This document shows, piece by piece, positions 1 through 39,614 of a stretch of DNA of 39,614 nucleotides. This DNA is from Deferribacteraceae bacterium (GTDB lineage: Bacteria > Chrysiogenota > Deferribacteres > Deferribacterales > JAISNW01). Made by a program: the position numbers and the translations under genes. The stretch is from the NCBI GenBank assembly GCA_031256375.1, contig JAIRQX010000127.1, positions 1 to 39,614 of the forward strand. The letters run 5' to 3'. Below the pieces are notes generated by a model, which was not told the origin of the DNA, did not search any database, and saw only the letters and a program-made list of their open reading frames with translations. How positions within the stretch are numbered: the stretch's first letter is position 1; each line of letters begins with the position of its first letter.

Positions 1-395
1 CAAATACCTATAATAAACTGGTAAAGGGGATGAAAATAGCTTTAAACAGTTTTACAATTTCAGATATTTCAAATTGGTTTAAATGTTATGGATATATCAC
101 TAATATATAGTGGAAATGCAATAATGTTTTTGAAACTTGGTTTGAAAAGATTCTACTTTCCGAACTACATGAAGGTCATGTCATTGTAATGTATAATGCG
201 TCTTTTCACTGGAAAAATATATTGAATGACCTTGTTAGGCACGCGGGAAGTGAAATAATATTTTTGCCGGCATACTCCCCTGATTTGAATCCGATTGAAA
301 AGACATGGGCAAATATGAAATCGTTTTTACGTAATTATGCTTCTCGTTTTGATACATTACAAGACGCGATAAAAGATTATTTTAAAGCAGAATGA
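1..395 (+). pseudogene. IS630-family transposase, C-terminal remnant (inactivated)
   Basis: The stretch from about 120 to 395 encodes the C-terminal part of an IS630/DDE transposase. It has the SFHW region, then LPAYSPDLNPIEKTW, which carries the last catalytic Glu. Upstream the frame is broken by a TAG at 108-110. The sequence around 104-120 reads YSGNA in another frame, which fits the usual transposase sequence followed by a frameshift. The family normally has Asp in the VIVMDNASFH motif, but here the codon is TAT (Tyr, 192-194), so the second catalytic Asp is lost. The gene runs off the left edge. No terminal inverted repeat could be assigned on the right. It is a decayed insertion sequence beside the ori-region operon. 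Confidence 0.8.
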
Positions 396-460
396 TTATA
401 ATTATGTATTGGAGGTTATTAGGCAGTTTCATGAAACGGGCGCGCTGTTGTCGTGACCAT

Positions 461-1996
461 TTATTGACCGGCTTTAATAAAACCGCCATAGTAACGCTGG
501 ATGTATGATCTTACGTTAGCTTCCTGAAACAGCTTCACAGCAAACACAGAAGAATCACCCGGATTATAAAGTACTATATTTTCATGGCGTTTAGGAACAA
601 GAGAGGCTGCAATTAAATTATCTACAAGACCGTTCAGCGGCATAGGAGTGCTGATAATTATCGCCTCAATATGCCCAAAATTAGACTCGGTATATTCAAT
701 TGCATAATGTATAAATTTTTGGGCAGAAGCCAGCATTGAAAGCATATCCTGCGTAATAATTAGCGATGACTCTTTATCGCGGTGCAAATAAAACGCATTG
801 TCCCCGTTGTACTGTGTAATTTTAACTACATATTCAAGCGGCACTGATGAAGGGAGGTTGTTTCTTGAACATATTTTGAATTCACTGTCAATAAGCTTCT
901 TATCCGCCATACGCGCGGCAACTTTCATAAGCAGCGATAACGGTAGGGAATCGGGTGAACCATAATTATTTAAAGTATTTAAGGTAAGCAGATCATCACT
1001 TATTTCCGATACCGGGTTTGCCCCTGTGGTCACAAGTTTAAGCAAGTTATAATTTGATAAAGTGATGCGGTTAGGTATCCTGACAATATTATCCTCAGAA
1101 AAATAATAAGTATAATCCAGCTTATCCAGTGAAATCATCAGGCGTTCCTTCCCTTTAATAGAAAACAGACGGAAAAAAAGGCTTAAATCCCCGGCTTCCG
1201 GCAAGGGGCGTATAAGTTCGCACGGAGTAGCGCCTATATCAAACGGTATATAAGATGCTATATCAAACAAACTCTCCCCTTCAGCGTTCGTTTCATCAGA
1301 AAAAATTATCATACGGTCTATATCTTTGATTTTCAAAACATCGTGAACATAATCAGACAATGTGCCATTTTCAATGTAGGGCACCAACGATTCTGTGTTA
1401 TCAACAACCCCTTCCTGAATAATTCCGTCTATTGCCGCGGAATAAACAACATAACGTAGCTGCTGTTTGTAGTGAACCAATAACAGACCGTCTGTCACAA
1501 CGTTTTTATCTGTATAAAATTTATCTATTTCAGGCGATTTTTCTGAAATAACTGTTTTACGTGTGTTTTTTAAAGAGGGAGTCGCCTTGATTGTATTAGC
1601 GGACACAGAGGGGGAGGGGACTTCACTGATCAATTCTGGTTCGTAAGCATGATCCTCCTTATTTATAGTTTTAACAATCATATCGTTTGCAGCAGGGGCG
1701 CTGATCTCTGTGGTATCAACAATCATATCGTCTTTGATGACTGTCTGACAGGCAAGGCGGAATCCCGCGTTCAGATTTATTCTTGCTAGTACAAGCTGTT
1801 CCTTTTTATTCGGTTTTGAAATATTTCTCTGTTTTATATGAACCTTGCATTTCCCGCACTGTCCGTTTCCGCGGCAAAGGGTGGGAGGGATCACCTTTTC
1901 GGCTACCAGAGCATTGTACAGATTTGCCCCCGTCTTTGCTTCTATTGCCAAATTCCGGTTTTTTACCACAATCCTAACAGGTTTATTAAAAAACAT
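461..1996 (-). CDS. 2Fe-2S ferredoxin-domain protein with degenerate RACE-like (DUF4445) C-terminal region
   Basis: The protein has 511 residues. The N-terminal 90 residues form a plant-type 2Fe-2S ferredoxin domain with ligands C41, C47, C50 (CRGNGQCGKC) and C83. A poorly conserved linker follows (about 100-165). The remainder resembles the ASKHA-type domain of RACE proteins, the reductive activators of corrinoid enzymes. The C-terminal part keeps the pattern ITQ-x-ML-x-SA-x-KF, but the usual glycine-rich AGGFG turn reads STPMP, so ATP binding may be lost. It is the last gene of the leftward operon, 9 bases after mce. No corrinoid methyltransferase lies nearby, so a role in reactivating a cobalamin enzyme is inference only. 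The ferredoxin assignment is firm and the RACE assignment moderate. Confidence 0.7.
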   Translation of the reverse strand: MFFNKPVRIVVKNRNLAIEAKTGANLYNALVAEKVIPPTLCRGNGQCGKCKVHIKQRNISKPNKKEQLVLARINLNAGFRLACQTVIKDDMIVDTTEISAPAANDMIVKTINKEDHAYEPELISEVPSPSVSANTIKATPSLKNTRKTVISEKSPEIDKFYTDKNVVTDGLLLVHYKQQLRYVVYSAAIDGIIQEGVVDNTESLVPYIENGTLSDYVHDVLKIKDIDRMIIFSDETNAEGESLFDIASYIPFDIGATPCELIRPLPEAGDLSLFFRLFSIKGKERLMISLDKLDYTYYFSEDNIVRIPNRITLSNYNLLKLVTTGANPVSEISDDLLTLNTLNNYGSPDSLPLSLLMKVAARMADKKLIDSEFKICSRNNLPSSVPLEYVVKITQYNGDNAFYLHRDKESSLIITQDMLSMLASAQKFIHYAIEYTESNFGHIEAIIISTPMPLNGLVDNLIAASLVPKRHENIVLYNPGDSSVFAVKLFQEANVRSYIQRYYGGFIKAGQ

Positions 1997-2005
1997 ATTC
2001 TTTAA

Positions 2006-2404
2006 TTATTTATGTTGGCAGAGTTCCGTCAATACCCCACTTGCGCTTTTCGGATGCACAAAAGCAACCATCATTTCATGCGCACCTTCAACAGGCGTTT
2101 CATTAATCAACTTTATCCCCTTATCTTTAAGAGTTTTCAACACAGTGTGAATATCACGCACTTCATAAGCAATATGATGCATTCCCTGACCGCGTTTATC
2201 AAGAAAACCCGCAATGGGACTTTCAGGTGAAGACGGTTCCAAAAGCTCTATATGAACATCGCCTATTGTGATAAATGCCACCTTTACCTTCTGCGAAGGA
2301 ACATCTTCTATATGCGAAGGCTCTATACCAACAGCCTTATAAAACGCCAGCGCCTCCTGAAGGTTGGAAACGGCAACTCCGATATGCGCAATTTTTGTCA
2401 ACAT
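2006..2404 (-). CDS. mce: methylmalonyl-CoA epimerase
   Basis: This 132-residue protein belongs to the vicinal oxygen chelate (glyoxalase) superfamily and has the usual length of methylmalonyl-CoA epimerase. The enzyme interconverts the R and S epimers of methylmalonyl-CoA, linking propionyl-CoA and succinyl-CoA metabolism through B12-dependent mutase. The expected metal ligands are present: H7 in KIAHIGVAV, E53 in HIELLEP, the H76/H77 pair in GMHHIAYEV, and E127 near the C terminus in LTELC. GGAGG lies 9 bases before the ATG. It sits between the mltD-like gene and the ferredoxin-domain gene. No mutase genes (mutA/mutB) or meaB are in the window. Confidence 0.9.
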   Translation of the reverse strand: MLTKIAHIGVAVSNLQEALAFYKAVGIEPSHIEDVPSQKVKVAFITIGDVHIELLEPSSPESPIAGFLDKRGQGMHHIAYEVRDIHTVLKTLKDKGIKLINETPVEGAHEMMVAFVHPKSASGVLTELCQHK

Positions 2405-2423
2405 AATTTATTCCTCCTGTAAA

Positions 2424-3764
2424 TCAGCTTGTCAGTCCACCCTGAGATACAATCAAAACCTGCCCGGGATATATCCTCTTCGGATTAACCTTCGGATTTA
2501 GCTGCACCAAAGTATACAACGGTATATTATGCTGTCTGGATATTCTGTTAAAATTATCACCTTTGCGTACTATATAATATTTTGGGGCAAGGGTGGCAAT
2601 CTCCTTGGCAAAAGCTATATCATATTCGTTCAAAACTATACCGGACTTTGGTATAAAAAATATTTTGGATGTGTAAATCGTGTCGTAATTAAAATTGTTC
2701 AGCTTTTTAATTTCTTCCAGACTCACATTGTGCATTTTTGCGATCTTACTCAGATCATCGCCTGTTTTGGCTTGATAAATAATATATCGGGTAAGATCTG
2801 AACTATTATCCTGTATAAACGCTGTTGCAGTCTCTTTCATACCGTAGGGCACCCGCAGAGTGTATTTTTTTACAGGAGGGGTCATAGGGGTGCGAAGCGC
2901 CGGATTGAGATCTTTTAACTCCTCCGGAGAACAGCCCAGAATTTCAGCAATAACAAATATATTTACCTGACTGTCCAACTCCAAACTGTCAAATTGTAGC
3001 GGCAATATTTCATCATTCGGAGATTTAAAACCATATTCTTTAAGGTTGTTAAAGATAAGCAGATGCGCCAGATATTTCGGCACATAATCACGGGTTTCCG
3101 GTTTCAATGTGCGACCCGAGGCTATTTCAAAAAAATCTGTGGTACCGTGGGCTTTTGTAGCCCTTGTTATCTTGCCTGCCCCAGCATTATAAGCGGCAAG
3201 CGCCAAATACCAGTCGTTAAATATTTCATACAGATCATTCAGATGCTGCGCTGCGGCAAGCGTAGCCTTCTCAAAATCTCTGCGCTCGTCAACCCAGTCA
3301 TTTACTTCAAGTCCGTACATTTTACCCGTACCGCGCATAAACTGCCATATACCCGCAGCGCCCGCACGGGAGTACGCCCAAGGATTAAATCCGCTTTCGG
3401 TAAACGCAAGCGCTATAAGGTCCAGCGGCGCTCCTTCATTCTGAAATATATCCTTGACCAAATACATATACCTGTGCGATCTGTTCAGCCAATTTTGCAT
3501 AATTGGACGCCCTTTGCCGGTAAAATATGTAAGATAGTGCTGTACGCGCGGCGTTACAGTGACCGGCACGTTAAATTCCTCCAAAACTCCCTGCAAATGC
3601 TCATCAATTATTACAGCGCCATTTTCGTCAAAACGAACCTGAACCTTACCAAAATTTGACTGCTCCTTGCCATCCACTAAAACAGATACATCTGCCGCGG
3701 TCATATTAAAACCGGTAGAACAACCATAAATCAATAAAATTAACAATAATGTACATACCTTCAT
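2424..3764 (-). CDS. MltD-like membrane-bound lytic murein transglycosylase with two LysM domains
   Basis: This is a predicted lipoprotein that cleaves peptidoglycan glycan strands in the periplasm. The SLT domain contains ALAFTESGFNPWAYS with the catalytic Glu, then AGAAGIWQFM and ALAAYNAGAGKI. Two LysM repeats near the C terminus (YIIYQAKTGDDLSKIA and YYIVRKGDNFNRIS) bind peptidoglycan. The signal ends in a lipobox, LLIYGC. I chose ATG 3764 because an AGGAGG lies upstream, although its spacing is 16 bases. A GTG at 3812, overlapping the mscS stop as GTGA, would add 16 residues but has no visible ribosome-binding site. An in-frame ATT lies exactly 7 bases after the AGGAGG. It shares an operon with a second, MltB-type transglycosylase. 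Confidence 0.88.
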   Translation of the reverse strand: MKVCTLLLILLIYGCSTGFNMTAADVSVLVDGKEQSNFGKVQVRFDENGAVIIDEHLQGVLEEFNVPVTVTPRVQHYLTYFTGKGRPIMQNWLNRSHRYMYLVKDIFQNEGAPLDLIALAFTESGFNPWAYSRAGAAGIWQFMRGTGKMYGLEVNDWVDERRDFEKATLAAAQHLNDLYEIFNDWYLALAAYNAGAGKITRATKAHGTTDFFEIASGRTLKPETRDYVPKYLAHLLIFNNLKEYGFKSPNDEILPLQFDSLELDSQVNIFVIAEILGCSPEELKDLNPALRTPMTPPVKKYTLRVPYGMKETATAFIQDNSSDLTRYIIYQAKTGDDLSKIAKMHNVSLEEIKKLNNFNYDTIYTSKIFFIPKSGIVLNEYDIAFAKEIATLAPKYYIVRKGDNFNRISRQHNIPLYTLVQLNPKVNPKRIYPGQVLIVSQGGLTS

Positions 3765-3808
3765 GAGTTTAATAATATATCCTCCTAAATAAAATAGCAA
3801 GTTCCGTA

Positions 3809-4846
3809 TCACTTTTCTATATATATACTCTGGCTCGGAAACGCAAAATCAACACCCAACCTGGCAAATTCATCAATTATTCTAAAATTTACTATCTGGA
3901 GCCTATCCATATATACATTGTAATCTTTATTCAAAACAAAGTAAACAATCTCATAAATTAAACCGGAATCACCGAATTCAGAAAGGTGCGCCCGTTCAAA
4001 ATCAGTTCCGTCCACTGACTGCACTACATTTTTAATCAAATCAGGAATCTCTTTTACAACTTCTGCTGGCGTGTCATACCTTATGCCAATTCTTGCCAGT
4101 ACCCTCCTTTTATCCATCACACGGAAATTAAGCAGAACGCCTTTGGTCATATCGGTGTTAGACAAAATAACCTGCTCCCCTGACAATGCTCTAAGACGGG
4201 TACCCTTAAGACCTATTGACTGAACAACTCCCGTCACGCCATCTACCTTAACATTGTCCCCTATTGTAAAAGGACGGTCTATAATTATTGTAAAATAGTT
4301 AAAAAGATCTCCGAGAAGTGTCTGGGACGCAAGGGCTATTGCCATACCGCCTATACCTAAGCCGGTAATAAGCGTGGTTACATTGAATCCGAAGTTGCTC
4401 AATAAAAAGAGCGCTGCCATAACCCACAAGAAAATGTTTGCGATAACGCCTACACTTTGTGAAAGTAAAGGGCTACCGCCTGTACGGATAATATACGCGC
4501 CAATTGCCGCTTTTATTATTTCAATAGCATAACGCACCACACACACAGTAACAATAAGCATCCCCGCCATTGATATGAAATCAGTAATTTTGACAGGTAA
4601 TATCAGGTAGCGTGAAGCTATATAAAAAGGAAGATACCAAAGTATGGGCTGTAGTTTCTTATCTACACACAATACCATAGTCAGTATGGAATTTGTGGCT
4701 TTGTCCGATACTTTTTCAAGAAAAAACCCCGAAATTTTGCTTATCATTACAAACACGGTTATAAACAAAACCAAAATTCCTGACGCTGTTAAATAGGCAC
4801 GTATTGTATTCTCAAAAAATATGCTGTCCAATCCAATATTAAACAT
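3809..4846 (-). CDS. MscS-family small-conductance mechanosensitive channel
   Basis: This 345-residue inner-membrane protein would release solutes on hypo-osmotic shock. There are about four hydrophobic segments in the first 175 residues. The last is the pore helix region with alternating Gly and Ala (TGLGIGGMAIALASQ), followed by the MscS signature LGDLFNYFTIIIDRPFTIGD and the beta domain starting at VKVDGVTGVVQSIG. The C-terminal cytoplasmic part has the usual mixed fold. The ATG overlaps the larB stop by 8 bases, so translation is probably coupled. The family call is firm, but the subgroup (MscS or YnaI/YbdG type) cannot be decided. Confidence 0.9.
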   Translation of the reverse strand: MFNIGLDSIFFENTIRAYLTASGILVLFITVFVMISKISGFFLEKVSDKATNSILTMVLCVDKKLQPILWYLPFYIASRYLILPVKITDFISMAGMLIVTVCVVRYAIEIIKAAIGAYIIRTGGSPLLSQSVGVIANIFLWVMAALFLLSNFGFNVTTLITGLGIGGMAIALASQTLLGDLFNYFTIIIDRPFTIGDNVKVDGVTGVVQSIGLKGTRLRALSGEQVILSNTDMTKGVLLNFRVMDKRRVLARIGIRYDTPAEVVKEIPDLIKNVVQSVDGTDFERAHLSEFGDSGLIYEIVYFVLNKDYNVYMDRLQIVNFRIIDEFARLGVDFAFPSQSIYIEK

Positions 4847-5594
4847 CCGCAGTTTTACCTCTGACAGCCAATTTGTTTATCATATCGGCCTGACACGCAG
4901 CTCCAAATCCATTGTTTATATTAACCACGCTTACCCCTGACGCGCAAGAACAAAGCATTGCCAGCAAAGCTGTAATTCCGCCGAGATTTGCGCCATATCC
5001 AATATTAGTAGGTACAGCAATAACCGGAACTGAAACAAGTCCGCTTACCACTGACGGAAGCGCCCCCTCCATGCCTGCCACCGCAATCACGCAGTTGGCC
5101 TTGCCTAAAATATCTGAATTAGACAGAAGGCGGTGCAATCCCGCTACTCCGACATCGTATATCCTTGCCACCTTGCTGCCGAAAATTTCCAGCGCCAAAG
5201 CGGCTTCTTCCGCCACCGGAATATCCGAGGTGCCCCCGGTAGCGACAGCTACAAGACCAGCCGGTTTTATACCGCTGTCTTTCAGCATAACTAGTCTGGC
5301 AGTTTCATCATATACAGCCTGAGGAACCATACTTATTACAGCTTTTGCCAACGCAACGTCCGCACGTGTACAAATCACCGATTTACCAGCCAACGCAAGG
5401 CTTTTAAAAATTTCTGCCGCTTGAGCCGGAGTTTTCCCCTCCCCGAATATCACCTCAGCGTAACCTGTTCGTAATGTCCGGTTATGATCTATTTTGGCGT
5501 ATCCTAAATCTTCATAACTCAGCAAAGATGCCGCTTCGTCAAGCGTTATATCGCCCTGTAACAATTTTTCCAGTATCAGCTTTGCTTTATTCAT
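4839..5594 (-). CDS. larB: nickel pincer cofactor biosynthesis protein LarB
   Basis: LarB carboxylates and hydrolyses nicotinic acid adenine dinucleotide in the first step of nickel-pincer nucleotide (NPN) synthesis. The protein resembles AIR carboxylase (PurE) at its C-terminal half. Matching segments are VATGGTSDIPVAEEA, YDVGVAGLHRLL, VAVAGMEGALPSVVSGL, and NIGYGANLGG followed by the conserved NINNGFGAA near the end. I place the start at ATG 5594, overlapping the larE TAA as ATGAATAA. A TTG at 5606 would add four residues. larE is immediately upstream. larC and the end-user enzyme LarA are not in the window. Confidence 0.9.
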   Translation of the reverse strand: MNKAKLILEKLLQGDITLDEAASLLSYEDLGYAKIDHNRTLRTGYAEVIFGEGKTPAQAAEIFKSLALAGKSVICTRADVALAKAVISMVPQAVYDETARLVMLKDSGIKPAGLVAVATGGTSDIPVAEEAALALEIFGSKVARIYDVGVAGLHRLLSNSDILGKANCVIAVAGMEGALPSVVSGLVSVPVIAVPTNIGYGANLGGITALLAMLCSCASGVSVVNINNGFGAACQADMINKLAVRGKTADV

Positions 5595-6372
5595 CTCTTT
5601 CTTCAATATCTACTGTAACATACATATAGTTAAGCGATTTAAAAAATATAATAATTTTATCCCTATACTGTCCGAAAGCGCAAACAGTTTCTTCCGCGCC
5701 AAGCGATAAACGGACAATATCTCCATGGTGCTTGACTCTGAAATATTTAAAACCTAAATCTTTTAAAAAATCTTCCGCTACTTCAATCTTTTTTATATTT
5801 TCAGCCGTTAATCGCTCTCTGTGGGGAAACCTTGTCATTAAACAAGAAGATGAAGGCTGATTCCAGTTCGGCAGTTTCATAGCAGAAGATATTTCACGTA
5901 TTTCCCGCTTATTAAGCATTGCCTTTTCTAGAGGGCTGTAAACGCCTCCCTCTTTAAGCGCCTGCCTGCCCGGACGATACGTTTTCAGATCGTCAGTCTG
6001 CGATCCGTCCGCTACAGCGCTGATACCCCGTTCACAGGCAAGTGCTAATGCCTGTGATATCATATTTTTTTTACAAACATAACATCTGTTTTCAGGATTA
6101 TTGACCAGAATAGGGTTTTCAAAAATAAAAAAATCTGTTAAATGCAACTTTATACCTATGACAGACGCACAATTACACGCCTCAGCCAAAAGTTTTTGCG
6201 GAAAAGCGGCGGATTTAAACAAAACCGCTTCCGTTCTGTTTTTTAACTGTTCTTTTGCTATTGCAGCAAGAAGTGTGGAATCTGTTCCGCCGGAGTAAAA
6301 TATCAAAAGACTTTCAAACTTTGCAATATCGGTACGTAACTTCTCCAGCTTTTTTTCCGTTTCCGCTTTCAT
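5587..6372 (-). CDS. larE: ATP-dependent sulfur transferase LarE
   Basis: LarE adenylates the pyridine dicarboxylate mononucleotide made by LarB and inserts sulfur, giving the thiocarboxylates that hold nickel in the NPN cofactor. The 261-residue protein has the PP-loop FYSGGTDSTLLAA (about 25-37), a NRCYVCK motif with C97 and C100, and SSSCLMTRFPHRE with C177. C177 matches the position of the sacrificial cysteine of lactobacillar LarE. The extra C97/C100 pair fits the three-cysteine LarE class reported to carry an Fe-S cluster. The start is 4 bases after the mltB-like stop and the end overlaps larB, so it is translated within the operon. Confidence 0.9.
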   Translation of the reverse strand: MKAETEKKLEKLRTDIAKFESLLIFYSGGTDSTLLAAIAKEQLKNRTEAVLFKSAAFPQKLLAEACNCASVIGIKLHLTDFFIFENPILVNNPENRCYVCKKNMISQALALACERGISAVADGSQTDDLKTYRPGRQALKEGGVYSPLEKAMLNKREIREISSAMKLPNWNQPSSSCLMTRFPHRERLTAENIKKIEVAEDFLKDLGFKYFRVKHHGDIVRLSLGAEETVCAFGQYRDKIIIFFKSLNYMYVTVDIEERDE

Positions 6373-6376
6373 AAAC

Positions 6377-7465
6377 TTATTCCGCTTCGTTTAACATCTC
6401 TGCCAAAAGCGCTACAGCCGCCGTATATTTTATATTGCCGTTATATCTGTGGATGGGACACGCATTTTCAAAAAAAACCACGGGAACAAAGCCGTTATTT
6501 TCCTTGTCCAGCTTTGCAAGAATTCCGCTTGCGTTATCCGGATACGTTTTATTGAAAACAACGCCTTTACTTTTAAGCGTTTTTACAGTTGCCCTTTTCT
6601 TAATGTCACATGATGAGATTCCGAAATCACTGTCAGGCAGAGATTGTTTTAGTGTAACTAACGCTATGGTGTTTTTGTCTCTTTCCCAGCCATGCTCTTT
6701 AAGGTAGAATGCTACGCTTTCAATCGCGTCATTGTGTGAAGATACTATATCAATCTGTCCGTCACCGTCGCCGTCCTTGCCGTATCTTAAAATATTGCTT
6801 GGCATGAACTGGGGTATGCCCACAGCGCCGGCATACGATCCCTTGTATGAAAGCGGATCTGTTTTTTCTTTATCAGCAAGAATAAATAGACTAATCAGCT
6901 CCTCTTTAAAATATTTTGACCGGCGCGGATATTCAAATGCTAGGGTAGCAAGACCTGTTAAAGCTGTTCTTTTGATCTCAACCTTTCCGTAGTTTGATTC
7001 AATGCCTATTATTGCCGAAACAGCATTAGGCGGCACCCCCCAGCGCATATATGCGCCGTCGAGAGCCGCTTTATTATCCTTTATGTATTTTTTCCCGTTA
7101 TCTATCCTTTCTTTTGAAATCAGTTTGCTGGAATATTCCGGCCAGTATTTCTTTTCTGACGGCATATTCATAAGCTCTATTACTTTGTTATCAAAATGAC
7201 TGCTGTCAAACGCTTTTGTTATAGTTTTTTTATCAAGTTTGTGTTTTATTGAAATATCGTTTATAAAATCCTGTACATCTTGGTATTCTGACATTTTTTT
7301 TGTTCTTGTTTTACTTTTGTTATCGGACGGGGATGTTGTATGTTTTTGGTCATTATTTTTGTTTGCAGGCGTTTCTGTTGTTTGTGAAACAGGCGAAACC
7401 GCAGTTGCGCAGGCGGCAAAACTTAATAAAATTATAAGGGCAGCAATTATCGCGCATTTTTTCAT
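6377..7465 (-). CDS. MltB-family lytic murein transglycosylase (SLT_2), lipoprotein
   Basis: A 362-residue predicted lipoprotein: the signal MKKCAIIAALIILLSFAAC ends in a lipobox with C19. A Ser/Thr/Lys-rich linker (about 25-57) follows. The SLT_2 catalytic domain has GIESNYG with catalytic E156, then the family segments YAGAVGIPQFMPSN and YGKDGDGDGQIDI, which resembles the EF-hand calcium site of Slt35/MltB. It cleaves peptidoglycan to 1,6-anhydromuropeptides. It is the first gene of the leftward operon, transcribed away from the putative origin. No strong Shine-Dalgarno is visible before the ATG. The companion MltD-like gene downstream suggests the operon has a cell-wall theme, but the Lar and epimerase genes do not fit it. 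Confidence 0.9.
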   Translation of the reverse strand: MKKCAIIAALIILLSFAACATAVSPVSQTTETPANKNNDQKHTTSPSDNKSKTRTKKMSEYQDVQDFINDISIKHKLDKKTITKAFDSSHFDNKVIELMNMPSEKKYWPEYSSKLISKERIDNGKKYIKDNKAALDGAYMRWGVPPNAVSAIIGIESNYGKVEIKRTALTGLATLAFEYPRRSKYFKEELISLFILADKEKTDPLSYKGSYAGAVGIPQFMPSNILRYGKDGDGDGQIDIVSSHNDAIESVAFYLKEHGWERDKNTIALVTLKQSLPDSDFGISSCDIKKRATVKTLKSKGVVFNKTYPDNASGILAKLDKENNGFVPVVFFENACPIHRYNGNIKYTAAVALLAEMLNEAE

Positions 7466-7507
7466 ACCAAGGATAAATTATTAATTTTTATCTGTTATGT
7501 CAAGCAC

Positions 7508-7513
7508 ATTATA
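7508..7513 (-). promoter_or_regulatory. candidate -10 box for the leftward mltB-lar operon
   Basis: Read on the minus strand, this is a perfect TATAAT, preceded by G-T-A-C-A and an A/T-rich spacer without a good -35 match. It would start an mRNA about 36 bases before the mltB-like ATG. A second possibility on the same strand is a TTGACA at about 7503-7498, but its matching -10 would sit almost on the ATG. Confidence 0.4.
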
Positions 7514-7680
7514 TGTACAAAAAATTGTGGAAAAAATTTTGAAACTTTTCGCATCATATTCTGAAAAAATTATACAATTGCTCTTTGTATGGCATAAAAA
7601 AATTAAGTGTTATTTTTTTAAACAACATATCCACAATTTTTTATAAACACATATTATTATTGCCTCTGTCTTTTTTTTAC

Positions 7681-7709
7681 TTGTCAACATAATCAAAAAC
7701 TGTTATCAT
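7681..7709 (+). promoter_or_regulatory. dnaN promoter, extended -10 type
   Basis: TTGTCA (7681-7686) matches the -35 consensus at five of six positions. A 17-base spacer leads to TATCAT (7704-7709), also five of six, preceded by TG one base upstream (TGTTATCAT), an extended -10. Transcription would begin near 7716, about 40 bases before the dnaN ATG. GAGG at 7743-7746 is the likely ribosome-binding site. Confidence 0.65.
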
Positions 7710-7757
7710 TAAGAATATATTTATTATAAAACAAATAAAAATGAGGATTACCTTAAC

Positions 7758-8867
7758 ATGAAATTTGCAATAAAAAAAGAAGCTATGTACCCTTTGCTTC
7801 AGTACGCTATCAATTTTACCTCTTTAAAAAATATTAACCAGATTTTACAAAACGTCCTGATAGAGGCTGCTGATAACAGGGTATTTTTAAAAACCACCAG
7901 TTTCCAGACAGGATTTAGCTGTAAGATAGATGCGGATATAATCAGTTTCGGGTTAACAACCGTACCGGCAAAAATCCTTTGTGACATAATAAAGGCTATC
8001 CCTGACGAGAGTGTGATAGATTTCATTTTTGAAGGTTCAGCGCTTAATATAAAGACAGGTAGAACCAGTTATCAGCTTCCTACTATGGATGCAACCCTTT
8101 TTCCGAACAGCCCTGCAATTACTCCTGAATACTCATTTGAAATAAAAGCGGGTCAGTTTTTATCACTGCTTAAAAGAGTTGCTTTTTGTATATCAAGCGA
8201 TACTTTAAAAACTGAGTATAATGGAGCCCACATGAACATTGTAGCTGACAAGATAGAGTTGTCGTCAGCTGACTTTCAGCGTATTGCCACTACCTCAGCT
8301 ACCTTTGAGAACGCGTTTTCTGATGAATTTACTGTAAACATACCGAAGAAAACGGTTTTTGATATAATAAAAATATTTGAAAACGCAGAAAAGATCAGAG
8401 TTATTACTGATAAGCGGCAAATTTCTTTCAGCACAGATAATATTACGATAACATCAAGGCTTATAGAAAAATATATTAAAAGCATAACAAGGCTATTTTT
8501 GGCTGAATACAAGCTAAAAGCGATAATGAACCGTGAAAAACTAATCGGGGTTGTAAAACGTATTGCCCCGATCACAAGTGAGCTGACGCACGGACTGCTT
8601 TTTTCATTCCAAAATTCCCAACTGACGGTCACCAGCCCGGAAACTGAAAATGGCAAAGGTACAGAAATTATGGATGGCATTGAATTTGAAGGGGAAAACA
8701 TAGATATAGTTTTTAACGCAAAACATCTTTTAGAGATACTTTCAAATATTGATTCCCCTGAGGTTGTTTTTGCAATGAATGCAAAAACTCAGCCGGCGCT
8801 TATACTGCCTGTTAATGACTGCGTTAAGTATTTATTAGTTCCTATATCAATAGAAAAAATTACCTGA
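7758..8867 (+). CDS. dnaN: DNA polymerase III beta subunit (sliding clamp)
   Basis: This 369-residue protein has the full length of a bacterial beta clamp, a ring-shaped dimer that tethers DNA polymerase III to DNA. It shows the usual three-domain pattern. Recognisable clamp segments are NVLIEAADNRVFLKTT near the N terminus, GRTSYQLPTMDATLFP in the first domain, KIELSSADFQRIA in the second, and a C terminus ending CVKYLLVPISIEKIT, close to the hydrophobic pocket that binds polymerase and other partners. Sequence conservation is low, as is normal for DnaN. recF begins 3 bases after the stop. It heads the origin-type cluster dnaN-recF-gyrB-gyrA. Confidence 0.93.
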   Translation: MKFAIKKEAMYPLLQYAINFTSLKNINQILQNVLIEAADNRVFLKTTSFQTGFSCKIDADIISFGLTTVPAKILCDIIKAIPDESVIDFIFEGSALNIKTGRTSYQLPTMDATLFPNSPAITPEYSFEIKAGQFLSLLKRVAFCISSDTLKTEYNGAHMNIVADKIELSSADFQRIATTSATFENAFSDEFTVNIPKKTVFDIIKIFENAEKIRVITDKRQISFSTDNITITSRLIEKYIKSITRLFLAEYKLKAIMNREKLIGVVKRIAPITSELTHGLLFSFQNSQLTVTSPETENGKGTEIMDGIEFEGENIDIVFNAKHLLEILSNIDSPEVVFAMNAKTQPALILPVNDCVKYLLVPISIEKIT

Positions 8868-8870
8868 TAA

Positions 8871-12284
<3,414 letters not shown>

Positions 12285-12285
<1 letters not shown>

Positions 12286-12370
12286 TTCCAATTCTAAATT
12301 AAACGTGCGTTAATTTAGAATTGGAATACACGGCATGGATGCCGTGACAAAATGCTTGGCATTTTAAAAT
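12285..12370. repeat. cluster of three hairpins between gyrB and gyrA
   Basis: Three inverted repeats follow one another directly. The first is a perfect 18-base stem, ATTCCAATTCTAAATTAA (12285-12302) with its complement at 12310-12327 and a 7-base loop. The second is CACGGCAT (12329-12336) with ATGCCGTG (12339-12346). The third is AAAATGC (12349-12355) with GCATTTT (12359-12365). The gyrB stop overlaps the first arm. No long T-run follows, so a simple terminator is not the best reading. The first 12 bases recur at 35001-35012, suggesting a dispersed repeat family or MITE-like remnant. Confidence 0.75.
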
Positions 12371-12386
12371 GGAATAAGAAATTATC

Positions 12387-12402
12387 TGTTTCACGTGAAA
12401 CA
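12387..12402. promoter_or_regulatory. parS centromere site (ParB binding)
   Basis: The 16-base perfect palindrome TGTTTCACGTGAAACA is identical to the bacterial parS consensus bound by chromosomal ParB. It lies 18 bases before the gyrA ATG, inside the gyrA leader. A second identical copy is at 23305-23320. Such sites cluster around replication origins. The ParA and ParB genes are not in the window. Confidence 0.92.
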
Positions 12403-12420
12403 TAAAGGTGAAAGTGAATT

Positions 12421-14874
12421 ATGAGTGAGTTGGAAATCCTTAAACCGATCCCTATAGATATAGTAGAAAAGGTTGGAGATTCCTATATGGAATACTCAAT
12501 GAGCGTTATAGTGGGTAGGGCGTTGCCTGATGTCCGGGATGGATTAAAACCCGTTCACCGGCGGGTGCTTTTTGCTATGCACGAAATGGGGCTGGATCAC
12601 ACCAAACGGCATCGTAAATCTGCGCTAGTAGTGGGCGAGGTAATGGGTAAATATCATCCGCACGGAGATTCGGCGATTTATGATACCCTTGTACGTATGG
12701 CGCAAACTTTTTCACTCCGTTATCCGTTAGTGGATGGACAGGGGAATTTTGGCTCAGTTGACGGGGATATGCCCGCAGCTATGCGTTATACAGAATCGCG
12801 CATGCAGAAGATAGCCGCAGAGCTTCTTGCTGATATTGATAAAAACACGGTGGATTTCACCCCCAACTATGAATCCTCACTTGAAGAGCCGGTAGTATTA
12901 CCCGCCCGCATCCCAAACCTTCTTATTAACGGTTCAAGCGGTATAGCGGTAGGAATGGCTACAAATATCCCCCCGCACAATCTGACAGAGATTATGGACG
13001 CGCTGATACTCAAGATAGATAACCCCTCCGAAACGGAAAGCGATATTCTTGGTATTGTAAAAGGTCCTGACTTCCCGACAGGCGCGATTATTATGGGGCG
13101 ATCCGAGATAGCAAAGGCATATAAAACCGGCAGAGGTTCTGTCAAAATACGTTCAAAAGTAGAGGTGGAACCGCTTAAAAACGGAAGGGAGCAGATTATT
13201 GTTACAGAGATCCCTTATCAGGTAAACAAGGCGGCGCTGATTGAAAAGATTGCCGAACTTGTGCAGGAGAAAAAGATCACCGGTATTTCAGATCTGTGGG
13301 ATTTGTCAGACAGCAAAATCCGTATAGTAATAGAGCTTAAAAGGGGGGAGGTAGCTGAAGTTATCCTTAATCAGCTTTATAAATTTACCCCGCTTGAAAC
13401 AAGTTTTGGTATTAATATGGTGGTGTTGATAGGCGGCAGACCTAAGCTTGCTACACTGACTGAGATATTAGACGAGTTTTTAGCTCACCGGATTGTTGTG
13501 GTTACCCGCCGGACATCGTATATGCTTAAAAAAGCGGAAGAACGGCTGCATATTATAGAGGGGCTAAGGGTCGCGGTTGAGAATATCGATGAAGTTGTTG
13601 CGGCAATCAAAAACTCCGCCGATTCACAACAAGCTAAAGAGAAGCTAAGAGAACGCTATAAACTTTCCGAAACTCAGGCTCAGGCTATAATGGAAATGCG
13701 TCTCTCCCGCCTGACCGGTCTTGAAATTAACAAACTTAACACGGAGTATGAAACCCTGCTAAAGGACATTGAACGGTTTAATTTTATTCTCGCGAATAGG
13801 GCTGCCCTTATGGGTGTAATCAGGGGGGAGTTTGAGGAGATTAAAAAGGGTTACGGCGACAGTCGCCTTACGGAGATAACTGATGAGGCGGGAGAGTTTG
13901 AAACGCTTGATCTTATACCAAACGATGATATGGCGGTTACTATTACTCACGCTGGGTATATTAAACGTACCCCCCTTTCTAACTTTACCGCGCAGAAACG
14001 TGGTGGTAAAGGTAAAAGCGGCGCCGCTTCAAGGGTTGACGACTTTATAGAGCAGCTCCTTGTTACAGCAAATCACTCTCAGCTTCTTTTCTTTACAAAA
14101 AGCGGGCGTCTTCACTTTCTGGATGTGTATAAACTGCCGGAAATGAACAGGGACACAAAAGGTAGACATATATCAAATTTTATCTCCGTTGAGGGGGAGG
14201 ATAAGGTTGCTTCTATTCTTACCGTTGCCGGCAAAGATGACAACAGATCAGTTATTCTGGCGACCCGTAAAGGGGAGATTAAACGCATAGGCATTACAGA
14301 GTTCAGAAGCGGCAGAAGCGGAATGTTTGTGATAAAACTTGATGATGGAGACGAACTTGTGGCATCTCTTTTAACGGATGAAAACGACAAGATATTTATG
14401 GCGTCAAAACAGGCGAAAAGTATACAATTTTTGGCAAAAGATATCAGACAGAGCAAACGCGGCTCCGGGGGCGTGCGCGGAATGAGACTGGGCGCTGATG
14501 ATGCGGTTGTTTCTGTAGCGGTTATAACTGATCAGGGGGATATTATGACTGTTACCGCAAACGGTTACGGTAAACGTACCTTGATAAGCGAGTATCGCGA
14601 ACAGTCACGCGGCGGTTCCGGTTTAAAACTATGCAAAGTAACCCCAAAGACAGGCGCTGTGGTGTCGGCTATTCAGGTTCAGCCCACGGATGACATCATG
14701 ATGATAACGAAAAATGGCAAAACAATACGCTTTACTGTTTCCGGCATATCGGTTATTGGCAGGGGAACGCAGGGCGTTAAACTTATGGAGACGGACGGTG
14801 ATGAGATTATCTCTGCCGCGGTTGTGCGCGATGACGGCGGAGTTTCTGAGGAGTGCAACACCGCGGAGGTATGA
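12421..14874 (+). CDS. gyrA: DNA gyrase subunit A
   Basis: The DNA-cleaving subunit of gyrase, 817 residues. It begins with the breakage-reunion domain, including [20 protein letters not shown] and [10 protein letters not shown] with catalytic Y123. The quinolone-determining region reads [11 protein letters not shown], with S84 and D88, the usual susceptible residues. The C-terminal beta-pinwheel contains the GyrA box as QKRGGKG, the element needed for DNA wrapping and negative supercoiling, so this is GyrA rather than ParC. The end is short, without a long acidic tail. An AAAGGTG ribosome-binding site precedes the ATG, downstream of the parS site. folD starts 64 bases after the stop. Confidence 0.97.
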
Positions 14875-14938
14875 TTTAGCGCCATAGACGGAGCGCATCG
14901 TTCGCCTGCTGCATAGCTTCTGCGTAGGGAGATATTGT

Positions 14939-15793
14939 ATGAATGCGGTAATAATAGACGGTCAGGCGATTGCGTTAAAGGTACGCGGGGAGATTACGAA
15001 ACTTGTTTCGGAAGCTAAAGCCAGATACGGAGAAGTCCCCGGTATAGCAGTTGTGCTTGTGGGGGATGATGTAGCAAGCCAAATATATGTTGCATCAAAG
15101 GAGAAAGTAGCGGTATCGGCAGGGATGCGCTCTGTTATATTGCGTTTACCCGCCTCTGTATCTGAAAAGGAGCTTTTAACTGTTATAGAAAAACTTAATT
15201 ACGATACAAAGATTCACGGTATTCTCATACAACTGCCCCTTCCTGAACATATAAACGCCGCTGTAATTCTCTCGGCAGTATCACCGTTAAAAGATGTTGA
15301 CGGGTTTCATCCGCAGAATGTCGGGAAACTTTATACCGGAGAGAAAAGTTTTGTTCCCTGTACCCCGCTTGGTATAATGAAACTCTTGAAAGAATACGGC
15401 ATAAACCTTGTCGGCAAACGCGCTGTCGTAATCGGGCGTAGCAACATAGTTGGAAAACCCATGTCAGCTCTTTTATTGACGGCTGACGCAACGGTTACAA
15501 TTTGCCACTCAAAAACGAAAGATCTTCCGGATGTATGCCGTGAAGCCGATATTCTTGTTGTAGCCATTGGAAAGGCAAGGATGATAACAAAAGATTATGT
15601 CAGAGACGGAGCGGTAGTGATAGACGCCGGAATAAACAGATTGAACGGCAGAATTTGCGGTGATGCTGATTTTGAAAATCTTTTAGACGCCGTTTCCGCC
15701 ATTACCCCTGTGCCTAAAGGGGTAGGTCCCATGACGATAGCAATGCTTATTAGCAACACACTGCAGTCGTTTATGGAAAACATAAAAAGTTAA
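14939..15793 (+). CDS. folD: bifunctional methylenetetrahydrofolate dehydrogenase / methenyltetrahydrofolate cyclohydrolase
   Basis: FolD interconverts 5,10-methylene-, methenyl- and 10-formyl-tetrahydrofolate for one-carbon metabolism. At 284 residues it has the normal length. Catalytic residues Y50 and K54 lie in SQIYVASKEKVA. Further family segments are LIQLPLPEHI, DVDGFHPQNVG, the cofactor loop VVIGRSNIVGKPMS, and TPVPKGVGPMTIAML near the C terminus. GGGAGA precedes the ATG by about 6 bases. mnmE follows 10 bases after the stop, so the two are probably co-transcribed. Confidence 0.97.
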   Translation: MNAVIIDGQAIALKVRGEITKLVSEAKARYGEVPGIAVVLVGDDVASQIYVASKEKVAVSAGMRSVILRLPASVSEKELLTVIEKLNYDTKIHGILIQLPLPEHINAAVILSAVSPLKDVDGFHPQNVGKLYTGEKSFVPCTPLGIMKLLKEYGINLVGKRAVVIGRSNIVGKPMSALLLTADATVTICHSKTKDLPDVCREADILVVAIGKARMITKDYVRDGAVVIDAGINRLNGRICGDADFENLLDAVSAITPVPKGVGPMTIAMLISNTLQSFMENIKS

Positions 15794-15803
15794 AAAGCTG
15801 GTT

Positions 15804-17102
15804 ATGTCAACAATAGTTGCTCCCCTTACCCCGGTTCAGCGGTCTGCTGTTATACTTTTACGGGTGAGCGGTCCACAGGTAAAAAAACTTTTTTCTCTGT
15901 TTAACGCTGCGCCGAAACCCCGGGTTTCAACACTGTGCAGATATATTTCCAAAAGTAAACCTTCTGTACGGGATGACCTTCTACTGACATACTTTGAGGC
16001 GCCAAACAGTTATACAGGGGAGGATGTCCTTGAACTGTCATTTCATGGTAATCCAATGATTGTTCATGCCGCTGTTACAGATATGCTTACGTTGGGAGTT
16101 CGTTTAGCCGAACCGGGAGAGTTTACAAAAAGGGCATATCTGAACGGAAAGATTACTCTCCCTCAGGCGGAGGCTGTGGATGCCCTTATTAGAGCGCAGA
16201 GCGCTTCAGGGGTATCGGTCGCGAAAAGTACGCTTGACGGCAGGCTTGACGGAATTTTTTACGAAATACGGAACGGACTGATTAAAATAACTGCGGAGTT
16301 GGAGGCATATATAGATTTTTCTGAAGAACAGCCGAATATTCTTAAAAGTGTAACGGAATTTTCCGTAAGACTGCAAAAACTTGCTGATAATTTCAACTCT
16401 GCCCGACTTGCCGTAAATGGAGTTAGGGTTGTTATAGTTGGCGCGCCAAACGCAGGGAAATCAACCCTTTTTAATCTGCTGGCGGGCAGGGAGCGGGCAA
16501 TAGTATCAGATGAAGCCGGAACTACAAGAGATATACTCCTTGAAAATGTTAGTATAAACGGAGTAATATTTGCTTTAACGGATACCGCCGGAGTCAGAGT
16601 CAGCGGATCAAAAGCGGAGCGGGCGGGGGTGTTGCGCGCTATAGAAGCGGCGGATGAAGCGGATATTATATTAGTACTTGTTGATGCAACTGAAAAATTT
16701 TCTGATGAGGCAACGCAGCTTCTGAAAAGCACAGAGGGGAAGAACAGGATAATTGTTGCTACAAAGTGCGATTTAGTTTCGGCAGACGCCGTTCTTTTTA
16801 AGCACGATATATTAATTTCCGCCGCAGACGGCGCTAATATTGGTAGGTTAAAGGAGATGCTTACTTCCGCTTCTGCGGAATTATTACAGGATGTTAACGA
16901 CTGTGCGATTCTGACAGAAAGGCAGTTGCATGAATGTTTGTTATGTTTAAAAGAGTTGTCGTATATATCAAATGGGCAGACTGAAGATATACAGGCGTAT
17001 CATCTCCGCGGTGCGGTGCAGGCGCTTGACCGCTCTATGGGTGTATTTGCAGGGGAAGACATACTTGACGAAATATTTTCGCGGTTTTGTATCGGAAAGT
17101 AG
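15804..17102 (+). CDS. mnmE: tRNA modification GTPase MnmE (TrmE)
   Basis: MnmE works with MnmG to place a carboxymethylaminomethyl group on U34 of certain tRNAs, using methylenetetrahydrofolate, the product of the neighbouring folD. The protein has 432 residues, a little shorter than the usual 450-460. It has the N-terminal folate domain (EPGEFTKRAYLNGKITLPQAEAV), the G domain with P-loop GAPNAGKS (213-220), TTRD and DTAGVR switches, TKCD, and the C-terminal CIGK, whose Cys is functionally essential. Its partner mnmG lies about 6 kb downstream in the same orientation. Only a weak Shine-Dalgarno is visible. Confidence 0.96.
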   Translation: MSTIVAPLTPVQRSAVILLRVSGPQVKKLFSLFNAAPKPRVSTLCRYISKSKPSVRDDLLLTYFEAPNSYTGEDVLELSFHGNPMIVHAAVTDMLTLGVRLAEPGEFTKRAYLNGKITLPQAEAVDALIRAQSASGVSVAKSTLDGRLDGIFYEIRNGLIKITAELEAYIDFSEEQPNILKSVTEFSVRLQKLADNFNSARLAVNGVRVVIVGAPNAGKSTLFNLLAGRERAIVSDEAGTTRDILLENVSINGVIFALTDTAGVRVSGSKAERAGVLRAIEAADEADIILVLVDATEKFSDEATQLLKSTEGKNRIIVATKCDLVSADAVLFKHDILISAADGANIGRLKEMLTSASAELLQDVNDCAILTERQLHECLLCLKELSYISNGQTEDIQAYHLRGAVQALDRSMGVFAGEDILDEIFSRFCIGK

Positions 17103-17192
17103 GAGTGTTACATTGACAACTCCGATAAAATGTTTAAAGATAGAGAGAATTATTTGACTGTACTTTATTAATGGTAGCCGGGGGCAAAAGCT

Positions 17193-19622
17193 ATGTTTAG
17201 TAATGATTTTACACAACCCCAAAATTTCGGATTACAAAATAGCCTGTTGAGTATACTTAACGGGTTAGATGCGTATATCTGTGTCACAGACCCTGATACG
17301 TGCGAGATTCTTTACCTTAATGACCGTATCAGAAAATCTTTTGGAATTGAGAGCGATGCCGCCGGTCAGTTTTGTTTTAAAATTCTTCAGAATGTGAATG
17401 AACGATGCGGTTTCTGCCCTTACTTTCAGCTTAAAAAAGAGCCGGACAAGATTATTGTATGGGAGCAACAAGAACCCGTAATAAATAAGATCTTCCGCAA
17501 AACTGCTATGCTCATTGACTGGTCTAACGGGAAAAAAGGTCATCTTGAATACGGCATTGATATAACCGATATTGTGCATACGCAGAAAGTGCTCCAATAT
17601 CACGATAATATGCTGACCGCCTATAAGAATATCGCCATAGCTTTTTCTCAAAATGATAAACCTTTTGGGGATGTTATTACGAACATTGTAAGTCTTGTTG
17701 CTGACGCAGTTAGTTTGGATCGGGTCGCTATTTGGCGCCGCTGGACAAAACCTGACGGTTCCTACGCGTCGCAGATTTACCGCTGGGACAAGGATTCTGG
17801 CGGTTCTACCTTACCTACCACGAAACTGGACAATATACATTATTCAAAATTTGCTCCGGATTGGGATAGTATTTTTTCAAACGGCGAATGCCTTAATGGT
17901 CCTGTCAGTCAGATGCATGGAGGGGATATATTTAAAGAATACGGAACTATATCGGCGTTTCTTTCGCCTGTTTTTGTAAACAGTCATTTCTGGGGGGTCA
18001 CCATTTTTGAGGACCGACATAAGGAACTTGTTTATGACAAAGAACAAGCTGATATAATGAAATCGGCGGCGCATTTATGCGTGAATGCCATCATTCGTAA
18101 AGAGATGATGTTTGAAATAGCGGAACAAAGTGATTTTAACCGCATTATTTTTGAAACTGCGCCTATCGGTTTTGCTATGTTTAATGAAAATTATAATTTA
18201 ATTGACTGTAATGAATATATGTCAAATATGTGCGGTGTAAGCAAAGAATATTATATTGAACATTTTTATGATCTTTTACCTAAATATCAGACCAATGAAG
18301 TGCTATCAACTCATAAAGCGCGTGAAATGATGAAACGCGCATTTAACGGCGAAACGGTTATAGATGAATGGATTCACTGTAAACTTTCAGGGGAGCTTGT
18401 ACCTTGTGAAGTCACATTGATAAGGATAAAGAGAAATGATAAGTTTATCGGACTTGGTTATGTATACGACCTGCACAATATCAAAAAACTGGAACAAAGC
18501 GTAATTGAAGCGGAAGACCGCGTAAAACTTATTTTGGACGCAACCCCAATGAGTTGCAATTTGTGGGACAGAAATTTGAATATTATTGATTGCAATGATG
18601 CCGCTGTAAAATTATTCGGAGCTAAAGACAAACAGGACTATGTAGAAAATTTTTTCAAATTTTCACCGGAATATCAACCTGACGGGCAACGTTCGATTGA
18701 AAAGGCTGATATGTATCTAAAAAAAGCGTTTGACGAAGGCGGCTGCACTTGTGAATGGACGCACCTATTTCGTGACGGAACGCTTATTCCGGTAGAGATC
18801 AAATTTGCTCGTTTAGAATACAAAAGCGATTATATTGTCATTGCATATATGATTGATATGCGTGAACATAAACGTATGATAGATGAAATTGAAATGGCAT
18901 TATTTAAAATACAGGAAGCAAACCGCGCAAAAAGTGATTTTTTGTCACGCATGAGCCATGAAATGCTTACCCCTATGAATGCAATTATAGGGATTATGCA
19001 ACTTTTTAAACATCAGAGCGGAACAGAAAATATAAAAGAATATATTGATAAAATTGACATTTCGTCCCGATACCTTCTCCGGCTTATTAATGATTTGCTT
19101 GATATGTCAGGCATGGAAGACGGCACGTTTAGCCTTACAAAATCAGTTTTTTCTTTCAACAAGATGTTCCGTGATGTGCTAAAAGAGGTGGGTTATCTTG
19201 CGATTGAAAGACGCCAGAACCTCCTTTACGATCTGGATACGGCAATCCCCTCTTCACTTTTGGGTGACAGTAAACGGCTTGCTCAAGTGATTATAAATCT
19301 GCTAACAAACGCAATAAAGTTTACCCCTGAACAAGGTACTATTAATTTTTCAGCTTCTTTGCTCGGTAAAGATAACGAGATGGCAATTATAAGAGTGGAT
19401 GTCAAAGATAACGGCATAGGCATATCTGAAGAGGAACAGAACAAGCTGTTCAGTACTTTTGAGCAGATGGACGGCGGACTGACCAGAAAATACGGAGGAA
19501 CCGGACATGGGCTTGCTTTTTCCAAAAAAATTATTGAACTTATGGGTGGCAAAATATGGGTATTTTCCGAGAACAATAAAGGATCTACATTCAGTTTCAC
19601 CTGTAAAATTAAGGAACTTTGA
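17193..19622 (+). CDS. orphan PAS/GAF sensor histidine kinase
   Basis: An 809-residue cytoplasmic sensor kinase with no predicted membrane segments. An N-terminal PAS-like domain (about 20-130) contains C61, C72 and C75 (RCGFCPY), which could bind a metal or cluster or sense redox. A GAF domain (about 140-300) and two PAS domains (about 318-435 and 445-560) follow. The HisKA domain has FLSRMSHEMLTPMNAI with phospho-acceptor H589; the usual IR before TPMN is ML. The ATPase has N box NLLTNAIKFTP, G1 DNGIGI, and a G2 reading GGTGHGLAFSKK in place of GTGLGL. No receiver domain or response-regulator gene is adjacent. A run of Gs lies before the ATG. Confidence 0.85.
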   Translation: MFSNDFTQPQNFGLQNSLLSILNGLDAYICVTDPDTCEILYLNDRIRKSFGIESDAAGQFCFKILQNVNERCGFCPYFQLKKEPDKIIVWEQQEPVINKIFRKTAMLIDWSNGKKGHLEYGIDITDIVHTQKVLQYHDNMLTAYKNIAIAFSQNDKPFGDVITNIVSLVADAVSLDRVAIWRRWTKPDGSYASQIYRWDKDSGGSTLPTTKLDNIHYSKFAPDWDSIFSNGECLNGPVSQMHGGDIFKEYGTISAFLSPVFVNSHFWGVTIFEDRHKELVYDKEQADIMKSAAHLCVNAIIRKEMMFEIAEQSDFNRIIFETAPIGFAMFNENYNLIDCNEYMSNMCGVSKEYYIEHFYDLLPKYQTNEVLSTHKAREMMKRAFNGETVIDEWIHCKLSGELVPCEVTLIRIKRNDKFIGLGYVYDLHNIKKLEQSVIEAEDRVKLILDATPMSCNLWDRNLNIIDCNDAAVKLFGAKDKQDYVENFFKFSPEYQPDGQRSIEKADMYLKKAFDEGGCTCEWTHLFRDGTLIPVEIKFARLEYKSDYIVIAYMIDMREHKRMIDEIEMALFKIQEANRAKSDFLSRMSHEMLTPMNAIIGIMQLFKHQSGTENIKEYIDKIDISSRYLLRLINDLLDMSGMEDGTFSLTKSVFSFNKMFRDVLKEVGYLAIERRQNLLYDLDTAIPSSLLGDSKRLAQVIINLLTNAIKFTPEQGTINFSASLLGKDNEMAIIRVDVKDNGIGISEEEQNKLFSTFEQMDGGLTRKYGGTGHGLAFSKKIIELMGGKIWVFSENNKGSTFSFTCKIKEL

Positions 19623-19659
19623 AACGGTTGTTGCCATATAACGTTATAGTGATAGTTGA

Positions 19660-19695
19660 ATACCGGAGCATTTAAAAGCTGAGACGCTCCGGTAT
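19660..19695. terminator. bidirectional terminator between convergent genes
   Basis: A perfect 10-base inverted repeat, ATACCGGAGC (19660-19669) and GCTCCGGTAT (19686-19695), has a 16-base loop. It lies between the histidine kinase (rightward) and the PHP-family gene (leftward), where a shared terminator is expected. A short T-rich stretch follows on the plus side. On the minus side the stem is followed by TTCAACTATC, which lacks a good T tract. Confidence 0.65.
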
Positions 19696-19716
19696 GTATT
19701 TAGGAAGTTGTGTGAG

Positions 19717-21465
19717 TTAATCGGCGTTTACAAAAATCGGATTTGTATAGAACCATAAATCCTTAAACGGTTTATCTTCTGTGTTTGTACCCCTTACAGA
19801 ATCAAACGGGGTATCAACTAACGGATTGCCGTTACTGTCGGTTAGACCGGATGTATTTGGGGCAAGATTTGTGCCGCGAAGGCGGTAGTATGTATTTTTG
19901 TCGGTTTCTGGCATGGTATAGGTTATGTGGCAGACTCCGTTTTCATCCGTATCCCATTCAGTAAAAGTCGTAACAATCCGCGTTGTTGTAACAGAATCCA
20001 CTGTGTAGTCCGCAGCTTTGCCGGTTACTTCGCCTGCTATTAGGTCAATATGGTGCACTACTGGTTTGTCGTTAAGTGAGTAGCGCCCGTCAGTGTTAGC
20101 GTTGTTTCTGTTGGGAGATTTGAAAGAGATGGTAATTACTGTCTCCGCATTTGCCGCGCCGGATACAGTTTCCCCCATAGTAGCTGAACTGTTGTCAACT
20201 TTTATGTTATAATCAAGATAATTAATAAGGTCGCCCAACACACTGTAAGTGTTACCGGAGCGCATACCGTCAAGGATACCCTGATAACTCTTTTCTTCTA
20301 CAAAGGTATATATTTTTGAATATTCGCCGGGCCAGTAATCAGGTTCACCACCGCCTGCAATGTTTGTATGGAAGTCTGAGTTGCCGAAAATCCAGTAATG
20401 TCTGCCTTCGCTTAAAAGCGCGTCCCAAACGCCACCTATAATGGCGGCGTAAAAATCGGCGCCGCCGTATGTTCTGAGTTTCGGGACGCTTTTGATCAGC
20501 GAATCCAAAATCTCTGCTTTTGTGGTATCCGGATCTGTATTCGAGATGTAATTGTCCACCATTTCCTCAAGCGTATTGGCAGTACCGGGTGATAGTTGAA
20601 CAATTTTACCGAGATTGCTGTCGTAGTAATAGAAACGTGCTAATCCGCCGCGGAAAGCCGATTTTTGATGTCCGGGCAACATTTCAGACCCAAAGAACAC
20701 ATCAGGAGCTTCATCGTTCAGTTCGCGGATCTCCTTTATCAGCCAACCGCTGCCCGCTCCCGCGAGCATTCTTGTTGGGTGGTTTGGAAGAAAATAGCTT
20801 GTTTTTGCAAAATTGTTCTGAAGCCATCTTGCGGCTTCCAAAGATTTTGCCTGATTATTCACTGTATTTTTTGTAATTCTGGAAGCGTCCGCAATGGTGC
20901 GCATTTCTGGATTCAAATCAGTGACGCTTGACGAATCGCTTGCGTCAAAAAGATACTCAAAAAGCGCAAGATTTCTTCTTGATGTATCGTTATCGCCTAC
21001 AATCCCAACGCTTGCATGCTCGTGTCCGGGAGCGTTCATTTCAAATCCGTTAAATTGAAGTATTGATTGACGGTTTTGCTTTATTTTCTCAAAAGCCTCC
21101 CCCAGAATCGTCTCCCATCTGAACCTGTCGCCAACGTCATCTCCGTCATCGTTACGGTTGAACTTGCCTCCGTGGTCAGTCGCCGCATACCAGTCAAGCC
21201 CGTATTCAACAGCTTTCGCCGCGACTTGGGCGGCTCTGTATGAACCATCTGAAATGTTGGTATGCGAGTGGAAATCCCCAGTCACCCAGTATCCGACTTT
21301 CTTAACTTCCGAAGAATTGTTGTCTGAAGAATTGTCTTCTGTAGTAATGTTTCCTGAAGAATCGTTTCCTGAAGAGTTGTTTCCTGAACAAGAAAAAATC
21401 ATCACAGACATTGTTACTGCGAGCGCGATAACGCCGATTATTTTGACTGCATTTTTTATAACCAT
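19717..21465 (-). CDS. CehA/McbA-like PHP-domain metallohydrolase, lipoprotein
   Basis: A predicted secreted or lipid-anchored metal-dependent phosphoesterase-like enzyme, 582 residues from ATG 21465. I chose this start because AAGGAGGG lies just before it; an upstream start at 21498 would add 11 residues and lacks this. The signal ends with the lipobox MIFSC. A Ser/Asn/Asp-rich linker of about 30 residues follows. The PHP domain has GDFHSHTNISDGSY, ATDHGG, GHEHASVGIVG, NHPTRM and, later, GNSDFHTN, giving the expected His and Asp metal ligands. The C-terminal third (from about 410) looks like a beta-sandwich domain. The substrate is unknown. It opposes the neighbouring genes and may be its own transcription unit. 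Confidence 0.8.
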   Translation of the reverse strand: MVIKNAVKIIGVIALAVTMSVMIFSCSGNNSSGNDSSGNITTEDNSSDNNSSEVKKVGYWVTGDFHSHTNISDGSYRAAQVAAKAVEYGLDWYAATDHGGKFNRNDDGDDVGDRFRWETILGEAFEKIKQNRQSILQFNGFEMNAPGHEHASVGIVGDNDTSRRNLALFEYLFDASDSSSVTDLNPEMRTIADASRITKNTVNNQAKSLEAARWLQNNFAKTSYFLPNHPTRMLAGAGSGWLIKEIRELNDEAPDVFFGSEMLPGHQKSAFRGGLARFYYYDSNLGKIVQLSPGTANTLEEMVDNYISNTDPDTTKAEILDSLIKSVPKLRTYGGADFYAAIIGGVWDALLSEGRHYWIFGNSDFHTNIAGGGEPDYWPGEYSKIYTFVEEKSYQGILDGMRSGNTYSVLGDLINYLDYNIKVDNSSATMGETVSGAANAETVITISFKSPNRNNANTDGRYSLNDKPVVHHIDLIAGEVTGKAADYTVDSVTTTRIVTTFTEWDTDENGVCHITYTMPETDKNTYYRLRGTNLAPNTSGLTDSNGNPLVDTPFDSVRGTNTEDKPFKDLWFYTNPIFVNAD

Positions 21466-21731
21466 TTTTCCCTCCTTGGTTATTTTGTGTTTAAACAAGT
21501 AACATTAAGATATGAAAATAAAATCAACTTATTGAGAAATTATAATCAAATTACAAACAAATCTTGGTAAAATGAATGTATAGATTTTGTTATTTTTCGG
21601 GTGAAAAGTTTGAAGCTTTACGGATAGCAATTTTAATGCTTTAATAAAAGCGCTAAGTTGGTATCGTAAGATTGTATGAATTGATAGAAATAATCTGCTT
21701 TTTGAAATTGATTTATCTGATATTGGGGATT
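21466..21731. other. divergent intergenic region
   Basis: 266 AT-rich bases separate the leftward PHP-family gene from the rightward outer-membrane-like gene. Only the ribosome-binding sites at each end stand out: AAGGAGGG before the leftward ATG and GGGG before the rightward one. No convincing promoter pair, hairpin or RNA gene was found. Confidence 0.4.
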
Positions 21732-22586
21732 ATGGCGCTTAAAAACATTTTTATTTGTTTGTTTCTTATCATTTTTTTACTCCCCGATACTGTATATTCT
21801 GAGGGAAGGATATCATCCTTTGAGGAAAATTTGGCTGCCAATTTCTTTCTTAATTTTCGTATGTTGACTTTCAAAGAATTTGATTCTCCTGAATACATAT
21901 CAGACAAACCTTGGGATATTGGTTTAGGATTACGGTACAAGAATATTTTTGCAAGCTTTTCACTACCGGCGCCTTTTATCAAACAACCCAAACGTTTGGG
22001 ATATGACATTGAAATATCTTCATATTTTGAACGCGCCTACTTTGAAGCGTATTCAAAACGCTACCCAAATTTGATTGAGCAGGATAGCAACGAATATAGC
22101 GATGTTGATGTTGATTCATCAGGAATAATTGTAATATTTTTGCAAAATAGTGAAAATCACTCTTTAGGTTCAGCAATAAAACTGAATAAAAAGCAAAATC
22201 AATCAAGCGGGAGTCTATTGTACGGATTTGGTATATTTCATTCATCATTATATTCAACGAATGGGACAATAGAAAAATTCAGTGACAAACAGAATTTACT
22301 CTATTTTGGTCCCGGTCTTGGTTATTCATATTTATGGACATTTAAAAACTGTGCGTTCCTAAATATATCATTACTCAGTTTTATGAATCCCGGAATAAAT
22401 ATAAATACAGATAGATGGTTGTTTATCCCTCAATTACAGCCAAGAATAGTTATAGGTCATCATAACGACACATGGTCAGCAAATTTAACAATGATGAATA
22501 ATGCTAAATTCATTATATGGAATAAGGATGAAATTGACTCCTTAACATTGATCTCAATATCAATAATGTTTTCCAAACGATTCTAA
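21732..22586 (+). CDS. secreted/outer-membrane beta-rich protein, DUF4421-like
   Basis: I chose ATG 21732 because GGGGATT lies just before it and it gives a clean signal peptide, MALKNIFICLFLIIFLLPDTVYS, with cleavage likely before EG. A TTG at 21672 would add 20 residues that are themselves hydrophobic and improbable. The mature part (about 260 residues) has many alternating aromatic and polar residues (GLGLRYKNIFASFSLP, LLYFGPGLGYSYLWTF) and ends with phenylalanine (IMFSKRF), typical of an outer-membrane beta-barrel. It resembles DUF4421 proteins, whose function is unknown. There is no obvious partner gene. Its base composition is more AT-rich than that of the neighbouring gyrase and MnmG genes. 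Confidence 0.6.
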   Translation: MALKNIFICLFLIIFLLPDTVYSEGRISSFEENLAANFFLNFRMLTFKEFDSPEYISDKPWDIGLGLRYKNIFASFSLPAPFIKQPKRLGYDIEISSYFERAYFEAYSKRYPNLIEQDSNEYSDVDVDSSGIIVIFLQNSENHSLGSAIKLNKKQNQSSGSLLYGFGIFHSSLYSTNGTIEKFSDKQNLLYFGPGLGYSYLWTFKNCAFLNISLLSFMNPGININTDRWLFIPQLQPRIVIGHHNDTWSANLTMMNNAKFIIWNKDEIDSLTLISISIMFSKRF

Positions 22587-22744
22587 ACTCAAGTATGTAT
22601 AACCTGAAAACAGAGCGCAAGAGAAAATTCCGCTTGACATAATAACAGAACCGGAAAATAATGACACTTGATTTAAATGCCGGAAGTTGTCCAAATGCCA
22701 AAATGAAATATTTGGAAATAATAAAATAAGGGGGAGTTTATTTT

Positions 22745-23092
22745 ATGAATTGGGTTGTAAAGTGTTTAAAAATGTACGCTGTTTTTAGTGGCAGAGCGAG
22801 AAGGCAAGAGTTTTGGATGTTTCTTTTATTTTATTGCATAGTGTATGCAGTAGCGGCTGCTATTGACTTATTTTTGGGGTTACACTTTTTTATTACAGCG
22901 CTGTGCGGTTTAGCATTCGTATTACCATATCTTGGCGTTTTCTGGAGGAGAATGCACGATATCGGTAAAAGCGGTCTAATTATTTTCGTTGGTTTTATTC
23001 CTGCTATTGGTACAATATGGTTGTTTATTCTTTTAATCAGAGATAGTCAGCCTGGTGAAAACCAATATGGTCCTAACCCCAAAGAGGCATAA
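22745..23092 (+). CDS. DUF805 family inner-membrane protein
   Basis: A 115-residue protein with the DUF805 signature: an N-terminal YAVFSGRARRQEFWMFLLF, then hydrophobic segments at about 24-45, 46-65 and 75-95, with the conserved FWRRMHDIGKSGL between the last two, and a C-terminal DSQPGENQYGPNPK. The family (YhaH and YhaI in E. coli) has no established biochemical role. An AAGGGGGAG ribosome-binding site precedes the ATG by about 10 bases. It stands alone between the outer-membrane-like gene and mnmG. Confidence 0.92.
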   Translation: MNWVVKCLKMYAVFSGRARRQEFWMFLLFYCIVYAVAAAIDLFLGLHFFITALCGLAFVLPYLGVFWRRMHDIGKSGLIIFVGFIPAIGTIWLFILLIRDSQPGENQYGPNPKEA

Positions 23093-23114
23093 CCGTTAAT
23101 ACTTGTTAAGTAAG

Positions 23115-23161
23115 CGCCCCTGTCCGCGTAGTCTCCTTTCAGACTCGGAGCGGACGGGGCG
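23115..23161. terminator. GC-rich hairpin after the DUF805 gene
   Basis: CGCCCC-T-GTCCGC (23115-23127) pairs with GCGGACGGGGCG (23150-23161) with one bulged T. An inner AGTCT/AGACT pair extends the hairpin. It lies 23 bases after the DUF805 stop. The following GGTTTCGCG lacks a T-run, so it is either a weak terminator or a structural repeat. Confidence 0.5.
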
Positions 23162-23304
23162 GTTTCGCGAAGGTTAGATTTATTTGGCAGGAAGCCCGAC
23201 TGGTTGGTGTATAAAAATTTAAACAACAACTTGGCAAAGCCCCATCTCTTATAATAGTTTAAAACTTAGAGTAAGTATGTGCTACAGCGCAAATTTTATA
23301 CAAA

Positions 23305-23320
23305 TGTTTCACGTGAAACA
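23305..23320. promoter_or_regulatory. second parS centromere site
   Basis: TGTTTCACGTGAAACA, identical to the site at 12387-12402 and to the parS consensus. It ends 14 bases before the mnmG ATG, so it lies in the leader of the mnmG-rsmG operon, a location often seen for parS in bacteria where parAB follow rsmG. Here parAB do not follow. Confidence 0.92.
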
Positions 23321-23334
23321 AATCATAGGTTTAA

Positions 23335-25176
23335 ATGCGGTACGATCTGATTGTTATTGGTTCTGGTCATGCGGGGATTGAGGCGGGGTTAGCGGCAGCG
23401 CGCATGGGGGCGAAAACCCTAATTCTCACCGGCAATGTGGATAATGTTGGTCTTATGAGTTGCAACCCAGCGATAGGTGGGCTGGCTAAAGGGAATCTTG
23501 TTAAAGATATTGATGCCCTCGGCGGCGAAATGGCAAGATGTATTGACGCTACAGGGATACAGTTCCGTATTTTAAACCGGCGCAAAGGCGCGGCTGTTCG
23601 CAGTAGCCGCGCACAGGCTGATAAAAATCGCTATAGAGAAAGAATGCTTCGTACCATACTGGAGCAGAGTGGCATTACCCTTTTCCAGGCGTATGTAAAT
23701 GATCTGATAATTGAGAAAGGTTGTGTGGCGGGGGTAAACACGCAGATCGGCAAAGAGTTCCGAGCGCCGAAAGTTATTCTTGCTGCGGGGACGTTTTTGC
23801 GGGGGCTGTTATATATCGGCGCAAAAAGTTACCCGGGTGGGCGTATGAACGAGATGCCGGGGCTTGGTATATCAGATAAACTGCTCTCACTTGGGTTTGA
23901 TCTGAGAAGATTCCGTACCGATACTACTCCCCGTGTTCATATTGACAGTATTTGTACCGGGGGGCTTGAGGTTATTTCCGGCGATAATCCGCCGTCACCC
24001 TTTTCATTTGAGACGGAATCGCTACCCTTACCGCAGATTGACTGTCATATCACATACACAAATGAGGAGACCCACAGTGCAATCAGGGATGGAATAAAAA
24101 ACAGCGCGCGGTTTAATGGGACAATCAGTAGTTTTGGGCCTAGGTACTGCCCCTCTGTGGAAGATAAGGTAGTCCGTTTTGCCGGTCGTGAACGCCATCA
24201 GATAATAATTGAACCGGAAGGGCTAGATTCCGCAGAGGCGTACATTAACGGTATGACTACGTCACTTCCGCCGGATACGCAGACAGCTATGCTGCATACA
24301 ATAAAAGGTCTTGAAAACGCTAAAATTATCCGTCCGGGTTATGCAGTAGAGTACGATTTTATAACGCCAACGGAGCTTAAACACACGCTGGAAAGTAAAA
24401 AGATTTCCGGTCTTTATTTTGCAGGACAGCTTAACGGCACGAGCGGTTATGAGGAAGCCGGTTGTCAGGGCCTTATTGCAGGGATTAACGCCGTGCTTTC
24501 ATTAGGCGGTAATGACCCGCTGATTTTGTTAAGGAGCGATAGTTATATTGGAGTATTAATAGACGATCTTGTCACAAAGGGGACTGATGAACCTTACCGG
24601 ATGTTCTCCTCGCGCGGGGAGTTCCGTTTGATTCTGAGAGAGGATAATGCAGAGCATAGATTGTTAAAAAAGGGTTATGCGCTGGGATTGATAAGTAAAA
24701 CAAGGTATGAACGGTTTATTACAGAAAATGATGAGCTTAAAAGAGAGATTAAACGTCTTAAAGAGAGCGTCATCTCCCCCGCTGTGTATAGAGAAACGCT
24801 TGCTGAGTTAGGGATAGAGCTTTATCATCCGGTTAAAGCTGAGCAGCTTTTACGGCGTAGCGGCGTGAGTTATGAAGAGATAAAGAGATTAATAGGAGGC
24901 AGTGAAAACAGGCGGGTAGCTGAAGAGGTGGAAATCCTCACGAAATATGATGGGTATATAGAAAAACAGAATCAAGAGGTTGCAAAATTTGATCTTTTGG
25001 AGCATATTAGTATTCCGGAGAATATAAATTATAATGATATTAAGGGACTTCGTGCAGAACATACGGAAAAGCTTACTAAAGTGCGCCCCGATACGATAGG
25101 GCAAGCGGGAAGGATCCCCGGTATCACTCCTGCGGCATTGTCACTTATAAGGATATACATTGATAAAAAACGGTAG
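23335..25176 (+). CDS. mnmG: tRNA uridine 5-carboxymethylaminomethyl modification enzyme MnmG (GidA)
   Basis: The FAD- and NADH-dependent partner of MnmE in modifying the wobble U34 of tRNA. The 613 residues match the usual length. The N terminus has the dinucleotide-binding motif [11 protein letters not shown], then [27 protein letters not shown] with a conserved Cys. Further family segments are [47 protein letters not shown] with a second conserved Cys, [16 protein letters not shown], and [10 protein letters not shown] near the end. rsmG begins 2 bases after the stop. A parS site lies in the leader. Confidence 0.98.
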
Positions 25177-25178
25177 TT

Positions 25179-25769
25179 ATGCTTGAGCGGTATCTTGATT
25201 TAAATGATGAAACGAAAAAAAAGTTCAACCTGTTTTACGATTTGGTTGTAAGTAGTCCTGTTAATCTGACCGCGATTAAAGGTAAAGATGAATTTGCTTT
25301 AAAGCACATTTATGACAGTTTATATTTCTTTCTGAAGAGGTCGCTGAAAATAAATACGCTTGCCGATATCGGTAGCGGCGGTGGCTTCCCGGGACTGGCG
25401 CTTGCCGTTTATTTCAGTGACTGGCAGATAACGCTTATAGAGAGCATCGGCAAGAAGTGCCGTTTTCTTGAAAATGCAACGCAAAAGCTGGAACTTGCCA
25501 ATGTGCGGGTAATTAACTCAAGAGCGGAGAATATCCCCCCCTCCGGATATGACATCGTCACCGCGCGAGGGGTGGGAAGCGTAAAAGAATTATTGAAAAA
25601 TACTGCCCATTTAGTGCATGATAGGGGTGCATGGTTGATTTATAAAGGGGAGCGTGTAAATGAAGAGCTTAGGGATGCTAAACCTATCCTAAATAAAAGA
25701 GGTATAAAAAGTGAATTATTACGAGTTGAAACGCCGTTTACAAGGTCTTATCTGCACCTTTATTATTAG
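25179..25769 (+). CDS. rsmG: 16S rRNA (guanine-527-N7) methyltransferase RsmG (GidB)
   Basis: RsmG methylates G527 of 16S rRNA using S-adenosylmethionine. The 196-residue protein is at the short end of the family. It has the segment VNLTAIKGKDEFALKHIYDSL, then the SAM-binding motif LADIGSGGGFPGLALAV, IESIGKKCRFLENA, and VTARGVGSV. The ATG is 2 bases after the mnmG stop, the classic gidA-gidB pair. Its last 59 bases overlap the start of the next gene in another frame. Confidence 0.95.
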   Translation: MLERYLDLNDETKKKFNLFYDLVVSSPVNLTAIKGKDEFALKHIYDSLYFFLKRSLKINTLADIGSGGGFPGLALAVYFSDWQITLIESIGKKCRFLENATQKLELANVRVINSRAENIPPSGYDIVTARGVGSVKELLKNTAHLVHDRGAWLIYKGERVNEELRDAKPILNKRGIKSELLRVETPFTRSYLHLYY

Positions 25770-27156
25770 CGTTTTTTTGATAGGGTGCGTACAAAATGCA
25801 GCCTATATTCCGGGGAGTGTTGAAGTTTTCAGTCCTCAGTTCTATATTCTAAAAAAGGTTGAAAAATCTGATTATGACAGACTGGAAAAATTGCGGATGT
25901 CTAAAAATTCACAGACAGCCGCTTCTGCCAGTCTTATTCTGGGGATATATTATCTGCGGTATGATAAAAATATAGCAAAGGCGGAGCCGTTGTTAGTTAA
26001 TGGTTATGCCGGCAAAAATTTAGATCCTTATATGAAGCGTATGGGAGAACTTTGGCTTATGGAACTTGAAATTGCCAAAGGTCGTAACGCTGAAGCGAGA
26101 GGTTGGGCTGAAAAGGTCAGAACAGAAAAAGATAATGCTCCTGCGGATGAAGCGTTGCAGACGTATTGTACGATTATGCGCTTACTGCCTTCTGCCGGGA
26201 GCGGGAATTTTAATTGTGTTGAAACAAGGCTGAGAACTTCTGCTGAAAAACCGTCAATAGTAAAGCCGTTTGAAACGCCAAAAGGAACGTTGAATATACT
26301 TGTGGTTGGCGGCGCAGACCCGCAGGATGCAAGTGGCGGGGTATATTTTTACGCAAAAAAATATAATATGAATCATAGAACCCGTTTATCTAAAACTTAC
26401 CGCGAGGGCGATTGGGATTTTGTAGTTGATATAGATAACTCTATACTTACAGGTCGTGGCTATACGATCAATTTTAAGCCAGATGTCAGCGGAATGTTTT
26501 TAAATATGAAAAATCTCCCGATGATTAACGGATGCGGGAAAATATTTTTAGGTTATGGTAAAGAGATGCGTGATACGGCATACGAACTTTTGAATAACCT
26601 TAAAAACATAATGCCAGCCGGAACAACTTATGTGGCGCGGGTAACAGATATAAGCGAAAGTGGGGCAGCGCGTAGAATACGCGAACACCTTAGCGGCTGG
26701 GAAAGGACGCCATATTGCGCCATAGGCGCGGGAATTGAAGATGAGATAAATAATTTCACCCCGTATGTAAAGCAGTATTTCCTGCGACCGGGTTCACAGC
26801 GGGTATTTATAATCAAACCAATTGATACAGGGAAACATTACAGTGAGAATTATTTGCCATATTATGCCAATACATATCTTTTCCCTATCATAGATTTTAA
26901 TCTGACCCCGGAGATGCAGGATTTTTCCGTTAAATATAAAGAGTTTTCCGGCAGGGAGATCACGTATGAGACGCTCATCGGATATGATATGATGCATTAT
27001 ATCCATACACAGACTATGGCGCAGGGGGGCGCTATCGATCCGTATATTACAAATATTACCGGTTTTGACGGAGGGAAGGCGGTGAGGAGCGTCAGAGTAT
27101 TTTATATTAATAAACAGGGTGAGGCGGAATCTGTTGTATTTGAAAATATAAAATAA
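25711..27156 (+). CDS. lipoprotein with helical repeats and a periplasmic-binding-protein-like domain (LpoA-like)
   Basis: A 481-residue predicted lipoprotein starting at GTG 25711, with AGAGG 8 bases upstream, inside the end of rsmG (59-base overlap). The signal ends in the lipobox FLIGC with C26. Residues about 50-160 have Ala-rich paired helices like TPR repeats. From about 188 the sequence resembles a type I periplasmic-binding fold: GTLNILVVGGADPQDASGG, then, near the end, EITYETLIGYDMMHYI, FDGGKAVRSVRVFYI. TPR plus this fold is the layout of penicillin-binding-protein activators such as LpoA, so a role in peptidoglycan synthesis is plausible but unproven. I do not recognise a named family by specific motif. 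Confidence 0.7.
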   Translation: MNYYELKRRLQGLICTFIISVFLIGCVQNAAYIPGSVEVFSPQFYILKKVEKSDYDRLEKLRMSKNSQTAASASLILGIYYLRYDKNIAKAEPLLVNGYAGKNLDPYMKRMGELWLMELEIAKGRNAEARGWAEKVRTEKDNAPADEALQTYCTIMRLLPSAGSGNFNCVETRLRTSAEKPSIVKPFETPKGTLNILVVGGADPQDASGGVYFYAKKYNMNHRTRLSKTYREGDWDFVVDIDNSILTGRGYTINFKPDVSGMFLNMKNLPMINGCGKIFLGYGKEMRDTAYELLNNLKNIMPAGTTYVARVTDISESGAARRIREHLSGWERTPYCAIGAGIEDEINNFTPYVKQYFLRPGSQRVFIIKPIDTGKHYSENYLPYYANTYLFPIIDFNLTPEMQDFSVKYKEFSGREITYETLIGYDMMHYIHTQTMAQGGAIDPYITNITGFDGGKAVRSVRVFYINKQGEAESVVFENIK

Positions 27157-27227
27157 TCTTTAAAAATTGCGTATATTTTTATATTGTGTTATTGTGCTTA
27201 TTGTGAAATAGAAAACGGAGGGACAGT

Positions 27228-27641
27228 ATGGAAAGAACGTTTGGGATCGTCAAACCCGACGCTGTTGCCGCGGGGAATGCCGGCAAAATTCTGGAGAGCA
27301 TTGAGGCTAACGGCTTCAAAATTGTAGGGCTGAAACGGATTTTAATGAGTAAAAAGGTTGCTCAGCAGTTTTATGTAGAACATAAAGAGCGTCCGTTTTA
27401 TGAAGATCTTACGTCATTTATGAGTTCCGGTCCGTGTATTGTTATGGCGCTGGAGAAAGAGAACGCCATAAAGTCATGGCGAGACCTTATGGGGGCAACT
27501 AATCCTGCCGCTGCAGCCGAAGGTACTTTGCGTAAAAAGTTCGGTGAGTCAATTGACAATAATGCTGTACACGGTTCGGATGCTCAGGAAACCGCCGTTC
27601 GTGAGTTGTCGTTCTTTTTTTCCGGTACGGAACTGAATTGA
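27228..27641 (+). CDS. ndk: nucleoside diphosphate kinase
   Basis: Ndk transfers the gamma phosphate of ATP to other nucleoside diphosphates through a phosphohistidine. The 137 residues are the normal length. It begins [12 protein letters not shown], continues with [19 protein letters not shown], and has the active-site NAVHGSDA with H115. A strong GGAGGG ribosome-binding site lies 6 bases before the ATG. The 71-base gap before it is AT-rich with only weak promoter-like hexamers. thrC starts 12 bases after the stop. Confidence 0.98.
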
Positions 27642-27653
27642 CAAAGGTTTGTT

Positions 27654-29024
27654 ATGGAATATTTCAGCACGCGCGGTGCAGTAAAAGGGTTAAAGTTTCA
27701 GGATGCGGTTATGATGGGGATGGCGGAAGACGGCGGGTTGCTCCTTCCGTCTGAATACCCCCTGATAGACCTCTCAAATGCCCGTAGTATGACATATTCA
27801 GAACTTGCGTTTGAAATTGTAAAACATTTTGCAGACGATATCCCCGCAGAAGAATTGAAAGGACTTTTAGATAGAAGCTATCAGGCTTTTGACACTCCAG
27901 AAGTAGCGCCTGTAGTGAAAACTTCTGAATGTTATATGGCGGAGCTGTTTCACGGTCCTACGTTTGCTTTTAAGGATGTTGCCCTTCAGCTTTTGGGAAA
28001 CCTTTTTGAGTATATTCTGACCGCAAACGGCGAAGTTCTAAATATCCTTGGAGCTACCAGCGGAGATACCGGAAGCGCTGCTATATATGGTGTGCGCGGG
28101 AAGCGAAATGTTCGTATAGTAATCTTGTACCCCGAAGGGAGGGTAAGCCCTGTTCAGGAACTTCAGATGACGAGTGTTTCTGACAGCAATGTACACACCT
28201 TTGCAGTAAAAGGAACATTTGATGATTGCCAAAATCTTGTCAAATCAATTTTTTCCGATCTGGAATTTAAGCGGAGATACAGTCTTGGAGCGGTTAATTC
28301 TATAAACTGGGCGCGTATAATGGCGCAGATTGTTTACTATTTTTATGCTGCTTTGCGGCTGCCCGAAGGAAAAAATGTAAACTTTGTGACGCCGACCGGT
28401 AATTTCGGCAATATTTTTGCCGGTCACTGCGCGAAGAAGATGGGGTTATGGATAGACAAACTTGTGCTAGCATCAAATGAAAATGATATTTTACACAGAT
28501 TTGTTTCTGTCGGTGATTACAGTTTAAAAGATGTTGTACCGACGCACAGCCCTTCAATGGATATTCAGATTTCATCAAATCTTGAACGTTATCTGTATTA
28601 TCTTTTAGGCACATCCGGCGCAGTCTGCGATGCTATGTCTGCACTTAAAACTGATGGCAGAATTGTATTTACGCCTGAGGAGATTAACCGTGTGCAGTCT
28701 GACTTTCTTTCTTATTCTGTAAGTAATTTAGCCACTGAAGAAGCTGTTGCACGGTTGTACAAAAAAAACGGCTATATTGTGGATCCACATACAGCGTGTG
28801 GGGTGGAGGCTGCGTATCGGCTAAACCTTAACCCTGAAAACACGATAGTTTTGTCAACCGCACATCCTGCAAAATTTCCTGACTTAATTCATAAAACGCT
28901 TGGGTTTTTCCCTGCTGAGCCTGCCGGCATAGCAAAACTGCATGATATTCCTGTATGTGTAACCCATGTTCAGGGCGATCCGGATATTGTCCGGAATGCC
29001 ATAGTTACCGCAATCAACGGTTGA
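27654..29024 (+). CDS. thrC: threonine synthase
   Basis: ThrC converts O-phosphohomoserine to threonine, using pyridoxal phosphate. The 456-residue protein has the N-terminal STRGAV...DGGLLLPS segment, the PLP lysine K107 in HGPTFAFKDVALQLL, the phosphate-binding LGATSGDTGSAA, and a C-terminal TAHPAKFPD segment typical of the longer ThrC class. It lies between ndk and queA. Its stop overlaps the queA ATG by one base (TGATG), so queA is probably translationally coupled. No other threonine genes are in the window. Confidence 0.96.
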   Translation: MEYFSTRGAVKGLKFQDAVMMGMAEDGGLLLPSEYPLIDLSNARSMTYSELAFEIVKHFADDIPAEELKGLLDRSYQAFDTPEVAPVVKTSECYMAELFHGPTFAFKDVALQLLGNLFEYILTANGEVLNILGATSGDTGSAAIYGVRGKRNVRIVILYPEGRVSPVQELQMTSVSDSNVHTFAVKGTFDDCQNLVKSIFSDLEFKRRYSLGAVNSINWARIMAQIVYYFYAALRLPEGKNVNFVTPTGNFGNIFAGHCAKKMGLWIDKLVLASNENDILHRFVSVGDYSLKDVVPTHSPSMDIQISSNLERYLYYLLGTSGAVCDAMSALKTDGRIVFTPEEINRVQSDFLSYSVSNLATEEAVARLYKKNGYIVDPHTACGVEAAYRLNLNPENTIVLSTAHPAKFPDLIHKTLGFFPAEPAGIAKLHDIPVCVTHVQGDPDIVRNAIVTAING

Positions 29025-30046
29025 TGTACGACGATACCGCCTCTTACGATTATTTTCTGCCTGATGAGCTTGTTGCTCAATATCCCGCAGAGAAAAGAGA
29101 TGGGGCAAGATTGCTGGTTGCAGGAAGATCAACCGGTCTTTTATATAATTGTTATTTCCCCGACATTTTAACTCTACTTGATAAAAGAAATTTTTTGGTT
29201 ATTAACGATAGCCGTGTTCTTCCCGCACGGCTACCGGTTACAAAAATTACAGGCGGCAGATCAGAGGTTTTTTATCTGCGAGGAGCGGACGCTCAATCTT
29301 TCTATGCGCTGGTTAAAGGGAAACACCGACAGGGCAGTAAACTGTGGGTAACGGACAATATTTTTGTAAGGCTAAAAAAGCGGGCAGATGATGGTGGTTG
29401 GTTGGTTTCATCGAATATCAATGTGAAGGAGCTTCTGAAAAATTACGGGAAAACTCCGTTACCTCCTTATATTTTGCGCCCTGCGGAAAACATTGATAAG
29501 CAGCGGTACCAGACTGTTTACGCTGAATATGACGGTTCAATTGCAGCTCCGACTGCGGGATTGCACTTTACCGAAGAAATTTTAAATATTTTGGATATGA
29601 ACAAAATTCCTGTAGTTAAAATAACCCTGCATGTGGGGGCAGGAACGTTCCGTCCGGTAAAAACCGCTAAACTGTCAGACCATGATATGCACAGTGAAAT
29701 TTATTGTATAAACGCTGCTGCTGCTGAAAGGATAAATAGGTATAAGAGTGAAGGGCGCAAGCTGATTGCTGTCGGGACAACAGCCGTGCGCGCTTTGGAA
29801 TCAGCGTCAGATGAAACGGGAATAGTTTGTACCGGCGAGTTTGAAACAAAACTGTTTATCAAACCGGGTTACAGATTTAAGGCTGTAGATGGGATGATTA
29901 CGAATCTTCACCTTCCAAAATCTACCTTGCTTGTATTGGTTAGCGCTTTTATGGGTTATGAAAACGCCAAAAAAGCCTACTCCTACGCCGTGAAAGAAAA
30001 GTACCGTTTTTTCAGCTACGGTGACGCTATGCTTATAAAAGATTGA
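29024..30046 (+). CDS. queA: S-adenosylmethionine:tRNA ribosyltransferase-isomerase QueA
   Basis: QueA transfers and isomerises the ribosyl group of SAM onto 7-aminomethyl-7-deazaguanine in tRNA, making epoxyqueuosine. I start it at ATG 29024, overlapping the thrC stop as TGATG, which gives 340 residues beginning with YDYFLPDELVAQYP. An upstream in-frame extension inside thrC is not supported. Family segments include RDGARLLV, FLVINDSRVLPARL, YDGSIAAPTAGLHFT, HVGAGTFRPVK and MITNLHLPKSTLLVLVSAF. It ends the ndk-thrC-queA unit. Confidence 0.97.
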   Translation: MYDDTASYDYFLPDELVAQYPAEKRDGARLLVAGRSTGLLYNCYFPDILTLLDKRNFLVINDSRVLPARLPVTKITGGRSEVFYLRGADAQSFYALVKGKHRQGSKLWVTDNIFVRLKKRADDGGWLVSSNINVKELLKNYGKTPLPPYILRPAENIDKQRYQTVYAEYDGSIAAPTAGLHFTEEILNILDMNKIPVVKITLHVGAGTFRPVKTAKLSDHDMHSEIYCINAAAAERINRYKSEGRKLIAVGTTAVRALESASDETGIVCTGEFETKLFIKPGYRFKAVDGMITNLHLPKSTLLVLVSAFMGYENAKKAYSYAVKEKYRFFSYGDAMLIKD

Positions 30047-30051
30047 CCTAT

Positions 30052-30093
30052 TGATTGCTACGCTCGATAAAAAACATTCCGCTCGCAAAGACG
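30052..30093. repeat. REP-like palindromic repeat remnant
   Basis: ATTGCTACGCTCG and CCGCTCGCAAAGACG are separated by an A-rich spacer. The complement, CGTCTTTGCGAGCGG...CGAGCGTAGCAAT, resembles the widespread REP-type sequence built on GTCATTGCGAGC and GCAATC. It lies in the gap after queA. One copy only was noticed in the window. Confidence 0.4.
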
Positions 30094-30139
30094 TTAAATT
30101 TAATTTGGGATTGATGTATCATAAAAAAATAATTTTCTC

Positions 30140-30190
30140 TTGACAATCGTTTGGTTATAAATTACAGTAAACCAATCGGTCGGTATAGTA
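30140..30190 (+). promoter_or_regulatory. promoter and operator of the TetR-efflux operon
   Basis: TTGACA (30140-30145), a 17-base spacer and TACAGT (30163-30168) form a plausible promoter. Two symmetric elements overlap it: TTGGTT (30151-30156) with AACCAA (30170-30175), and the imperfect palindrome ACCAATCGGTCGGT (30171-30184), of a type bound by AcrR/TetR repressors. The pattern suggests autorepression by the TetR protein encoded next. Confidence 0.55.
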
Positions 30191-30203
30191 TGGGCGGAAA
30201 TAA

Positions 30204-30782
30204 ATGAACGAAAGTAAAGAGAATATAGTAAAAGCGGCGCTGTCCCTTTTTCTGCATAACAGTTACGCAAGCGTTTCTATGAAGGATATTTTGAACAAAG
30301 CGAGCGTTTCAAGAGGCGCTTTTTATCATTATTTTGAGAGCAAAAAAGCGTGTTTTGAAGAGTGTGTGAAATATCAGATAGATCAGGTTACACACCCGGA
30401 ACCGTCTGATTATGACGAGATAAACCTTAAAACTTTTCTTGAAGATAACTTCAGGCGGATATCTCAGATGAGAAACGAGGTTACAATTTCTGAAAAACTT
30501 CTTTTTTTTAGTGAGGCTAATAAGATATTCCCTGATTTCATGGTATTTATGAAACGCCGCAATGAGGATGAACATATTGTGTGGACTAAGATAGCTGAAA
30601 ATGCTGAAAAAATTGGCGAAATAAAAAACAATATCCCCCCTGCTGAAATAGCCGCTATGTTTATTGCTTTAGGAGATGGTGTTTTTATGAAAAATATAGC
30701 GTTAAATTATGAAAATTTCACTAAAGCGCATAGTGAACTGTATGAACACTGGAATACATTGTATTCGCTGATAAAAAAATAA
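30204..30782 (+). CDS. TetR/AcrR-family transcriptional repressor
   Basis: A 192-residue regulator. The N-terminal helix-turn-helix reads VSMKDILNKASVSRGAFYHYFESKKACFEE, the typical TetR recognition region. The C-terminal 130 residues are the ligand-binding helical domain, which is not conserved enough to name the inducer. It is followed 13 bases later by an adaptor and RND pump pair, and palindromes overlap its promoter, so it most likely represses its own operon until an effector is bound. The ribosome-binding site is GGCGGA, 5-6 bases before the ATG. Confidence 0.92.
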   Translation: MNESKENIVKAALSLFLHNSYASVSMKDILNKASVSRGAFYHYFESKKACFEECVKYQIDQVTHPEPSDYDEINLKTFLEDNFRRISQMRNEVTISEKLLFFSEANKIFPDFMVFMKRRNEDEHIVWTKIAENAEKIGEIKNNIPPAEIAAMFIALGDGVFMKNIALNYENFTKAHSELYEHWNTLYSLIKK

Positions 30783-30795
30783 TTTGAGGTTATGA

Positions 30796-31839
30796 ATGAC
30801 TGAAAAAATGCGTAAAAATATTTTTATATTACTGCTTATACCTTTTGTCTGGGGATGCAAAGGCGGGGAAAAAAATGAGGTTCGCACAGCCGTAATTAAA
30901 CCTGTGGAAGTTGTAGTTACCCCTGTTATGAAACGTGACATTAAAGACGAATATACACTGCCGGGTCTTGTGGAGGCGTGGGATGTCGTTACCGCATCTG
31001 TTGAAATATCGGGTCATGTTAAATCTATAATGAAAAAAGAGGGGGATGCCGTGAAAGCCGGCGAGACAATACTTAAAATTAACACGGATACTGTTGAGTC
31101 AGGTCTTAAATCCTCCGGAATACAACTGGAGATGGCAAAAAAAGATTACGGTCGCGCAGAATCACTTTACAATAACGATGCTATTTCACAGAAATCATTT
31201 GATGACGCTTCAGACCGTCTTCAGCTTATGAAGGTTAATTACAAACAGGCAAGGGATTTTTACAATAAAAGTATGGCTATAAGCCCCATTGAAGGCGTTA
31301 TTGACAGAATTATTCCAGAAACAGGCGAATTTGTGTCAGCCGGGCAGCCTATAGTTACTATTGTCCGTGCTGATAAACTGAAAATTCAGCTTAATATCCC
31401 TGAAAAGGATCATCAGTATCTTAATCTCGGTCAGACAGTTGAAATATATCCTGATAATATTAACAGTAACGGTCTTGCCATTGAAGCCAGTATTGGCTAC
31501 ATTTCCGTAACTTCCAACCCTCAGACGCTTGCATATAGGGCGCGCGTTGATACTGAGCCAGGCGAAGGCATTGCAGTGGGAAAAATTGTCCGCGTAAAAA
31601 TTGAGCGTCAGGTGTATAGTGACGCATTTGTCATCCCGCTCTATGCGCTTATGGATATTGACGGGAAAAAAATTGTTTATATTGAAAATAACGGGTTTGC
31701 TAAACGTACTGAAGTGTCTGTAGGCGTTTATATAGGTACAGATGTAGTGATTACCTCAGGTCTTAACGATGGTGACAGACTTATAACGACAGGTCAGCAA
31801 TTTTTATACGACAATATTCCTGTAAGAGTAACGGAGTAA
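30796..31839 (+). CDS. RND efflux periplasmic adaptor (membrane fusion protein), lipoprotein
   Basis: A 347-residue membrane fusion protein linking an RND pump to an outer-membrane channel. The signal ends with the lipobox FVWGC (C21). The lipoyl and hairpin regions follow: a first half-motif around SVEISGHVKSIMKKEGDAVKAGETIL, a coiled-coil hairpin (about 95-155) with SLYNNDAISQKSFDDASDRL, and the second half-motif SPIEGVIDRIIPETGEFVSAGQPI. The beta-barrel and C-terminal domain end with GLNDGDRLITTGQQFL. GAGG lies 7 bases before this ATG. The RND gene starts 4 bases after the stop. Confidence 0.95.
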   Translation: MTEKMRKNIFILLLIPFVWGCKGGEKNEVRTAVIKPVEVVVTPVMKRDIKDEYTLPGLVEAWDVVTASVEISGHVKSIMKKEGDAVKAGETILKINTDTVESGLKSSGIQLEMAKKDYGRAESLYNNDAISQKSFDDASDRLQLMKVNYKQARDFYNKSMAISPIEGVIDRIIPETGEFVSAGQPIVTIVRADKLKIQLNIPEKDHQYLNLGQTVEIYPDNINSNGLAIEASIGYISVTSNPQTLAYRARVDTEPGEGIAVGKIVRVKIERQVYSDAFVIPLYALMDIDGKKIVYIENNGFAKRTEVSVGVYIGTDVVITSGLNDGDRLITTGQQFLYDNIPVRVTE

Positions 31840-31843
31840 GGTT

Positions 31844-34800
31844 GTGATTCTTACGGAACTGGCTATAAAGTGGAAATCATCAGTATTTTTGCTGATGATT
31901 CTCATTATTATTTTTGGTGTACTTGCATATATCGGGCTTCCCAAAGAATCAAACCCTGACATACCAATACCGTATGTGATAATCTCTACAGCTTATGAGG
32001 GCGTAGCCCCGTCCGACATTGAATCCCTTATTGCTCTGCCGATAGAACGAAAACTTAAAGGGCTGGATGGCGTAAAGCAGGTGAGTTCATACTGTTCAGA
32101 AGGAATTTCCAACATAATTATTGAGTTTATGAGCGGTCAGGATCTGACAGACGCTCTTCAGCGAGTAAAAGATAAAGTCAGTAGCGCAAAAGCTGATCTG
32201 CCTAGAGATTTGAGAAGCGATCCCATGGTGTTCGATCTGAATATCTCTGATTTCCCTGTTATGGAGTTAAGCATTGCAGGAGATATACCGGAAGCTGTGA
32301 TGAAGAAGATCGCTGATGAGATGAAAGACAGAATTGAAGGATTGAAAGGCGTTCAGGAAGCCGTTATCTCCGGCGCAAGAACGCGGATTATCCTTATAGA
32401 ATTTGATTATGAACGCCTTCAAGCCTATAAACTTAATATTCTGGAGATTGCATCAGCTTTGCAGCAGGAAAACGTTAATATCCCCGGCGGTTCAATGGAT
32501 ATCGGCAGAGGTAAGTATCTTTTGCGTATTCCCGGAGAATTTAATGACCCTTCGCTTATTGATAACATTGTCATAACCACAAGAAACGGATTGCCGATTT
32601 ACTTAAAAGATGTGGCAGCCATTAAAGACTCATTTGAGGACAGGGATAGCTACGCAAGGCTTAACAGTATAAATACAGTATCTATAGCTGTAAAAAAACG
32701 TATTGGTGAAAATGAACTTTTGCTTGCGGCAGGGGTTAAAGAGATTGTTAAAGCTGCAAATGAGATACTTCCCTCCTCTGTCAGAGTATCGATAATCTTT
32801 GATAATTCGGAAATTATTGAAGATATGGTGCATGAGCTGGAAAACCACTTGGCGTCAGGTCTTTTTCTTGTTGTATTGGTACTTTTTTTCTTTCTCGGAA
32901 AGATTAACTCTTTTTTTACCGCGCTTGCTATCCCTTTTTCCATGCTGATTTCCTTTATAGTTTTTCAGTATATGGGTATTACACTGAATATGGTGGTGCT
33001 TTTTTCGCTTATTATGGCGCTCGGAATGCTGGTGGATGACGCGATAGTCATCGTGGAAAATATTTATCGCCATATGCAGGAAGGAATGGACAGGGCGGGC
33101 GCGGCAAAAGCCGCGGTTAAGGAGGTTGGGCGACCGGTTATAGCCTCCACTGTCACAAAAATCTGCGCCTTTTTGCCGCTATTGTTCTGGCCCGGAATTG
33201 TAGGAAAATTTATGTCATATATCCCGCTTACCATGATCGTAACTCTTGTGGCATCGCTTTTTGTGGCGTTGGTTTTTAATCCGGTTATCTGTTCAACTTT
33301 TATGAGGGTAAAGGATACATCCCTTACAGAAGAGGGTGAGATAGAGTTGGGGCGGGGGTTGCAAACTTATAAAAGGCTTATAAATTTTGCGCTTGATCAT
33401 AGGGCTATGATTATAATTTCAGTAACATTGTTTATGTTTCTTCCTGTATTTTTATTCGGCGTTTTTGGCAAAGGGGTGGAGTTTTTTCCGGATATGGACC
33501 CGCAGCGGGCAATGATAAGAATTACAGAAGCGCAAGGGACAAACGCTTACATGACATTGCAGGATACGCTTAAAGTTGAAGAAAAAATCAAAGAGGGAAA
33601 AAATATTGATAAAATCCTTACCCTTGTCGGAGGTGATGGGGTAGCTAATGCTTCCAATACCGGCGGCACATTAACCCATATCGGGCTAATAACGGTAGTC
33701 TTTACCACTTTTACTGATCGAATAGAGTCGTCGAGCGTCACGCTCAACAGAATCCGTGAACGTGTAGGATCGCTAGCCGGAACGGAGATTGCAGTTGAAA
33801 AAGAGGCGATGGGTCCTCCGGTGGGTGATCCTGTAAGTATACAGATCTCAGGTCCCGATGTTGATACTCTGGGTGAGATTGCATCAGGAGTGAAGGAACG
33901 AATAAGAAATATTCCCGGAATTGTGGATTTAAAAGACGATTTTATAAAATCCAAACCGGAAATACGTGTAAATGTTGACCGTGAAAAAGCCGCCCTGCTG
34001 GGGCTATCCACTTACACAATTTCAAACGCGGTGAAAGGGGCTATTTCCGGTATGAAAGTGGGCGTTTACCGTGAAGGGGACGACGAATACGACATAATAG
34101 TCAGACTTCCTGAAGACAAACGCAAGACTGTGGACGATATTAAAAATCTACAGATACCCGCAAGAACAGGGGAATATGTTCCGTTATCCAGCGTTGCCGA
34201 TGTTGATTTGTCGGCAGGTTTCGGCAGGATTGCCCGTATTGACTTTAAACGGGTGGTAAATGTCACTGCCAACGCGGACGGCAGAAGTGGCATGGAAGTA
34301 GCAAACGATGTAAAAAAGGAGCTTTCTGCATATAAACTTCCGGATGACTACAAAATAAAGTTCACAGGCGAAGATGAAGAACAGCAGGAAGCGAGCGCTT
34401 TTCTTGCAAGAGCGTTTATGATCGCGCTTTTTCTTATCCTTATGGTACTTATGATTGAATTTAACTCTATCTCGCATACATTTATTATTCTTGGCACTGT
34501 TCTTTTATCAATAGGCGGCGTATTCTGGGGGCTTCTGATAACAAGAACGGCTTTTGGCGTTATTATGAGCGGTATGGGCGTTATATCCCTTGCGGGAGTG
34601 ATTGTAAATAACGGAATTATAATGATTGACTATACAAACAAACTTAGAGAACGCGGTTATTCAATGCGCGAAGCTGTAGCTCACGCCGGAGCGGTGCGTT
34701 TTCGTCCTGTTATGCTGACGGCAGTAACCGCAATACTTGGTTTATTGCCGATGGCTATAGGCTATGGCATTAACTTTTCACGTTTCAGAATTGAAAAAGG

Positions 34801-34984
34801 GGCTGAGATGTCCCAATTTTGGATAGGTATGGCAAACAGTGTTATCTTTGGTCTTGCGATAGGGACACTGCTCACACTGGTAGTTGTCCCCGTACTATAC
34901 TCCTTTACAGGCGGAGGTTTAAAAGAGGATGATCGCCGGATAAAACAACGGATATTAGACATTCTGCAAAGAAGGTTTCGTTGA
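31844..34984 (+). CDS. RND family multidrug efflux transporter (AcrB-like)
   Basis: A 1046-residue inner-membrane proton-driven pump, full length for the AcrB/MexB family, starting at GTG 31844 after AAGG. The N-terminal membrane helix is followed by GLPKESNPDIPIPYVIISTAYEGVAPSDIESL. The proton relay in transmembrane helix 4 shows GMLVDDAIVIVENIYRHM with D398 and D399. The second half repeats the periplasmic and membrane pattern, ending with RPVMLTAVTAILGLLPMAIG. It forms an operon with the TetR repressor and adaptor. No outer-membrane TolC-like channel follows, so a channel encoded elsewhere must be used. The substrate is not predictable. Confidence 0.95.
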   Translation: MILTELAIKWKSSVFLLMILIIIFGVLAYIGLPKESNPDIPIPYVIISTAYEGVAPSDIESLIALPIERKLKGLDGVKQVSSYCSEGISNIIIEFMSGQDLTDALQRVKDKVSSAKADLPRDLRSDPMVFDLNISDFPVMELSIAGDIPEAVMKKIADEMKDRIEGLKGVQEAVISGARTRIILIEFDYERLQAYKLNILEIASALQQENVNIPGGSMDIGRGKYLLRIPGEFNDPSLIDNIVITTRNGLPIYLKDVAAIKDSFEDRDSYARLNSINTVSIAVKKRIGENELLLAAGVKEIVKAANEILPSSVRVSIIFDNSEIIEDMVHELENHLASGLFLVVLVLFFFLGKINSFFTALAIPFSMLISFIVFQYMGITLNMVVLFSLIMALGMLVDDAIVIVENIYRHMQEGMDRAGAAKAAVKEVGRPVIASTVTKICAFLPLLFWPGIVGKFMSYIPLTMIVTLVASLFVALVFNPVICSTFMRVKDTSLTEEGEIELGRGLQTYKRLINFALDHRAMIIISVTLFMFLPVFLFGVFGKGVEFFPDMDPQRAMIRITEAQGTNAYMTLQDTLKVEEKIKEGKNIDKILTLVGGDGVANASNTGGTLTHIGLITVVFTTFTDRIESSSVTLNRIRERVGSLAGTEIAVEKEAMGPPVGDPVSIQISGPDVDTLGEIASGVKERIRNIPGIVDLKDDFIKSKPEIRVNVDREKAALLGLSTYTISNAVKGAISGMKVGVYREGDDEYDIIVRLPEDKRKTVDDIKNLQIPARTGEYVPLSSVADVDLSAGFGRIARIDFKRVVNVTANADGRSGMEVANDVKKELSAYKLPDDYKIKFTGEDEEQQEASAFLARAFMIALFLILMVLMIEFNSISHTFIILGTVLLSIGGVFWGLLITRTAFGVIMSGMGVISLAGVIVNNGIIMIDYTNKLRERGYSMREAVAHAGAVRFRPVMLTAVTAILGLLPMAIGYGINFSRFRIEKGAEMSQFWIGMANSVIFGLAIGTLLTLVVVPVLYSFTGGGLKEDDRRIKQRILDILQRRFR

Positions 34985-35130
34985 GAAATAACCGAGGCAA
35001 ATTCCAATTCTATATTAAGTAACAGAAAAATATTCACTATCATCTTTATTACGCAATAATACACAATAGTAGGTTTACTTGATATATCCGTAGGATTGTG
35101 ATAATACAATTTTATACGGAGAGTGCGCGT
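34985..35130. other. intergenic leader of the restriction-modification operon
   Basis: The gap holds ATTCCAATTCTA (35001-35012), identical to the start of the long hairpin between gyrB and gyrA, but without its matching second arm. A possible promoter has TTGATA (35079-35084) and GATAAT (35100-35105), the latter with an upstream TG (extended -10), at a short 15-base spacing. GGAGAG (35118-35123) is the ribosome-binding site for the next gene. Confidence 0.4.
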
Positions 35131-37545
35131 ATGTTGGGAGCGATCGTAGGAGATATCGTTGGTTCACGGTTCGAGTGGAACAATATAAAAACAAAAGAAT
35201 TTGACTTTCTTACTTACCATTGTAATTTTACAGACGATAGCATTATGACTCTTGCTGTTTCCCAAGCGATTCTCAAAACTAATGGTAACTACAATAAGTT
35301 AAGTGATCTTGCGATTAAATATATGCGTGAAATCGGAAGACCATATCCGAATTGTGGCTACGGTGGTATGTTTCGGCAATGGATTTATTCGGAAAATCCC
35401 AAACCATACAACAGTTTTGGCAATGGTGCGGCAATGCGCATATCCGCTTGCGGTTTCACGGCAAAAACGCTTGATGATGTCAAACTGTCCTCCCGCAAAA
35501 TAACAGAAGTTACCCATAACCATCCTGAAGGGATTAAGGGTGCGGAAGCTACCGCCGTTTGCATATTTCTCGCGCGCGAAGGCAAAAACATCCTTGAAAT
35601 ACGCGACTATATAGACACTCATTATTACCCAATGAATTTTACACTTGATGGAATCCGCGACAGTTACCGGTTTAATGAAACATGTCAAGAGACAGTACCA
35701 CAAGCTATAATGGCATTTCTTGAATCCGATGGTTTCGAGGATGCTATCCGAAATGCTATATCAATCGGTGGTGACAGCGATACGCTTGCGTCCATAACTG
35801 GAGGAATAGCTGAAGCTTATTACGGTATACCTGTGGAAATACGCAAACACGCTCTGACATTTCTCGACGAGCGTCTTTTAAAAATTTTGACAGAATTTGA
35901 GAATGTTTACCCTCCAGCGTTTGAAAAGAAAACAAAAAATAAAAATATCAAGGTGAACGGACAAAAACGCAATATAAATGGTAATTCCCGTGAAGAGATG
36001 ATACACTTGTTATTTGATAATACTGACGAGGATTATCAAGCATCTCACCCATATTATGAGGAAACGACAAGCCAAGAACTATTCCGGCATCTGTTTGAAG
36101 CGTGCAACATTCTTCGCGGACCAATAAATCAAGATGAATACAAAAGCTATGTTACACCTATTTTATTTTTTAAACGCCTTTCCGATGTGTATGACGAAGA
36201 AACAATAAAAGCTCTTGAAGAATCCGGAGGTGATGAGGAATACGCCGCATTACCTGATTACCATTACTTTTTTATCCCTGAAGGTTGTCATTGGAATGAT
36301 GTACGAAATACACATGAAAATGTTGGTAAAGCTATTGTAAGCGCAATAATGGGCATTGAGCGCGCTAATCCGGACACATTGAATGGTGTGTTTTCCAGTT
36401 TTGATGATGCAAACTGGACAGATAAAGGCAAGTTCTCTGATGAACGTCTGAAAAACCTTGTAGAGCACATGTCTAAAATCAAAGTTGGCAACGAAAACTA
36501 TTCAACGGATGTAATGGGGGACGCTTATGAATATTTGATAAAGAAATTTGCTGATTTGTCTAAAAAGAACGCTGGCGAGTTTTATACACCACGCCCGATT
36601 GTTAAACTACTTGTAATGCTTCTCTCACCAAAAGCAGGTGAAACTGTATATGATCCTGCATGTGGTACGGGAGGAATGTTAATAGAGGCTATTCGCTACA
36701 TACACAACGACAAATTAACTTATGGCAAAATATATGGACAAGAGAAAAATCTTACAAATTCATCTATTGCGCGGATGAACTTATTTTTGCATGGCGCAAA
36801 AGATTGCAAAATATCGCAAGGTGATACGCTCCGCTCACCAAATTTTCATATTTCAGGCAGTTTACAAACATTCAACTGTGTGATTGCTAATCCTCCATTT
36901 TCATTGAAAAAATGGGGAGCTGAGCAATTTTCAAATGATGTGTATGGGCGTAATTTATGGGGTAGCCCTACCGATAGCAACGCCGATTTTGCTTGGCTTC
37001 AACACATGGTGCAATCAATGGACAGTGAAAACGGGCGACTGGCTGTTATTTTGCCGCAGGGAGCGTTATTTCGAGGCGGCAAAGAAGGGAGTATCCGCAA
37101 AGCAATGATTGAATCGGATAAACTTGAATATGTTATAGCGTTGGTAGGCGGTATATTCTATTCATCAGGCGTGTCAGCGTGTGTTCTTGTATTAAATAAT
37201 AATAAATCTAATTACCATAGCGGAAAAGTATGTCTGGTTGATGCGTCTAAAATCTATACAGCTCAACGGGCACAGAATATTATGTCCGAAAAAAATGTTA
37301 TGGAAGTGTATAATCTATGCGCCAATTATGTAGATGTACTTGAAAAATCCAAAATAGTCACACTTGATGATATTCGCTCGAAGGATTATTCCCTATCAGT
37401 AAGCGGTTATATTGAAAAAGCAGCGCAGACAACCATATCACCCGCTGAAGTACGCAAAATGTTTTTTTCTGCGCTTGAAGCCGCTCAAGCTGCTGAAGAA
37501 AAACTCAAAACATTGCTTAAAGAACACGGATACCTCAATGAATAG
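35131..37545 (+). CDS. ADP-ribosylglycohydrolase fused to type I restriction-modification methyltransferase subunit (HsdM)
   Basis: An 804-residue fusion from ATG 35131, with GGAGAG 7 bases upstream; a GTG at 35098 would add 11 residues. Residues 1 to about 260 form a complete ADP-ribosylglycohydrolase (DraG-like) domain: GAIVGDIVGSRFEW, metal-binding FTDDS (33-37), GNGAAMRISACGF, THNHPEGIKGAEA and GGDSDTLASITGG (213-225). A Lys/Asn-rich linker (about 264-288) follows. Then comes an HsdM: N-terminal helical domain from about 313 (QELFRHLFEACNILRG), SAM motif DPACGTGGM and catalytic NPPF (587-590). HsdM methylates adenine as part of a type I complex. The domains join in one frame with no stop between them. 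A second HsdM gene overlaps its end by 8 bases. Confidence 0.9.
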   Translation: MLGAIVGDIVGSRFEWNNIKTKEFDFLTYHCNFTDDSIMTLAVSQAILKTNGNYNKLSDLAIKYMREIGRPYPNCGYGGMFRQWIYSENPKPYNSFGNGAAMRISACGFTAKTLDDVKLSSRKITEVTHNHPEGIKGAEATAVCIFLAREGKNILEIRDYIDTHYYPMNFTLDGIRDSYRFNETCQETVPQAIMAFLESDGFEDAIRNAISIGGDSDTLASITGGIAEAYYGIPVEIRKHALTFLDERLLKILTEFENVYPPAFEKKTKNKNIKVNGQKRNINGNSREEMIHLLFDNTDEDYQASHPYYEETTSQELFRHLFEACNILRGPINQDEYKSYVTPILFFKRLSDVYDEETIKALEESGGDEEYAALPDYHYFFIPEGCHWNDVRNTHENVGKAIVSAIMGIERANPDTLNGVFSSFDDANWTDKGKFSDERLKNLVEHMSKIKVGNENYSTDVMGDAYEYLIKKFADLSKKNAGEFYTPRPIVKLLVMLLSPKAGETVYDPACGTGGMLIEAIRYIHNDKLTYGKIYGQEKNLTNSSIARMNLFLHGAKDCKISQGDTLRSPNFHISGSLQTFNCVIANPPFSLKKWGAEQFSNDVYGRNLWGSPTDSNADFAWLQHMVQSMDSENGRLAVILPQGALFRGGKEGSIRKAMIESDKLEYVIALVGGIFYSSGVSACVLVLNNNKSNYHSGKVCLVDASKIYTAQRAQNIMSEKNVMEVYNLCANYVDVLEKSKIVTLDDIRSKDYSLSVSGYIEKAAQTTISPAEVRKMFFSALEAAQAAEEKLKTLLKEHGYLNE

Positions 37546-39031
37546 ACGTATTACTCTTGAAGAACTTAAGAATTATCTGTGGGGTTCTGCTGTTTTGCTA
37601 CGGACTCATATAGACGCAGTTTCGTATAAACAGTATATATTTCCACTATTGTTTTTCAAACGAATTAGCGATGTTTACGATGAAGAACATAAAGCTACTA
37701 TTGAACAATACGGTGATGAAGAAGCGTTAGATTTTCCCGAAAACCATCGTTTTGTTATACCAAAAGGTTTTCATTGGCGTAATGTGCGTGAAGCGCATGA
37801 AAATGTCGGTGTGGCAATAGTAAACGCTTTTCGTTCAATAACGCGGGCAAACGTAGAAAAGCTTTCCGACGTTTTTGGTGATGGAGCGTGGACAAACAAA
37901 AACCGCCTGTCTGATGAGCTATTGAAAAACCTTATTGAGCATTTTTCTATGTTTACGCTTTCAATAGAAAACTGTCCGGAGGATGAACTTGGTCAGGGTT
38001 ACGAATATCTTATTCGTAAATTTGCTGATGATAGCGGTCATACGGCGCAAGAGTTTTACACCAATCGTACGGTCGTCCATCTGATGACCGAAATTCTGAA
38101 ACCTCAATCAGGGGAGGCTATTTACGATCCTACATGCGGAAGCGCAGGGATGTTGATTTCGGCGATAGCATATTTGAAGGCGCATGAAAAGGAGTGGCGT
38201 AATGTAAAAATCTACGGACAGGAAATTAACGCTCTGACTTCTGCGATTGCCCGCATGAACTTGTTTTTGCATGGTGTAAAAGATTTTACTATTGTCAATG
38301 ATGACACATTGATTGCGCCAGCGTTTATAGAGAACGGTCAATTACAACAATTTGATATGATAGTTGCTAATCCGCCATACTCCATCAAGCAGTGGAACAG
38401 AGAGTCTTTTGCAGGTGACAAATATGGGCGCAACATTCTGGGAACACCACCGCAAGGGCGCGCTGATTATGCTTTCTTTCAACATATTCTTAAAAGCCTT
38501 AACCCTTATACGGGAAGGTGCGCTATACTCTTTCCTCACGGGGTATTATTCCGTAACGAGGAAAGCGCTTTGCGTGAGAAGTTAATTGTTTCCGATCTGG
38601 TAGAGTGTGTTATTGGCTTAGGCGCTAATCTGTTTTATAACTCTCCGATGGAAGCGTGTATTGTTATTTGCCGGACTAACAAGCGTCCTGAGTATCGCGG
38701 ACAAATTCTATTAATAAACGCGGTAAACGAGGTTACACGCAAAAGTGCGCATAGTTGGCTGGATAACTCGCACATAATAAAGATTGCGGATGCCTATGAA
38801 CGATATATTGATATTGATAATTTTGCCAAAGTGATAACCATTAAAGACGCTGAAAAGAATGGCTGGTCATTATCAATACCGCTGTACATCCGAGAAACTT
38901 CTGTTGGAAAAGTAGTAGACAATCGCTCTGTAACGGAGTGCGCGTCCGCATGGCTTGACGCCGCATTTGACACAAAGATGGCGTATGGGGATTTAAAAAC
39001 ACTGTTGGAGGATGGAAACAATGAGGGTTAA
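37538..39031 (+). CDS. hsdM: second type I restriction-modification methyltransferase subunit (HsdM)
   Basis: A 497-residue N6-adenine DNA methyltransferase subunit starting at ATG 37538, which overlaps the end of the fusion gene as ATGAATAG. It has the N-terminal HsdM domain (VSYKQYIFPLLFFKRISDVYDEE), EFYTNRTVV, the SAM-binding DPTCGSAGM (197-205), the catalytic NPPY (278-281), and the HsdM sequence GRADYAFFQHIL. It is a paralogue of the methyltransferase half of the preceding protein, but the two differ throughout, including NPPY against NPPF. An HsdS-like gene starts within its end (11-base overlap). It could pair with the fusion protein as a heterodimer. Confidence 0.95.
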   Translation: MNRRITLEELKNYLWGSAVLLRTHIDAVSYKQYIFPLLFFKRISDVYDEEHKATIEQYGDEEALDFPENHRFVIPKGFHWRNVREAHENVGVAIVNAFRSITRANVEKLSDVFGDGAWTNKNRLSDELLKNLIEHFSMFTLSIENCPEDELGQGYEYLIRKFADDSGHTAQEFYTNRTVVHLMTEILKPQSGEAIYDPTCGSAGMLISAIAYLKAHEKEWRNVKIYGQEINALTSAIARMNLFLHGVKDFTIVNDDTLIAPAFIENGQLQQFDMIVANPPYSIKQWNRESFAGDKYGRNILGTPPQGRADYAFFQHILKSLNPYTGRCAILFPHGVLFRNEESALREKLIVSDLVECVIGLGANLFYNSPMEACIVICRTNKRPEYRGQILLINAVNEVTRKSAHSWLDNSHIIKIADAYERYIDIDNFAKVITIKDAEKNGWSLSIPLYIRETSVGKVVDNRSVTECASAWLDAAFDTKMAYGDLKTLLEDGNNEG

Positions 39032-39602
39032 GTTTGGAGACGTAGCAAAAGAAAGCCGCGAAATGCTGCGTGGCAGCAAGCGCGGTCTACCGATCGTTGG
39101 TCTTGAACACCTTATCCCTTGTGAACTATTATTAACTGCATGGGATATTGATAACGATAATACATTTACAAAAATTTTTCGCAAAAAACAAATGTTGTTC
39201 GGTCGCCGGAGGGCATATCTAAAAAAAGCTGCCGTTGCGCCTTTTGACGGAATTTGTTCTGGCGATATAACCGTGATTGAAGCTATACCTAACAAACTAT
39301 TGCCAGAATTGCTACCGTTTATTATACAAAACGATACATTCTTCGATTATGCTGTCGGAAAATCAGCTGGTTCGCTTTCTCCGCGTGTAAAATGGGAGCA
39401 TCTGAGCCATTTTGAATTTTACCTGCCTTCGCTTGATGAACAGCGTAAACTTGCTGAATTACTTTGGTCAGCAAATGCCGCAAAAGAAGCGTACAAAAAG
39501 TTGCTTGTTTTGACGGATGAAATGTGCAAATCGCGGTTTTGTGTTCGGTATATAGGGCAAACGCTAATTTTCATAAAAAGAAGGTTACAATATGCAGTAT
39601 AA
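39021..39602 (+). CDS. hsdS: half-size type I restriction-modification specificity subunit (HsdS)
   Basis: A 193-residue protein with one target-recognition domain and one conserved helical spacer, against two of each in standard HsdS (about 400 residues). I chose ATG 39021 because GGAGG (39007-39011) lies 9 bases upstream; an ATG at 39012 abuts the GGAGG. Recognisable segments are FGDVAKESRE, IVGLEHL, MLFGRRRAYLKKAAVAPFDGICSGDI, SAGSLSPRVKWEHL and the coiled-coil LPSLDEQRKLAELLWSANAAKEAYKKL. The last 18 or so residues after KSRF do not resemble the family and may follow a small frameshift. It would direct the M subunits to half of a DNA target. Confidence 0.85.
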   Translation: MRVKFGDVAKESREMLRGSKRGLPIVGLEHLIPCELLLTAWDIDNDNTFTKIFRKKQMLFGRRRAYLKKAAVAPFDGICSGDITVIEAIPNKLLPELLPFIIQNDTFFDYAVGKSAGSLSPRVKWEHLSHFEFYLPSLDEQRKLAELLWSANAAKEAYKKLLVLTDEMCKSRFCVRYIGQTLIFIKRRLQYAV

Positions 39603-39614
39603 ATTCGAAGATAT
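39592..39614 (+). CDS. start of the next operon gene, truncated by the window edge (possible second HsdS)
   Basis: ATG 39592 is preceded by AAGG (39581-39584), 7 bases upstream, and overlaps the end of the HsdS gene by 11 bases, as its neighbours overlap each other. Seven codons are visible (MQYKFED), then the window ends. The opening resembles the Y-K-x-x-D start of many specificity subunits, so a second half-HsdS is the best guess. This is weak evidence. Confidence 0.45.

Follow-up and report, generated by a model that had tools for sequence, protein, structure and literature searches.

In bacteria of the order Deferribacterales, where does chromosome replication start when dnaA does not lie beside dnaN? 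The question is raised by an AT-rich gap in front of dnaN in a genome of the insect-gut family Termitispirillaceae (family f1 in this study). The window used for the analysis is a whole contig (C59) of 39,614 bases, from an assembly of 1,946,024 bases in 128 contigs that is 95.6% complete. Family f1 includes genome G001, which is MS499-41, a member of the insect-gut clade Termitispirillaceae (GTDB JAISNW01), sister to Mucispirillaceae (PMC12887300). A preliminary description of the window had proposed the gap as a candidate origin (oriC) without an adjacent dnaA.

The gap between mltB and dnaN

The features identified in and around the gap are listed in Table 1. The gap is bordered by the start of mltB on the minus strand (7465) and the start of dnaN on the plus strand (7758), and its composition agrees with the AT-rich gap of the preliminary description. 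Scans for AT-richness and boxes took in 87 contigs (1.09 Mb, 56% of the genome). Windows of 292 nt as AT-rich as the gap made up about 0.7% of the scanned sequence and were found at 20 places. The gap was the only place in the 1.09 Mb where a GC content of 26% or less occurred together with two DnaA boxes at one mismatch or fewer; with scans of this coverage, a competing origin may still be present in another part of the genome.

Table 1. Features of the gap and its surroundings in the 39,614-nt window.
Feature	Position	Strand	Basis or remark
MltB-type lytic transglycosylase gene (SLT_2), left border of gap	6377..7465	-	Pfam
Candidate oriC gap, AT-rich, intergenic	7466..7757	.	21.6% GC, 292 nt
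DnaA-box-like TTTTCCACA	7526..7534	-	Box search of gap; 1 mismatch to TTATCCACA
DnaA-box-like ATATCCACA	7627..7635	+	Box search of gap; 1 mismatch to TTATCCACA
Weak box TTATAAACA then trio-like ATA-TTA-TTA-TTG, possible alternative unwinding module	7641..7662	+	Close behind box 7627
Box-like TTGTCAACA of the order-wide conserved element	7681..7689	+	Includes -35 TTGTCA
Degenerate DnaA-trio position TTA-TCA-TTA-AGA	7703..7714	+	13 nt after box; overlaps -10 TATCAT (7704-7709)
dnaN (beta clamp)	7758..8867	+	Pfam
recF-type ATPase gene	8871..9893	+	Pfam search, synteny
gyrB	9904..12285	+	Pfam search
Perfect parS 16-mer TGTTTCACGTGAAACA	12387..12402	.	
gyrA	12421..14874	+	Pfam search
Perfect parS 16-mer	23305..23320	.	

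Analysis of the gap recovered the two opposed DnaA-box-like nonamers that had been described earlier, and a 13-nt extension, TCCACAATTTTTT, was found to be common to both. Dinucleotide shuffles of the gap contained a mean of 0.14 boxes at one mismatch or fewer, and the probability of two or more was 0.0065 (about 0.007). Two boxes ending in TCCACA were reached in none of 2000 shuffles. The box search of the whole window gave 12 matches against 11.3 expected, so that single boxes carry no meaning and it is the pair within the AT-rich gap that counts. An AT-rich intergenic region with clustered DnaA boxes is therefore present beside dnaN, and two good boxes are few for an oriC.

Genes to the left of the gap all lie on the minus strand and those to the right nearly all on the plus strand, the single minus-strand ORF there being located at 19717-21498. 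With this one exception, the switch from leftward to rightward genes noted previously was found as stated. The plus-strand order is dnaN, recF, gyrB, gyrA, folD and mnmE, with mnmG and rsmG further on, and synteny comparison revealed that the order dnaN-recF-gyrB-gyrA-folD-mnmE-mnmG is kept across Deferribacterales. No Rfam families or tRNAs were found in the window. The ORF after rsmG (25711-27156, 481 aa) has no Pfam match, and its tblastn relatives are also located behind rsmG at loci L111 and L120. Another ORF (35098-39602, 815 aa) carries an ADP-ribosylglycohydrolase domain fused to HsdM and overlaps a second HsdM ORF, which is followed by HsdS-like sequence.

Perfect parS sites occur only twice in the 1.95 Mb assembly, and both copies (12387 and 23305) are in the window, near the gap. 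In relatives with parS the site lies about 9-15 kb from the dnaN start; only in G018 was an additional copy found, on a second contig. The genome possesses parB, on a contig other than C59. Order-wide synteny and the two parS sites bear out the statement that dnaN-recF-gyrB-gyrA with parS represents an origin-type neighbourhood.

Location of dnaA in the genome and in the order

No dnaA was found in the window, as had been noted from the letters. A single full-length copy (445 aa) with all three DnaA Pfam domains is present on contig C58 (4,647 bases), followed by argH. Hence the dnaA adjacency of a classical dnaA-oriC-dnaN locus is lacking, and this fragmented assembly gives a distance of about 7.5 kb or more between dnaA and the gap. 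By the usual rule that oriC adjoins dnaA, the origin would be on C58, and the contig does carry an exact TTATCCACA and, at a distance of 36 nt, a TTATCAACA. These lie within the dnaA coding sequence, however, whereas the 308 nt upstream of the gene contain no box at one mismatch and C58 has no parS. Furthermore, dnaA and the skew turning point are apart in family f5, and argH beside dnaA is not common to relatives; an origin on C58 is thus extremely improbable. The absence of argH beside dnaA in relatives also led to rejection of argH-dnaA as an ancestral linkage.

Comparison of the families revealed that dnaA adjoins dnaN in f2, f3, f4, f6 and f7 and in G011 of f8, and is apart from dnaN in f1 and in all f5 genomes searched. 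In the DnaA+DnaN tree, f1 pairs with f6 (support 0.99) and f5 comes next (0.93). Since f6 retains the dnaA-dnaN pair, the tree suggests that dnaA probably departed from dnaN twice, apparently independently in f1 and f5. The dnaN-side origins of f5 (Geovibrio/Denitrovibrio/Seleniivibrio-type) resemble the window in the separation of dnaA, in an element at dnaN and in parS about 9-15 kb away. They differ in showing clear replication skew and near-intact trios, and their dnaA displacement appears from the tree to be independent.

The preliminary description had called an origin without dnaA unusual. Set beside the textbook case this is true; such a layout has nevertheless been published for cyanobacteria and occurs throughout f5. 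Cyanobacteria usually have oriC next to dnaN, with TTTTCCACA boxes, and carry dnaA elsewhere (PMC6323995, PMC7198777), TTTTCCACA being the cyanobacterial DnaA box (PMC6323995). Compared with the cyanobacterial oriC (Synechococcus elongatus; DoriC), the window is alike in its dnaN-side candidate origin, separate dnaA and TTTTCCACA-type box, and differs in its low number of good boxes (two), in the recF-gyrB-gyrA cluster alongside and in the parS sites close by. The S. elongatus origin is experimentally proven, and that of the window is predicted from sequence. A dnaN-side origin without dnaA is therefore a layout already known from cyanobacteria and also found in f5; the literature searched contained no paper on a Denitrovibrio origin.

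The left neighbour of dnaN is distinct in each of five f1 genomes: mltB, a zinc-binding-type ABC gene, uvrA, an xerD-like gene and an RNase J-like gene (neighbour identities in the dnaN gaps of G001, G003 and G004 were read from translations). These varied neighbours fit extensive rearrangement in the family. AT-rich gaps are retained in G003 and G004, with TTTTCAACA sites. In G001 only about 100 nt separate uvrA from dnaN (L081, 9600-10000) and no DnaA-box-like site was found there; in this ectosymbiont the origin has possibly changed place. The left edge of the dnaN gap in f1 (7465 in the window; L071, L081, L210 and L211) is a recurrent rearrangement breakpoint.

The conserved element upstream of dnaN

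Comparative analysis revealed CTTGT(C/A)AACA upstream of dnaN in f3, f5, f7 and f8, followed after about 13 nt by a TATTATTACTAC-like sequence. The pattern CTTGTMAACA-N13-17-TATTAYTA gave exactly one match per genome in 7 relatives from 5 families, each just before dnaN, and a reversed-pattern control gave zero matches. The element stays at dnaN in f5 although dnaA is about 155-320 kb away in the f5 genomes with both genes on one contig. The strict element is absent from G016 of the sister family f6. In the window and in G002 the box and the promoter are kept and the trio positions are degenerate. The window (7627-7635), G002, G034 and G032 each have a box-like site roughly 43-45 nt ahead of CTTGTCAACA.

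In f3, f5, f7 and f8 the element has both the form of a box-spacer-trio (BUS) module and that of a TTGTCA-17-TATTAT promoter. A BUS is defined by a box with at most 2 mismatches, a spacer of 0-16 nt and at least 3 consecutive NAN trios (PMC8287927). Such a module is known from Bacillus subtilis and from many oriCs; f3, f7 and part of f5 resemble it in having a box with at most 2 mismatches, a 13-nt spacer and at least 4 trios. The window has such a box in TTGTCAACA, with the trio position 13 nt downstream, and differs in having fewer than three consecutive trios at the conserved position. Weaker alternatives with at least three trios occur at 7641-7662 and also on the minus strand, the best score having a P of 0.035 in comparison with shuffled gaps.

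A dnaN promoter, TTGTCA-17-TATCAT, is likely present in the same stretch. Conservation of the core could have causes other than an origin, since the core makes a good sigma-70 promoter as well. The gap could be no more than a divergent mltB/dnaN promoter region; its box-like sites would then let DnaA control dnaN, or have no meaning, and the origin would be elsewhere in the genome. The promoter of the window matches 10 of 12 with an extended TG, the conserved core of the relatives has the 17-nt promoter spacing, the trio tract of the window is degenerate and the related G001 lacks the gap, all of which would suit such a promoter. Conservation in f3, f5, f7 and f8, however, extends beyond the -10 into TATTATTACTACTATT-like sequence, both parS sites are near the gap, and in f5 the element is at dnaN, where the skew of G021 also turns; in G032 the turning point is 20-36 kb from the element, and in both genomes it is distant from dnaA. 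On balance, we consider a promoter without an origin unlikely.

GC skew and the proposed working of the probable origin

Cumulative G-C within the window has its minimum at 7857. The base counts cited in the preliminary description (20 C and 9 G at 3301-3360; 11 G and 8 C at 11761-11820) were exact on recount; the conclusion drawn from them, that the skew shows diverging replication, was not borne out. Of the 41 contigs in the same genome with a length of 12 kb or more, 12 showed a skew flip with both sides beyond 0.03. When genes were split by strand (28 contigs), the coding-strand effect came to about 0.10 and the replication effect, corrected for noise, to 0.010. Because the gene-strand effect explains the skew, the flip in the window is what gene directions alone would give, and it was rejected as evidence of an origin.

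The identical method gave a replication effect of 0.066 in G032 and 0.037 in G021. At third positions only, the value was 0.032 in the source genome against 0.047 in G021; this contrast is weak, so the statement of low replication skew rests on all positions. The turning points of the skew were read from 20-kb samples of G021 and G032 rather than whole chromosomes (the source genome being fragmented). In G021 the plus-strand skew is negative or near zero up to dnaN (156.6-157.7 kb) and positive after, with a minimum near 156.0 kb; the sign changes within about 1-2 kb of dnaN, and dnaA (position 7) is no turning point. In G032 the change occurs between 3.02 and 3.036 Mb, which is 20-36 kb away from dnaN (3.056 Mb); dnaA, at position 42, is inside a uniformly positive stretch.

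Termitispirillum cryptocerci has a SkewI of 0.176 against 0.733-0.914 in other Deferribacterota, for which non-canonical replication or rearrangement was suggested (PMC12887300). Our results, from a second genus, suggest that odd GC skew is common to the insect-gut family. The gap might then be a decayed ancestral origin in a family that starts replication at several sites or non-canonically, which would explain the lost skew. The low replication effect relative to G032 and G021, the SkewI of Te. cryptocerci, the degenerate trios and the left neighbour of dnaN differing in five of five family genomes are in line with such decay. Against these stand the presence of dnaA and parB, the retention of parS and boxes, and the fact that frequent rearrangement alone would erase skew, and we regard a decayed origin as very unlikely. 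A link between dnaA detachment, trio decay and family-wide loss of replication skew, which would mean that initiation is relaxed or non-canonical (with several or variable start sites) and not that genomes are merely rearranged, is likewise rather improbable.

Overall, our analysis suggests that the gap is probably the chromosomal oriC, in its ancestral place upstream of dnaN-recF-gyrB-gyrA, with dnaA moved elsewhere. Position, parS and the conserved element make an origin the best explanation, and skew is no part of this basis. The earlier oriC reading stands as regards neighbourhood, parS and boxes, with the conserved element at the skew turning point in G021 and about 20-36 kb from it in G032 in addition, but without its argument from GC skew in the window. 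For the working of such an origin we infer that DnaA from the distant gene would bind three sites, namely the two opposed boxes (7526 and 7627) and, at 7681, the box-like TTGTCAACA. It would spread onto the adjoining AT-rich DNA, either at the degenerate trio position 13 nt downstream or at the alternative tract 7651-7662, and would open this DNA for helicase loading and initiation. ParB on the nearby parS sites would then segregate the new origins. With a likely dnaN promoter in the same stretch, DnaA binding could also regulate dnaN.

The element occurring once per genome points to dnaN as the site of the origin in a little-studied phylum, and dnaA appears to have gone from the origin in two families, apparently independently. 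The results also serve as a warning that local skew flips do not locate the origin in such genomes. Furthermore, they bear on the question raised in PMC12887300 of whether the insect-gut clade shares the skew of Termitispirillum cryptocerci.
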